64,000 nt of DNA from Idiomarina sp. GTDB taxonomy: Bacteria > Pseudomonadota > Gammaproteobacteria > Enterobacterales > Alteromonadaceae. Every line of letters begins with the position of its first letter. Position 1 is the first letter of the stretch. A model generated the notes under the pieces. It made no database searches. It saw only the letters and a list, made by a program, of their open reading frames with translations, and had not been told where the DNA came from. This document shows positions 1 through 64,000 of this stretch, one piece after another. Location of the stretch: assembly GCA_022565355.1 (NCBI GenBank), contig JAIUMU010000002.1, forward strand, positions 496,001 to 560,000, given 5' to 3'. The translations under genes were made by a program, and so were the position numbers.

Positions 1-86
1 AAAAACTAGCGGAGCGTATGGCCGAGCTGCATCCGCACATTCGCATTAAACACCGCGAGCTGGATCGTAAACATGCCAAATCTTAG
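1..86 (+). CDS. rapZ: RapZ C-terminal fragment (truncated by window start)
   Basis: Frame starting at base 3 reads KLAERMAELHPHIRIKHRELDRKHAKS*; ends in the IxHRxL(E/D) RapZ-type tail and overlaps the HPr start. Confidence 0.6.
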   Translation, partial: KLAERMAELHPHIRIKHRELDRKHAKS

Positions 87-348
87 CCGTAGCATCGATA
101 TTCGTAACAAATTAGGGTTGCACGCAAGAGCCGCAACCAAGTTAGCGCGGCTTGCCAATGAATTTGATGCCAAGATTACCATTGCCCAAGATGGCAAGGC
201 TGTAGATGCTAGCAGTGTAATGGGCTTAATGTTGCTGGCCAGCCAGCAAGGGAAAACTATCGAGATTAACGCCACAGGTGCCGATGCAGAGGCGGCCCTA
301 GAAGCGATTACGCAGTTAGTGCAAAACCGCTTCCACGAAGACGAATAG
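73..348 (+). CDS. ptsO: HPr-family phosphocarrier (NPr-like)
   Basis: GLHARAATKLARLA phospho-His motif and SSVMGLMLLA; adjacent to rapZ. Confidence 0.85.
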   Translation: MPNLSRSIDIRNKLGLHARAATKLARLANEFDAKITIAQDGKAVDASSVMGLMLLASQQGKTIEINATGADAEAALEAITQLVQNRFHEDE

Positions 349-353
349 CAGGC

Positions 354-1748
354 CTAGGCGCCCGCTATTTTCATATTCTCTACCAATACAGATCCAGAAA
401 GTACGCCATGGCGCGGATCAACATCATCGGCCATTGCTACCATTTGTTGGAACATCTGCTTTAAATTACCCGCAATAGTAACTTCACTTACCGGGAATTG
501 GATTTCGCCATTCTCTACCCAGAAACCCGCAGCACCGCGGCTATAATCGCCGGTAACCATGTTTACGCCTTGGCCCATCAGCTCCGTAACTAACAAGCCA
601 CGGCCCATGCGCTTGCACAGTGCCGATAAATCCGCATCCAAATGGCTAGCCTTCGGCTGTACCCGCCAATTATGAATACCACCCGCATGGCCGGTGGTTT
701 GCATACCAAGTTTGCGCGCGGCATAACTGGTAAGTAAGTAGGTTTCTAGCACACCATTTTGCACGATATCGCGAGCTTGGGTAACAACGCCTTCATGATC
801 GAATGGGCTGGAAGCCAAACCGCCAGGAATCAACGGATCTTCATGAATATCTAACCAATCTGGGAAAATGGGTTGGCCAAGGTGATCGAGCAAAAACGAG
901 CTCTTGCGATACAAGCTGCCGCCGCTAATGGCGCCAGCGAACGAGCCAAACAAATGATGCGCTAAATCACTATGAAAGATAACCGGCGCCGAACACGTAG
1001 GAATAGAACGAGCCCCTAGGCGCGCCAATGTAGTAGCTGCCGCTTCTCGCGCTACAGCTTCTGGCGAACTTAGAAGTGCCGGATTACGCGCCACAGTATA
1101 GGCGTAATCGCGTTCCATTTTCTCGCCTTCTTTGGCGATTGGCATACAGCTTAAGCTTTGCCGAGAGCTCATGTAATGGCCGATAAAGCCATGGCTGTTG
1201 CCATACACCCGAAACCCGCAATGGCTGCTGTAGTGAGCGCCATCGGAGTTCACAATGCGGTCATCTACTGAGAGCATTACCGCTTCACAAGCTAAAGCCT
1301 GCTCGGTAGCATATTCAGGGCTTTGATCGGCGGCATAAAATAATTCTGGCTCTGGATAACCAAACGCCATTAATTCTTTATCGGCAAGGCCCGCACAACT
1401 ATCAGCTTGCGTGAACCGGGCAATAGCATCGGCTTTTTCCACCGCTATCGCCACCGCCTCTGGGGAAAGATCTGAGGTACTCGCGCTGCCTTTACTTTGG
1501 CCACGATACACGGTGATGCCCAGCGAGCCATCTTGATTAAATTCAACTGTTTCCACTTCGTTCAAGCGAGTACTTACGCTTAACCCGCGGCTATGGGCAA
1601 GAGCACACTCCGCTGCTGATGCGCCACGTTTTTTCGCTTGTGCAAGGGCTTCATCAAGCGCCTGCAACGCACGATCTAAATCTGGTTGTAATTGCTCTGG
1701 TGCCGTTAAATTTGCTGATGTTTTTGTAGTAGCCAAGATGAACCTCAA
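354..1748 (-). CDS. pmbA: Metalloprotease PmbA/TldE
   Basis: TldD/PmbA family features (VTGDYSRGAAGFWVENGEI); tldD nearby. Confidence 0.9.
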   Translation of the reverse strand: MRFILATTKTSANLTAPEQLQPDLDRALQALDEALAQAKKRGASAAECALAHSRGLSVSTRLNEVETVEFNQDGSLGITVYRGQSKGSASTSDLSPEAVAIAVEKADAIARFTQADSCAGLADKELMAFGYPEPELFYAADQSPEYATEQALACEAVMLSVDDRIVNSDGAHYSSHCGFRVYGNSHGFIGHYMSSRQSLSCMPIAKEGEKMERDYAYTVARNPALLSSPEAVAREAAATTLARLGARSIPTCSAPVIFHSDLAHHLFGSFAGAISGGSLYRKSSFLLDHLGQPIFPDWLDIHEDPLIPGGLASSPFDHEGVVTQARDIVQNGVLETYLLTSYAARKLGMQTTGHAGGIHNWRVQPKASHLDADLSALCKRMGRGLLVTELMGQGVNMVTGDYSRGAAGFWVENGEIQFPVSEVTIAGNLKQMFQQMVAMADDVDPRHGVLSGSVLVENMKIAGA

Positions 1749-1828
1749 AATATTGTGATGCGCCGCAGTGTATCGCCCTGCCGCGCTTCCTGATAAACTT
1801 ACCGCATTCTTTAGTTAGGTATTCAGCT

Positions 1829-2344
1829 ATGCAACACGATAATTCGAAAAATGATTCGTTCGACGATGATGATTTAAGTAAAACAGCCCTGAAACGCCAC
1901 TCTGCCGAAATGCATGATTTAGGCGTTAAGCTTGTGAAAATGGGCAACAATACAATTAAGCAACTGCCTCTTGATGATGAACTGCTCAGTAACATCAAAT
2001 TGGCCAAGAAAATCGAGAACAAGCGCGAAGGCTTTCGCCGGCAGCTGCAGTTTCTTGCGAAGCTATTGCGCCAACGCGATGTAGCGCCGATTCTTGCTGC
2101 GCTCGATGAAATTGAAAACCGCACCCTGTATCAAGCGGCGCATTTTCACAAACTCGAGCAATGGCGCGATCGTATCTTAAGCCAAGGCGATGATGCCATT
2201 CAGGCGTTTATTGATGAATACCCGCATGCTGATCGTCAGCAGCTGCGCCAATTCACTCGCCAAGCGCAAAAAGAGCAACAACAAGAAAAACCACCAGCCG
2301 CTGCACGCGCGCTGTTCAAATATATTCGCAGCGTGGCGGATTAA
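1829..2344 (+). CDS. yjgA: YjgA/DarP ribosome-associated protein
   Basis: SKTALKRHSAEMHDLGVKLVKM motif; divergent from pmbA as in many gammaproteobacteria. Confidence 0.85.
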   Translation: MQHDNSKNDSFDDDDLSKTALKRHSAEMHDLGVKLVKMGNNTIKQLPLDDELLSNIKLAKKIENKREGFRRQLQFLAKLLRQRDVAPILAALDEIENRTLYQAAHFHKLEQWRDRILSQGDDAIQAFIDEYPHADRQQLRQFTRQAQKEQQQEKPPAAARALFKYIRSVAD

Positions 2345-2347
2345 GAA

Positions 2348-2368
2348 CGGGCGCTAAAACAGCGCCCG
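2348..2368. terminator. GC-rich hairpin between convergent yjgA and tldD
   Basis: CGGGCGCT-AAAAC-AGCGCCCG perfect 8-bp stem; no clear T-tract. Confidence 0.45.
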
Positions 2369-2377
2369 CAGCAATGT

Positions 2378-3847
2378 CTACTCGGTTCCACCTACTGTCA
2401 TAGCATCAATTTTAAGCGTCGGTTGGCCTACGCCAACTGGCACGCTTTGGCCATCTTTACCACACACACCAATGCCTGTATCTAAGGCTAAATCATTACC
2501 CACCATCGATACTGCCGACATCGCATCAGGGCCATTACCGATTAAGGTAGCGCCTTTCAACGGTGCAGTGATTTTGCCATCTTCAATTAAATAAGCTTCG
2601 GAAGCCGAAAACACAAACTTACCCGAAGTAATATCTACTTGGCCACCTGAAAACTGTGGCGCATAAATGCCCCGCTTCACTGAAGCAATGATTTCTTCCG
2701 GTGTTTTATCACCACCCAACATGTAGGTGTTGGTCATCCGCGGCATCGGCAGATGCGCATAAGATTCACGGCGGCCATTGCCCGTTGGCGCAACACCCAT
2801 TAAGCGTGCATTGAGCTTATCTTGCATGTAGCCCACTAAACGGCCATCTTCAATTAAGGTATTGTATTGAGTTGGCGTACCTTCATCATCTACGCTTAAC
2901 GAACCACGGCGATTACTGATGGTGCCATCATCTACAATAGTAATGCCTTTCGCCGCAACTTGCTCACCCATACGGCCGCTATATGAAGATGCGCCCTTAC
3001 GGTTGAAATCACCCTCTAAACCATGGCCTACGGCTTCGTGTAACAACACGCCAGGCCAACCTGAGCCCAATACCACTGGCATACTGCCAGCAGGCGCAGG
3101 CTGCGCTTCCAGCATAATCAGCGCTTGCCGCACTGCTTCATCTACATAACTTTCAAAGCGTTGCTTTTCTGGGCCCTTACCATCGGTATCCAGCCATACC
3201 GGCTGCATAAAGTAATGGTAATCAACTCTACCACCGCCACCTGATGAACCGCGCTCGCGGCGGCCATTCTGTTCGGCAAGCACGCTGCAGTTTAAGCGCA
3301 CCAAAGGGCGCACATCGCTAGCTAAAGTGCCATCGGTGGCCGCTACCAACACATGCTCATAGGAACCGGTTAAACTTACACTTACTTCTTTAATGCGCGG
3401 ATCTGCGGCACGAGCGCGCTTATCCATAGCTTGTAATAAGGCAATCTTCTTCGGCTCGGCCAAGCTATCGAGTGGGTTATCAACTCCGTACAGCGGGGTA
3501 TGCTGAACCGCACTAAGCACGCCCACTTTGCGTTCAACACCCTGCTCGGCAATACCACGTGCAGCTGCTGCAGCTCGTTTTAGCGCCGGCGGATCAATGC
3601 TATCGGCATACGCAAAGCCGGTTTTTTCACCGCTAACGGCGCGCACACCAAGGCCGCGCTCAATATTGAAACTGCCACTTTTAACAATGCTATCTTCCAG
3701 TACCCAGGCTTCGTGAATACTGCTTTGCAGATAGATATCTGCATAATCAACACTGCCGTTATACATACTTTGCAAGCTTTGCTGCAGCGCTGAATAATCT
3801 AAATCGGCACTGTGTAACAAATGCTCGGCAACCTGAGTATCAATCAT
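2378..3847 (-). CDS. tldD: Metalloprotease TldD
   Basis: [16 protein letters not shown] metal-binding motif. Confidence 0.92.
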
Positions 3848-4706
3848 GAATAAACTGCACCTTAAATTGGTTATGTTGTTGCACCGGCATTTGCTGGCGC
3901 ACTTTCGCTAATGTTTCTAAATCAAGTTCTACGGTTAAAACACCAGGCTCTGCACCTAGCTCACCAATAATTTCGCCCCATGGATTCACCACCATACTAT
4001 GGCCCCATGTTTCGCGGCCATCATCGTGCGTTCCCGTTTGGTTTGGCGCTAACAAATACACTTGGTTTTCAATTGCCCGCGCCTGCAGAAGCGGCTGCCA
4101 ATGCGCCGCGCCAGTAACTTTGGTGAACGCCGACGGCAGGGAAATCAGCTCGGCGCCCATATTGCGCAATGCCCGAAACATCTCGGGGAAGCGCAAATCA
4201 TAACACACCGCCAAACCCAGTTTTCCGAAAGGTGTATCTAGCACCACCAACTGCTCGCCAGGCTTGGTAAATTTCGATTCTTGATAGGTTTTGGTATTGT
4301 CGTTTACGGCTGCATCGAACAAATGGATTTTATCGTAACGGCTAACTAACTCGCCATCCGCATCAAACAACAGCGAAGCGGCTGCATAGCGATCATCTGC
4401 TTTAATCGCCATGGTGCCTGCTAATATCCACACGCCATACTCGCGGCAGCAGGCTTGTGTAAACTCTTGTACTGGGCCTGAACCTAATGGTTCAGCATAT
4501 TTACCTTGAGCCGCTTCGCCGGCGCCAAAGCGCGCAAAGGCTTCCGGGATAATCACTAAATGCGCCGGTGGTGTTTCGCTCTCAGGTTGTTCAGCTACTA
4601 AGTTCTGCAGCAGTTCACGAATAATTTTCTGGTTTTCAGCAAAATCAGCCCGCGAAGTAAATTGCAGCAAGCTAACTAGTGCTTTCGGCTGCGAGGAATT
4701 ACTCAT
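3840..4706 (-). CDS. Carbon-nitrogen hydrolase (nitrilase superfamily)
   Basis: Glu/Lys/Cys nitrilase motifs ([30 protein letters not shown]); start set at MSNSSQ. Confidence 0.85.
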
Positions 4707-7700
4707 TACCACCCTCCCGTATCGCTTCCGTATTTTCCGGTAGTTCACGGGGCAGCACATCATCACCCATTTCTGGTAACTCTACTTCGCGGCTATCCCG
4801 CTTCACTTCGGTAACTACCGGCTCACTGATGGTGCCGGTAATTTCATATTCCAACCGTGAAATTACTTGCGCATCGTGTAATACCCGATCGAGCACTAAT
4901 GCAGCGATACCACTTGGTGGGTTCACCATAAATGCCAGTAACACGGGCAAGCTCGAAGTAACTTTGGGTACGTAGCTCAATTGGTAATTTAACGATTCAT
5001 CCAGCAGATTAGTGTAGCCGCGCACCGACATATCGCCCGCAGAGCCATTCATGCGCGTGTTATTCGTACTTACTACGCCGTTATCTAACTCAAGCGTGCC
5101 GCCGAACGAAGAATAGAACATACCGCGGGCAAAAATATCGCGGAAATCCAAAGTAAGCTTGCGCAACACGCTATCTAAGCTCAATAACGAGAATATCCGC
5201 GCACCGCCATCGGATACATCGCGTAAATAGCCGGCGCCAAAGTTCCACACTACTTCGCCGCTCAGGGTTTCGGTATTCCAATCCTGTAGCGCGCCCTGCC
5301 AATTTAAATCAAAATTAAAGTTGGCTGAAGAATCGCGCACAATGGAGTTATAGCCCAGTTCGTTTAAATACGAGCCAATATTGCTGCTACGGAAGGTACC
5401 GCGAACACCGCTGGTTAAATCACTACCGTTACCTTGCCAACCACCTCGGGCTTGCAGCACGGTATTGCCTTTGCGTACTTCAAAATTACGTAACTGCTCA
5501 CCCGGCATCGCTGGCTCTAGGCGCATCGCTACTTCACCAAACTCACGCCCTTCATAACGGCATATGCGGCAGGTGAAAATAATGGGCGGCAGAGTATCTA
5601 ACCAACTACGATCTATATCTACCCCAGCGCTTTCAGTGCCTTCACTGCCAGAGCCCTCAGTGCCAGCCTCGCCATTGAGCCCAGCCATACTTTCCAACTC
5701 AAGGAAATCGGCAGCAACGGTGAGCTGGCCAGTACCAATTGTGCTCCAATCAATGCGGGCGCGGCCATTCTCTGCATTTACATCCAGCAACCAACCATCG
5801 CCACTACTACGGCCCTGTATTTGGGTTAAGGTAAAGTTTTGCCCAAACCAATACATATTCTCAATGCTGGCATCTACCCGGCTTAGCGGGGGAACCCAGG
5901 CGTTACCTGAGCTATCGTCTTCCGTAATCACTTCTAGCTCAGCGCCAGCAATTGAAGGTTCGGCGCCAGCAATGCTTTGGGTTGCCGCACTAGTTAAGGT
6001 GGTTATTACTGGTAACCATTCGCCTAAATCAGCTGTTGGTAACCCCGCCATAATGCGGAAACCGGGTTCAGATCGCGCGCCCACTGTGTAGGGGCTTTCG
6101 CCAACCTGCAGCTCCATCGCGTGAAAACCACCACTACCAATGGCCATTTCGCCACGCAAGTTAGCAACGCCGGCGATATCGGCAATCGCATTCAGCCTGT
6201 TCTCATCGCCATTTACATCAATCGCTAAAATGCGCTCTTCACCTGCGGATTTCATAAAGGGTGCAGGCAAACGAATATCCGTGGCCGTTAAATCGGTAGC
6301 CATCAGCCATTGGTACTGATACCCCCCATCACTAATCGCTAAATTAAAATCTGCCTGCCATGCGGCCAAGCCGCTCATTTGATCTAACAATGGCACTTGG
6401 GCATGCTGGGCACGCACCGCATCCATTTGCCAATCGCCTTGCACATCGGCGTGCAACTCATAGCCATCTGCCGTTGGGTTGCCTGTTAATGCTAGTGCCA
6501 CAGGCAAGCCGAGCAGTAACGCAGAATCACTCGCCACACTCAAATCGCCATTGCGAAAATCGAGCCGACCCTGCACTTCTCGCAGCCATAAATTCACAGG
6601 CTCAATAAAAATATCCTGGTTATCGAGGTTTACATACCCCTCGGCAACCACATCGGTGTTATCGCCCGCTAGAGGAATGTCCAAAGTAAATGCGCCGGTA
6701 ACGGTTCCGGCCGGATAAACCCGCTCTAACGCACCACCTACTGAGCCGGCCAACGGGCTCGCTGCAAACAATTGCTGCAGTTGCGGGCCGCTCGCCGCAA
6801 CGTCGGATGCAATATGCAAATGCCGTGCGTTACCCGCAATATCACGAATTTCCGCATGCACTTGCGTAAGCGGAATACCGTTTAACTCACCACCGCGCGC
6901 GCGGATATCCAGTTGTTCATCATAAAATTGCAGGGTGGCTTGCGTGTTTTCCACTGCAGGCCAATCTTGCCGGAACTTATAGTGCAAATTGTTGATAACA
7001 GCTTGTGCTTGCAGCACACCTTGCGCATCTCGGTATGGAAATCCTGCAAGCGGCCCACGCCACACCATCGCCAAGCTATCAACATCGCCATCTTGCAGTG
7101 CCTCGGTAAGATAGTTACCGAGGTTCTCACCCAGTTGCAGCGGCAGTAATGCCACCACATCAAGCACATCCATGCCGGTGCTGCCACCTGTGAGTAACCA
7201 ATCTACTTCGGTATCTTGATTAGCCCCGCCAGAGAAGCGCATTTGTTGCTGAATATCAGCGCCAGGCAAGCTAAATTCGGCGGTATCTATATCAAGATTC
7301 CACTGGCCATTCTCTTGCAGCCAACCTCCGCGGACTTCCATTTTGCTAAGCAGCTTGGCATCGTTATAGGTAGCTGGAGAAATAAGCCGTACTTCCTCTC
7401 CCGCCAGCTTAAATTGGCCTTGCTGTAAGCTGCTCCACACTTCCATTTGCAAACCACTAATACCCGGCACGCCGCGATGCGGCTGCCAAGTAAGATCGCT
7501 GCCATTGGCATAAAATTGCCAATCACGCTGCTCATCTAAGCGCACTTGCAAGGTTTCCAGATTGCCGCCCACTTGCAGGCCATCAAGCCAGCCACCTAAG
7601 GCCGCACCAGCCGAGCCAAATAAATTCCACAGCGGGCTAAAATCAATCAGCTCAATATCATTTACATTCCACAGGTGCTCGCCGTTTTGGTACTGCCAGG

Positions 7701-8664
7701 TAACCTGCTCGAACTGCCACTCCAAATCATTCAGCGCCACTTTCATGGGCGCCGAGTTCAGTACCCAGCCATCGTCTTGCGGGAACAATGTCCACGCCGT
7801 AGCGGGCGTAACCAACCGATGCTCAGATTCTGGGCTCTGCCACTCTAAAATATTCTGCTCGAAATTTAGCTGCCCATCACCAAAGCGGCCCTTATCGAAA
7901 TCGAGCCAGCCTTGTAAGTTAAACTCAGCGCGGTTAATGGCGGAATTTTCGGTAAGGGCTTGCAACCAAGGGGAGATATCCAGTTGCTGTGCTTCAATAA
8001 ACACACTGCCACTCATTACGGTAAAGGAATCACCTTCCAGATCCACAATGAAGTTCAGAGCATTAGCGGTAATATCCGGAATACTGAACAGCCCCACCGC
8101 CTGCCTGCGAGAGCCCTCGCGGCGCCAACTTAAACGCTGAATATCAATCGAACGTGGTGGTTGCTCAGCGAAATGTACGGTAACCACACCGTTGCGCAAT
8201 TGAAAATGCTCTAGCTGCTGCAACAGTAGTTGCTCGAGCGTGGCTTGTAGCTCGTTGAATGAGCCTACTTCCGTACTTTGCCGATAATGGATATCGAGCT
8301 GCACATCGGCGAGTTCAAAGTGCTCAAACAGCACTTGGCGCTGCCAAAGGCTATTCCAAAAATCGATGCCCAAACTGAAGTTGCCCACCGAGAAGGCTAC
8401 ATCGTTGCTTTCATCCAAATCGAAGCGCACATCGCGCAACACTAGTGCGGGCCCCGCGCCACTCCAGGTGGCCGAGAGGCTGCCGATGGCTATCTCTTGC
8501 TGAAAGCGTTGGCTAAGCTGGGTTTCGATATCACCACGGAAGTGATCGAGGTAGGGCAAACTAAAGCGCACTACACTAAGCAGCACAGCAAAGCCCACCA
8601 ACAGTACTGCTACTGTTAGCCATAGCTTGCGAATGAATAAACTTAAGGCGCTTTTAAAGGTCAC
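4699..8664 (-). CDS. yhdP: YhdP/AsmA-like large envelope protein
   Basis: 1321 aa, N-terminal TM, between rng and nitrilase/tldD as in the conserved cluster. Confidence 0.85.
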   Translation of the reverse strand: MTFKSALSLFIRKLWLTVAVLLVGFAVLLSVVRFSLPYLDHFRGDIETQLSQRFQQEIAIGSLSATWSGAGPALVLRDVRFDLDESNDVAFSVGNFSLGIDFWNSLWQRQVLFEHFELADVQLDIHYRQSTEVGSFNELQATLEQLLLQQLEHFQLRNGVVTVHFAEQPPRSIDIQRLSWRREGSRRQAVGLFSIPDITANALNFIVDLEGDSFTVMSGSVFIEAQQLDISPWLQALTENSAINRAEFNLQGWLDFDKGRFGDGQLNFEQNILEWQSPESEHRLVTPATAWTLFPQDDGWVLNSAPMKVALNDLEWQFEQVTWQYQNGEHLWNVNDIELIDFSPLWNLFGSAGAALGGWLDGLQVGGNLETLQVRLDEQRDWQFYANGSDLTWQPHRGVPGISGLQMEVWSSLQQGQFKLAGEEVRLISPATYNDAKLLSKMEVRGGWLQENGQWNLDIDTAEFSLPGADIQQQMRFSGGANQDTEVDWLLTGGSTGMDVLDVVALLPLQLGENLGNYLTEALQDGDVDSLAMVWRGPLAGFPYRDAQGVLQAQAVINNLHYKFRQDWPAVENTQATLQFYDEQLDIRARGGELNGIPLTQVHAEIRDIAGNARHLHIASDVAASGPQLQQLFAASPLAGSVGGALERVYPAGTVTGAFTLDIPLAGDNTDVVAEGYVNLDNQDIFIEPVNLWLREVQGRLDFRNGDLSVASDSALLLGLPVALALTGNPTADGYELHADVQGDWQMDAVRAQHAQVPLLDQMSGLAAWQADFNLAISDGGYQYQWLMATDLTATDIRLPAPFMKSAGEERILAIDVNGDENRLNAIADIAGVANLRGEMAIGSGGFHAMELQVGESPYTVGARSEPGFRIMAGLPTADLGEWLPVITTLTSAATQSIAGAEPSIAGAELEVITEDDSSGNAWVPPLSRVDASIENMYWFGQNFTLTQIQGRSSGDGWLLDVNAENGRARIDWSTIGTGQLTVAADFLELESMAGLNGEAGTEGSGSEGTESAGVDIDRSWLDTLPPIIFTCRICRYEGREFGEVAMRLEPAMPGEQLRNFEVRKGNTVLQARGGWQGNGSDLTSGVRGTFRSSNIGSYLNELGYNSIVRDSSANFNFDLNWQGALQDWNTETLSGEVVWNFGAGYLRDVSDGGARIFSLLSLDSVLRKLTLDFRDIFARGMFYSSFGGTLELDNGVVSTNNTRMNGSAGDMSVRGYTNLLDESLNYQLSYVPKVTSSLPVLLAFMVNPPSGIAALVLDRVLHDAQVISRLEYEITGTISEPVVTEVKRDSREVELPEMGDDVLPRELPENTEAIREGGNE

Positions 8665-10133
8665 TACATCATTACCACATCAAATTGCTCTTGATGATAC
8701 AGAGGTTCAATTTGAACGTTAATTTGCTTCTCCACAAATACTTCTAACTCAGCAAGCGCGTGCGATTCATCATTTAACAACCGTTCGGCAACTGCCGCTG
8801 AAGCATACACAACAAACTTATCGGCAGCGTAAGCACGGTTCACCCGCACAATTTCACGCATAATTTCATAGCACACGGTATCTACGGTTTTCATAGAACC
8901 ACGGCCCTTACACACTGGGCACTCAGAACTTAACACATGCTCTAAACTTTCTCGTGTGCGCTTGCGCGTTAGCTCTACCAAACCCAACGAAGTAAACCCA
9001 GAAATACTGGTTTTCGCACGGTCTTTGGCAAGCGCCAATTCCAAGCTATGCAACACTCGGCGTTTGTGATCATCATTTTGCATATCTATAAAATCGACAA
9101 TAATAATGCCACCAAGGTTCCGTAACCGTAATTGCCGCGCAATGGCTTGGGTAGCCTCGGTGTTGGTATTGAAAATGGTTTCTTCTAAATTGCGATGGCC
9201 AACAAAGGCGCCGGTGTTGATGTCTATGGTGGTCATGGCCTCGGTTTGATCAATCACCAAGGTACCACCCGATTTCAACTGCACTCGGCGATCGAGCGCC
9301 CGTTGAATTTCATTTTCAACATCAAATAAATCGAAAATTGGCCGCTCACCTTCATAATATTCCAAGCGATCGGCTAACTGGGGTACAAACTCTTCCACAA
9401 AGGTATGCAGTTGCTGAAAACTCAGCCGAGAATCTACGCGAATACGCTCAATTTCCACACCCACAAAATCACGCAGCACTCGCGCAGCAAGATTCAAATC
9501 TTCGTACAGCATGCCGCCTTTCGAATTCTTCTTTTTACGCTCTTGAATTTTTTCCCACAAGCGCCGTAAAAATAACGCATCTTGTTCCAACTCTTCCGTG
9601 CCAGCACCTTCAGCGGCCGTGCGCACAATAAAGCCTATTTCTGTATCACTAAATTTATTCACTACACTGCGCAGGCGTTCGCGCTCGGCTTCGTTCTCAA
9701 TGCGCTGGGAAACGCCCACATGATTAGAGCGCGGCATGAGCACCAAATAACGCGAAGGAATGGTGACATCGGTAGTAAGCCTGGCACCCTTGGTACCCAA
9801 AGGATCTTTCACCACCTGCACCAAAATATACTGGCCTTGGCGCACCAAGCGCGCGATATCCGGTGGCGGCAGCTGCTCTCTATCCAGCTCTTCTACGTTA
9901 TCAATGCGGGTAATAATATCCGAGGCATGTAAAAACGCGGCTTTTTCCAAGCCGATATCTACAAAGGCGGCTTGCATACCGGGCAATACACGGCTTACTT
10001 TGCCAATGTACACATTGCCCACCAGCCCGCGCCGAGCTTCACGCTCAATATGTATTTCTTGTAAAATGCCATTTTCCACCAGGGCAACCCGGGTTTCACT
10101 TGGCGTTACGTTTACTAAAATCTCTGCACTCAT
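8664..10133 (-). CDS. rng: Ribonuclease G
   Basis: MSAEILVNVTPSETRVALVENG, GNVYIGKVSRVLPGMQAAFVDIG S1-domain start, ECPVCKGRG. Confidence 0.95.
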   Translation of the reverse strand: MSAEILVNVTPSETRVALVENGILQEIHIEREARRGLVGNVYIGKVSRVLPGMQAAFVDIGLEKAAFLHASDIITRIDNVEELDREQLPPPDIARLVRQGQYILVQVVKDPLGTKGARLTTDVTIPSRYLVLMPRSNHVGVSQRIENEAERERLRSVVNKFSDTEIGFIVRTAAEGAGTEELEQDALFLRRLWEKIQERKKKNSKGGMLYEDLNLAARVLRDFVGVEIERIRVDSRLSFQQLHTFVEEFVPQLADRLEYYEGERPIFDLFDVENEIQRALDRRVQLKSGGTLVIDQTEAMTTIDINTGAFVGHRNLEETIFNTNTEATQAIARQLRLRNLGGIIIVDFIDMQNDDHKRRVLHSLELALAKDRAKTSISGFTSLGLVELTRKRTRESLEHVLSSECPVCKGRGSMKTVDTVCYEIMREIVRVNRAYAADKFVVYASAAVAERLLNDESHALAELEVFVEKQINVQIEPLYHQEQFDVVMM

Positions 10134-10708
10134 TGGTTGTTATCCGTTATTGCCTGCCACTGCTGCAGCAATTGTTCGGTTTCATAAAGCGGTAGGCCCA
10201 CCACCGCAAAGTAGCTGCCACTAATGTGGCGCACAAATTTGCCTGCAACGCCCTGTATACCATACCCACCGGCTTTATCCTGCGGTTCGCCAGTTTGCCA
10301 GTAAGCGGCAATATCGGTGCTACTCAGGTTACGAAAGGTTACTTGCGTAGTTACCAAGCTTTGCCATTTCCCCACAGGGGTATGTAAGGCAACGGCCGTA
10401 AGCACTTCGTGCGTAGCACCGCTTAAACGCTGCATCATGCTGCTAAAGTGGGCAAAATCCGTTGGTTTTTCCATTACCGTATCGCCGGCTACCACTATCG
10501 TATCTGAACCCAGCACCCCAGCTTGCGGGTGATTGCTGGCTACCGCCGCCGCTTTTTCAGCGGCCAAACGCTGCACGTAATCGACAGGGCTTTCACCCGC
10601 GGCTTGTTGTTCGGCAATATTGGCAGGCTCGGTAACAAAGGGCACTTGCAGCAGTGCGAGCAACTCCTGACGCCTGGGGGAAGCCGATGCTAATACTAGC
10701 GTGTGCAT
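10130..10708 (-). CDS. maf: Maf-like nucleotide pyrophosphatase
   Basis: LVLASASPRRQELL and GSDTIVV motifs. Confidence 0.93.
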   Translation of the reverse strand: MHTLVLASASPRRQELLALLQVPFVTEPANIAEQQAAGESPVDYVQRLAAEKAAAVASNHPQAGVLGSDTIVVAGDTVMEKPTDFAHFSSMMQRLSGATHEVLTAVALHTPVGKWQSLVTTQVTFRNLSSTDIAAYWQTGEPQDKAGGYGIQGVAGKFVRHISGSYFAVVGLPLYETEQLLQQWQAITDNNQ

Positions 10709-10750
10709 GCATACTCCTGCCGGTTGAATGGGTTATCGCATGGGAAGCGT

Positions 10751-11239
10751 TTAACGTAACTGAAAACTGCGGCGAATTTTCCGTAGTACCAAGAAAACCC
10801 AAGGCCAAAAAATGGCTGAACTTAAGGCTGGCCAAAAATAGTGCAACATCAAGGGCGCATTATTCAAATAATGCTCGAATAAATACACAATTGCCCGCCC
10901 TAAAAACACCAACACCATTACTAATAGCGCTTGCTGCGATAAGGAAAAATTACGAATTCGTTTGTAATACTGTGCTGCGGGATACGCCACTAACGCATAC
11001 GCTGCTGCATGAAAGCCAAGCGTTGAGCCAAGTAAAATATCCACCGCTAAACCCACCGCAGCCGCGTAACCGATGTTCACACGATGCGGCAAGGCGATAA
11101 TCCAGTAAATCACTACCAATAGGGGCCATTCTGGGCGCCACGCAGCCACTTGTATCGATATCGGCATCACCGCAAAAATCAGGCTCAATACGATAGTGAT
11201 TAAAATAATACTGCGCTGCATAATTCTGCGGGTAAGCAT
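10751..11239 (-). CDS. mreD: Rod shape-determining protein MreD
   Basis: Hydrophobic protein immediately downstream of mreC. Confidence 0.88.
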   Translation of the reverse strand: MLTRRIMQRSIILITIVLSLIFAVMPISIQVAAWRPEWPLLVVIYWIIALPHRVNIGYAAAVGLAVDILLGSTLGFHAAAYALVAYPAAQYYKRIRNFSLSQQALLVMVLVFLGRAIVYLFEHYLNNAPLMLHYFWPALSSAIFWPWVFLVLRKIRRSFQLR

Positions 11240-12135
11240 CAGTTTTGCTCCTCAACAGGGCGCTGACTTTGTTCACGTAACTCAGCTTCAGAGCGAACCG
11301 GCTGGGTTTCACTGCTGCTATCCCAAAGCAACAGCAACATCCGTATTCTATCTAAGTTTGCAATCGGGGCTGCTGATACTTGCGCAAAGGGTAACGATTC
11401 ATCCCGGGTAATGCGCTTAATACGCGCCACCGGGTAACCCTCGGGGAATACCCCACCTAAACCAGACGAAAACAATACATCGCCTTCTTGCAGTTCAGTG
11501 GAATGCGGCACATGCATTAACTCTAGCTGCGCGGTATCGCCCACACCTTGGGCAATTACGCGAATACCACTCAGCTCGGCCCGCGTAGGAATAGCGTGGC
11601 TCTGATCAGAAATTAGAATTACCCGCGCGGTAGTAACTCCCACATCGGCCACTTGGCCCACAATCCCATCGGCATCAATTACCGGTTGGCCAATATAAAC
11701 ACCATGCCGAGTACCTTTGTTCACCACCACTTGATGGGAAAAGGGATCGGAATCCACAGCAATTACTTCAGCCACCATGCGCAAACGTTCTTCGCGGCTA
11801 TCGCTGGCGAGCAATTCACGCAAACGATCGTTTTCCCGCACCAAAAACTGGAAACGCTGCAGTTGCCCTTGCAGCAGCAGGTTATCTTCTTTTAGTTGGG
11901 TGTTTTCACGCATAATGCGGCGCCGTGATTGCACTTGGCTAATCACGTTATCTAAGGCCTGTTCGGGCATTACCGCCAAGTATTGTACTGGGCTTACCAC
12001 CGAGTTTAGAAACGCTCGGATGGGCTGCATAGCACCAAGGCGGTGGTCTGCAAAAATAAGCAAAAACGCTAGCAACAAGGCTAGCGTTAAGCGGGTTTTC
12101 AAAGAAACCCTTTGTAGGAACAGATGCGAAGACAC
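11239..12135 (-). CDS. mreC: Rod shape-determining protein MreC
   Basis: N-terminal TM and coiled coil; VNKGTRHGVYIGQPVIDADGIVGQV. Confidence 0.93.
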   Translation of the reverse strand: MSSHLFLQRVSLKTRLTLALLLAFLLIFADHRLGAMQPIRAFLNSVVSPVQYLAVMPEQALDNVISQVQSRRRIMRENTQLKEDNLLLQGQLQRFQFLVRENDRLRELLASDSREERLRMVAEVIAVDSDPFSHQVVVNKGTRHGVYIGQPVIDADGIVGQVADVGVTTARVILISDQSHAIPTRAELSGIRVIAQGVGDTAQLELMHVPHSTELQEGDVLFSSGLGGVFPEGYPVARIKRITRDESLPFAQVSAAPIANLDRIRMLLLLWDSSSETQPVRSEAELREQSQRPVEEQN

Positions 12136-12138
12136 TGG

Positions 12139-13197
<1,059 letters not shown>

Positions 13198-13296
13198 TTA
13201 TGGTAATTATATGGTTCGAAAGGCCTAACTTTAGCAAGCCGTGATCGCACGAGCAAGCGCGTTTACGCGGTTTTGCGAGATTTATACAGTTTCCGA

Positions 13297-13863
13297 TCAG
13301 TTACAACTGCCCGAGCGAATATAACCCTGGCTTTGCACACAAATTCGGCGGTTTTCTACCCCACTAATCTGCAACTCCACGGCACTCAGACCACAAGCTT
13401 CAGCACTAGTTTCATGGGCTAACGAAACCGGGCAACCTAAACTATTAAAAAGAAAGCCAGAGCTCGCATTGGCAAAGCTGGCAGTTACCGTAACTACCGC
13501 TGGAGTTGGAATATCTAGTAAGCGCTCACTATCAATTGGGTTGCCACAATCATAGGGCAAAATTTGTGAGGCCGTAAAATTAACGCCGTAACAAGGGTTT
13601 ACTACATCATGCATGGCACGCTGCTGCTGTAAACGCAGTAAACTTAAAGTGCGCGCTTCTAAGGTGGTTTCCGCCACACCTGCACCACTAAAAATCCGTG
13701 GCCCCACAGATACCGCCAAAATACCTAACAGCACAATAACAATCACCAGCTCTACCAAGGTAAACCCGAGTGCTTTGCCCGCCTGGGGGTTCACCACTGC
13801 CGAATGCTCAGCTAATGGCTGTATATTCATGTGCCGTACCTTCATGCAGCGCCCTCCTTTCAT
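13297..13863 (-). CDS. mshC: MSHA-type pilin (MshC-like)
   Basis: Prepilin motif GFTLVELVIVIVLLGILAVS; Cys-containing C-terminus; next to mreB. Confidence 0.65.
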   Translation of the reverse strand: MKGGRCMKVRHMNIQPLAEHSAVVNPQAGKALGFTLVELVIVIVLLGILAVSVGPRIFSGAGVAETTLEARTLSLLRLQQQRAMHDVVNPCYGVNFTASQILPYDCGNPIDSERLLDIPTPAVVTVTASFANASSGFLFNSLGCPVSLAHETSAEACGLSAVELQISGVENRRICVQSQGYIRSGSCN

Positions 13864-14033
13864 AAGCGGCTTTCAATAATAACGCGCTTCGCTAATACTC
13901 GCACTGTAATGCTAGGCAGTGTAACCGAAAAATTGTAGTATGAAGAACAATATATAAACATTTTCTGCGCTTACGCATACACTATGTGAAAGCTCATAAA
14001 ATTACTCGTTTTAGCTCTAGGTAGTATAACGTT

Positions 14034-14639
14034 ATGCGAAGAAAAGGTTGGCACATAGGATTGCGCCACAACAAAAGGCTGCGTACCCGCCTAACAGCAT
14101 GCCAAAGTACCTCGCCACAACGGGGGTTTACCTTGGTAGAGCTGATTGTGGGTATTGTTACCTTGGGTCTTACCTTCGTAATTTTGAGCGTTATTATTTT
14201 TCCGCAAGCACAGCGCAGCGCCGAACCTGTATTGCAATCCCGTGCAGCAGCCTTAGGGCAGGCCTTACTTGAAGAAATTATGAGCAAAGGTTTTGATCAT
14301 AACAGTGATTTTAGTGGCGGTGCGCTGCGCTGCGGTGAAACCGGCGCCCAGCCGTGTACCGATCCGTTATTGCTAGGCCCGGAAGGCGAAACCCGCGATC
14401 GCTTCAATGATGTAGATGATTATCATCAATTAGAGCTTAACTTTCCCGAGCTAGCCGATGCCTTAGGCACAGATTTAGCCAGCCGCTATAGCAACTTTGA
14501 GTTTGCCGTAGCCGTTTGTTACAGCAATCAAACGGGTGAATGCACCACTACCATTACCGCATTTAAACGGGTAACCGTAACCGTTACTACGCCTTTAGGC
14601 CAAGATTTTCAGTTTTCCGCAATTCGGGGGAACTACTAA
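14034..14639 (+). CDS. mshD: MSHA minor pilin MshD-like
   Basis: GFTLVELIVGIVTLGLTFVILSVIIFPQA; first gene of mshDOPQ block. Confidence 0.8.
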   Translation: MRRKGWHIGLRHNKRLRTRLTACQSTSPQRGFTLVELIVGIVTLGLTFVILSVIIFPQAQRSAEPVLQSRAAALGQALLEEIMSKGFDHNSDFSGGALRCGETGAQPCTDPLLLGPEGETRDRFNDVDDYHQLELNFPELADALGTDLASRYSNFEFAVAVCYSNQTGECTTTITAFKRVTVTVTTPLGQDFQFSAIRGNY

Positions 14640-15505
14640 TGGCGTATTCCCACTCACAGTCCCATAACCTTCGGCATGCTCGCGGCTATACATTGGTAGA
14701 GTTGGTGGTGGTGATGGTGTTGCTGGGTATTGTCGCGATATTTAGCTTTAGCTATATCGCCTTTGGGGCGCGCATTTATCAAGATACCACCGGCCGCGAA
14801 CAGCTGGTTTCACAAACCCGCTTTGCCGTAACCCGGTTATCCCAAGAAATTCGCAATGCCATGCCGCGCAGCCTGCGGGTAAGCGATACCGATAACCACC
14901 GCTGTATCGAGTTTATGCCTATTGTGAGCAGCAGTAATTATGTACAAATACCGCGCCCTGGCCCAAGTTCTACCGATGATTTTATTGGTATTTTGCCTGT
15001 TCGCAGTAATGAATTGTTAGGCAATTACCTATTGGTGTATGCCACCAACCCGAATTTTATTTACGGCACCAACAACATACGCCGCAAAACCATTGATACC
15101 GTGGTAGAAAACAGCCCCGAGCCCGGTTTAGTAACCCTTGATTATGCCGATTCGCCACGCTTTTTCCCCACCAATAGCCCAGCCCGGCGCTTTTATGTTA
15201 CCAGCAACCCAGTAAGTTGGTGTTACAACGAAACTAGCGGCGAACTAGAGCGCTACAGTGATTATGGCTTATTTGGCACCCAGCAAAGCCAAGATCAATT
15301 GTTTAGTAATGGCCTTGCTAACAGAGAAGTGATGGCGGTAGGCTTAGTAAACGATATTAACGACATTGAGCAACTGCCCTTTCGTGTTTTTGAAGCCACC
15401 TTGCAGCGCAGTAGCCTAGTGCAGTTTGATTGGCGCTTCCAACGCAGTGGCAGCAACGAACCATTACAAATTTTACACGAGGTACATGTTCCTAATGTTC
15501 CATAA
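14639..15505 (+). CDS. mshO: MSHA minor pilin MshO-like
   Basis: GYTLVELVVVMVLLGIVAIFSFSYI, SRLSQEIRNAMPRS-type sequence. Confidence 0.8.
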   Translation: MAYSHSQSHNLRHARGYTLVELVVVMVLLGIVAIFSFSYIAFGARIYQDTTGREQLVSQTRFAVTRLSQEIRNAMPRSLRVSDTDNHRCIEFMPIVSSSNYVQIPRPGPSSTDDFIGILPVRSNELLGNYLLVYATNPNFIYGTNNIRRKTIDTVVENSPEPGLVTLDYADSPRFFPTNSPARRFYVTSNPVSWCYNETSGELERYSDYGLFGTQQSQDQLFSNGLANREVMAVGLVNDINDIEQLPFRVFEATLQRSSLVQFDWRFQRSGSNEPLQILHEVHVPNVP

Positions 15506-16016
15506 GCCAAGGCATTATCCACACTCTGCATTAGCACCTGCTGGTGTGTTAGCGCAGCAACAACCGTTAGCGCGGCCTCCGCGCCAGCACGGTGGTGCTT
15601 TGGCCGTAGCTATTTTTATTATCGTAGTGATGAGTATTTTAGGGGTGGCTATGGTACGAATTTTGGGCGATTTAGGCCGCTCTACCGTAAGTGATGTGTA
15701 TGGTGCACGCGCTTACGCCGCTGCTCGCAGCGGTGCCGAAGTGTTTTTAACTCAGTTATTCCCGCTCAACAGCGCTGTGAATGCCAGTTTATGCCCGGAA
15801 CGCGTAAGTAACCTGCCCGCCACTGAAGTATTCACCGCCAGCTACAGCGAAGAAGGCTTAGCCAACTGTAACAGCAGCGTGCGCTGTGATCGTTTTGAAC
15901 TGCAAAGCCCTTTTAACGGCACGCACTTTCGCATTATCACCGAGGGCAGCTGTGATGCCGGCAGCATGGTGTATTCCAAGCAAGTCATTTTGGAGGCCGC
16001 CGATGGAATTTTCTAA
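15495..16016 (+). CDS. mshP: MSHA biogenesis protein MshP-like
   Basis: GGALAVAIFIIVVMSILGVAMVRILGD; start chosen at the ATG at 15495 within ORF 15426..16016. Confidence 0.75.
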   Translation: MFHKPRHYPHSALAPAGVLAQQQPLARPPRQHGGALAVAIFIIVVMSILGVAMVRILGDLGRSTVSDVYGARAYAAARSGAEVFLTQLFPLNSAVNASLCPERVSNLPATEVFTASYSEEGLANCNSSVRCDRFELQSPFNGTHFRIITEGSCDAGSMVYSKQVILEAADGIF

Positions 16017-19000
16017 GCGCACATTATTCAACAAGTTTGGTGCTTCGCTACGCTATTTGTTCGGCCTCACCATCATACTGTTCTATGCCATGGGTGAGTT
16101 CGCTGTTGCGCAACAAATCAACCTATCAGCAGGCCAACGGCCTTCGTGTTCAACAAATAACTGGAATGTGGTTGGTAACCGTTACCACTGTGTTGGTGGG
16201 GGCGCTTCTATCACTATTCCAGCGAATAGCGTGGTTACCGCCAATACAAGTGCATTTTTGTATGCCGAGGCTGGCATTACGGTGCAAAACGGCAGCAGCG
16301 TGGGTAGTGCCGCAGCGCCCATTGGCTTAGGCGGTCGGTATAATAGTGTTACCGTAAGTAATTCAACTGTTGTAGGTAACCTTTTTTCATCTGCAGCCTC
16401 ATTTGTTTCAACCGGCACAGTAAATCCAGCATCTTCAAATATCGTTGTAACAGGCTCATCTGTAATTGGCGATGTAAGAACGAACGGCAGCCTGACCATG
16501 AGTGGCAGCAGCTTAACGGGTACTGTTTTAGTTCAAAATGCATCTACCATTAGCGATGGTTCAACCGTTAATGGCCCCATTCTGGTTACCAGTGGTTCTC
16601 TTAGTATCACAGGAAACTCAGAGGTAAATGGTAATATCCGTTCGAATTGCTGTAATGTAAACGTTACCGATTCGGCAGTATTGGGTAATATTGAATCTGG
16701 CGATAGTAATATTCAGATCACTAATAGTATTTTTTCTGGCGCTGTTGCAATCACCAGCTCGAATAACACCATTACGGTAACAAACTCCGAGATGTTAGCG
16801 GGTTCATTATCAGCATGGAACGTTACCATTGATAATCAAAGTGATATTGGCTCGCAAGCACCAATATTCGTGAATGCTCAAAATCAACTAAATAATGGTA
16901 GTGAATTAAATGCTATCTGCAATCCTGATTATCCGCGGTGCGCGGCAAATGCTATTGATTTGCAAAGCCAATTGCCCATGTGTACCGATGTTTGGCGCTC
17001 GGCACAGCGCACCGGTAATCAGTTTTTCCCTGAGCCCGGATATACGTTACCAGAAGAAGCATTAAATAATCCGCTCCCGCAAACGTTAGCGCCTGGAGAT
17101 TATTTACGGCGCGGTAATTTCGGTGATGTAAACGCAAATTGGAATGTAACCGGCGCTACGGCGCGAGTATATGTAGATGGCAATCTAACCATACAGCGAG
17201 GTCGGCGGTTAAACGTTAACGGGCCAGCAGAGAACCTTATACTCGTTGTTACTGGCAATTTAACTATAGAACCAGATGTGCAAATTAATGGCTATATTTA
17301 TGTGCAAGGCAATATTATCTTTACCCCTTTGAATACGCGCTGCACCTTTTTCAATTTATTGGGTGCTTGTATCGGTTCTTGGGTAAAAGACGAACCAGAC
17401 TCAAGTATTACTGGGGGTGTTGTTACTAACGGTTCCATCATCACGCCAAATGGCACGGAGGGGTCAAATGCTAGGAGGGAAGCAGCGCGAGCCACACCAA
17501 TTTTTACCTTCACGCAACCAAACCGCGCTATTCAAGGTGGTCGGTTTTGTTTAGGGCAACCGCGGCAAGAGTTATGGCTACAGTTTAGTGATAACAACTG
17601 GAGCCCAAGTGTTGGCTCAGTAGTAGATTCCTCACCACAAGCAAGTAGCGTTATAAATACTGGTGCGGGATTTTCATTCCCAACTGGCCCATTAAGCGTT
17701 CGCGCACCAATTCCCCCAAGCTTTGGTGCAGCAGGGCTTGATAGTGCACTAGTGGCCGATACCTCAACTAATTTTGAGGGAACATGTAGTTACGCAGAGT
17801 TTGCTCGTGACGATGTACAGTTCTTTTCCACCCCCAATAACCCCAGGATAGCGTCTAAAGGGAGCTTTACCATTGGCACCTGGGTTTATCCTACTAGTTT
17901 TCCTGGCTCTGATTTGATGACTATCGCTTCAAAAGATGAAAACTATGAGTTTCACATTACCAACGATGGAAGAATTAACTGGTGGTGGAACAATAGAAGC
18001 GGGCAGGTAAGGGAATTTACTTCTTCGTTTGCACTACCGCTGAATGAATGGAGCTATGTAGGCATTCGTTACACCCCAGGGCAACAAACCATTTTTCGAG
18101 TTAATGGAAGCACATTACAAACCACCACTAATAGTGATAACTCTGGCATATTACAGAACCAACAGGCACTGTTAATTGGTGCAGACCATAATTTTACCAG
18201 CCGTAATTTCGATGGGCGTATTGATGAGTTTCGTTTTATACGCGGCGCATTAACAAATAATGAAATTATCGCCTTGGCGCAAGAGCGAGCTTCTGAATGC
18301 CAAGATTTACTTACATTAATATGCACCAGTGATGATTTTCAGAATGCCAACAACTTTAACTTATTGTGGCAAACGAATAAATCGTCGGGAGATTTTACGC
18401 CCCAGATTGTTAATGGTAGGTTGCGGCTAAACGAAGCGGTAGGAAACCAAGCCACTGTAGCCTCGTTACGCCGAGCTTTTCCTGCTGCAGAGAATTATAT
18501 TGAACTTACCTTCGAGTTTTCTGCTTATGCGGGGAATTTATTCAATGGGAGTGTTGGCGGTGATGGTGTAGCCGTAGTGTTTTCTGATGCCGATGTTGTG
18601 CCTATTCCGGGCAGCTATGGTGGTTCGCTTGGCTACGCGCAACGTGATGGTTCTGGGGGGGGAGTTACCGGGCCTGGTTTTCAAGGGGGTTGGCTAGGAA
18701 TTGGGCTCGATATCTATGGCAATTTCGCCCAAGCATCAGAGGGCAGGCAAGGTGGTTTAGGGCTCCCGCTAAGTGGCACTAGAAACCGTGTATCGCTGCG
18801 TGGCGCAGAACAAGCTGATTATCAATTTATTCGTTCATCTGCACAACTAACGGGAATGAGCTCTAGCAGTGCAACACCTCCGGCGCCAGATCAGTATAAA
18901 ATTATTATTGATTCACGTGTAGCCAATACATCTATCATTACTGTTTTCCGGAAGCGCCCGAGCGATGCCGATTTTGTTGAAGTAGTAGCGCCATTTAATA

Positions 19001-21198
19001 TTTATAACGATTTACCTGCACAGCAACCTGCGGTGCCCGACCGCTTTAGAATCAGTTTTACCGGCAGCACCGGGGGCGCTTTTAGTATTCATGAATTAGA
19101 TAACGTAGAAGTGTGCGCTCTGCAATCGCAGCCATTAGGGGTTGTATTAGACCATGTACGCTTAAGCCATTCCGGCGAGCTGGTAAGTTGCTTCACCGAA
19201 ACCTTGAATGTTATCGGTTGTTTAAATGATGATTGCTCAGACCAATACAACGGAACTGGCGAGCTTCTGCTACAAGCCAGCAATGGCACTTGGGCAAACG
19301 CAACAGCAATTAATGGCGCCAATGCAACAGTAGAGCTTACAGCGGGTACAGGAACGGCCACCTTACAATATCCGAGCGGTGGGATTGCCGCGTACACCTT
19401 GCTAGATAGTGATCCGATTGCCGTATCCAACAACCCTTTGCGATGCTTTATTGGCAATATTCTTGCACCCAATGCGAACGCCGTGCCTTGCCAAACAAGC
19501 TTTATCACTGCCGGTTTAGCCTTTGTAAATCCGAATAATATCAATCAGCTAGACCAGCGCCCTATCGTTGCGGGCACTAATAATACTCGCGCTATTCGCA
19601 CGGTAGAAACCAATGTGTTAACCGGTGCCTGTGAAGCCCGAGTTGAAAATCAAACGTTACCCACCAACCTGCAGTTTAGTTGCCTGAATCCGGCAACCTG
19701 TGCGGCTGGTCAAACCGTAAACACTAATGGTGTTGTACTTTCAGCTAACTCCGCTAGCACGGTTCCACTTACCTTCAATAGCAATGGTGTGGCTGAACTA
19801 ACTAACTTTGCCTATACCGATGTTGGTGAAATTAGGCTTAATGCCAACCTGAGCATTCCTGAAAACACAGTAACGGAACAGCCTGCAATAACACTTAGTG
19901 GCGAAAGCCTTCCATTTGTGAGTACCCCTCATACATTAAGAGTATTGGCATTAAACAGCGATAATACTGTGCGCAACACTACCGATTCGTTTATTGCTGC
20001 AGGAGAAACTTTTTCATTAATCATTCAATCAGAAAATGCGCTTGGTGATGTAACACCTAATTTTGGCCGTGAGCTATCCCCTGCTGCGCCAACAGCCGCT
20101 TTCATTGAAACCATATTCCCCACCGCTGGATTCCCTGGTGTTTTAACGAATGGAAGTGCTTTTTCCGACAACAACGCACCTGACGGCAGTGTGCGAAGTG
20201 ACAATGTAGCTTGGAGTGAGGTAGGTTCCTTTACTATGCAGGCTGAACTACCGGGTAACACCTACTTAGGTGTAGATACCACCAGCACCTTAAATAGGCC
20301 TGCCAGCCCAATTGGTAAATTTTTTCCTGCCTATTTTAAAGTGGTTAACTCAAATGTAGTAGATGCTTGCACCATTGGTCAATTTAGCTATATGGATAAC
20401 CCCGATATTCTACTCAACTTCACTGTTGAAGCTCAAAATACTGGTGGTGTTATCACTCAAAATTACGGCCGAAACGATTACACAGGAACCGCTAACGTTT
20501 CTACTATTGCAACCACGAGCACTGATACTGCGGCCGATAGTTTTGCTGCAAGGTTCGCTTACTCTGCCGATGCTTGGGTAAACGGAGTGCTTTTCTTTAA
20601 TGAAGATAATGCGGTGTTTACGCGGCGCAACGATAACCTGCCTGATGGTCCATTTAACCCGGTTCAAGTAGGCTTACAAATCAGTGGTGAGCTTGATGGC
20701 CGCAACTTTTTGAGCGGCGATGCTTTACTTAATACTAGTGAAGGACCAAGTGTTCCTTTAACCGGACAACTGAACCTGCGCTACGGCCGCTTAGTGCTGG
20801 AAAACATTGCCGGCCCCGATGATGAAGATTTAGCCGTAGATTTGCGGGCCCAGTTTTGGAATGGCACACAGTTTGTTACTAACACCGATGATGGGTGCAC
20901 GCCATTTGCAGTGGCGAACCTGAGTATTATTTATAACCCCAGCGCGGTTGATACCACAGCAGGTGGCATAAATGGCAATATAGATGAAGGCCTAGTACCC
21001 TTCCCAGAATTGGTGTGGCAAGCACCAATAGCACCAAATAACGTAGGCGAATTTGAGTTTGAATACAGCGCCCCACCTTGGCTGCAATTTGATTGGGTAG
21101 ATGCCGATGGTGTGCCGCACTTAAGCCCGCGCGCCTTTGCAAGTTTCGGCCAATACCGTGGCAATGATCGGATTATTTTCTGGCTTGAGCTGCGTTAG
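16003..21198 (+). CDS. mshQ: MshQ-like large adhesin (bactofilin-like repeats, LamG-like and L-type-lectin-like regions, C-terminal DUF6701-like)
   Basis: Start MEFSKRTLFNK at 16003 with TGGAGG upstream; follows mshP; repetitive S/T/N/G region, then LamG-like FTIGTWVYPTSF...GRIDEFRFIRGALTNNEI. Confidence 0.75.
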   Translation: MEFSKRTLFNKFGASLRYLFGLTIILFYAMGEFAVAQQINLSAGQRPSCSTNNWNVVGNRYHCVGGGASITIPANSVVTANTSAFLYAEAGITVQNGSSVGSAAAPIGLGGRYNSVTVSNSTVVGNLFSSAASFVSTGTVNPASSNIVVTGSSVIGDVRTNGSLTMSGSSLTGTVLVQNASTISDGSTVNGPILVTSGSLSITGNSEVNGNIRSNCCNVNVTDSAVLGNIESGDSNIQITNSIFSGAVAITSSNNTITVTNSEMLAGSLSAWNVTIDNQSDIGSQAPIFVNAQNQLNNGSELNAICNPDYPRCAANAIDLQSQLPMCTDVWRSAQRTGNQFFPEPGYTLPEEALNNPLPQTLAPGDYLRRGNFGDVNANWNVTGATARVYVDGNLTIQRGRRLNVNGPAENLILVVTGNLTIEPDVQINGYIYVQGNIIFTPLNTRCTFFNLLGACIGSWVKDEPDSSITGGVVTNGSIITPNGTEGSNARREAARATPIFTFTQPNRAIQGGRFCLGQPRQELWLQFSDNNWSPSVGSVVDSSPQASSVINTGAGFSFPTGPLSVRAPIPPSFGAAGLDSALVADTSTNFEGTCSYAEFARDDVQFFSTPNNPRIASKGSFTIGTWVYPTSFPGSDLMTIASKDENYEFHITNDGRINWWWNNRSGQVREFTSSFALPLNEWSYVGIRYTPGQQTIFRVNGSTLQTTTNSDNSGILQNQQALLIGADHNFTSRNFDGRIDEFRFIRGALTNNEIIALAQERASECQDLLTLICTSDDFQNANNFNLLWQTNKSSGDFTPQIVNGRLRLNEAVGNQATVASLRRAFPAAENYIELTFEFSAYAGNLFNGSVGGDGVAVVFSDADVVPIPGSYGGSLGYAQRDGSGGGVTGPGFQGGWLGIGLDIYGNFAQASEGRQGGLGLPLSGTRNRVSLRGAEQADYQFIRSSAQLTGMSSSSATPPAPDQYKIIIDSRVANTSIITVFRKRPSDADFVEVVAPFNIYNDLPAQQPAVPDRFRISFTGSTGGAFSIHELDNVEVCALQSQPLGVVLDHVRLSHSGELVSCFTETLNVIGCLNDDCSDQYNGTGELLLQASNGTWANATAINGANATVELTAGTGTATLQYPSGGIAAYTLLDSDPIAVSNNPLRCFIGNILAPNANAVPCQTSFITAGLAFVNPNNINQLDQRPIVAGTNNTRAIRTVETNVLTGACEARVENQTLPTNLQFSCLNPATCAAGQTVNTNGVVLSANSASTVPLTFNSNGVAELTNFAYTDVGEIRLNANLSIPENTVTEQPAITLSGESLPFVSTPHTLRVLALNSDNTVRNTTDSFIAAGETFSLIIQSENALGDVTPNFGRELSPAAPTAAFIETIFPTAGFPGVLTNGSAFSDNNAPDGSVRSDNVAWSEVGSFTMQAELPGNTYLGVDTTSTLNRPASPIGKFFPAYFKVVNSNVVDACTIGQFSYMDNPDILLNFTVEAQNTGGVITQNYGRNDYTGTANVSTIATTSTDTAADSFAARFAYSADAWVNGVLFFNEDNAVFTRRNDNLPDGPFNPVQVGLQISGELDGRNFLSGDALLNTSEGPSVPLTGQLNLRYGRLVLENIAGPDDEDLAVDLRAQFWNGTQFVTNTDDGCTPFAVANLSIIYNPSAVDTTAGGINGNIDEGLVPFPELVWQAPIAPNNVGEFEFEYSAPPWLQFDWVDADGVPHLSPRAFASFGQYRGNDRIIFWLELR

Positions 21199-21210
21199 CA
21201 GCTTATCGCC

Positions 21211-21226
21211 GTAACAAAAGCGTAAC
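21211..21226. promoter_or_regulatory. Direct repeat GTAAC-N6-GTAAC upstream of phosphatase gene (Pho-box-like spacing)
   Basis: GTAAC at 21211 and 21222, 11-bp period; similar pair at 22713/22724. Confidence 0.3.
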
Positions 21227-21274
21227 CAAAGCGCGCTAAAGTGTAACATTGCCCTTCAATTTTAGGAGTTTGCT

Positions 21275-22681
21275 ATGTTCACCCGCCAGCGCACGCGCGT
21301 GTTGCCTCTTACTTTGCTACTCACCAGTGCCTTTGCCCTTTCCGCTTGCACGTCTGGGTTGGCACCTTCGGCAGCGGTTAGCCCGGCCGGCCACCAAGAA
21401 GCAACAAACACAGTTACCTACTACACCAGCAAAACGCCATACCACCCCCGTGATGATTGGAAAAATTACAGCGCAGCCCCTGCAGGGTATCAATTAGTTA
21501 GTATTCAACATGTAGCGCGCCATGGTTCTCGCGGCCTTTCAAGCCCCGATGCCGATGATTTGGTGTTGCAACTGTGGCTGCAGGCGCAACGAGAACAAGC
21601 ACTTACACCACTAGGTTTAACATTAGGCCCAGCAGTAATTGACATTCTGCGCATTCACCATGATTTAGGCTATGGCCAACTCAGTGGTTTAGGTGAACAA
21701 GAACACCGTGATATGGCCAGCCGCCTTATCGCTCGGCACCAAGCTGCTTTAACTGAGCTAGCGCCAACAAAGCAGTTTGGCGTAATGCACTCGGGGCGCT
21801 CTCGTGCCCGTGATAGTGGCCATGCGTTTATTACCGGCTGGTTAGCAATAAAGCCAAACGACAGTGAGCGCTTTTTACCCGCAGAAGCCAATGAACAGGT
21901 AGTATACTTTCACTCTGCCGAAGGCTCCGAGGGCTATGATGCCTACAAAGATGGTCCGCGCGTTGCGGCGGTAATGAACGCCTACTTGGCCGATACCCGC
22001 ACCTTAAATGCCAGCAATGAAATTCTTACCCCGCTGTTTCAGCCAGAATTTATTGCCCGCTTACACAGCGGCCATTATGCCTTTACTGCCTATGATGATC
22101 CGGAAGATAAAATTACTAATGCCGAAGAAGCGGCCATGGCGATATATGATTTGTTTAGTATTGCAGTAAATTTATCTGCAGAAGGCGCACCCGATTTTAC
22201 CCGCTTTATTCCGCCAGCTACCCGTGAATGGCTAGCATTTTTAGATGATGCCGATTCCTTTTATGGCCGTGGGCCTGGCTTTGCCGATGAAGATATTAGC
22301 TATGCAGCGGCGGGTAATTTAGTGCAGGATATGTATCAGCGAGCGCAAGCGGTGGCAAGTGGTAACAGTAATGAGTTTGCCATGTTCCGCTTTACCCATG
22401 CGCAAGCATTAATGCCAGTAGCAACCTGGCTTGGCCTGCCCAATGCAACCCAGGCAGCCCCAGAGAATGAGCCCTTTAGTTACAACAATAACCCTTGGCG
22501 GGCAGCCATTATTGCGCCCATGAGTGCCAATATACAATGGGATGTATATCAAAACGATGCGGGTGAAACCCTTGTAAGAATGCTTTGGAACGAGCAAGAA
22601 ACCGCGTTTGCGGCCCACTGCCAACCCTACCAAGGCTATTTTTATCAGCTCGCCGAACTGGGCCGCTGCTACAACCTATAG
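21275..22681 (+). CDS. Histidine acid phosphatase / MINPP-like lipoprotein
   Basis: VARHGSRGL catalytic motif, FTHAQALMPVATWLGL distal His; lipobox-like ALSAC. Confidence 0.8.
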   Translation: MFTRQRTRVLPLTLLLTSAFALSACTSGLAPSAAVSPAGHQEATNTVTYYTSKTPYHPRDDWKNYSAAPAGYQLVSIQHVARHGSRGLSSPDADDLVLQLWLQAQREQALTPLGLTLGPAVIDILRIHHDLGYGQLSGLGEQEHRDMASRLIARHQAALTELAPTKQFGVMHSGRSRARDSGHAFITGWLAIKPNDSERFLPAEANEQVVYFHSAEGSEGYDAYKDGPRVAAVMNAYLADTRTLNASNEILTPLFQPEFIARLHSGHYAFTAYDDPEDKITNAEEAAMAIYDLFSIAVNLSAEGAPDFTRFIPPATREWLAFLDDADSFYGRGPGFADEDISYAAAGNLVQDMYQRAQAVASGNSNEFAMFRFTHAQALMPVATWLGLPNATQAAPENEPFSYNNNPWRAAIIAPMSANIQWDVYQNDAGETLVRMLWNEQETAFAAHCQPYQGYFYQLAELGRCYNL

Positions 22682-22712
22682 ATATCCCTTGTCATCAAAT
22701 GATCGCCATTAG

Positions 22713-22728
22713 GTAACCATTTGGTAAC
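22713..22728. promoter_or_regulatory. Direct repeat GTAAC-N6-GTAAC upstream of TonB receptor (Pho-box-like spacing)
   Basis: GTAAC at 22713 and 22724, 11-bp period. Confidence 0.3.
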
Positions 22729-22801
22729 ACAAGCGCACCGTTCTTGTCATATTACGCTTTTATGATGCTATTCCATCACTACTACAACGATGGGATAGCA
22801 T

Positions 22802-25645
22802 ATGAAACCTTCAAACCTTGCAAAGGCTCGCACATCAAGCCGCACACAGCGCACTATTGTAGCTGTAGCCGTAGCAGCAGCACTTACCGGCTACGTAGCG
22901 GTAGCTCAAGCACAAAGCTACGTAAACGCTACTGCCTCTTCGGTACAAACCATTTCAGCACCCGCTATTCGCGGTCAGGTAGTAAGCCCTACTGGGCAAT
23001 CATTACAGGGCGCTATTATTCGTTTAATGGGCACGAATCGCGAAACCACTACCGATCGCCAAGGGCGTTTTCGTTTTGATGGCTTAAGCCCAGGTAACTA
23101 TGAAGTAAGCGTAGATTACATTGGCTTTCAAAACCAAACGGTGGCAGCAACGGTAACCGCCAACGCTGGCCAAGAATTTTTATTCGAGCTTGCAAGCTTA
23201 TCGGTAGAGCGCATTCAAGTGGTAGGTAGCCGCGATGCCCAGGCCCGTGCCTTAAATGCCCAGCGTGCTGCCGATAACATTAAATCAGTGGTATCTTCCG
23301 ATTTCTTGGGGCGTTTCCCAGATGCCAACGTTGCCGAATCTATGCAACGCTTGCCGGGCGCATCTATTCAGCGTGATCAGGGCGAAGGCAAATATGTAAA
23401 CGTTCGTGGTGCGCCTCTTGAATACGCTAACGTATCCATTGATGGCGTGGTATTACCCTCACCCGATGGCGGTACTCGAGCAGTAGATTTAGATACCATT
23501 CCAGCTGATGTTATCGCTGCCCTAGAACTAACCAAAGCCATTACCCCCGATATGGATGCCGATGCCATAGCCGGTAACATTAATATTGTTACTCAGGGCG
23601 CTTTAGATGCCCAAGGCCGCATTATGCGTGGCAGCTTGGCTTTAGGCCGTAACGAAAAAGGCAATGGTGATTCGCACCGCGTTTCTGCCACCTTTGGTGA
23701 TCGCATTGGCGATAACAATAACTTAGGCTTTTTAGTATCGGTAAACAATAGCGAAACCAACCGGGTTACCGATAACGTAGAAACATCGTGGTTTGAAAAT
23801 GATAATGGCGTATTTTTGCCAGAAGAGAACGAGTTTAAAGATTACGAAGTAAAGCGAAGCCGCACCGGCGCCAGCGCACGTATGGATTTCCGCCCTTCAG
23901 ATGATGCCCATTTCTTTTTAAGCCACACCTACTCGCGCTTTGAAGATTATGAGTACCGTGATTCCTTGGTAGTAGAATATGATCGCTTTGAAGCAGGCTC
24001 TAACTCAGTTACAGGCGTTTCTGGCCGCACTACGTTTGAAAAAGAAATGCGCCACCGTACCTTTATCAACCGCATTAATGCCACGCAGTTTGGCGGTCGC
24101 CATTTCCTAGACAATGTTACCATTGATTACTCTGCTGCTTACACCCGAGCATCGCAGGTGTATCCGGATCGTGATTACCTACTTTACCGCGAAACCAGCC
24201 GACCACGCATGGCGTACGATTACAGCAACCCAGATTTGCCAACATTCCAAATCCTTGATGGCGATAATAACGTGGTGCGCAGTGATTTTAACTTCCCTGT
24301 TGAAGATTTAAGATGGCGCCGCTATGAACGCCGCTTCGGTGATGCCGAAGATAAAGAGCAAGCTTACACCCTAAACTTCACAATGCCAGGCGAATGGGGT
24401 AATGCCTACGCTACCTTTAAGTTTGGGGCGAAAATGCGGTTACGGGAAAAGTATAGTGATGAAGATCGCAGCCGCAATAGCGTTGGCGCCGGCGCACCTG
24501 CATTTGCTGATGTTATTATTGATCGTAATTCATTGCCATTTGATGGTTTTTACAATAATGGCCCGAAAATGATTCGCAACTTTGTGGATGTTTACGGCTC
24601 ATTGTTTGAAAACGAAGATTATTTACCACGAGTTGCCGCGTCTATTACCGGTGATTACCAAGCTAGCGAAGATACCTACGCTGCCTATGCCATGAATACC
24701 TTAGCCTGGCAAAACACCACACTAGCCTTTGGTGTGCGGGTTGAGCACACCAAGGTAACCGGTGATGCCTTTGAGTTTGATGCCGATACCGAGGAAGCTA
24801 CACCCGTAAGCGCCAGCAGCGATTACACCAAGGTGTTTCCAAGTGTGCATTTACGCCATGAGCTGGATAACGGAGTAATTCTACGCGCGGCTTACAGCAC
24901 TGCATTAAGCCGCCCGAACTTCGAAGATATGGCACCCTACGTAATTGTGGAAGATCGCGAAACCGGTATTGGTAGCGTAGATATTGGCAACACCAGTTTA
25001 AAGCCAACCTTCGCCCATAACTTTGATTTAATGGCTGAGTACTACATTGAGCCACTTGGGTTAATTTCTGGTGGCTTGTTCTACAAAGATCTTAAAGATC
25101 CAATCTTTAAAGCGCGTAGCACCTTTGTGGGGGGTGAATTTGATGGCTTCCGCATGGTGCGCCCAGAAAATGCCCGCAGCGGTGAAATTTATGGTTTAGA
25201 GCTCAACTGGCAACAATCGTTAGCCTTCTTGCCTGGTGCTTGGTCTGGTTTGGGCTTTTTGGCCAACTATACCTACACCGAATCATCTGCCGATTTGCCC
25301 TTCGGCATTGGCAAAACCGATTTAGCCGGTACCAGTAAAACCAGTTACAACTTAGGTATTAGCTATGATTCGGAACGCCTAAGTGCACAGTTAGCCTATA
25401 ACTATCGCTCCGAGTTTATTGATAGTTACGATACCGCTAACCCGAACCTAAATGTGTACTGGGATGGCCGCGGCACCATGGATTTCACCCTCAGCTACAA
25501 AATTAATAGCAACTTCACCTTGTTTACCGAAGCCAGTAACTTAACCGATAGTAAAGCGGTGCGTTACCAAGGCGATCGTACTCGAGTGTATGAGCATGAG
25601 CAGTTTGGCCGTGCTTGGCAGGTTGGCGTGCGGATGAACTTCTAG
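22802..25645 (+). CDS. TonB-dependent receptor with carboxypeptidase-regulatory-like N-terminal domain
   Basis: Signal peptide, GQVVSPTGQSLQGAIIRLMGTNRETTTDRQGRFRFDGLSPGNYEV, plug PDANVAESMQRLPGASIQRDQGEGKYVNVRG, terminal Phe. Confidence 0.9.
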   Translation: MKPSNLAKARTSSRTQRTIVAVAVAAALTGYVAVAQAQSYVNATASSVQTISAPAIRGQVVSPTGQSLQGAIIRLMGTNRETTTDRQGRFRFDGLSPGNYEVSVDYIGFQNQTVAATVTANAGQEFLFELASLSVERIQVVGSRDAQARALNAQRAADNIKSVVSSDFLGRFPDANVAESMQRLPGASIQRDQGEGKYVNVRGAPLEYANVSIDGVVLPSPDGGTRAVDLDTIPADVIAALELTKAITPDMDADAIAGNINIVTQGALDAQGRIMRGSLALGRNEKGNGDSHRVSATFGDRIGDNNNLGFLVSVNNSETNRVTDNVETSWFENDNGVFLPEENEFKDYEVKRSRTGASARMDFRPSDDAHFFLSHTYSRFEDYEYRDSLVVEYDRFEAGSNSVTGVSGRTTFEKEMRHRTFINRINATQFGGRHFLDNVTIDYSAAYTRASQVYPDRDYLLYRETSRPRMAYDYSNPDLPTFQILDGDNNVVRSDFNFPVEDLRWRRYERRFGDAEDKEQAYTLNFTMPGEWGNAYATFKFGAKMRLREKYSDEDRSRNSVGAGAPAFADVIIDRNSLPFDGFYNNGPKMIRNFVDVYGSLFENEDYLPRVAASITGDYQASEDTYAAYAMNTLAWQNTTLAFGVRVEHTKVTGDAFEFDADTEEATPVSASSDYTKVFPSVHLRHELDNGVILRAAYSTALSRPNFEDMAPYVIVEDRETGIGSVDIGNTSLKPTFAHNFDLMAEYYIEPLGLISGGLFYKDLKDPIFKARSTFVGGEFDGFRMVRPENARSGEIYGLELNWQQSLAFLPGAWSGLGFLANYTYTESSADLPFGIGKTDLAGTSKTSYNLGISYDSERLSAQLAYNYRSEFIDSYDTANPNLNVYWDGRGTMDFTLSYKINSNFTLFTEASNLTDSKAVRYQGDRTRVYEHEQFGRAWQVGVRMNF

Positions 25646-25684
25646 TTCTGCTGCACGAACGTTGCAACACTGCGTTGTGAGCAA

Positions 25685-25714
25685 GCCAGTACGCACGGAA
25701 GCGTGCTGGCTTTT
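25685..25714 (+). terminator. Intrinsic terminator after TonB receptor
   Basis: GCCAGTACGC-ACGGAA-GCGTGCTGGC followed by TTTT. Confidence 0.8.
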
Positions 25715-25763
25715 ATCTTATGAAAGCTAAGGTATCACAGTTTTTTCCCAAAGAGGATGTACT

Positions 25764-27230
25764 ATGTTATTCAGTAGCCTATCGTTATTACTATTTCCCC
25801 TCGCCAGCAATGCCATTGAGCCTACGCTTGTGGCCACTGCGGCGAATGCACCCGAATACCAGCAGGTAGAACGCAATACCCTAGTGCCTGCCGGTGCAGT
25901 GCGCTATGCCCCCAGTATATTTCCCGACCGCATTGTCTTAGTGCCCGCCACCAATGCCGCAACGGCCCAAGGGGTAAGTTGGCGTACCGATGCTTCGGTA
26001 ACCCATGCGGTTGCGGAAATAGCACCGGCCATAAACACCCCAGGTTTGCATTATCACGCCCGCACCGTTCATGGCGCCAGCTTAGCCTTAAGCACTACAA
26101 ACGGAGCGGCCCATCATCACCATGTTACCTTCACTGATTTACAGCCCGATACTCTGTATGCCTATCGCGTGCGCGGTGGCAGCGCCCAGCAAGGCGATGC
26201 GCCAGCGCAAGTGGCGTGGAGTGAATGGTTTCAGTTTCGCACCCCCACAGCAGAATTTAGCCCCTACACCGCGGTATATTTTGGCGATGCCCAAAACGCC
26301 GTGAAATCGCACTTTTCGCGGGTTGTTCGCGAAGCCTTTCGCAGTGCACCAGAAGCCATGATCATGGTGCATGCGGGTGATTTGGTGAACTCACGCTATG
26401 GCGAGCACGATGATGAATGGGGCGAGTGGTTTGATGCCGGCGGTTGGATGCACGGCATGGTGAACCAATTCGTAGCAGCTGGTAATCATGAGTATATCGA
26501 GCACGAAACCGGCCCGCGCACTATTGTGCCGCAATGGTCAGCGCATTTCGGGGCACCGAAAAATGGCCCAGAGCCACTGCAAAGCTCGGTGTACTTCAGC
26601 GATTTCCAAGGGGTTCGCTACATTGCCCTTGATTCTATGCAAGCACTGCAAAGTGAAGAATACGCCAAGTTACAGGCCGATTGGCTGCGCCAAGTACTAA
26701 GCAACAACCCAAATCACTGGACCATTGTTACCCATCACCACCCTATGTTCTCGGTATCACTTGGCCGTGATAACCCGCCGTTGCGCGAACATTGGCAGCC
26801 AGTATTTGAAGAGTTTGGCGTAGATTTAGTACTGCAAGGGCATGATCACACCTATGGCCGCGGGCAGAATATTGCTGAAGGCAGCAGTGGTCAGCTTACT
26901 GCCGAAGGGCCAATGTATGTGGTTTCAGTAGCGGGCCCGAAAATGTATTTGGTAGGCGAACGTGCCGAGCAGCATATGCAGGCTACTGCAGAAGAATTAC
27001 AGCTGTTTCAAACATTGCACTTCACCGCCGATACCTTGCGCTATCAAGCGCGCACCGTTACCGGCGAGTTATTTGATGCGTTTGATTTAGTGCGTGATGA
27101 ACAAGGTAATGTTGCGGTGGTTGATCGTGGTATAGATAAGGCTTCGCCCTTGATTATGCATCGCTGCAGCAACCCAAATAAACCACGGGAAACCCGCTGC
27201 TGGAATGGTACTGAAGTAATACAGCCGTAA
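25764..27230 (+). CDS. Purple acid phosphatase / metallophosphoesterase
   Basis: HAGDLVN, AAGNHEY, VTHHHPMF, LQGHDHTYGRG metallophosphatase motifs. Confidence 0.88.
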   Translation: MLFSSLSLLLFPLASNAIEPTLVATAANAPEYQQVERNTLVPAGAVRYAPSIFPDRIVLVPATNAATAQGVSWRTDASVTHAVAEIAPAINTPGLHYHARTVHGASLALSTTNGAAHHHHVTFTDLQPDTLYAYRVRGGSAQQGDAPAQVAWSEWFQFRTPTAEFSPYTAVYFGDAQNAVKSHFSRVVREAFRSAPEAMIMVHAGDLVNSRYGEHDDEWGEWFDAGGWMHGMVNQFVAAGNHEYIEHETGPRTIVPQWSAHFGAPKNGPEPLQSSVYFSDFQGVRYIALDSMQALQSEEYAKLQADWLRQVLSNNPNHWTIVTHHHPMFSVSLGRDNPPLREHWQPVFEEFGVDLVLQGHDHTYGRGQNIAEGSSGQLTAEGPMYVVSVAGPKMYLVGERAEQHMQATAEELQLFQTLHFTADTLRYQARTVTGELFDAFDLVRDEQGNVAVVDRGIDKASPLIMHRCSNPNKPRETRCWNGTEVIQP

Positions 27231-27338
27231 ATGTGTAAGCCCTTGCTGTAGTTTTTTGACGGTAGGCTACACCGCTGCTAAAATTGTGTTAATTATTCAC
27301 ACACTTCATGTGCAGATGCAAAGCAGCGAGGGCTTTTC

Positions 27339-27659
27339 ATGGCGAGAACAACCAGTGTAACTATTGGCTCCGAGCTAGACCATTTTGTTAACCAGTTAGT
27401 AAAATCTGGTCGATATGGCTCAACAAGTGAGGTGATGCGCTCAGCACTGCGGTTACTTGAATTACAAGAAGAGCAAGTGGCGGCATTGAAAGGTGCTTTA
27501 GCAGCCGGTGTAGCCAGTGGAGAGAGTGAGTACAGCTTGGATGAATTAGCCCAGCAAGTTAAAGCCAAGCATGTTATTTATTATCAGGCACTCGCCAACA
27601 CTGTGTTTGTAGTGCGCATTCTTCATCAGCAAATGGAGCCGAGAATACTCGACCTTTAA
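27339..27659 (+). CDS. ParD-like antitoxin fused in frame to C-terminal remnant of ParE-like toxin
   Basis: N-term MARTTSVTIGSELDHFVNQLVKSGRYGSTSEVMRSALRLLE = ParD/CopG-like; C-term HVIYYQALANTVFVVRILHQQMEP = ParE C-terminal signature. Confidence 0.7.
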   Translation: MARTTSVTIGSELDHFVNQLVKSGRYGSTSEVMRSALRLLELQEEQVAALKGALAAGVASGESEYSLDELAQQVKAKHVIYYQALANTVFVVRILHQQMEPRILDL

Positions 27660-27664
27660 ACTAT

Positions 27665-28561
27665 TTATTGTGCCAGGTGATCATTATACAAAGTGCGAAT
27701 CCAGCGCTCTTCATTAATAAAGTTCCAGCTCCAATCTGCCCACTGTTCACCTAAACCAGTGGCCACCATGGTATCTACATCGGCGCCCGCCGCATGCCAA
27801 GCACGCACCTGTTCGCGCGTTTCAATGATCATATCGTGCAAACGCAAATAGCCCGCTTTGTTCATTAACGGCCCATGCCCCGGCACAATTTGGGTATCAT
27901 CATCCATTTTTGCGGTTAGCGCAGCAATGGCATTAATGTAGCCCTGCACCGTACCGCCAGAATTTAAATCAACAAAGGGAAAGCGATCAACAAAGAACAA
28001 ATCACCCACATGAACAATGTTCGCCCCTTCTACCCACACCACCATATCACCATCGGTATGGGCAGTTGGATAATGCTCTAACGTAAGTGAGTACTCACCT
28101 AAGTTAATTTGCAGGCTATTATGGCCCAACACCGTAGGAAGGCCCGCACGCGGAAACTCGCTATCTGCCGCTAAGCGGGTACGCACATTGCGATGGGCAA
28201 CAATAGTAGCTCCTAAGGTTTCGTTCATATACGCATTGGCGCCTACATGATCACCATGAAAATGGGTATTCACTAAATAGCTTAACGGCGCTTGCCCCAG
28301 CTCGCTAATTTTGCCACTAATCGCTTCTGCCATACGGGCAAACTGGGCATCTACCAGCAAGGTATGCTGGGGAGTGGCCACCAACATCATATTTCCGCCC
28401 TGCCCTTCAAGCATGAACACGCCATCGGCCAGCTTGGTTTATTGTACGTTTTGTGCCGCTGCTGCACCGGCCAAAGCAAACGCTAACACTGCCGCACCGA
28501 GCACCATGCTGCGGCGAATCAGTTTTGCTACCGGCCATGTGGTTTTGGTCGTTCGGTTCAT
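27665..28561 (-). pseudogene. MBL-fold metallo-hydrolase interrupted by in-frame TAA between signal peptide and enzyme domain
   Basis: Minus-strand frame from ATG 28561 reads MNRTTKTTWPVAKLIRRSMVLGAAVLAFALAGAAAAQNVQ*TKLADGVFMLEGQGGNMM...; stop at 28439-28441; HFHGDH motif intact. Confidence 0.75.
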
Positions 28562-28579
28562 TATTACTCTCCATAAAAA

Positions 28580-28624
28580 AATGCTGTACTTCAACCTATA
28601 GGTTTAGTTGAAATGCAGCATTTT
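28580..28624 (-). terminator. Imperfect hairpin terminator downstream of Calx-beta lipoprotein gene
   Basis: AATGCTGTACTTCAAC ... GTTGAAATGCAGCATT with A-run on + strand (T-run on - strand). Confidence 0.6.
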
Positions 28625-28657
28625 GGATCGTTTTTCGCCTGTAAAGCCGAAATTATT

Positions 28658-30649
28658 TTATTCCGGCGCCACAATGGTAACGTTAATTTGCCGCTCGCTA
28701 AATGAGATTGGCAAAATAGCATTACTTGCTTCGGTGAACACCAAACTAAAGGTTCTATCCGCTGTAGCAAAGCTGCCTACCAAGGTAAAGGTAATGGCAA
28801 CTTCACGGTCACCCCGAGCAAAGGTTACGGCGCTGGGAATCGCGGTAATATCACGCCCAAACAAGGCGCTACCTTGGTTTACTACTAAGCGCAACTCACC
28901 TGGTAAAATAGCGGCGGGCGTAAGCGGTAACACCACAGTAATGGTTGAGTTTACTCCCTCTGGCGGCCGCACTACTTCCAATTCAGTATCAATGCTTACA
29001 CTTGGTAACTCGCTATCGGCACCGCCAATGGCTACCGCAAACGAACGGCTTGCAGGTAATAGTACATTTTCGGCATGGCTAAACTGTAGTTGCAGCTCTT
29101 TCGCTTCTAGCAAACCTCCTTCGTACAATACTTCTAGTGGCACGCGGACAATATCATCACCGGCCGCAAATTCTATGCGCTGGTTCTCAATTGCGGTGTA
29201 ATTAATGCCCGCCAAAGCAGAGCCGGCAAAGGTACGCACCACCACCGAGCCATCTTTGCTAGCCGGCTGCGAAAGTGCCAACCAAAATTCATATTCTACC
29301 GCGCCTACGGCTTCCCGTGGCTCGGGCACATTAATTACCGCTGGCAGTTGCAATTCAGGCACTACCTCGGTGTTTGCACTAGGTTGAATGGTAATATTAA
29401 ACTGCTGGGTACTAGGCAGCTGCACATTAACGGGTGCAGAAAGCTGTACCGCAAAGGCTACCACTTCGGTTTCGTTGTTTACATGGTTTACGGTAACGGG
29501 TAGCAATATTTCAGTAGCACCAGCTGCAAAGGTTATTTCATTATCAACGCTTTGAAAGTGAACCCCCGCCTGGGCGGTAAGTTCTTGGCTGCGCACCTGC
29601 ACACTACCGGCTTGGCTAGCAGGTGCCGATAACGCCATTAATAACTGATAATCCCGGCTGCCTGCCGGTGGCGCATATAATTCGGTAAGGCTTGGCAAAG
29701 CAAGGCTTGGGGTAGCAAGCTCATCATTACTGTTCACTACCGTAACCGGCACGCTGCGCTCGCTTGGCAAGCTAATGTTTTCGCTACGCACCGCTAAAAT
29801 AGAAAACTCTAGGTTACTGCTTTGGTTAGCATCATGTAATAAGGTAATGGCAAAAGCCACTTCTTGGGCACCTGCGGGAACCGCAATGGTTTCATTCAGC
29901 GTAGTAAAGTGGGTGTCGGCTTCGGCGCTACCATCTACGCTTTGCAAGGTAACACTGCCAGCGCTCGCCGTTGGTGCATCTAAGGTGAATACGATGGGGT
30001 ATTCCACACTGCCACGGCTAGCGCGTGGTGCCCGCAGGCTTAATTCCGAGGGCAACTGCAAGTTTGCCACCACGGGCTCTGGCTCAACCCCAGTATCGGG
30101 CTGCTGCGGACGTGGCGTAATCGTTATTTGGTGGTTTAGGGCGCTACTACCATTGATATCGAGGTTTACCCCGCTTACTACGGAAACCGTAAAGGAGCCG
30201 CCGTTAGCAGCGGCACCGCCATCTAAAATTTCAATCGCGGTGGAAACCAAGCGTTCGCCTTCTGCGAAATTTACCACTCTATCTAAGGGTGCAAAATGCT
30301 CACCACCCAGTGCTGTGCCATTTACGCTGCGAAGGCGTACCGAACCCACCGCTGGGGCCGCGCGGGATAATTCAAGCTGCAAGGTGTACATACGGCTAGC
30401 GCCAAGCGCCGGCTGCTGCACCTCACCAACGCCCCCTAGGCTAACTGTGGGATACGGGTTATTCACCGCACCGGGTTTATTATCTGGGTGTTCTTCGTTA
30501 CAGCCACTAAGCACCACAGCCAGCATTAGCACGGCTACTGGCGCCAAAACTGAACGTAAATGGGCACCTATGTGAATAATAACCGAGAAAAGCCCTTGAG
30601 AAGCAGTTGAAACCAGAGCACTAGAACGGACAAAAAACATGTGAAGCAT
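28658..30649 (-). CDS. Lipoprotein with about five Calx-beta-like repeats
   Basis: Lipobox VVLSGC; five degenerate units of type '...SVxxRSxxGxAxxxxxFxxxxxxxxFxxGxxxxxxxxxxxx'; start codon uncertain. Confidence 0.65.
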   Translation of the reverse strand: MLHMFFVRSSALVSTASQGLFSVIIHIGAHLRSVLAPVAVLMLAVVLSGCNEEHPDNKPGAVNNPYPTVSLGGVGEVQQPALGASRMYTLQLELSRAAPAVGSVRLRSVNGTALGGEHFAPLDRVVNFAEGERLVSTAIEILDGGAAANGGSFTVSVVSGVNLDINGSSALNHQITITPRPQQPDTGVEPEPVVANLQLPSELSLRAPRASRGSVEYPIVFTLDAPTASAGSVTLQSVDGSAEADTHFTTLNETIAVPAGAQEVAFAITLLHDANQSSNLEFSILAVRSENISLPSERSVPVTVVNSNDELATPSLALPSLTELYAPPAGSRDYQLLMALSAPASQAGSVQVRSQELTAQAGVHFQSVDNEITFAAGATEILLPVTVNHVNNETEVVAFAVQLSAPVNVQLPSTQQFNITIQPSANTEVVPELQLPAVINVPEPREAVGAVEYEFWLALSQPASKDGSVVVRTFAGSALAGINYTAIENQRIEFAAGDDIVRVPLEVLYEGGLLEAKELQLQFSHAENVLLPASRSFAVAIGGADSELPSVSIDTELEVVRPPEGVNSTITVVLPLTPAAILPGELRLVVNQGSALFGRDITAIPSAVTFARGDREVAITFTLVGSFATADRTFSLVFTEASNAILPISFSERQINVTIVAPE

Positions 30650-30704
30650 CCTTGAATTATCGCACGTTTATGCGAATAACATTTTTTGTTGTGGTTACCC
30701 TATA

Positions 30705-31374
30705 TTAGCAGCCACTGGTGAAAATAGTAACTTCTGGCGGTATATTTGCAGCCGCTGCACGAACATAGCGAATTCGGCAATTGTTATTGTTCGTGGCTAC
30801 GCCTTCAGGGCGAAAGTTACGCTGCGTACCACTGCCGGTTACGGTGTAATTATGTTCTTCAAGCACCCTATCAATACCTGCGGCAGAGGCATTGGGGTAA
30901 CCATAGTGGGTGCGAATAAATTCTGCAGCAGTACAATTCTGCTTTAAGCAAATTCGAGTACTTACTGAATTATCTGCAGCTGCGCGAACATTACATGCCG
31001 CATCTAATTCACATTTTCCGGGTAAGGGGTAATGCTGTGTTAATTGCCCCTTCCATGCCGCGCAACGCGGCAATTCGCGCATCGGTTTTTACATCAAAAA
31101 ATCGCGGCGCAGCAACTACCGCAACAATACCCAATATAATGATAACGATAATAAGCTCTATCAGCGTGAACCCTTGTTGGTGCTGTGCTGCTATTCGTTT
31201 GTTTTCTAACGGCTTGTTTGCTGCGGGCTTAGCGACTAAGCTGGCCACCACACTCTGCAACCGCACAGGAAACACAGGTATTCGGCACCCGTTGTTGGTG
31301 GTTTTTTGTAAGGTTTCTTCCGTGCTTTGTACGTTCTCCATGAACCCGCCCCTAGCAACACTGCAGCATCGCAC
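30705..31374 (-). pseudogene. MshA-like type IV pilin disrupted by frameshift
   Basis: N-terminal frame (31009..31374) has [48 protein letters not shown]-terminal pilin body lies in another frame (30705..31082) with THYGYPNASAAGIDRVLEEHN. Confidence 0.75.
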
Positions 31375-31558
31375 ATTAGCGTGCTTACCCTATTAGATTA
31401 CACCACCCCCGCGGATTAAAAACTATACCAAAGTGCATAGGCGCGGAGCATCGGGATGCTCTATGATTGAGGCACCGAATAGGTGAGGATGTATTCAGCT
31501 TATTTGCTATTAGAAGTAGGTCGATATCCTGCGATAATAATCAATAGAAAACAAAAAA

Positions 31559-31579
31559 GGCTTCCGAAGAAGCCTTTTT
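31559..31579 (-). terminator. Intrinsic terminator downstream of mshA
   Basis: GGCTTC-CGAA-GAAGCC flanked by A-run and T-run. Confidence 0.8.
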
Positions 31580-31593
31580 ATCGAGCTAAATAA

Positions 31594-32109
31594 TTAACAC
31601 TCGCCATCAACAACAGTAACCGTAGGAGTTCCACCTGCAGCAGCAGCTGGCTCATACTTCACGAAGCAACCGATAGAATCAGTCCAATTCGCACCTACTG
31701 TGATACTGCCTAAGTATACTGCCACAACAGAGTCCACTGCCGCTCCGTCTAAGAAGCTTTCGTCAGCTTCTACTACAGTCCAGTCAGCGCTCAAGTCTAG
31801 AGCTGCAATAATGCCGGCAGCGTTTGCTGTTGGATAACCGAACTTCAGCTCTACATCTTCCACTTCACATGCGTCATCGCTAGCTGGACCACATTCGTCT
31901 TGATCGATGTTGTTGATACCTGCAATTACTGCTTTACCATAAATAATACCTGCAGCACCGTTCATACTTCCTTCAACACCTTTCAGTGTAGAAATACGCG
32001 CATCTGTTGCAAAATTAAAGAACCGCGGTGCTGCGGTTACAGCCAAAATGCCCAAAATGATGATCACAATGATCAATTCGATTAATGTAAAACCTTTTTG
32101 TTGTTTCAT
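31594..32109 (-). CDS. mshA: MSHA major pilin MshA
   Basis: [64 protein letters not shown]. Confidence 0.9.
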   Translation of the reverse strand: MKQQKGFTLIELIIVIIILGILAVTAAPRFFNFATDARISTLKGVEGSMNGAAGIIYGKAVIAGINNIDQDECGPASDDACEVEDVELKFGYPTANAAGIIAALDLSADWTVVEADESFLDGAAVDSVVAVYLGSITVGANWTDSIGCFVKYEPAAAAGGTPTVTVVDGEC

Positions 32110-32168
32110 GAGAATTACCTCTAATTTGCCTATTAAATTTAAGTTTCCGTGGCAGTAATGCCTGCCTA

Positions 32169-32762
32169 CTAATTGCTACGATTGAGGTTTACGTTTACGC
32201 CCCCGGTACGTGGGTTGTACACGAAATTATTACCTACCGATTGATAATCGTCACCCTCTGGTGCAGTTGGCAGGCTTTTTAAGGTACTGGCCTGGTAAAA
32301 CACACAGATATCATTGGTGCCGTTGTTTTCCGCCGATACATAGAATCGCACGCGATCTAGTTCGGTGAAAGTAGTGCTAGCTGTCGGCGCTCCTTGCAAT
32401 ATTGCGGCAAACAAGCTCCGGCAGTCTTCTGCATTCATGTTCTCATCGTGAGCAGCAGGGTTGTTTAACCCGCTCACTGGATAACCGCGATTGCCATCTA
32501 CATATACTTGGATTTCATCAATCAATACGATTGCGCCTGCCCCGGTATTTATATCATCACCTTGTGGGCGGCCATCAAGCTCCCACTGGCCTCGAACAAT
32601 GCCTACAGCACTGGTGAAACCGCCAGCAACACCCTCAACAGAGGCATCTTCTGCTTGGCCTGCAATGTTTGTAAAGCGAGGTAATGCCGAAGCTGCCAAC
32701 AAGCCAAGAATAATAACAACGATAATCAATTCGATTAACGTAAAGCCTACCTGTTTTTTCAT
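32169..32762 (-). CDS. mshB: MSHA pilin MshB
   Basis: [30 protein letters not shown]; adjacent to mshA and downstream of mshF. Confidence 0.85.
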   Translation of the reverse strand: MKKQVGFTLIELIIVVIILGLLAASALPRFTNIAGQAEDASVEGVAGGFTSAVGIVRGQWELDGRPQGDDINTGAGAIVLIDEIQVYVDGNRGYPVSGLNNPAAHDENMNAEDCRSLFAAILQGAPTASTTFTELDRVRFYVSAENNGTNDICVFYQASTLKSLPTAPEGDDYQSVGNNFVYNPRTGGVNVNLNRSN

Positions 32763-32974
32763 GTTGTTACCTTCCTAAACACTATCGAATTACTGCAAAT
32801 GGCACAGGTTTCCTAGATCATACCGAAACTAAAATATATATCTCTATACCAATCGTTATATATTTCACCTTTCTTTAGGTTAACTTTTTTTTAACAATGT
32901 GGATTCGTAGCGGTTTTCTAGAAAAACTTAGTTACAGTTTTGCAATGTTTCCGGCGAGTGGTTTTTCGCACTTT

Positions 32975-33535
32975 CTACGCTGGCTTCGGTTCATGATAAA
33001 TTTGTCCATTTGAGGGCTGATAACGAAAACGCAAAACACCATCATAATAGAAATAACAAAAACCACGCGCTCCCTCTACAGCATATTCAGCTTGCAATGT
33101 TTTCTGTAAACTTTCTGCTGCGCCAAGAGTTTTCCATACTTGCAAACAAAATTCATTTTGCTGCTCTGCATTGCTTAATTCAGTAATTTCTTGCCCAGGT
33201 TTTGCTACTGGCCAGCCGCTCCGGCCCATTGGCACTTCTACAAAACTATCACCACTTACTTCTAGCGATACTTGCCTTGGTTCACCCAGGCGTATCCATT
33301 CTACGTGCGCTAGCATTACGTAACTTTGAAACCGGCTTGCTGCTGCATCAAATTCGGTATCTTGCCAGCCACCTACATTATTCAACCACATGTTCTGTAA
33401 GCCACCACGCATCAGTAAGCCCACAATCATAATACTGGCAATGGCCACTAGTAAGCGTGTACCCAACGCTGCTTTTCGTTCGTTGCCTAACTTCTCTGGA
33501 TTACGCCGTGGCAACTGTTGATTAAAGTTGCCCAT
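32975..33535 (-). CDS. mshF: MshF-like biogenesis protein
   Basis: Position between mshG and mshB; single N-terminal TM. Confidence 0.7.
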   Translation of the reverse strand: MGNFNQQLPRRNPEKLGNERKAALGTRLLVAIASIMIVGLLMRGGLQNMWLNNVGGWQDTEFDAAASRFQSYVMLAHVEWIRLGEPRQVSLEVSGDSFVEVPMGRSGWPVAKPGQEITELSNAEQQNEFCLQVWKTLGAAESLQKTLQAEYAVEGARGFCYFYYDGVLRFRYQPSNGQIYHEPKPA

Positions 33536-33538
33536 AGT

Positions 33539-34834
33539 TTACATACCACCCGAGTAGGCACTCATCATCTCCCACATGGGTAAGAAAATCCCCAATGCTA
33601 GGAATAGCACCATTACCGCAACAATGCTGATCATGATGGGTTCGATACGTGCGGTAATATTCTTTAAATCGTAATCCACTTCACGTTCATAATATTCAGC
33701 AGCTTCTACCAAAAGATCATCAAGGCTTCCGGTTTCTTCACCCACCGAAACCATTTGCAGCACTAACGGTGTAAACAAACCACTATTTCTACTTACTCGT
33801 AACAAGGTTTCACCACGCTCAATGCCTTTGCGCATATCTGCAACGCGAACCGACATGTAACGATTATCGAGTGTTTCAGACACTAACCCCAATGCTTGAG
33901 TAAGCGGCACCCCTGAATTCAACATTACCGAAAAACTCCGGCAGAAGCGCGCTAATAAAGAGCGTTCTACAATATCTCCTACTGCTGGCATGCGTAGCTT
34001 CCAGCCATCCCATCGCTCCCGCGCCTCAGGCTTTTTAAGCCATTGCACTACAGCAGTAATCGCAAGCGCTAAACCAAGCACGAGTAGCCAAGTATAGTTC
34101 ACGAAAAATGATGATGATGCCAGCAGCATTCGCGTTATTAGCGGCAGCTCCACACCAAAATTACTGAACATACTGGTAAATTGCGGTATTACAAAAATAT
34201 TCAGCACTACAACAGCAACAAGCAAAAAAATACTCACAAAAATTGGATACCGAGAAGCGGCTTGAATTCGTTTACGAGTATCAAGCTCACCCTCTAAATA
34301 CTGTGCTAGCTGGGCAAAACTCTGCTCTAATCGGCCGGTGTTTTCACCCACATGCACAACCGCCACCACTACGCGGGGGAAAACTTTTGGATGCTCTGCC
34401 ATTGCTGTAGAAAGGCCACGCCCCCGCTCTAACTGCTCGGCTAAATCTTTTAATGCGGCACCCAGCTTCTTATTTGTAGCGTTTTCAGCAAGGCCTTCCA
34501 CTGCTCGTAGCATTGAAATACCAGCTTTAGTAAGCGAATACATTTGCCGAATAAACATGATTAAATCTGGCAGTGGTATCGGCCGTTGCAAGAAATCAGG
34601 TAAAGCAATGCCCGCTCCGGATTCAGTTTTCTTGATCCCGCCTTGTTTTCTCCCACCAAGGTTCGCAGCGCTTTTGCTGGCCACGTTACGCCCCCCCGTT
34701 GTGGGTAAAATGCGCAGCGGCGTAATGCCAGAGCTCAAGAGCTGATCGGCAACGGCACTCTCGCTGGCGGCGGCAATATTGCCACTTACCTGCTTGCCTG
34801 CTCGGTTGCGTCCTTGGTAGCGAAAATTAGCCAT
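33539..34834 (-). CDS. mshG: MSHA inner-membrane platform protein MshG (GspF family)
   Basis: FRYQGRNRAGKQVSGNI and T2SF-domain sequence. Confidence 0.9.
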   Translation of the reverse strand: MANFRYQGRNRAGKQVSGNIAAASESAVADQLLSSGITPLRILPTTGGRNVASKSAANLGGRKQGGIKKTESGAGIALPDFLQRPIPLPDLIMFIRQMYSLTKAGISMLRAVEGLAENATNKKLGAALKDLAEQLERGRGLSTAMAEHPKVFPRVVVAVVHVGENTGRLEQSFAQLAQYLEGELDTRKRIQAASRYPIFVSIFLLVAVVVLNIFVIPQFTSMFSNFGVELPLITRMLLASSSFFVNYTWLLVLGLALAITAVVQWLKKPEARERWDGWKLRMPAVGDIVERSLLARFCRSFSVMLNSGVPLTQALGLVSETLDNRYMSVRVADMRKGIERGETLLRVSRNSGLFTPLVLQMVSVGEETGSLDDLLVEAAEYYEREVDYDLKNITARIEPIMISIVAVMVLFLALGIFLPMWEMMSAYSGGM

Positions 34835-36630
34835 TAGCTTCGCTCGCTACCATTACTATCCGAACCACTATCACTTTCCGCTTTAGCTGCTGCTAGTGCT
34901 ATCGGATCTTGTTCATCAAATACAGGCGTGCCCGCGGCTAGGGTAAGCACTTCATCTACCGAGGTAATTCCTTGCAAAGCATACTCTAGCCCCACTTGCG
35001 CTAGTGTTTTAAAACCTTTTACTGCGGTAGCTGCTTCCGCAAAGCCCTGAGTATCGCTATTGCGCAGTGCCGCCATCATTGCTTCATTTAATTCTAATAA
35101 TTCGAATACACCCACTCGGCCACGATATCCGGTGAAGTTACAACGGTTACACCCTCTGCCTTTGTGATATTTTCCATTACTCGGGGCGCCGGGCACTACA
35201 CTGCGCAGTAACATTTGCTGCTGAGCATCCGGCTCATGTTCCTCTGTGCAGTGTTCACAAATACGACGAACTAAGCGCTGCGCTATTACGGCGCGTAATG
35301 CGCTTGCTACTAAGTAAGGAGCGCCGCCCATATCAATTAAACGCATAGCTGAGGTTATGGCATCATTGGTGTGTAATGTTGATAACACCAAGTGGCCGGT
35401 GATCGCGCCCCTTAAACCTATTTCCACTGTTTCCTGATCGCGCATCTCACCTACCATCAAAATATCTGGATCTTGACGTAACGACGTGCGGAGCACGCGG
35501 CCAAAGGTGAGGCCTATTTTACTATTCACCTGTACCTGGGAAATTCGTGGTAAGCGGTATTCAACTGGGTCTTCTACGGTAATTATCTTTTTATTGGGCT
35601 GATTTAGCTCGCTTAACACCCCATATAACGTGGTGGTTTTACCCGAACCGGTAGGGCCTGTTACCAAAATCATGCCGTATGGCCGGCTCATGTGGTAACG
35701 CATTTTCTTTATCAATTCATCCGGCATACCGGTTTGCTCTAGAGACAGCAAACCATGGGATTGGTCGAGCAAGCGCATAACGCACGCTTCGCCCCATTGC
35801 GTAGGCATTGTAGATAGCCGCACATCAATTTCATGGTTACGCACGTGCATTTGAAAACGGCCATCTTGTGGCAAGCGCTTCTCAGAAATATCGAGACCAG
35901 CCATTAGCTTTAGGCGCAACACCAATGCAGCGGCAATTCCGCGCTCATCAAGCATGTTTTCTTGCAATTGGCCATCTACCCGCTGGCGAATCCGCAAGCC
36001 GTGTTCATCTGGCTCTAAGTGAATATCCGAAGCACGTATTTGTACTGCATCCGCAAAAATAGATTTTAATAACCGAGCAACGGTTACATCATCTTCGTTA
36101 TCGCCGGTTATACTGCCGAGATCAAGTTCGGTTTCGTCTTTCGCTTCTTCTTGCAGCTGGCTTGCGTATTGTTCAATTTCTTGGGTGCGGCGGTAAACGG
36201 TATCAAACGAATCATATAGCTGCCGCTCTGCAACTACCGCGAGATTAATATCTCGTGGCGATAGAATGGCGCTTAATGCATCAATCGCTGTTAAATCAGC
36301 AGGATCGCTCATAGCCACCAGTGCCGAGCTATCATCTGCCTCAATCACTAGCGCTCGATGTCGGCGCGCCTGAACTTCTGGAATCAGCCGAGCAACACCA
36401 TCATTCAAACGGCGTTCACTTAAATCGATTACTGGAACGCTAAGTTGCTGGGAAAGGAACTCTAGCAACTGCTGCTCGCTTAAATAACCTAGCTCAATCA
36501 ACAAATCACCGAGCTTACGGCCACTCGATTTCTGTGCTGTTAGCGCTTGGCTAAGTTGCTCTTCGCCAATTATTTGCTCATGAACAAGTAAATCGCCAAG
36601 ACGCATTTTTAAACGAGGACGGCGTGCCAT
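34834..36630 (-). CDS. mshE: MSHA assembly ATPase MshE
   Basis: GPTGSGKTTTLYGVL Walker A; RLGDLLVHEQIIGEEQLSQAL MshEN-type N-domain; CxxC zinc motif. Confidence 0.95.
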   Translation of the reverse strand: MARRPRLKMRLGDLLVHEQIIGEEQLSQALTAQKSSGRKLGDLLIELGYLSEQQLLEFLSQQLSVPVIDLSERRLNDGVARLIPEVQARRHRALVIEADDSSALVAMSDPADLTAIDALSAILSPRDINLAVVAERQLYDSFDTVYRRTQEIEQYASQLQEEAKDETELDLGSITGDNEDDVTVARLLKSIFADAVQIRASDIHLEPDEHGLRIRQRVDGQLQENMLDERGIAAALVLRLKLMAGLDISEKRLPQDGRFQMHVRNHEIDVRLSTMPTQWGEACVMRLLDQSHGLLSLEQTGMPDELIKKMRYHMSRPYGMILVTGPTGSGKTTTLYGVLSELNQPNKKIITVEDPVEYRLPRISQVQVNSKIGLTFGRVLRTSLRQDPDILMVGEMRDQETVEIGLRGAITGHLVLSTLHTNDAITSAMRLIDMGGAPYLVASALRAVIAQRLVRRICEHCTEEHEPDAQQQMLLRSVVPGAPSNGKYHKGRGCNRCNFTGYRGRVGVFELLELNEAMMAALRNSDTQGFAEAATAVKGFKTLAQVGLEYALQGITSVDEVLTLAAGTPVFDEQDPIALAAAKAESDSGSDSNGSERS

Positions 36631-37820
36631 TAGTAACCTAACGCCTCCCTTTGCTGCGCGGCAAACTCTTGTGCCGCCGATGACAAAGTGGGATCTTGCA
36701 ACGCACGCCGATAAGCTTCACGAGCGCGCGCTATATAATCTCGGTTCTCATTGCTTGCCGCTTGGTATTGCTGCGCTAACTGCTCGAGCACAAACCCCTG
36801 CGCTATCCACCAATTCCCCTGTTCTGGGCGCCACTGCAGTAATGTTTGATAGCTCTCAACAGCCATGGAGTAATGGCCTAGATCGCTAGCTAAATTAGCA
36901 CGCTGCAACAGCAGGTCGGCATCGTTTGGCAAACGCACTGCAACATCGCTCAGTAACTGTAATGCATACTCTGGTTGATCAATACGCTCGTAGATCCGCG
37001 CCTTTAACAAAACAAAGGCATGATTCTGCGGTGCTCGTTGCACCCCTTCCTGCAATAACTGCAATGCATCACCAGCAAAACCGCGGCCAAACGACAACGC
37101 AGCTAACTGCAAGCGGGCATCATGATGGTTGGGCTCTAGCGCTAAAGCTTCTTGAAAACGTTGCATTGCTTGCCGAATATCATTGTTATCAAGCGCTTCG
37201 AGACCACGCCGATACAAAGTAGCCGCACTTTGCGTACTGCTGCTACGTTGTACATTCATTTCACCAGCGGGTTCTGGCTCTGGTTGCGATTGTTGAACAA
37301 CCTGCGCGGTAACCTCACTTACAACCTCCACTGCTGGCGTTGTTGAAGCTGCGGCGCTCGTTTCTGGTTCGGCTAATGTATTGCTTTGTGCACTCTCGAT
37401 TGTTGCCGCATCAGTGCCTGGCGCTACCACGGATGGCGCTATCACGGGCTGTGCTACTTCTCGAGCGCGTTGGTTCGCAGTTCCAGCAGCAACATTCGTA
37501 GTGCGAACATTTGTGCTATCACTTGCTACGGGCTCTGGTTGTTCTGTTTGCTCAGACGTTGCAGTAATACTTGCGCGCGCGCTCGGCTCGATACGCAATT
37601 GTTCAGCCGTTGGCAACGCGGTGCTATCATCGCCACGAAAATGTTGCCATGCCGCCAGCACGCCAAAAATAAGCACCACAAGAATCACTCCGGCCAGTGC
37701 ATACAGCCAATTGCGCGAACGCAGTGGCTTGCCAGAGTAGATATATGCTGCGCGCTGGCCACCATTCGGTTGCTTCTCGCGGGCATCAATATCTTTTAGC
37801 ATTTGATTAATAATACTCAT
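36630..37820 (-). CDS. mshN: MSHA biogenesis TPR protein MshN
   Basis: MSIINQMLKDIDAREKQ start, TM, TPR repeats. Confidence 0.85.
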   Translation of the reverse strand: MSIINQMLKDIDAREKQPNGGQRAAYIYSGKPLRSRNWLYALAGVILVVLIFGVLAAWQHFRGDDSTALPTAEQLRIEPSARASITATSEQTEQPEPVASDSTNVRTTNVAAGTANQRAREVAQPVIAPSVVAPGTDAATIESAQSNTLAEPETSAAASTTPAVEVVSEVTAQVVQQSQPEPEPAGEMNVQRSSSTQSAATLYRRGLEALDNNDIRQAMQRFQEALALEPNHHDARLQLAALSFGRGFAGDALQLLQEGVQRAPQNHAFVLLKARIYERIDQPEYALQLLSDVAVRLPNDADLLLQRANLASDLGHYSMAVESYQTLLQWRPEQGNWWIAQGFVLEQLAQQYQAASNENRDYIARAREAYRRALQDPTLSSAAQEFAAQQREALGY

Positions 37821-38728
37821 ACGGGTATCCACCCTAAGGTATAGGCTGCAATCAACCCTACTGCTGAGGCGGCAGCAATACCGGCCAAGAACCACGTTGC
37901 ATCATGGCGCTTTGGCATTTTCGCGTCTTCGGTATCTGCAATCGCGTTTTTCGCATCTTGTACGGTAATTTCATGGCGCCCCGCACCGTACGCCAATAAC
38001 AATACTTTATGGCTGAGTACATTTGCCAAACGTGGCACACCACGGCTGCCTTTGTGAATCCACCAAATTACTTCAGGCGTGAATAACATTGGCCCTTTAA
38101 ATCCAGCAATTTGGATACGATGATGCATATAGCGCGCTAATTCTTCTTCACTGAGCGTTTCTAATCTATAAGAAAAACTAACTCGTTGCCGTAATTGCCG
38201 TAACTCACGCGTAGCCAAACGCTCATCAAGCTCTGGCTGCCCAAACATCACCAGCTGTAATAACTTGCGCGTTTCTGTTTCTAAATTCGATAGCAAGCGC
38301 AATGCTTCTAAGCTTTCGTTTGGCAAAGCTTGGGCCTCATCAATAATAAGCACTACCGAGCGGCCTTCTTTATTTAGCGCTACTAACTGCTTCTCAATAG
38401 CTCTCGTAAGTTGGTGCTGATCCACATTTTGGTGATCTGGCACACCTAGTTCCGCTGCTACCGCATGACGAAGTTCTTCCGGAGGCAAATATGGGTTGGG
38501 GATATAGGCCGTTACGAAATGATCTGGAATTTCGTTAAGTAACTTTCTACAAATAAGGGTTTTCCCAGTACCTACTTCACCGGTAACTTTGATAAATCCC
38601 TCTCCGGTTTTCAGCGCCGTAATCAACACCTGCAGAGCCTCGTTGTGAACCCGAAGGTCACAATAAAAGCTGGTATTTGGCGTTAATGTAAACGGCAATT
38701 CCGAAAAGCCGAAGTGGTATAAATACAT
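37817..38728 (-). CDS. mshM: MSHA biogenesis AAA ATPase MshM (ExeA-like)
   Basis: MYLYHFGFSELPFTLTPNTSFYC, GEVGTGKTLICRKLL. Confidence 0.93.
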   Translation of the reverse strand: MYLYHFGFSELPFTLTPNTSFYCDLRVHNEALQVLITALKTGEGFIKVTGEVGTGKTLICRKLLNEIPDHFVTAYIPNPYLPPEELRHAVAAELGVPDHQNVDQHQLTRAIEKQLVALNKEGRSVVLIIDEAQALPNESLEALRLLSNLETETRKLLQLVMFGQPELDERLATRELRQLRQRVSFSYRLETLSEEELARYMHHRIQIAGFKGPMLFTPEVIWWIHKGSRGVPRLANVLSHKVLLLAYGAGRHEITVQDAKNAIADTEDAKMPKRHDATWFLAGIAAASAVGLIAAYTLGWIPV

Positions 38729-38775
38729 AGTTTTCCTTGCGCAAGCCTAATTAAATAGCGAACGGCTAAAAAGTG

Positions 38776-40431
38776 CTACTGATTCTCATACCAACGGCGC
38801 AGTAATTCGCGTGAAGCTTCTAACTCGGTATCCCAAGTATCCACACCCACTATCGTTGGCCGTAGCATTATTACGAGCTCTTTCTTAACTTCCCGTTGCC
38901 GACGATTTTTAAATAACTCACCAAACAATGGGATACTTCCCAATAAAGGCACTTGGCTTACTTCGTCTGTATAAGAAGTTTGCATCAAGCCGCCAATCAC
39001 TACCACTTCGCCATCACGCGCTCGAATAATGGTGTCTGATTCACGAATGTTACTCCGCGCCAGCGGCAGCACTAATGTTTCTCGATTTAAGGTGATAATC
39101 TTCTCTTGCTCTTGGGTTTCGGTAACCGAAGGGCGAATGTGTAAGGTTATGGTACCGTCATCTGAAATCTGTGGTGTTACATCTAAGGCAATACCAGAGA
39201 AAAACGGCGTAAGTTGTACATTCGGTGTTGAGGTAGTAGCGGTTCCTGTGATTGTAGTTGTAGATACATCGGTAACGAAGTACTCGTCCTCACCAATTTT
39301 AATTACCGCTTTTTGGTTGTTGGTGGCCGTTACCCGAGGGTTAGAAAGTACCTGAACATTGCCCTGGGTAGAAAGCATTTCCAACATGCCATTAAAGCTT
39401 TGGTTTTGAAACTGCAGGCCAAATACGCCGCCTAATGATGGCCGATCTACGGAGCCGCCACTAAAGCTAAACTCGGAAACCCCACTGCCAATTCGGCTGG
39501 TAATACGGCTCCAATCTACGCCTTGTTGATATCCCTCACTCAGCGATACTTCAACAATACGTGCTTCTAGAATTACTTGGCGCTGCAAACTACTTTCCGC
39601 AGCTTTCAGGAAATCTTGCGCGGCACGAATTTCGTGAGGGTAAGCACGTATTGTAGCTAAACCTGCTTGTGCCGACACTACTACTCTGCGGCCCTCGCCA
39701 GTTCCTATAATACCTTCCAAAATCTCTTGTAAGCCATTCCAAAAATCAGTTTCAGACTCGGAGGAAATTGTTGATCCCGTTTGCCCTGAACGGCCACTCA
39801 TACTGCCGCCAGCGGGCAACCCACCCATCGCGCCGGTATTACCTAAGTTACCACCGCGAAGGTTATTTTGGTTACTTGAGCCAGCCTGCTGATCGGCAAC
39901 GCCCCCTGAAGTAATCGAGGTTTGCGATTGCCCTTGGCGGCGCAAAGATAAATAATTCAATTGCAGTGTTTCGGTGCGTAATCCGGCAGGAAAAACTCGA
40001 TAAATACGGCCTTCTCTACGAATATCGAAACCGTAAATATCTTGCACTACATCTAATGCTTCTTGCAGTGTTACATCGCGCAAATTAACGGTAATACTGC
40101 CGCTCACTTCTGGGTGAACTACCAAACTATAAGGACTTTCATTAGTGAGTTGGGCAAAGAAATCAGCCGCGCCTACTTGGCGAGCTTGCACAGAGAACCG
40201 AGGTTCTTCCAAAAAGCGAGTACGCTCAGCCCGTTCGTTCACTGGCTGCCGCAACTGGCTTCTCACATCATCGGGCAATTGCACTCGTTGTGTTGAAGCA
40301 CTGGAGCGCTTTTGGCTACCGGTACGCAATGCATGATCCGCTTCATCAGCAAGTTGCTCCGCTGGTTTTGTAACGCAGCCAGCGAGCAACATACTCATTA
40401 CAATAATGGTTAGGCTAAATACATTCTTCAT
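38776..40431 (-). CDS. mshL: MSHA secretin MshL
   Basis: Secretin C-terminus (VVIGGLMQTSYTDEVSQVPLLGSIPLFGELFKNRRQREVKKELVIMLRP). Confidence 0.95.
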   Translation of the reverse strand: MKNVFSLTIIVMSMLLAGCVTKPAEQLADEADHALRTGSQKRSSASTQRVQLPDDVRSQLRQPVNERAERTRFLEEPRFSVQARQVGAADFFAQLTNESPYSLVVHPEVSGSITVNLRDVTLQEALDVVQDIYGFDIRREGRIYRVFPAGLRTETLQLNYLSLRRQGQSQTSITSGGVADQQAGSSNQNNLRGGNLGNTGAMGGLPAGGSMSGRSGQTGSTISSESETDFWNGLQEILEGIIGTGEGRRVVVSAQAGLATIRAYPHEIRAAQDFLKAAESSLQRQVILEARIVEVSLSEGYQQGVDWSRITSRIGSGVSEFSFSGGSVDRPSLGGVFGLQFQNQSFNGMLEMLSTQGNVQVLSNPRVTATNNQKAVIKIGEDEYFVTDVSTTTITGTATTSTPNVQLTPFFSGIALDVTPQISDDGTITLHIRPSVTETQEQEKIITLNRETLVLPLARSNIRESDTIIRARDGEVVVIGGLMQTSYTDEVSQVPLLGSIPLFGELFKNRRQREVKKELVIMLRPTIVGVDTWDTELEASRELLRRWYENQ

Positions 40432-40820
40432 GAACCGTCCCGTAAGCTAGTACGCGTAATACCGGAGAATACCGACAATACCACTATTTCGTTATCTCGC
40501 ATCAACAACACCCGATCCGCTTCAATGCTGCGAATGATCCAGCCATTAAGCTCATCACCAATGTGAAAATGCTCATTGTTGATTACTGCCACACTGCCCT
40601 GACTGCTATAACGAATTAAGTTTAATTTAAAGTTAGACAATCGATTGCCTTGCAAACCAGCGCGTTCACTATCGCGAATCGCTGGCCGAGTTGGGTCACG
40701 TTCTGCTGGCCGCGTTTCGCTAGCGAAAGCCGCTGCGCTTGTAAACCCAAAAACGTTGCTGCTACTGAAGCTTAGGATACACAAGGCTAAACTAACGTTT
40801 AGTACACTCTTATTCTTCAT
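40428..40820 (-). CDS. mshK: MshK-like biogenesis protein
   Basis: RDPTRP motif, small periplasmic protein between mshL and mshJ; start at MKNKSVLN. Confidence 0.75.
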   Translation of the reverse strand: MKNKSVLNVSLALCILSFSSSNVFGFTSAAAFASETRPAERDPTRPAIRDSERAGLQGNRLSNFKLNLIRYSSQGSVAVINNEHFHIGDELNGWIIRSIEADRVLLMRDNEIVVLSVFSGITRTSLRDGS

Positions 40821-41487
40821 TGCGCGCTCCTTGACGAGTAGACACCGCAACATTCGCTTGGCTCAAGGTATACAACTGCAAGCGAATCCGCGCTAGCGGA
40901 TATGCATCTACTTGGTAATCAAGCTCTTGCCAATAGAAACCAAAGGGTAAATCTTGTAAACGTTGCAAATAATCACGTACCGCAAAATAACTACCCTCTA
41001 ACTCCACGGTAACGTTATGCTGTAATACGGATCCCCCAGCTACATCTTCTAAAAATGGCACGGGTGCGTATGTATCAAAGGAGCGCAGAAGCAACACACT
41101 TTCCTGCGCACGCCCTGGATTAGTGAGCATTGCTTGAATCCAATCCAAAAGCTGTTCTGGCTCAATAAATTCGGCCAACCCATCCAACTGCTGATGCAAT
41201 CGGGTGCTGCGGCTTTGCAGCTGACGCTGGCGGCGCTGAATTTCTAGGTTAGGGTCATTTTCAAGCTCCGCACGTAACGCTGCCACCTGCTGATCAGCAT
41301 TCCGAGCTTGCGTTTGCGCCTGCTGAATCTGCCGTTCGAGATTCGTTTTTGTTATGCTTGCGGGTTCGAGCAACAGAATAAACCCTAGCCAAGCAACTAG
41401 TGCAATACTTACTACCGCAATTATGTACTGCTCGCGCGCAACGCGACCGGCATACCATTCCTGCAACTGGGCTAAACGTTCACTCAT
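40810..41487 (-). CDS. mshJ: MshJ-like (PilO-like) biogenesis protein
   Basis: N-terminal TM and coiled coil; synteny. Confidence 0.8.
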   Translation of the reverse strand: MSERLAQLQEWYAGRVAREQYIIAVVSIALVAWLGFILLLEPASITKTNLERQIQQAQTQARNADQQVAALRAELENDPNLEIQRRQRQLQSRSTRLHQQLDGLAEFIEPEQLLDWIQAMLTNPGRAQESVLLLRSFDTYAPVPFLEDVAGGSVLQHNVTVELEGSYFAVRDYLQRLQDLPFGFYWQELDYQVDAYPLARIRLQLYTLSQANVAVSTRQGARNEE

Positions 41488-42164
41488 TGTTCAGCTCCTA
41501 TAGGTAATGGCCGGCGATCTCCATTGCTTTCTAGCTCGTCACCATTCAGCTCACCTACTGGAATAACCAATCTCGATGCGCTGGCAGGTGTTCCTTGTAA
41601 GATGAAATTCAATATATCTTGGTCATCACGTTTCAGTTCAACCATATTAAAACGGCTAGCTGATAACGTTGCCGCGGTTTTGAATTGCTGCATCCACAAT
41701 GGCAACAAACTCGCATCTACTGCTTTACCATGAAGAATTACTGAACCTTGGCGCTGTTGAATACGCGTAAGCCATAAGCCATCTCGATGTAATCGGGCTA
41801 AATCACTCAATAAACTCGCATAATCATGCTGATCTAACTGGCCTCGCCGCTGCAACTCAGCTAATAAACGCTGGCGAGTAAGTACTTCAGCTTCAAGACG
41901 CAAAACTTCTGCTTGTAAACGCGCATCTGGCCGTATCGCGGCTAATTGCCCACCTAATTGTGTTATCTGTTGCTGTGCATTGGCTCGTTGCGCGGTGGCA
42001 GTAGCAAGTTCGCTCTGTAAACCGCTTACTTGCCAGCTCATTACGCCTTTAGCAGCAACTAGTGCAACTATAAGCAAAAGAATAACAAAAAGAATGCGTG
42101 GTAATGTTAACCAGGGTTGCTCTGGAATGAGATCGGCTTGAAAAAGATTAATGCTATGCTTCAT
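41484..42164 (-). CDS. PilN-like MSHA biogenesis protein (MshI2-like)
   Basis: MKHSINLFQADLIPEQPWLTLPRILFVILLL; synteny. Confidence 0.75.
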   Translation of the reverse strand: MKHSINLFQADLIPEQPWLTLPRILFVILLLIVALVAAKGVMSWQVSGLQSELATATAQRANAQQQITQLGGQLAAIRPDARLQAEVLRLEAEVLTRQRLLAELQRRGQLDQHDYASLLSDLARLHRDGLWLTRIQQRQGSVILHGKAVDASLLPLWMQQFKTAATLSASRFNMVELKRDDQDILNFILQGTPASASRLVIPVGELNGDELESNGDRRPLPIGAEQ

Positions 42165-43153
42165 GTCGCATCCCCCTTTTTTTCGCCCAATGCTTGTTCA
42201 GCTAACAGCCACAATAAGCCGCTTATTCCCGCGGCATCGCTATAATCGCCTGCCGCTAAATCTTTTGCCCAGCCTGGGTAGGCCAATGCACTCACTTGCA
42301 TACCCAGCTGCGCGGCAATCACTTCGGCTACCTTATCGCTATGCGCATGATTAAATGCAAGCTCTATATCAGCAAGTGGCGCTTGCCGTAATTGCCCAGT
42401 GTAAAAATCTTGCGAGCGCTGCAGCTCAATGGCCAAACTTTCCATGGTATCTAAATCTTGGGGATCTATTTTTTCCAGATTATACGAACCAGGTAAGCGG
42501 CGACTTAAAATCAATTGCTGCCGAACAATAATCTGTAGCTGCGGACGTTCGCCGGGAACTTGCGAAATAATCATAGTGCGTAAATCTGCATCGGCCCAAT
42601 GTATAAAAGCTAGGTCTTGATTTACAATGCCTTGTATCGCAAAGCCAGCATCACTCAAGGCCAACACCCAGGGCTGTACTTTATTGCGGCTCACCGCCAC
42701 CACGTTAACCTTTTTCGCACCAGCAACTTGTACAGGGATATCGTAATAATCGAGAAGTAGATCTGCCGCAGGTATGGAAACTAGATCTTTCAGCGTCCAC
42801 TGCAACGTTGGGGCAATATCTTGCGCTGGCACATCTGGCTTATCTACCGCAACTTGTTCTACCAAACTGCTACTTAAAACAATTTGCAGCGGTTGGCCTT
42901 GAAAATCGAAGCGCTTATACCGCTCAAGCAACGCTGCAATTGCGCCCAGCGTATTGCCGCTACCGATTTCTACTTCATCGTTTACCACAAGCTGCCAAGT
43001 TTTGCCTGCATGCTTGAGTGCCGCGCCCGCCGCTTCCGAATCATTAACTGCTTTTAAAATAGCAAGCTGCACTGCAGATTCAGTGATTCCGAATGCTACT
43101 AATAAACGCTGCTGTTTAGCGGAACGAAACTTGAACAAAAAATTACCTCTCAT
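42161..43153 (-). CDS. mshI: MshI/PilM-like biogenesis protein
   Basis: ATPase-like PilM-type N-terminus; first gene of msh operon. Confidence 0.75.
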   Translation of the reverse strand: MRGNFLFKFRSAKQQRLLVAFGITESAVQLAILKAVNDSEAAGAALKHAGKTWQLVVNDEVEIGSGNTLGAIAALLERYKRFDFQGQPLQIVLSSSLVEQVAVDKPDVPAQDIAPTLQWTLKDLVSIPAADLLLDYYDIPVQVAGAKKVNVVAVSRNKVQPWVLALSDAGFAIQGIVNQDLAFIHWADADLRTMIISQVPGERPQLQIIVRQQLILSRRLPGSYNLEKIDPQDLDTMESLAIELQRSQDFYTGQLRQAPLADIELAFNHAHSDKVAEVIAAQLGMQVSALAYPGWAKDLAAGDYSDAAGISGLLWLLAEQALGEKKGDAT

Positions 43154-43346
43154 TGCAGACGCGGTTATCGATCACGATAGCTATCACTAACTCATTATAT
43201 TGATCAATATTTGTTAATATTTTCTAAACTATGTCACTAACTATTCATATTCTATAGCTTTTTCCAAGAAATTTCGTCATTTAATAGGTATGACGAATGA
43301 TATATGCCGTATGGTTAGCCCTGCAAGAACGGCAGTGGCAAGTTCG

Positions 43347-44465
43347 TTAGGCAACTTGCCACTGTAACGCTCTACCGGCCCAATATGGCACCCAGGTTTC
43401 ACCACCATGGGTAACTGTTTTCGGTGCATGCCATGGTTTTTGTACCAAGGTAATGGTTTCGGTATTGCGCGGGCGGCCATAAAAATCAGCGCCGAAATGG
43501 CTAGCAAAACCTTCAAGCTTATCCAGTGCATTCAGTTGCCCAAACGCTTCGGCATAGAGCTCGATAGCGGTAAATGCAGAAAAACATCCTGCACAACCAC
43601 AGGCGGTTTCTTTTGCCGCCTGTACATGCGGGGCAGAATCGGTGCCGAGGAAAAACTTCGGGTTACCACTAATAGCGGCTTGCTGCAGCGCTTCTTGATG
43701 GGTGCGGCGTTTTAGCACTGGCAAACAATAGTTGTGCACATGCACACCGCCTACCAACAAATCATTGCGGTTCATGAGAATATGCTGCGGCGTAATGGTT
43801 GCGGCCACTAGATCATGGGCTTCACGTACAAAATCAGCGGCATCTTTAGTGGTGATGTGTTCAAGCACCACTTTTAAGCGCGGGAATTTCTGGGTAATAG
43901 GCGCTAAATAGCGCTCAATGAATACCCGCTCGCGGTCGAAAATATCAATCTCAGGCTCGGTAACTTCTCCATGAATCAATAATGGCACACCAAACTCTTG
44001 CATGGTTTCTAATACTGGCCCCATTGCATCAATGGTTCTCACGCCAGAACTCGAGTTGGTAGTGGCGCCCGCTGGATACAGCTTATAACCGATAATATTT
44101 GGGTTTTGCGCCGCTTCGCGCACATCAGCTGGGCTAGTACCTTGAGTTAAATACAGTGCCATTAGCGGTTCAAAGTTACTCTCTTCTGGCAGCACTGCCA
44201 TAATATGATGCCGATATTGCTCAGCCAAGGCTACCGTGGTTACCGGTGGCACTAAGTTTGGCATAACAATGGCGCGCCGAAATACTCGCGCGGTGGCTGG
44301 CACTGTCATCGCCAGCATATCGCCATCACGAAAATGCAGATGCCAATCATCGGGCCGAGTAATGGTTAACGAAGCTGGTGTGGTATGCGAAGAAGAGCTC
44401 GAATCGCTGCGAGGCGCTGAAGATGTAGCATGAATAGCTGAAATAGAAGGTGCTGTGTTCGACAT
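43347..44465 (-). CDS. pyrC: Dihydroorotase
   Basis: [33 protein letters not shown]. Confidence 0.95.
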
Positions 44466-44523
44466 AAAAAAGGCTCCGCAGGTATTCGTAGAAGTAATAC
44501 TTCATAGAATACCATTAGAGCCT
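44466..44523 (-). promoter_or_regulatory. Long leader hairpin plus T6 directly upstream of pyrC start, overlapping the Shine-Dalgarno
   Basis: AGGCTC/GAGCCT (6 bp), GGTATTC/GAATACC (7 bp), GAAGT/ACTTC (5 bp), loop AAT; minus strand continues GGAGCCTTTTTTATG. Confidence 0.7.
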
Positions 44524-44592
44524 GTTTTCTCGAAAACTTTCTGCTGTTTTCCGTAAGCAGAACGCATTCCGTTAGTGCTGTTGCTTAGCGCT

Positions 44593-44646
44593 ATTACTTA
44601 CGCTCAATTACTTACGCATAACTACTTACGCACAATTACTCACTGG
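44593..44646. repeat. 14-bp tandem repeat, about 3.8 copies, overlapping the macB stop
   Basis: attacttacgctca / attacttacgcata / actacttacgcaca / attactcactgg. Confidence 0.7.
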
Positions 44647-46681
44647 CTAGCGCTTGCACTGGATCGAGCTGTGCCGCTTTACGCGCTGGCACATAACCGA
44701 AAATTAAACCGGTTAAGAAAGCACAACCAAAGGCCATTATTACTGGGCCAGCCGCAAACACTACGCTGTTCCCTAGGCTAGAAATAATCCAGGTAATGCC
44801 TAAACCAAGGCCCACCCCAATTAAACCACCTAACAAGGCTACGGTTACCGCTTCTACCAAAAATTGCATGCGTATTTGCGCACCCCGCGCCCCTACCGCC
44901 ATGCGAATACCAATTTCTCGGGTACGCTCGGTAACACTCACCAACATAATATTCATTACCCCGATGCCTCCTACTACCAGTGAAATTACAGCAATTACGC
45001 CCAGTAGCAAAGTCATGGTGTTTTGCGTTTCGGTGGCCGTTTCAATAATCGACGCCATGTTGCGAATTTGGAAATCTTCCACCCCATGACGCTCCAATAG
45101 CAAGCTATGCACCGCATCGTTGGCACGTTGCATTACCACAGGATCGCTGCTTTCCACCGCAACCGTTACGTTGCGCAAGAAACGTTGGCCGAACAAACGC
45201 AATGAACCTGTAGAATAAGGCACAAACACCACATCATCTTGGTCTTGGCCCCAAGGGCTGGCCCCGCGCTCGCTCATTATCCCAATTACCCGGAACAATA
45301 CGTTATTGATGAGCATTACCTCACCCAACGGATCCCGGTCGGGGAATAGCTGGGTAGCAACCGTTTTACCGATTACTGCAACGGTGGCATACAGATCTTC
45401 ATCTTCTTGGGTAAAGAAGCTGCCGTATGCAACATCCCATTGCCGTGCCACCGGAAACATATGATAGGTGGCATTTACTTGCGCTTCTTTATCAAAGCCT
45501 GCGCGGCGCAGGGTGCGGTTGCCCGTTAGTTCTGGCACTGCGGCAAGAATATCGGGCAGCTCGTTAATCGCATCCACATCTTCGGGCACCAGCGTAGCCA
45601 CACTCCAACGGCCCCGTTGGTTCGGCGCCCCCGGAAACACGGTAAGCAGGTTCGAGCCCATGGCGCTAATGCGATCTACCACATCTTGGCGGGCACCTTG
45701 GCCAATGGCGAGCATCGAAATTACTGCCGCCACACCAATTACGATACCTAGCAAGGTAAGCGCAGTACGGAAAATATTCTGCCGTAACGCAGTGAATGCG
45801 GTAATTACAGAACGCCCAGCATCAAGCAACGCACCCGGTTGGCCTGCACCCGGGCCTTTCGGTGGCACTACATGCGCACCTTGTTCTTTCGTGCGAGTAT
45901 CCGCGAGAATATGGCCATCTTTCAGTTCAATTACCCGATCGGCATGGGCTGCCACTTCATGATCGTGGGTGATTAAGATAATGGTATGGCCCTGCGCTGA
46001 TAAATCTTTGAGCAGCGCCATTACTTCTTTACCACTTTGGCTATCGAGTGCACCGGTTGGCTCATCGGCAAGAATGATTTCGCCACCGTTCATCAGCGCA
46101 CGCGCTATGGAAACTCGCTGCTGTTGGCCACCGGAAAGTTCCGAAGGTTTATGATGCATGCGATCTTCAAGGCCTAAACGGGTAAGCAATTGCTCAGCAC
46201 GTTCATGGCGCTGTTCTGAACCCATAGAGGTATAACCGGCAGGTAATTCAGCATTTGCTACGGCAGTGGCCCCACCCAGCAAATTGTATTGCTGGAATAC
46301 GAAACCAAATGCGCTGCGCCGCAGGCTCGCCAGCTGATCTACGTTCATGTCCGCAACCGCTTGGCCTTGGAAATGATAGTCACCCGTGGTGGGCTTATCC
46401 AAGCACCCAAGAATATTCATTAGGGTGGATTTGCCTGAACCCGAGCTACCCACGATGGCCACAAACTCACCGGCATGGATATCAATATTGATACCGTGCA
46501 ATACCTGGGTGTTGATCGGCCCCGTTTGGTAGCTCTTGGTAAGGTTACGAATTTTAATCATTGGCTCGCGGCTGTTTCCAAGCCGCTCATGGCTGTTTTC
46601 TGGCCGCTCAAGGCTGTTTTCCGTCCGCTCAGGGCTGTTTTCGTTGCCGCTTGCAGCTTGCTTCGAAGCTTGGTTCGCCAT
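44636..46681 (-). CDS. macB: Macrolide-type ABC exporter ATP-binding/permease MacB
   Basis: Walker [39 protein letters not shown], FtsX-like C-terminus. Confidence 0.9.
46571..46650. repeat. 21-bp in-frame tandem repeat (4 copies) in the extreme N-terminal coding region of macB
   Basis: gctgttt motif at 46571, 46592, 46613, 46634; encodes [27 protein letters not shown]. Confidence 0.75.
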
Positions 46682-46685
46682 CTGC

Positions 46686-47819
46686 TTAGCCTCGCATCAT
46701 CCGCATTCCGCCCGGAGGCATTCCAGCTTGAGTAGGAATAACCACTTCATCGCCAGCGCTTATGCCTGATTTGATTTCCGTGTGCACACGATCGCTAATG
46801 CCCACTTCTACCCGCACCGCTTCTGGGCGACCATTGCGCATTACTTGCACTTCAAACTGGCCCCGGCCTGCTGGGCGCACTGCACTTGCAGGCACAGAAA
46901 CCACATCTTCGGCGCTATCCACTACAAAGAACACTTGGGTGGTCATCTGCGGTAACAACACGCCATCTGGGTTTGGAATTTCAAACAAGGCGTTATAAAG
47001 AACTACGTTATTTTCAATGCTTGGCGTAGGCTCAATAATATCGAGCGTGCTATACCAACGCTGGCCACGGTTGCCCAAAGTAGTGAAGTACACATCCATA
47101 CCATCGCGTAAACGGCTTACGTCTGCTTCCGAAACTTGTGCTTCCACACGCATTGTTGATAAATCAGCAATGGTCATAATGGTTGGCGTAGTTTGTGCAG
47201 CGTTCAACGTTTGCCCTCGGCGGGCAACAATGTTGGTAACCGTACCCGGCATGGGTGCGAAAATACGCGTGTAGTTAAGGTTCGCTTCATCGGCACGCAA
47301 CGAAGATTCGGTTTGTTCAATTTGCGCTTGTACTGCATCGCGGCGCGCTTCTTCAGCACGGGCCGTAGCTGCGGCACTTTGCACTAGCTCTTCCGAGGTG
47401 GCGCGATCTACAAACAGCTTTTCTTGGCGCGCCAAATTAATATTGGCTAAATCCAAGGTGGCTTCACGCTCACGCTTTTGCGCTTGTTGGAAACGTAATT
47501 GCGCGCGCACGCCATCAAGCCGTGCCTCCAATACCGTAGCATCAATTTCTGCCAATACTTGGCCGCGTTCAACGGTGTGGCCAACTTCTACATGCAACAC
47601 CTCTAACTGACCCGATACCTGCGCGCCTACATCTACAAAATCAAGCGGCTGCAAACGGCCAGTTGCCGTTACTACCACTTCAATATTGCGAACTTCTGCT
47701 TTCGCGGTGTTAATACGTTGTTCGCCATTGTCCTTTGGCCAAATTAACCATGTAGCCACTGCTGCAATCACCACAATGATTACTACAGCCCACAACCAGC
47801 CACGCCCTGTTTTTTTCAT
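46686..47819 (-). CDS. macA: MacA-like periplasmic adaptor (RND/HlyD family)
   Basis: [31 protein letters not shown] lipoyl-like motif; adjacent to macB. Confidence 0.9.
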
Positions 47820-47822
47820 TTT

Positions 47823-48455
47823 CTAATCACCCTCTACTAAAGGAAAGGTCTGCTGGTTAATTCCAGCAGCCGCCAAAGCTTCAACCCAATGTTTACGGCA
47901 ACAACTCACATATCGATCGTTACCACCAATCGCAACCTGTTCTCCGGAGTTCAATGCATTACCCTGTTCATCGCATCGATACACCATGGTGGCCTTGCGA
48001 CCGCAAAAACAAATTGTTTTCAATTCTGTTAATTTATCGGCGATCGCCAACAACCCAGCACTGCCCGGAAAGGCATTACCAAAGGCATCGGTGCGAATGC
48101 CATAACACATTACCGGCACGTGCAATTCATCTACTACGCGCGCCAACTGCCACACTTGCTCAGGGCTTAAGAACTGCGCTTCATCAAGCAAAATGCAATC
48201 AATGCCCTGTTCATGCATTTGCTCGTTAAGCATGCTTTGTACTCGGCGAAACAAATCCGTTTTCGGCGTAAATGTTTCTGCACTTCTTGAAAGCCCTAGG
48301 CGCGAATGGATTTTCCCCTCTCCCGCCCGTGTATCCAGTGCTGGCGTAAGCAATACCACATGCTGATCACGTTCTTCGTAGTTGTATGCCACTTGCAACA
48401 ACGATGTGCTTTTGCCGGCGTTCATTGCCGAGTACGTAAAATAAAGTGATGCCAT
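47823..48455 (-). CDS. tdk: Thymidine kinase
   Basis: MASLYFTYSAMNAGKSTSLLQVAYNYEERDQ; IDCILLDEAQFL; start reset to 48455. Confidence 0.95.
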   Translation of the reverse strand: MASLYFTYSAMNAGKSTSLLQVAYNYEERDQHVVLLTPALDTRAGEGKIHSRLGLSRSAETFTPKTDLFRRVQSMLNEQMHEQGIDCILLDEAQFLSPEQVWQLARVVDELHVPVMCYGIRTDAFGNAFPGSAGLLAIADKLTELKTICFCGRKATMVYRCDEQGNALNSGEQVAIGGNDRYVSCCRKHWVEALAAAGINQQTFPLVEGD

Positions 48456-48622
48456 AATGTGTCTTCTTTCGTAATAGTTCGCATGCGCTTGTGCGTTTTC
48501 CGCGCAGTACACTAGGGCGGACGATATGCGAGAGTGAATTTTGCTGCAATGCAAAACCGCGCAAACGCACAAAAAATGCGATATAATTCACCGCTAAATT
48601 TATGTGCAGGAGTAATTTACAG

Positions 48623-49879
48623 ATGCAGCCATCAGCAAACCCATCGCAAACCACCTACTCACTTGATTTCATTCGTGAAATACCGAAGGCGGATATTCAC
48701 CTGCACCTCGATGGTAGCTTGCGGCCACAAGGCCTGATTGAAATGGCCAAACGTAGCAAGATTGAGCTGCCATCATACACCGTTGAAGGGTTAAAGGAGT
48801 TGGTTTTTAAAGACCAATATCAAAACCTTGGCGAATATTTGCATGGTTTTCAGTACACCTGTGCGGTGCTTCGTGATCTTGAGAATATGGAGCAATCGGC
48901 CTATGAACTGGCCATGGATAACCTTGCTGAAGGCGTAAACTACATTGAAGTGCGCTTTGCACCGCAGTTATTGATGGATCCTACCGTAGGTATCGGCTTT
49001 GACGACGTGATGCATGCAGTAAACAACGGGTTGGCAAAAGCCAAGGCAGAATACAATGCTCGCGCCGATGTTGGCCTTTCCGCTGGGTTAAAGCCGCCAT
49101 TCGAGTACGGCATTATTAACTGTGCGATGCGCTCGTTTGGTAAGAAAGGGTTTTCACCTTACTACACCCAGCTGTTCACCTTATTGCGTGATCATGATTC
49201 GATGGATGTAATTAAAGCTGCAGCAATGGAATTGATTCGCGCCAGCGTACGCATGCGTGATGAAGATGGCTTGCCGATTGTAGGCTTGGATATTGCTGGC
49301 CAAGAAAACGGCTATCCAGCGCATAAATTCAAAGAAGTGTATGAATATGCACACCAAAACTTTCTGCTGAAAACGGTTCACGCGGGTGAAGCGTATGGTG
49401 CAGAGAGTATTTTTGAAGCCCTCACCACCTGTTACGCCGATCGCTTAGGCCACGGTTATTCGCTGTTTTCACCGGATATGATTGAAGATCCGAAGATTAC
49501 CGATAGAGAAGCCTACAGCCGCGCATTAGCATCGTACATTGCCGATCGCCGGATTGCCGTAGAGGTGTGCCTCACCAGTAACATGCAAACCAACCCTAGT
49601 ATCGGCAATATTAAAAACCACAACTTCCGCCATATGCTGGAAAGCCGCATTGCTACGGTAATTTGTACCGATAACCGGTTAGTATCGAACACCACGGTAA
49701 GCGATGAATACAAGTTGGCGCTGGATAACTTCCCTGTTCCATTGAAGCGTTTAAAAGATATGGTAGCGTACGGCTTTAAGAAAAACTTCTTCCCTGGCAC
49801 CTACGTTGATAAACGTGCCTACGCCAAGCACACCCTTGAGTACTTTGATGTGGTAGCGCGTAAGTATGGGTTTATTTAA
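48623..49879 (+). CDS. add: Adenosine deaminase
   Basis: IPKADIHLHLDGSLRP, VHAGEAYG, DRLGHG; start taken at the ATG at 48623 with CAGGAG upstream. Confidence 0.92.
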   Translation: MQPSANPSQTTYSLDFIREIPKADIHLHLDGSLRPQGLIEMAKRSKIELPSYTVEGLKELVFKDQYQNLGEYLHGFQYTCAVLRDLENMEQSAYELAMDNLAEGVNYIEVRFAPQLLMDPTVGIGFDDVMHAVNNGLAKAKAEYNARADVGLSAGLKPPFEYGIINCAMRSFGKKGFSPYYTQLFTLLRDHDSMDVIKAAAMELIRASVRMRDEDGLPIVGLDIAGQENGYPAHKFKEVYEYAHQNFLLKTVHAGEAYGAESIFEALTTCYADRLGHGYSLFSPDMIEDPKITDREAYSRALASYIADRRIAVEVCLTSNMQTNPSIGNIKNHNFRHMLESRIATVICTDNRLVSNTTVSDEYKLALDNFPVPLKRLKDMVAYGFKKNFFPGTYVDKRAYAKHTLEYFDVVARKYGFI

Positions 49880-49922
49880 GGCATCGCCGCATTAGCTGTG
49901 TTGCTCGAGCCAGAAATACAAG

Positions 49923-49950
49923 AACGCCGCTAATTTAGCGGCGTTTTTTT
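49923..49950 (+). terminator. Intrinsic terminator downstream of add
   Basis: AACGCCGCTAA-T-TTAGCGGCGTT followed by T-run. Confidence 0.9.
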
Positions 49951-49972
49951 GAGCTTGGCTTACCCGCTACAG

Positions 49973-50920
49973 TTAATTCAATGCCTGTTCTAACTTGTGC
50001 CACAAGCGCAAAACTGGATACACGTTAATCTGGCTATAGCGGAAAGGAATTTTCGCTGGCCGTTCCGTATGTAGATAATACTCGGCCACCGGAAGCTTTC
50101 GCGCCACATCCCTTGCTTTTAAAGCCTCTACTTCATTTTCACTCATACTGTTAAAACGGTTAGGTGTGGTGCCACCTAATGCTTCAGCACGCTTTACTGC
50201 TTTAGTTTTCTGCTTCCCGCGAAACACCGGTACTTCCGGTAAAAACATCGCAAATGGATGCAACATAAACCCCATTTTACCGAATAAGCGCTGCGCTTGT
50301 TCGGCATTTTCAGTTTCACCTTGGATAAATTGCCACTGCGCCTTAATGAGCCGAGGAATATGCAAAATCATCGCATCTGCGTAGCTAATGCCACGAGGGT
50401 TTGCTTTCGCGGGATAGTGGCGAAAATACACTGGGTAATCAGCAGCCAAACGAGTAATGCGTACATCACGAGCTTTCCTCGCCCCCTTCAAAAACAACGG
50501 ATTCAAAAAGGCGGCGTTCGGATATTGCTGATAAAAGCCATGAATATTCTGCCAATCATCTGCACTTACATCACGCACTACTTGCATATCGTCTTGTAAA
50601 AACAAAGCGAGCTCGGTTGCATCAGCAGTGTTGCCCTGAGCGGCGTTCGCCAGCTCTAACGCTGCCTGCATATTGTTATACAAGCCGCCATGGCGAGCGT
50701 GTTCGTGTTGTTCAGGTTGATGCAAGCGCACACCGCTTGGCAAGTTGGCAAGATAATGCTGAGTATCGGTATCATTGCTGTGATCATCGATTACGGTAAT
50801 CAATGCGCCGGGGATATGGCGCAGCACTGAATCTACGCAGTTGCGTAAAAAATCACCGCGATTGTAGGAAAAAATAAATACCAACAGCTTCGGGTTCACG
50901 CTGTTGTTTTGAGTGCCCAT
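49973..50920 (-). CDS. Glycosyltransferase family 2-like protein
   Basis: LLVFIFSYNRGDFLRNCVDSVLRHIPGALITVIDDHSND. Confidence 0.7.
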   Translation of the reverse strand: MGTQNNSVNPKLLVFIFSYNRGDFLRNCVDSVLRHIPGALITVIDDHSNDTDTQHYLANLPSGVRLHQPEQHEHARHGGLYNNMQAALELANAAQGNTADATELALFLQDDMQVVRDVSADDWQNIHGFYQQYPNAAFLNPLFLKGARKARDVRITRLAADYPVYFRHYPAKANPRGISYADAMILHIPRLIKAQWQFIQGETENAEQAQRLFGKMGFMLHPFAMFLPEVPVFRGKQKTKAVKRAEALGGTTPNRFNSMSENEVEALKARDVARKLPVAEYYLHTERPAKIPFRYSQINVYPVLRLWHKLEQALN

Positions 50921-51010
50921 TAGCAGCCCTCCTGTAAAAACACGTTGTTATTTTGAAGTACGCTAACCACCGTCTACAAGTGTAGAAAAGTAACCATTAC
51001 TCAGTTTTTA

Positions 51011-53431
51011 CTATTTGCACCATTTCCGTTGCCATTCATATTCGGGCGCCGGCCGATCAAAGTAATATCCTTGCATGTTCACGTGTTCACGCTGGCAATA
51101 TTCATTTTGCTCTCGCGTTTCAATACCTTCAGCAACAATACGTAAATCCAAGTTCCGCGCGATTGCGGTAATCATTTTCACCATGGCTACATCGCGTTTA
51201 TTTTTCGGCAGCCCTTGGGTAAAGCTTTGATCGATTTTTAATTCTTGAATCGGCAAACGCTGCAAATATGCCAATGAAGAATAACCCGTACCAAAATCAT
51301 CGAGAGCAAACTGCACGCCTACTTCGCTAATGGTTACCATTTGGCTAATTACTTCATGCATATCATCAATGAATAAGCGCTCGGTTACTTCTAGCACCAA
51401 CCCTTGTACATCGGCATTCGCGGCATTAAAAATATCCAGGAGCTCAGTTCTTAACTGGTTTGAGCGGAAAAAACGCGGGCTAATATTCACCGATAGGGTC
51501 CAGTGCAGCCCTTTTTCTTGCCACTTCGCCAAACACATCGCTGCTTGCTTTAACATTAGTCTGTCGAGCTTAATAATCAAATCTGAACGCTCGGCAACGG
51601 CTACAAACTGATCGGGTGGCACCATGCCCTCGGTTGGGTGTTGCCAGCGCGCTAATGCCTCGGCACCAATCAACTCACCATCTGGATTAAATTGCCCCTG
51701 TAGGTACATTTCAATCTGATCGTTTTCAACTGCGTAATACAAATCGCGCTCTAAACCAAATAAGCTTTCGGCCTGCTCGCCATCGCCTTGGTTGTATATC
51801 GCTACCTCACTGCCACCCTTCTCTTTTACTCGATGTAGCGCCGTTTCGGCTTGCCGGAATAAATCCTCCGCAGAAGCACTAGCCGCTAGATTGGCAAGGC
51901 CCAGGCTCATGGTAAGCTGCACACGCTCGCCATAAATATCGAGCGGCTCCTCAACCATTTGCTTCAACTCCCAAGCAAAATCATTGGCTTTCTCTACGGT
52001 ATTTTTGCCGGTTTTTGAAAATTTCACCAAGCAGGCAAAGTTATCCGCCCCCGTGTGGGCGAGAAACACATCATGGGTTAAGAAGTTCTGCAAGCGCTTG
52101 GCCATGGCGTTAATTACGGTATTACCGTAATCGTAACCACGGGCATCGTTAATCCGCTTCATGCGATCTATATTCAGCAATATTAGCCAGTAATCCCGAT
52201 TCGCCGACGCCTTTTGCAAGAGCCCACTAATGTGCTCCATTAACGACAAACGATTGGGTAAGCGGCTTAAATGGTTGTAGTAAGCTAAAAAGTGCAGCCG
52301 TTCCTGAATTTGCTTCTGCGCGCTAATATCCTGCTTAATCCCCAGGTAATGGGATATTTCACCTTGCTCGTTACGCACGGGGGAAATGGTTTGCAGCTCG
52401 GAATACTCACTACCATCTTTGCGCTTATTCTTTAGCTCCCCGGTCCATGGTTTACCTGCTAATAAGGTTTGCCACATTTTCGCATAGGTTGCCTTAGACG
52501 TTTTTCCGCTGCCCAAAACACTGGGGTTTTTACCTAGCAATTCTTCTTCCGTATACCCTGTATTTTCCAGCAAGGCTCGATTCACATATTCAATTTTGGG
52601 CTCTAATGAGGTAATGATTACGCCCTCATTACTTTGCTCTAACGCGGTAGAAAGCAGGTTTATTCTGTTTTCATTACGAAAACGCTCGCGCACCATTTTC
52701 TCAGTGCCGCGAGCAAGCTGCGCCAACTCACTTTTTCCTTCTACCGGGATCTTATCGATAAGCTCGCCGTGCTCAAGTTTCGCGATGGCCGCGCTGAGCT
52801 GCTCCACTGGGTAGGTAATGCGGCGCTGCAAAAATAACATCAATAATAAAAATAGAATCGAGAAAAAACCAATGGCGATAAAAATCGTTTGGCGCCGCTC
52901 GAAAACTGCAGCCTGCCAATTAATTCGATGTTCATATTCAAAAAACAGCAACTGTTGTTCTGCTCGGCCCAGCTCTTTGCTGGTTGCTGTTACCGGCACA
53001 TATACCGCGTAGGAATCGCCACTATGCTGGGTATCAAAAATGATAATGTTCGAGGCCAGCGCTTGCTGCAGCAGCTCTACTTTTAGTGCTGGTACCTCCG
53101 CAAATATCGGCCGATCAATTAAGTTCCACTGATGGGCGTTACTTACTCGCAAAATGGTGCCATTCTCACTTACATTAAACACATTGCGAACGCGTCGATT
53201 GGTATTAATTTCTAGGAGGATTTCATCTACCGCGGTACTTAATTCATAACGCAATGCGCGGTTCATAGAGCCCTGGGCAATGTTCGCCATGGCAGTTACT
53301 TCACGCTCACCATGCAAGTGATTTTGCCGCACCTGCTCATTCACAATCGCCAGTACCCCAGCAGCCAAAGCGATACCGCCCACCAGTGCGAGATAAAGTA
53401 ATAGCTGCGTGCGAATGCTTGATAGCCGCAT
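51011..53431 (-). CDS. PAS-GGDEF(degenerate)-EAL sensor protein, probable c-di-GMP phosphodiesterase
   Basis: HAMP/PAS region; degenerate GGDEF reads TGADNFACL; intact EAL IGAEALARWQHP, ELKIDQSF. Confidence 0.85.
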   Translation of the reverse strand: MRLSSIRTQLLLYLALVGGIALAAGVLAIVNEQVRQNHLHGEREVTAMANIAQGSMNRALRYELSTAVDEILLEINTNRRVRNVFNVSENGTILRVSNAHQWNLIDRPIFAEVPALKVELLQQALASNIIIFDTQHSGDSYAVYVPVTATSKELGRAEQQLLFFEYEHRINWQAAVFERRQTIFIAIGFFSILFLLLMLFLQRRITYPVEQLSAAIAKLEHGELIDKIPVEGKSELAQLARGTEKMVRERFRNENRINLLSTALEQSNEGVIITSLEPKIEYVNRALLENTGYTEEELLGKNPSVLGSGKTSKATYAKMWQTLLAGKPWTGELKNKRKDGSEYSELQTISPVRNEQGEISHYLGIKQDISAQKQIQERLHFLAYYNHLSRLPNRLSLMEHISGLLQKASANRDYWLILLNIDRMKRINDARGYDYGNTVINAMAKRLQNFLTHDVFLAHTGADNFACLVKFSKTGKNTVEKANDFAWELKQMVEEPLDIYGERVQLTMSLGLANLAASASAEDLFRQAETALHRVKEKGGSEVAIYNQGDGEQAESLFGLERDLYYAVENDQIEMYLQGQFNPDGELIGAEALARWQHPTEGMVPPDQFVAVAERSDLIIKLDRLMLKQAAMCLAKWQEKGLHWTLSVNISPRFFRSNQLRTELLDIFNAANADVQGLVLEVTERLFIDDMHEVISQMVTISEVGVQFALDDFGTGYSSLAYLQRLPIQELKIDQSFTQGLPKNKRDVAMVKMITAIARNLDLRIVAEGIETREQNEYCQREHVNMQGYYFDRPAPEYEWQRKWCK

Positions 53432-53433
53432 GA

Positions 53434-54438
53434 TTACCCTCCCGTTAATTCATAACAAGAGGGCAAAACTGCCGGGTGATCAATTAAACCGTTGCTGTGC
53501 ATGTACGTATTCAGGTTTCTCACAATAGTGGCCAGTTCAGCCGTAAGCATCTGCCGGTTTTCTTGGTAATCCGGGAAATGTAATCCAGTAAGTGCAACTT
53601 CTAATTCTTCTCGATTTAAGCCGGTATTATTTAGCAACATCGTTTCCGTTGCTGCTTCACGATCGAACAAGTTTTGCCGCCCAGATTCCCATACATCAGC
53701 CACTAACCACTCCAGCATTTGCTGTTCGCGCCGCCACACTTCGCTGCGCACAAGCAAAACATCCACAATTTCATGGGGGATTTCGGAGCTATCAAAAACA
53801 ACCTTAGCGCCTAACGCCTCGAGTTGGCTAATAAAGGGTTGATAAGTAATCACCATATCAACGGCACCGGAAGTTAAACCTTCTGCATGTTCGGTTGGCA
53901 ACAGCATTTTTGTTTCAACATCATCGCGAGTGAGCAATAATGAATCCATAGCGCGCTGCAAGAAATAGCCGCCAAGCGCGGTTTCTTCGTAGCCGATTAC
54001 CAACGGTTTTTTCGAGAAGCTCACATCTTCAGCAATTAACATTGCATCAGCGCCAGCAGAGAAGCTCAATACTCGTGCTACACAGAAATCGAGGTTGCTT
54101 CGGCTTTGTAAGCTGATGGCTTCATCCAATGTTACCAAAGCACCATCGAGCTGACTGTTTGCCATTAAGCGCGTTACTACGGTGGTGGAGGGCATCATGG
54201 TAAGCTTGTAGGCGCGCTCACCGTAATATTGATCTAAGAATGGGCACTGCACACAGCCACTGGCATCGGCTAAATACAAAGGTTGATAACCAAGCCACTG
54301 ATTTCCCGCAAGATTAACCGGTTCACGCGGTGGTGCGCAGGCAAGCAAAAGACTAGCTAGCGCTAGAGTAAGAGATACTCGGTAGATCGATCTTAGCAAA
54401 ACCACCCCCAATTGATGTAGCCACTCACACGCGCACAC
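53434..54438 (-). CDS. Periplasmic substrate-binding lipoprotein (NMT1/SsuA-like)
   Basis: Lipobox SLLLAC, NQWLGYQPLYLADASG; coupled to the GGDEF/EAL gene. Confidence 0.7.
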   Translation of the reverse strand: MCACEWLHQLGVVLLRSIYRVSLTLALASLLLACAPPREPVNLAGNQWLGYQPLYLADASGCVQCPFLDQYYGERAYKLTMMPSTTVVTRLMANSQLDGALVTLDEAISLQSRSNLDFCVARVLSFSAGADAMLIAEDVSFSKKPLVIGYEETALGGYFLQRAMDSLLLTRDDVETKMLLPTEHAEGLTSGAVDMVITYQPFISQLEALGAKVVFDSSEIPHEIVDVLLVRSEVWRREQQMLEWLVADVWESGRQNLFDREAATETMLLNNTGLNREELEVALTGLHFPDYQENRQMLTAELATIVRNLNTYMHSNGLIDHPAVLPSCYELTGG

Positions 54439-55898
54439 TATGCCTGAATACAGGTATATTTTAGCTCACAATATTCATCTAAGCCCTGATGGCCACCTTC
54501 ACGACCAATTCCGGACGATTTTACGCCACCAAATGGTGCGGTGGCGTTGGAAATAAGCCCTGTGTTCACCCCTACAATGCCCGCTTCAATTCCTTCGGCA
54601 ACGCGGCGAATACGGCTTACATTCTGCGCATAAAAGTATGCAGCTAAGCCAAACTCGGTAGCATTGGCATACTCGATGGCTTCACTTTCTTCTGTAAAAG
54701 GAATTAAGGGTGCCACTGGGCCAAAGGTTTCTTCACGGGTGCAGCGCATTTTGTGGCTACCATCGATTAATACCGTTGGCGTGAACCAGGTACCACCTAA
54801 CTTATGGCGCTCGCCGCCAAAAGCCACTTGCGCACCATGCTGCACCGCATCGGCAATATGTTCCTCAACTTTTTCTAGTGCCGCAGCACTAATGAGCGGG
54901 CCAATTTGCACCCCTTCATCGAGGCCATTGCCTACTTTTAGCTCGGCAACTTTAGCCACTAATTTTTCGCTAAACTCTTGGTACACGCCGCGCTGCACAT
55001 ACACGCGATTTGCGCATACACAGGTTTGCCCAGCATTGCGGAATTTACTATCGATCAGGCCTTGCACAGCGGCATCTACATCCGCATCATCAAACACCAA
55101 AAACGGTGCATTGCCGCCCAACTCTAAGGATACTTTCTTTACCGTTGGCGCACAGGCAGCCATAAGCTCTGCACCTACTGCAGTAGAACCGGTAAAGCTT
55201 AATTTGCGCACGATTTCACTATTGGTAAAAGCTTCGCCAATGGCTTTTGCGCTACCGGTAACTACGCTAAACACCCCGTTCGGCACCCCGGCTTCTGCCG
55301 CAAGTGCGGCCATTGCCAGCGCGGTAAGCGGCGTTTCTGATGCGGGTTTCACCACTATGGTACAACCTACAGCTAATGCAGGTGCTACTTTGCGGGTAAT
55401 CATGGCGGCTGGAAAATTCCATGGCGTTATCGCAACACATACACCAACCGGCTCGCGAGTTACGATAATACGTTGGTTTTCTTGCGCACCGGGAATGGTT
55501 TCACCATACACGCGCTTGGCTTCTTCGGCGAACCACTCGATATAACTGGCCGCATAAGCTATTTCGCCCTTGGCTTCCGCCAATGGCTTGCCTTGCTCTA
55601 AGGTCATTAACTCGCCTAGCGCATCTTGATTCTGCATTAACAGGCCATGCCAGCGCTTTAAAATTGCCGATCGTTCACCAGCTGTTTTCTTGCGCCATGC
55701 GGGTAGTGCTTGCTCGGCCGCAGCAATGGCTCGCTGCGTTTCTACTTTACCGGCGTTGGGTACGTGCGCTATTTCTGCACCGGTTGCTGGGTTTTTCACA
55801 GCAATGGTGGCGCCGCTATCGGCAGCAACCCATTCTCCATCGATGAAACAGTGTTCATGCAGCAACGTTTTTACACTATCGCGAATGTTCATGTTCAC
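54438..55898 (-). CDS. gabD: Succinate-semialdehyde dehydrogenase family protein
   Basis: ALDH motifs LELGGNAPFLVFDDAD, NAGQTCVCANR; WNFPAAMITRK. Confidence 0.9.
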   Translation of the reverse strand: MNMNIRDSVKTLLHEHCFIDGEWVAADSGATIAVKNPATGAEIAHVPNAGKVETQRAIAAAEQALPAWRKKTAGERSAILKRWHGLLMQNQDALGELMTLEQGKPLAEAKGEIAYAASYIEWFAEEAKRVYGETIPGAQENQRIIVTREPVGVCVAITPWNFPAAMITRKVAPALAVGCTIVVKPASETPLTALAMAALAAEAGVPNGVFSVVTGSAKAIGEAFTNSEIVRKLSFTGSTAVGAELMAACAPTVKKVSLELGGNAPFLVFDDADVDAAVQGLIDSKFRNAGQTCVCANRVYVQRGVYQEFSEKLVAKVAELKVGNGLDEGVQIGPLISAAALEKVEEHIADAVQHGAQVAFGGERHKLGGTWFTPTVLIDGSHKMRCTREETFGPVAPLIPFTEESEAIEYANATEFGLAAYFYAQNVSRIRRVAEGIEAGIVGVNTGLISNATAPFGGVKSSGIGREGGHQGLDEYCELKYTCIQA

Positions 55899-55945
55899 TC
55901 CTGGTTATTGGTTTGTACCGTATTTATATAATATTCAACAAAAAA

Positions 55946-55970
55946 AGCCGTGTTCTAGATCAACACGGCT
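55946..55970 (-). terminator. Perfect hairpin with T-run on minus strand, upstream of gabD
   Basis: AGCCGTGTT-CTAGATC-AACACGGCT, A-run at left on + strand. Confidence 0.8.
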
Positions 55971-55991
55971 TCTCATTTATAGCTACACATT

Positions 55992-56043
55992 TGTAACTAC
56001 AGAGGTGTAACTAAAGATGTGTAACTACATAGCTAACTACTCG
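55992..56043. repeat. 14-bp tandem repeat (about 3-4 copies)
   Basis: tgtaactacagagg / tgtaactaaagatg / tgtaactacatagc / taactactcg. Confidence 0.65.
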
Positions 56044-56192
56044 CTATCGTAACAGCCGTATTTAAAACGGAAGGATACGTAAAATTTACCGCCTCGACTT
56101 GGTGAACGGATGGATGCATGCCCTAGGGCCTTTGATTTTAAAGAGCTCACGTCAAAGTAGCACAACTCGGTCTCCTCAGCTATATTTACCAT
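56037..56192 (-). CDS. Small ORF, 51 aa, unknown
   Basis: MVNIAEETELCYFDVSSLKSKALGHASIRSPSRGGKFYVSFRFKYGCYDSE* (below ORF-track cutoff); followed by terminator at 55946-55970. Confidence 0.35.
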   Translation of the reverse strand: MVNIAEETELCYFDVSSLKSKALGHASIRSPSRGGKFYVSFRFKYGCYDSE

Positions 56193-56388
56193 TTTAGATT
56201 TTCAGTAAAAATAATGCAGTTATCACTATAAAATAGACGGTTGATTCGGCTTATATTTACATTTTTAATCAAACAGCTTAGCAAGAACTGACTAGACTCT
56301 CGTTAATCCCCTAGAAATCCTTTGCAGCGTTTATGCTGTTCCTTTCCTCATCATTTACCGATAATACCTACCCTTGCACTGCAAAAGA

Positions 56389-57132
56389 TCACCAATATTG
56401 CTCGATGATTTTAAACACCCAAAGGATTTTAGTCGAGAATACAACTTTAGATCCTTCATTATATTCAATCAATATTGAGTCTAAATAAATAGAATCGGGG
56501 CTTTCTAAGTTTGTAATATACCAAACCCCAGACCCACTTTTACCCTTTGGCTTAACTGGCGTATTTTTTTGTACATTATTTCCATATGAGAGGCATGTGT
56601 GTTTGAGTAACGACTTCCCATGCTTTACAAATAAAGCTTCATCATAAAAGAACTTTCCAGCATAAGCATAGGCACTTATAGCTTTTTTTAATCTGATTCT
56701 TGGATATTTGTTTCTAGACAACGGGTAACCATGAGTGAACCCATACGCCACATTCTCCACAAAGTCCCAAGGAAGCGCAATTCCTGATTTAACGACATTT
56801 AACCCGTTTTTTTGGACGAATTCACTACTTAGATGAACAATTCCAATGTCTAAGTTGTCGTCTTCCCCTTCGGTAATAACCCATTGTCCCGATAAACTAA
56901 CAAGACCACTCTTCGTAAATAGCATTATCCCTTGTTTAACTCTATTAACTGCTCTAATGACATGACCAGCAGTAACAAAGTACGATTTAGATTTGTACTC
57001 AATAATGACAGAGCTTCCTAACAGTTTAGGTTCGCTTCGACTTTCTGAGGTAAAAACTGCGTAAGTGTATTTGTCGGCATATCGCTGTGATACTTCTAAA
57101 GCATTCAGTATCGCTTGGCTAGAAAAATCCAT
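56389..57132 (-). CDS. Trypsin-like serine protease-like protein
   Basis: Triad-like motifs: YFVTAGHVI (His), DNLDIGIVHL (Asp), GKSGSGVWY (Ser). Confidence 0.65.
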   Translation of the reverse strand: MDFSSQAILNALEVSQRYADKYTYAVFTSESRSEPKLLGSSVIIEYKSKSYFVTAGHVIRAVNRVKQGIMLFTKSGLVSLSGQWVITEGEDDNLDIGIVHLSSEFVQKNGLNVVKSGIALPWDFVENVAYGFTHGYPLSRNKYPRIRLKKAISAYAYAGKFFYDEALFVKHGKSLLKHTCLSYGNNVQKNTPVKPKGKSGSGVWYITNLESPDSIYLDSILIEYNEGSKVVFSTKILWVFKIIEQYW

Positions 57133-58325
57133 TACAGTACATTAACCTCTGGCTCAGCTAACAAGTAAGGCTTGAGGCGCAGAAAAACTAGCTTCTCGGA
57201 TAGGTTATCTTTGTATGAAAAGTAAACGATATTAACTCCATTCTCTTTACTCTTAAGGAGTTTATCTTTATCCCGCGACTTAGCCTTTTTCAATCCCTCG
57301 TCCCCACCAAATAGGCCAATGGGTTTGAAGTGTTGCTCTCCCTGATATTCGATAGCCAAACATAATTCTGGTATGTATACATCAAAGCGCTGCCTATTTA
57401 ACCAAGGAGGAGAGGCTTCGCGCTGGATATTAAACTTAGGGAAAAGTACCTCGATATAATTGAATAGAAGAGTTTCATTGACCCACTTTTCACCAATTTT
57501 AGCGACCCCCTTCATACCTCTCACCTTGTTTTCTGCATCCCGCTCATCCAAACCCTCTGATATTTCAAATTTGCGGATGTAAGCTCCGTAACGAACTTTA
57601 AATGCAGAACCATACATTTTGTGACAAAAGGTCAAATCAGAGTTAGTACCTTTGCACAGGTGGCAAATACCTTTTTTATAGTTTTCGTTTTGTAAAGCAT
57701 ATTGAATATGAGGATGAGTAGAAGCCAGATTTCCTCTTGAGCGCCCAGCTTTTGTGACTGCGTCTTTGAAGCAATCACAAAAATAACTTTCTCCAGTAAC
57801 TTTATTATAGAATGTCTGCCTCCACTCCCATACTCCCAGTCTCGATGGTTGAAGCTCTAATTTGACCATCTTGAGTAAAGCTCTCAACTTCGAAAGAAGT
57901 TTTGGAGAAAAATGAATCGCACCAAGACTTACAAGAACACGATTTTTCGTTTTCAACTGAAATGTTTTAGTTTTAAAAGTAGATGGCTCATCTGAATAGG
58001 GATAAAAAGGGCTAACAAGGATAAATTTGGGTAACTTAAAACTTTTCACATCGAGCGAAGTATCGAGGGTACTGCTCATATCAAACTGAGCATAACGAAT
58101 TTCCAAGCCATTGTTTTGAATATATTCATTCAGAGATAGTTCTTTTGCAGAGTAGTGAGAAGTGAAAGTTGACTTGAATGATGACAGAGTTAAACCGACT
58201 GGATGTCTGATGAATTCACAGAGTGCTTCAAACAAACTATCTGGAATAGATAATCTCTCGGACATTATTTTCTTCTGGCAGCTAAGAAGAAAATCCTCCT
58301 CCGAAAACTCAAAAGCCAGTTCCAT
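57132..58325 (-). CDS. Zinc-knuckle protein with C-terminal PD-(D/E)XK-like nuclease domain
   Basis: RFDVYIPELCLAIEYQGEQHFKPIGLFGG ... RDKDKLLKSKENGVNIVYFSY; ICHLCKGTNSDLTFCH Cys/His cluster. Confidence 0.65.
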   Translation of the reverse strand: MELAFEFSEEDFLLSCQKKIMSERLSIPDSLFEALCEFIRHPVGLTLSSFKSTFTSHYSAKELSLNEYIQNNGLEIRYAQFDMSSTLDTSLDVKSFKLPKFILVSPFYPYSDEPSTFKTKTFQLKTKNRVLVSLGAIHFSPKLLSKLRALLKMVKLELQPSRLGVWEWRQTFYNKVTGESYFCDCFKDAVTKAGRSRGNLASTHPHIQYALQNENYKKGICHLCKGTNSDLTFCHKMYGSAFKVRYGAYIRKFEISEGLDERDAENKVRGMKGVAKIGEKWVNETLLFNYIEVLFPKFNIQREASPPWLNRQRFDVYIPELCLAIEYQGEQHFKPIGLFGGDEGLKKAKSRDKDKLLKSKENGVNIVYFSYKDNLSEKLVFLRLKPYLLAEPEVNVL

Positions 58326-58604
58326 TTTGATAACACTCCAGTAGGCAGCCTTGGTCGCTTCATAGTGACATAGTTATTCTAGCGAACTAGTTGGAGGCTC
58401 CATCATGCACCATTTGGCCTCTAGGTTACAACATAACAAGAAAACCATAACGAAGCTTCAAGCATTCAGAACGCCGGGAGTTACCATCCCGATGGTACAG
58501 CAAGTCTAGCCCTCTGGGTATTCTGCTCTCACCAAGCTATACTCTAATTGTTTGAGATACCGCATGCTGATGCGCTGTGAACGGAGACTTAAAGGAGAAG
58601 CCTT

Positions 58605-58835
58605 GTGGCAAATCAACTTGACGTGCTAGCGTTGGCAGAAGAAGTAAAACGCGATTGTGAATCAGGAGCGCTGTACCAAGACCTACTATCTCAAGGACAA
58701 ACGCTATATGGTAAAAATCCAACTTATCCAGATCACATCGAGCGCATCACTCCTGATGGGAAGAGGACGCTTGGCTATTGGCATCATGGTCAGTTTGTTG
58801 AAGACTTTTGCCTTCTATTGAACAGAGTACTTTAA
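58605..58835 (+). CDS. Small hypothetical protein (76 aa)
   Basis: GTG start with AAAGGAG upstream; ITPDGKRTLGYWHHGQF. Confidence 0.55.
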   Translation: MANQLDVLALAEEVKRDCESGALYQDLLSQGQTLYGKNPTYPDHIERITPDGKRTLGYWHHGQFVEDFCLLLNRVL

Positions 58836-58845
58836 GGTATCGCTA

Positions 58846-59127
58846 ATGCCCTATTGCCACACGGTTTTTCACGTAACTTCCCCTGAACAAATCGAAAATG
58901 TGCTATCGACTCTTACGAGAGAAAGTTTTGTGAGAGGCAAAGCAGCTTATCACCTTGCGAACGACGTTTATTCTATTGATGCTGGTGAGAATGATATCCG
59001 CGCCATTTACGATAAAGAAAAAGAGGTCATTAGATTTTTCTGTCGTTATCAGCGAGACATAGCTTTTTACGAGAAAAAGCTCCAAACCTTTGCTATAAAA
59101 AACAATATCGATATAAGACCTCAATAG
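58846..59127 (+). CDS. Small hypothetical protein (93 aa), likely co-transcribed with preceding ORF
   Basis: ATG 10 bp after preceding stop; complete ORF. Confidence 0.5.
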   Translation: MPYCHTVFHVTSPEQIENVLSTLTRESFVRGKAAYHLANDVYSIDAGENDIRAIYDKEKEVIRFFCRYQRDIAFYEKKLQTFAIKNNIDIRPQ

Positions 59128-59182
59128 GGCGAAATACGACCATACCTTCAAACTTCTTTCTTCAAAAGCTGCTGTGGTGCAA

Positions 59183-59484
59183 TCCCGTGCGCTGAGTCGA
59201 TTGTTCGGATAACTCACAGGCGCAACACCGTGCGATCAATCGATTGTTCGGATAACTCACAGGTACAACACCGTGCGATCAATCGATTGTTCGGATAACT
59301 CACAGGTACAACACCGTGCGATTAACCAATTGTTCGGATAACTCACAGGTACAACACCGTGCGATTAACCAATTGTTCGGATAACTCACAGGTGCAACAC
59401 CGTGCGATTAACCGATTGTTCGGATAACTCACAGGTGCAACACCGTGCGATTAACCGATTGTTCGGATAACTCACAGGTGCAAC
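59183..59484. repeat. 43-bp tandem repeat array, 7 units (first degenerate), each an extended imperfect hairpin
   Basis: ATTGTTCGGATAACTCACAGG recurs at exact 43-bp spacing (59200, 59243, 59286, 59329, 59372, 59415, 59458); CACC/GGTG, GTG/CAC, TTA/TAA, CCG/CGG pairing around loop ATTGTT. Confidence 0.95.
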
Positions 59485-59595
59485 TTTATGCTTTGAGCAG
59501 GGATATTTAACCGTCAGTGGTTTCTCTTTGACTTGAACATAGACTAATGCATATGTGTCAAATTGATAGAACCTAAATTAGTTGCTTCAAAACGA

Positions 59596-59621
59596 GAAAA
59601 GCCACCCGAAGGTGGCTTTTC
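59596..59621 (+). terminator. Terminator-like hairpin between repeat array and HEPN gene
   Basis: GAAAAGCCACC-CGAA-GGTGGCTTTTC, perfect 11-bp stem with built-in T-run. Confidence 0.8.
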
Positions 59622-59734
59622 CGTAGAACTTTTTCGCATGAGACCTCAATCTAAATGAGGCTACTCCGCCTTTATGTATTGTAGTCTAGACATGTTATTA
59701 TCCGAAGTCAACAACTTGAAAGCAGGGAAAGCAA

Positions 59735-60751
59735 TTGAAGTACATATCATCCAGTAGATTATCAGTTTACGAGCACCATCTTAAAGTTAAACACGATGAA
59801 GTGCTAGCGGCTTATCATTGGAACAAAGCTCTGTGTGCTGCGCTTTTCCCTGTTATCCAATGCTTGGAGGTTACATTGCGAAACGCTATTGATTGCGCAA
59901 TACGAGAAAACCCTCCCAAAGCGGCTAAAGGTCAATATAGTACTGGACCAGACTGGATCTTTTCCTTCACTGAGTACATGGGAAATAGAACACTTCCTAA
60001 TCACAAAAGATACACAAAAAACGCACGTCCCAAACAACCCGTGGACAAACAAGGCTACGTGCTGGCCTCCAACAAGACACGACTAATTACAAACTATCTA
60101 TGGGAGGAGAAGAAAGTTGTTGATGCAAGCAAAAAGCTAAAAAGAGTTGGTAAATCTGTTACACCAAACAATGTGATCTCTGTTATGGATTTCGGCTTCT
60201 GGACGAATTTTCTCTCTATCACATATGAAGACATTAGTTCGCAAATGCTGCTTTGGCCTAACCAGCTCAAAACAGTCTTCCCTAATGCTCCGGTCGGAAT
60301 CACTAGATCTGACATAGAAAAAATTTTTTTATCCATCAAAGAGTTGCGAAATAGATTAACTCATCACGAGGCTATCTGGAAGTTCTTTTATGATAACCCG
60401 GTTACTGGAATGCCTGATTACTCGAAACCCGTTTATGGTGCGAAAGCCAGTTGCTCACTTTTATTAAAGCATTACGAGGATATCCTAGAAGCTATTAAGT
60501 GGATGAGTAAGGATAGGTTAGCTAGATTTCTTGAACACCATGGTGACGCACGTTTTAGAGCCTTATGTAGCCTTGATGGGCTTCATAGTTTCATCTCTCC
60601 AGAGAAAATCACTTGTACTCATCCTATTAATAAAGGAGGGTGGGGAGTTAGAAAACTTCTAAACCAGTTAGAGAACGGGGAACCTGTGAGAATCACACGT
60701 AATGGGAAAACTGTTTATACATTGGCAAAAGATTTTCATAGAAGCTTCTAA
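59735..60751 (+). CDS. Abi-like HEPN protein with Phd/YefM-like C-terminal tail
   Basis: TTG start with AGCAGGGA upstream; Abi-like LWPNQLKTVFPNAP...IKELRNRLTHHEAIWKF (RX4H HEPN signature); C-term VRKLLNQLENGEPVRITRNGKTVYTL. Confidence 0.75.
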   Translation: MKYISSSRLSVYEHHLKVKHDEVLAAYHWNKALCAALFPVIQCLEVTLRNAIDCAIRENPPKAAKGQYSTGPDWIFSFTEYMGNRTLPNHKRYTKNARPKQPVDKQGYVLASNKTRLITNYLWEEKKVVDASKKLKRVGKSVTPNNVISVMDFGFWTNFLSITYEDISSQMLLWPNQLKTVFPNAPVGITRSDIEKIFLSIKELRNRLTHHEAIWKFFYDNPVTGMPDYSKPVYGAKASCSLLLKHYEDILEAIKWMSKDRLARFLEHHGDARFRALCSLDGLHSFISPEKITCTHPINKGGWGVRKLLNQLENGEPVRITRNGKTVYTLAKDFHRSF

Positions 60752-60795
60752 ACGTGCTAGTAGCGATTTAAAATTTTTTAAAGGGAGTTGATGCT

Positions 60796-62064
60796 ATGAG
60801 TGAAGATAAACAACTTGCGAAGGACTGTCTAATATTTAAACAAGGACAGGATAGTTTGCTTGGTGATAATGAGAGTCTTGAAGATGGTATCGAGAAGATC
60901 AGAAGCAAACTATCAGATCTAGCAAATATTAAAAATCTTCACTTTTTAATGGGCGCCGGAGCTAGTTCAGGTGCTATACCGACTATGGCTAGACTTATCA
61001 ATATAGTGGAAGCGAGAGTTGAGGGGCAGGAAACAGCGAACGATTTGGCATCACACCCTGATGACCTGATACATGATGAAGTGAAAGCACGATTCAAATC
61101 TGTTAAAGATGTCTCTCCAAACAATTTAGAAGACATACTTGGCACTCTCTATTCAAAGCGTGAGTATTCAAAAGGAATTAACGAGAAAGACAGCCTGAAT
61201 GACTTTCTTATAGAGTTAATTGAGTCTCAAATCTATTCATCTATCAACATTGACTGCACAACCGCTGAAGATTCACTAAGTTTATACAAAAAACTTTACC
61301 AGAAGTTGGCATTGCGAAATAGAGATCTCGCGAGAGTCAACGTATTCACCACTAACAACGACTTACTCAGCGAGACAGCATTAGGCTATCTTAATATCAA
61401 CTACAACAACGGTTTTAGTAGTGGTCTGTCTCGTACATTTAATCCTGCGCGTTTTTCTTACACATTTTCACGCAAGATTGATCCAAGTGTCGAAAAGTAT
61501 GAGCCTCTAGAGAATATGGTTTATCTTTACAAGCTTCACGGATCGATTAGTTGGATAGAATCAGATGACAACTCATTTTTTAACATCAAAGAGGTCGATG
61601 TAGTTCCTAATCAGCCAGCAAAATACAATAATGTACTTATCTACCCGACGCCGCTGAAACAAAATAAAAGCTTAGGTTCTCCTTATGCGGATCTAATTAG
61701 AGAGTTTCAAAACAAGCTCTTACTCCAACATGGTGTGTTAATAGTTATCGGTTATAGCTTTAGCGATGAACATATAAACAATGCGATTTATTCAGCTCTT
61801 GCGTCTAATTCAAGCCTTAGCGTGGTTATCTTTGGTAACTATTACCCTACTGAAAATCTTACGAAACTGACTGACAGGCGGATTTATCAGATCTCAGGGG
61901 AAATTGATGTTCCTGCTAAAACGGGCACAGCATCCTCAAAGGAAAATATTCACTACTTCAACTATATAGTAAATAACTTTATTCCTGATTTAGATCGCAG
62001 CAAAGATGTTGAAATACTTGAGGAGTTCATTAATTCTCTGAAGTCATTAAAGGGTGCAAAATGA
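60796..62064 (+). CDS. SIR2-family NADase-like defence protein
   Basis: LHFLMGAGASSGAIPTMARL Rossmann motif, VFTTNNDLL, YKLHGSISW, IVIGYSFSDEHIN; AAGGGAG RBS. Confidence 0.85.
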   Translation: MSEDKQLAKDCLIFKQGQDSLLGDNESLEDGIEKIRSKLSDLANIKNLHFLMGAGASSGAIPTMARLINIVEARVEGQETANDLASHPDDLIHDEVKARFKSVKDVSPNNLEDILGTLYSKREYSKGINEKDSLNDFLIELIESQIYSSINIDCTTAEDSLSLYKKLYQKLALRNRDLARVNVFTTNNDLLSETALGYLNINYNNGFSSGLSRTFNPARFSYTFSRKIDPSVEKYEPLENMVYLYKLHGSISWIESDDNSFFNIKEVDVVPNQPAKYNNVLIYPTPLKQNKSLGSPYADLIREFQNKLLLQHGVLIVIGYSFSDEHINNAIYSALASNSSLSVVIFGNYYPTENLTKLTDRRIYQISGEIDVPAKTGTASSKENIHYFNYIVNNFIPDLDRSKDVEILEEFINSLKSLKGAK

Positions 62065-64000
62065 GGATCGGGAAAATCACTTCAGTAAATTTTAACCAGT
62101 TTAGAGTGAAAATATCTTCAGAGATAAGAGGAAACTCTGTCAATGTTTCTGGTACTGTGTATTACTTCGGTAATATCGGAAGTTATTTAAAGACAGTTAA
62201 TTCAGTAGGTGAGCATTTAATTTGTGAAGTTATGTCAATTTTTGATAGCGATAACAGTTTAGGCTCAGCTGCTTATGATTTTGACAGTAATCGTGAACTA
62301 CTCTTGAAGCCTATAGGTACAATCACGAGAGATAATAGATTTAACCTTGGAGTTGGTATCTTCCCCGGAATATATAGTGAAGTAACCGTCGTCACTTTCG
62401 ATGATATGGAACTAATTCTTCATACCGGGAAAGATAAAGAGCTAAGCAAAACGATTCACCAAAGCTTTTTCCTCGGTGAGAGTAAAAACCTAATTAACTA
62501 CCCGATTAATATTTCGATAAACTCGTTTTTTAATATTCATTCGGCGGTGCTTGGCAACTCTGGTAGTGGAAAATCAAATACGATAGCTCATATCATCCAA
62601 GAAATTCACAAGAAAAAAGATAACTCTGCTATTGGTTCGCGAATACTAATTTTTGACGTCAACGGCGAATATAAAAATGCTTTTACAGGACACGAGATCA
62701 GCCCGTTTCTAAAGGTAAGGTTATTAAAACCAAATATTGAGACAGTTGAAGACGGCGTAGAACCATTTTACCTTCCGCACTTTCTTATGAATATTGACGA
62801 ATGGAGTTCGTTCCTAATGGCTACGGATGCCACCCAGCGGCCCTTCTGGGATAAGGTGCTTCAGGAAAGTTATAAGTTTTATATGATCGCGACCCATGAG
62901 GGAGCTAGCAGACAAAAGCTAATAAACTACCTTAGATTTAAGATCTGTAATCTAATCCACATACTGCAAGCACAAGGCGACAGTGATACGGCAATTATTA
63001 CTACCGCACAAGGAATAATTTATGGATTTTTAACGCTTATACAAATGGATACGAATCTTCACCGCGCATGTAATCAAGAGGGAGTGTTAAAGGATATAGA
63101 AGACTTGTATGCGAGTTGCACCATTAATTATGGTAGAAATGAAGGCAAGTTAATGAGTGCGGTACAGTTAGTTGAAAACAAGATTAATAACAATTCTCTG
63201 CGAGAAGTTATAGACTATAGAGCATCTGGCGAAGAGTATTTCGACTACCGATTTTTGAAGCAGGCAGCGAATCTTACCTTATTAGAAGAGGATGCTAGAG
63301 GTAATGGTCGGATAAGAGAATACACGTCTACGATGATGACACGATTAGATTTTTTCTTGGACAACCCCGATTGTGCTTTCATGAGACAGTCGCCCAACGG
63401 AACGACAAATATTGACCAGTACCTTGATTGGTTATGGCAGCCTAATAGCATAGTGCCATTACAAACTAACATGCTGATTATCGACACTAGCGAGCTATCA
63501 AAGGATGCATTAGAAACATTAACCTCTGTAACCTCAAGGCTTAACTTTACGTCAAGAAGGAAACTCAAAGGCTCAGCAAGGCGAGAGAAGCCAATACATC
63601 TAGTGCTAGATGAGGCTCATCGCTATATCAAGAAGGATTCAAAGTATTTACTTCGTGAAAATATATTCGAGCAGATTGCCCGTGAGGGCAGAAAGTACGC
63701 ATTGTACTTATTGGTATCATCGCAACGCCCCTCAGAATTGTCTGAAACTGTTTTATCGCAATGCTCAAACTTCATAGTCCATCGAATACAAAATGAAGTA
63801 GATATGAAGTACGTATACGCCATTCTTCCTTACTTTTCAGATGATTTTGCTAACAAAATCAAGCAATCTGTTCCCGGAGAAGCTCTAATATTTGGTAACT
63901 GTGTTTCAATGCCACTTCATGTGCGAGTAAAACAAGCGTCCCCTGAACCTAATAGTGAGAACTGCAAAGTTCATGAAGAATGGTTTAAGCCATTTCCGCC
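62061..64000 (+). CDS. HerA/DUF87-type ATPase, truncated by window end
   Basis: ATG at 62061 overlaps SIR2 stop (ATGA); MRIGKITSVNFNQFRVKI..., Walker A VLGNSGSGKSNT, RILIFDVNGEYKNAF, HLVLDEAHRYI, LYLLVSSQRPSELSETVLSQC; absent from ORF track because it has no stop in window. Confidence 0.9.
   Translation, partial: MRIGKITSVNFNQFRVKISSEIRGNSVNVSGTVYYFGNIGSYLKTVNSVGEHLICEVMSIFDSDNSLGSAAYDFDSNRELLLKPIGTITRDNRFNLGVGIFPGIYSEVTVVTFDDMELILHTGKDKELSKTIHQSFFLGESKNLINYPINISINSFFNIHSAVLGNSGSGKSNTIAHIIQEIHKKKDNSAIGSRILIFDVNGEYKNAFTGHEISPFLKVRLLKPNIETVEDGVEPFYLPHFLMNIDEWSSFLMATDATQRPFWDKVLQESYKFYMIATHEGASRQKLINYLRFKICNLIHILQAQGDSDTAIITTAQGIIYGFLTLIQMDTNLHRACNQEGVLKDIEDLYASCTINYGRNEGKLMSAVQLVENKINNNSLREVIDYRASGEEYFDYRFLKQAANLTLLEEDARGNGRIREYTSTMMTRLDFFLDNPDCAFMRQSPNGTTNIDQYLDWLWQPNSIVPLQTNMLIIDTSELSKDALETLTSVTSRLNFTSRRKLKGSARREKPIHLVLDEAHRYIKKDSKYLLRENIFEQIAREGRKYALYLLVSSQRPSELSETVLSQCSNFIVHRIQNEVDMKYVYAILPYFSDDFANKIKQSVPGEALIFGNCVSMPLHVRVKQASPEPNSENCKVHEEWFKPFP

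Follow-up and report, generated by a model that had tools for sequence, protein, structure and literature searches.

Overlapping genes for a predicted Vsr/EDxHD-type nuclease and a trypsin-like protease in an Idiomarina genomic island are probably independent cargo

Results

A nuclease gene and a protease gene share one base

The window analyzed here, a stretch of 64,000 nucleotides from Idiomarina sp., is located close to the end of a contig of 577 kb in a genome of 2.7 Mb. Two ORFs, for a predicted nuclease and a stand-alone trypsin-like serine protease, follow one another on its minus strand (Table 1), and their junction reads CTG-TA-ATG-G, so that stop and start have 1 base in common. A first-pass annotation had reported both ORFs, their coordinates, and this TAATG overlap, all of which are borne out in the sequence, as are the motifs that it listed: the Cys/His knuckle (FCDCF...CHLC) and D...EYQGEQH in the nuclease, and TAGHVI, DIGIV, and GKSGSGVW in the protease. 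Homology indicates that these are genuine conserved genes and not chance ORFs, because full-length homologues of the nuclease at 48-53% identity begin at the same start and because a congener has a 35%-identical homologue of the protease (E 6e-49). Both genes look intact. Given the overlap and the common strand, the cell probably produces both proteins together. Stop/start overlaps of 1 nt are, however, commonplace in bacterial operons, and this one, taken alone, is no proof of functional pairing. In promoter and terminator scans, sites were no more numerous than in shuffled sequence.

Table 1. Features of the locus. Coordinates are window positions unless stated otherwise; residue numbers refer to the encoded proteins.
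Feature	Position	Strand	Residues, basis, or remark
Island, part within the window	55899..64000		Right end between 55899 and 56389; low GC and empty site in congeners
Trypsin-like serine protease, 247 aa, stand-alone	56389..57132	minus	ORF and homologues
Protease catalytic triad	56962-56964; 56848-56850; 56536-56538	minus	His57; Asp95; Ser199
Base common to stop and start in the TAATG overlap	57132	minus
Nuclease, 397 aa	57132..58325	minus	ORF and homologues
Nuclease N-terminal domain			Residues about 1-160
Nuclease CxC...C(H)xC knuckle			Cys183, Cys185, Cys221, Cys224
Nuclease C-terminal domain, Vsr/EDxHD-type PD-(D/E)XK (predicted)			Residues about 258-390; Glu284, Asp315, Glu326, His332, Asp352
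Codons of the catalytic signature E284-D315-(E326)-H332-D352	57270..57476	minus	Homologue alignment
93-aa ORF between the two transcription units	58846..59127	plus
AbiD / PD-T4-5-like (Abi_2, HEPN-type) gene	59735..60751	plus
SIR2 defense protein	60796..62064	plus	PADLOC, E 2e-145
HerA helicase/ATPase	62061..64000, and 19 bases past the window	plus	E 1.6e-219
Four ginABCD-like ORFs, 447, 535, 683, and 146 aa in order from ssb	64180-69589 (L021 12180-17589)	minus

The pair lies in a defense-rich island inserted next to ssb

The two genes are low-GC cargo at the ssb-distal end of a genomic island. This island occupies about 13.8 kb, with ssb on one side and an aldehyde dehydrogenase gene on the other, and runs on beyond the window to about 69755, where it adjoins ssb. 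Five congeners have the empty site, with ssb followed directly by the aldehyde dehydrogenase gene, and the GC content is about 36-45% in the part of the island within the window compared to 45-54% in the flank. Four ginABCD-like ORFs lie on the ssb side; those of 447 and 535 aa belong to the phage-integrase/NF041502 family, and the third (683 aa) has no match. Islands of the GInt type carry ginABCD, an operon of three integrase genes and a small ORF located at one end, together with varied cargo, are often inserted at the end of ssb, have a GinC that is frequently annotated as hypothetical, and are bounded by attL and attR, imperfect direct repeats of 10-17 nt (PMC5385486). The Idiomarina island fits this published type in its insertion at the end of ssb, its order of three integrase-type genes and a small ORF, and its varied cargo, a likeness judged by gene order and insertion site (PMC5385486). 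The best candidates for GInt att repeats were no better than those in shuffled sequence. We also considered a GMT (gamma-mobile-trio) island; a single weak GmtY match, far under the cut-off, was all that was found, and GInt is therefore favored over GMT. A 14-nt repeat, CTACACATGTGTAA, is present in 3.4 copies at 55983-56029, upstream of the aldehyde dehydrogenase gene and near the presumed island end; these repeats are possibly recombinase binding sites.

On the plus strand, the island carries an AbiD-like gene followed by SIR2 and HerA genes that overlap by 4 bases and constitute a SIR2-HerA (Nezha-type) defense system. The first-pass annotation had placed the pair within 1.3 kb of a HEPN/SIR2/HerA locus. 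The defense-rich setting holds, but the distance does not, as the HEPN-type (AbiD-like) gene begins 1.41 kb off and on the opposite strand, separated from the nuclease by the 93-aa ORF and a repeat array. This array, which sits between that ORF and the AbiD-like gene, is a 43-nt direct tandem repeat at 59176-59484 with about seven copies without spacers (consensus GGTGCAACACCGTGCGATTAACCGATTGTTCGGATAACTCACA, 95% matches).

The nuclease is assigned to the Vsr / I-Bth0305I branch of the PD-(D/E)XK superfamily

The nuclease has no family match in Pfam, PADLOC, or NCBIfam. Several PHROG families match its residues from about 170 to 390, some of them annotated as HNH, homing, or intron-encoded endonucleases. 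An AlphaFold model built from a two-sequence alignment had a mean pLDDT of 39, with mostly about 55-75 over the C-terminal 110 residues, which are modeled as alpha-beta-beta-beta-alpha-beta. When this model was compared to the PDB using Foldseek, the best matches were AbaSI, the catalytic domain of I-Bth0305I (probability 1.00), and Vsr, at E values of only 0.02-0.08; sequence searches of the PDB with the family profile or the C-terminal domain yielded no credible relative of solved structure. Glu284, Asp315, Glu326, His332, and Asp352 are retained almost throughout the homologues compared, in the order typical of the EDxHD family (described in PMC3943268), His332 and Asp352 being missing only in the remotest row of the alignment. 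The four knuckle cysteines (C183, C185, C221, and C224) are invariant in the seven closer homologues. The earlier description of the protein as PD-(D/E)XK-like was thus right, and the PHROG matches, the Foldseek matches, and the conserved residues make it more precise: from profile matches and a weak fold match, we assign the nuclease to the Vsr / I-Bth0305I (EDxHD) branch of this superfamily. It has the predicted alpha-beta-beta-beta-alpha-beta core and the E-D-x-H-D order in common with I-Bth0305I, AbaSI, and Vsr; it departs from them in its N-terminal part, which includes a Cys knuckle, and in lying outside any intron.

Plasmids of Acinetobacter and Arcobacter and the genome of Acinetobacter bouvetii contain homologues (48-53% identity) that match the nuclease in length and start. 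In the Vibrio anguillarum plasmid p292, the orthologue is disrupted, with parts at L006 2236-2604 and 4914-5783; the IS66-family element ISVa11 sits between the two. The copy in one congener is broken off by the contig end, which leaves its neighbor out of view. Among 369 class-level genomes, the nuclease was found in the source genome only, and E. coli genomes gave no DNA match. Genome contigs were scanned for relatives with two short peptide patterns only, a scan that may miss some. In viral contigs, neither the nuclease alignment nor any of four protease queries matched anything except a record with the same gene as locus L013.

Relatives of the C-terminal domain are phage intron-encoded or free-standing homing endonucleases, one of which lies between two terminase annotations, and recombinase genes are often found near the plasmid copies of the nuclease. 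Such kinship would suit a reading in which the nuclease gene is a selfish element of the homing type and the protease travels along as an unrelated passenger, neither having a role in defense. However, the full-length orthologues, which have the same N-terminal domain, come from plasmids and from an Acinetobacter genome, with none located in an intron or a phage gene; in addition, no target site has been identified, and the island holds defense genes as well. We consider this origin unlikely, though about as plausible as a coupled nuclease-protease module, which is weighed below.

The protease carries an intact trypsin-like triad

No Pfam model matches the window protease itself. Nevertheless, His57, Asp95, and Ser199 align in all 12 proteins compared, within TAxH, D, and GxSG contexts, and one homologue (L009) clears the cut-off of Pfam Trypsin_2 (PF13365). 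A profile search of the PDB gave weak matches only (best E 0.02), all of them trypsin-fold serine proteases, 19 of the HtrA/Deg type and one factor Xa. As the AlphaFold model reached a pLDDT of only 29, the trypsin fold stands on sequence evidence; on that evidence, namely the triad in 12 homologues and the Trypsin_2 match of L009, the trypsin-like nature proposed in the first-pass annotation is upheld, and the protein does not appear to lack this fold. Ser199 is directly preceded by a lysine, and a valine lies six positions before it, from which we presume that no acidic S1 residue like that of classical trypsin is evident. By eye, the protein shows no evident signal peptide. The protein resembles solitary Trypsin_2 peptidases (PF13365), which have the same TAxH, D, and G-x-SG motifs and a similar length and occur alone, although it falls below any Pfam match where its homologue L009 passes.

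The protease family was detected in 9 of 395 order-level genomes, and no match to it was found in phages. The homologue in the congener (35% identity) adjoins a phage-integrase fragment and has a CBS-domain gene 560 bp upstream.

Each gene is found without the other in all relatives examined

The first-pass annotation had read the two genes as one module, a reading that hinged on their being conserved together. Within our sample, they are not. The protease is adjacent to the nuclease in none of the other nuclease loci (two Acinetobacter alleles, Arcobacter, Vibrio, Shinella, and two Rhizobium). Profile searches found no such protease anywhere on six whole plasmids (two from Acinetobacter and one each from Arcobacter, Vibrio, Shinella, and Rhizobium rhizogenes) or in the Acinetobacter bouvetii genome. 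Conversely, the nuclease is not beside any of nine proteobacterial or two Hymenobacter protease homologues, and no nuclease homologue occurs within 8 kb of the protease homologue in the congener. The gene downstream of the nuclease varies, as Arcobacter has a DUF2971 gene two bases past the nuclease stop and Acinetobacter has no codirectional gene there. These gene neighborhoods cover a few dozen loci and about four independent cases of near full-length nuclease orthologues, a small sample because both families are rare. On the Rhizobium rhizogenes Ri plasmid (L008 993-5663), genes for an ATP-binding protein and an S8 peptidase lie upstream of a distant nuclease homologue; this S8-peptidase/nuclease pair was discarded as a candidate, as it is not found beside the nuclease genes of Rhizobium CB3171 or Shinella.

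The absence of the protease from these loci bears on two ways in which it could govern the nuclease. Were the protease to degrade the nuclease and so restrain it like an antitoxin, the overlap, which makes co-translation from one operon likely, would be fitting; yet plasmids maintain orthologous nucleases without the protease, and we regard this arrangement as very improbable. If the protease instead activated the nuclease by cleavage, a gating insert might be expected. The protease-less orthologues have the N-terminal domain of the window nuclease and align with it without gaps over residues 258-390, so that no gating insert or cleavable added loop is visible there.

The pair differs from published nuclease-protease pairs

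Protease-activated nucleases are already known in bacterial immunity for nucleases of the MBL fold (PMC12799240; Tuck et al., Science 2025). In those systems a protease frees an MBL-fold nuclease, the protease being a trypsin-like domain in Hachiman and AVAST and a caspase in canu loci; nuclease-protease pairs occur in Hachiman, AVAST, Lamassu, and DRT systems, and the trypsin-associated nucleases all have disordered loops near the active site (PMC12799240). That nuclease-plus-protease combinations recur in immunity speaks against independence of the two genes studied here (PMC12799240), and functional coupling is possible. An inactive nuclease would then be cleaved by its co-translated protease on infection and go on to degrade DNA. 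The overlapping genes, the order of nuclease then protease as in the MBL pairs, the abundance of defense genes in the island, the intact catalytic residues of the protease, and its weak kinship to the LmuA trypsin domain are all consistent with such a module.

Other features set the window pair apart. Like the published pairs, it has a nuclease gene immediately upstream of a trypsin-like protease gene in a defense island, but the published nucleases have the MBL fold, whereas the window nuclease is assigned by PHROG and Foldseek matches to the Vsr/EDxHD type and has no MBL match. The published proteases are fused to HamA, Avs1a, or LmuA, whereas that of the window stands alone at 247 aa and matches LmuA only weakly and only over residues 38-107. 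No sensor such as HamA, Avs, or Lamassu is fused to or adjacent to the pair on the same strand, and the catalytic domain has no window-specific insertion relative to protease-less orthologues, unlike the published loop-bearing nucleases. Finally, the published pairs are recurrent, and the window pair was found at no other locus in our small sample. A protease-activated or protease-controlled module thus seems rather unlikely to us, and we hold it improbable that an EDxHD/Vsr-type pro-nuclease gated by a stand-alone trypsin-like protease has evolved independently of the MBL pairs.

A locus of a congener (L019 11666-16234) has, in a row, an MBL-type gene (by eye) and genes for an LmuA-type trypsin-like protease, LmuC, and LmuB, and is apparently a Lamassu system with a nuclease-protease pair of the published type. 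A similar row of MBL-type (by eye), LmuA-type, LmuC, and LmuB genes, identified by resemblance, occurs in another genome of the order (L039 3494-8065).

Discussion

The different type of nuclease, the unfused protease, the lack of a same-strand sensor, and the lack of recurrence lead us to judge independent cargo most likely. The nuclease and protease genes were probably acquired independently as accessory genes, are probably cargo of a defense or mobile-element kind, and probably each work alone. They would form one short operon within an integrase-driven GInt-type island at an ssb attachment hotspot. The nuclease, with its predicted Vsr/EDxHD-type domain and zinc-knuckle region, would most likely cut or nick DNA in a metal-dependent manner without help from the protease, and may target incoming DNA or act as a homing-like element. 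The protease would be an intracellular, trypsin-fold member of a solitary family with a substrate of its own.

If the pair does work together, proteolytic control of nucleases would have had more than one origin and would involve unrelated nucleases. As it stands, the locus is a caution that a 1-nt overlap and an address in a defense island do not amount to a conserved module; a test of co-occurrence should precede assignment of the published nuclease-protease principle.
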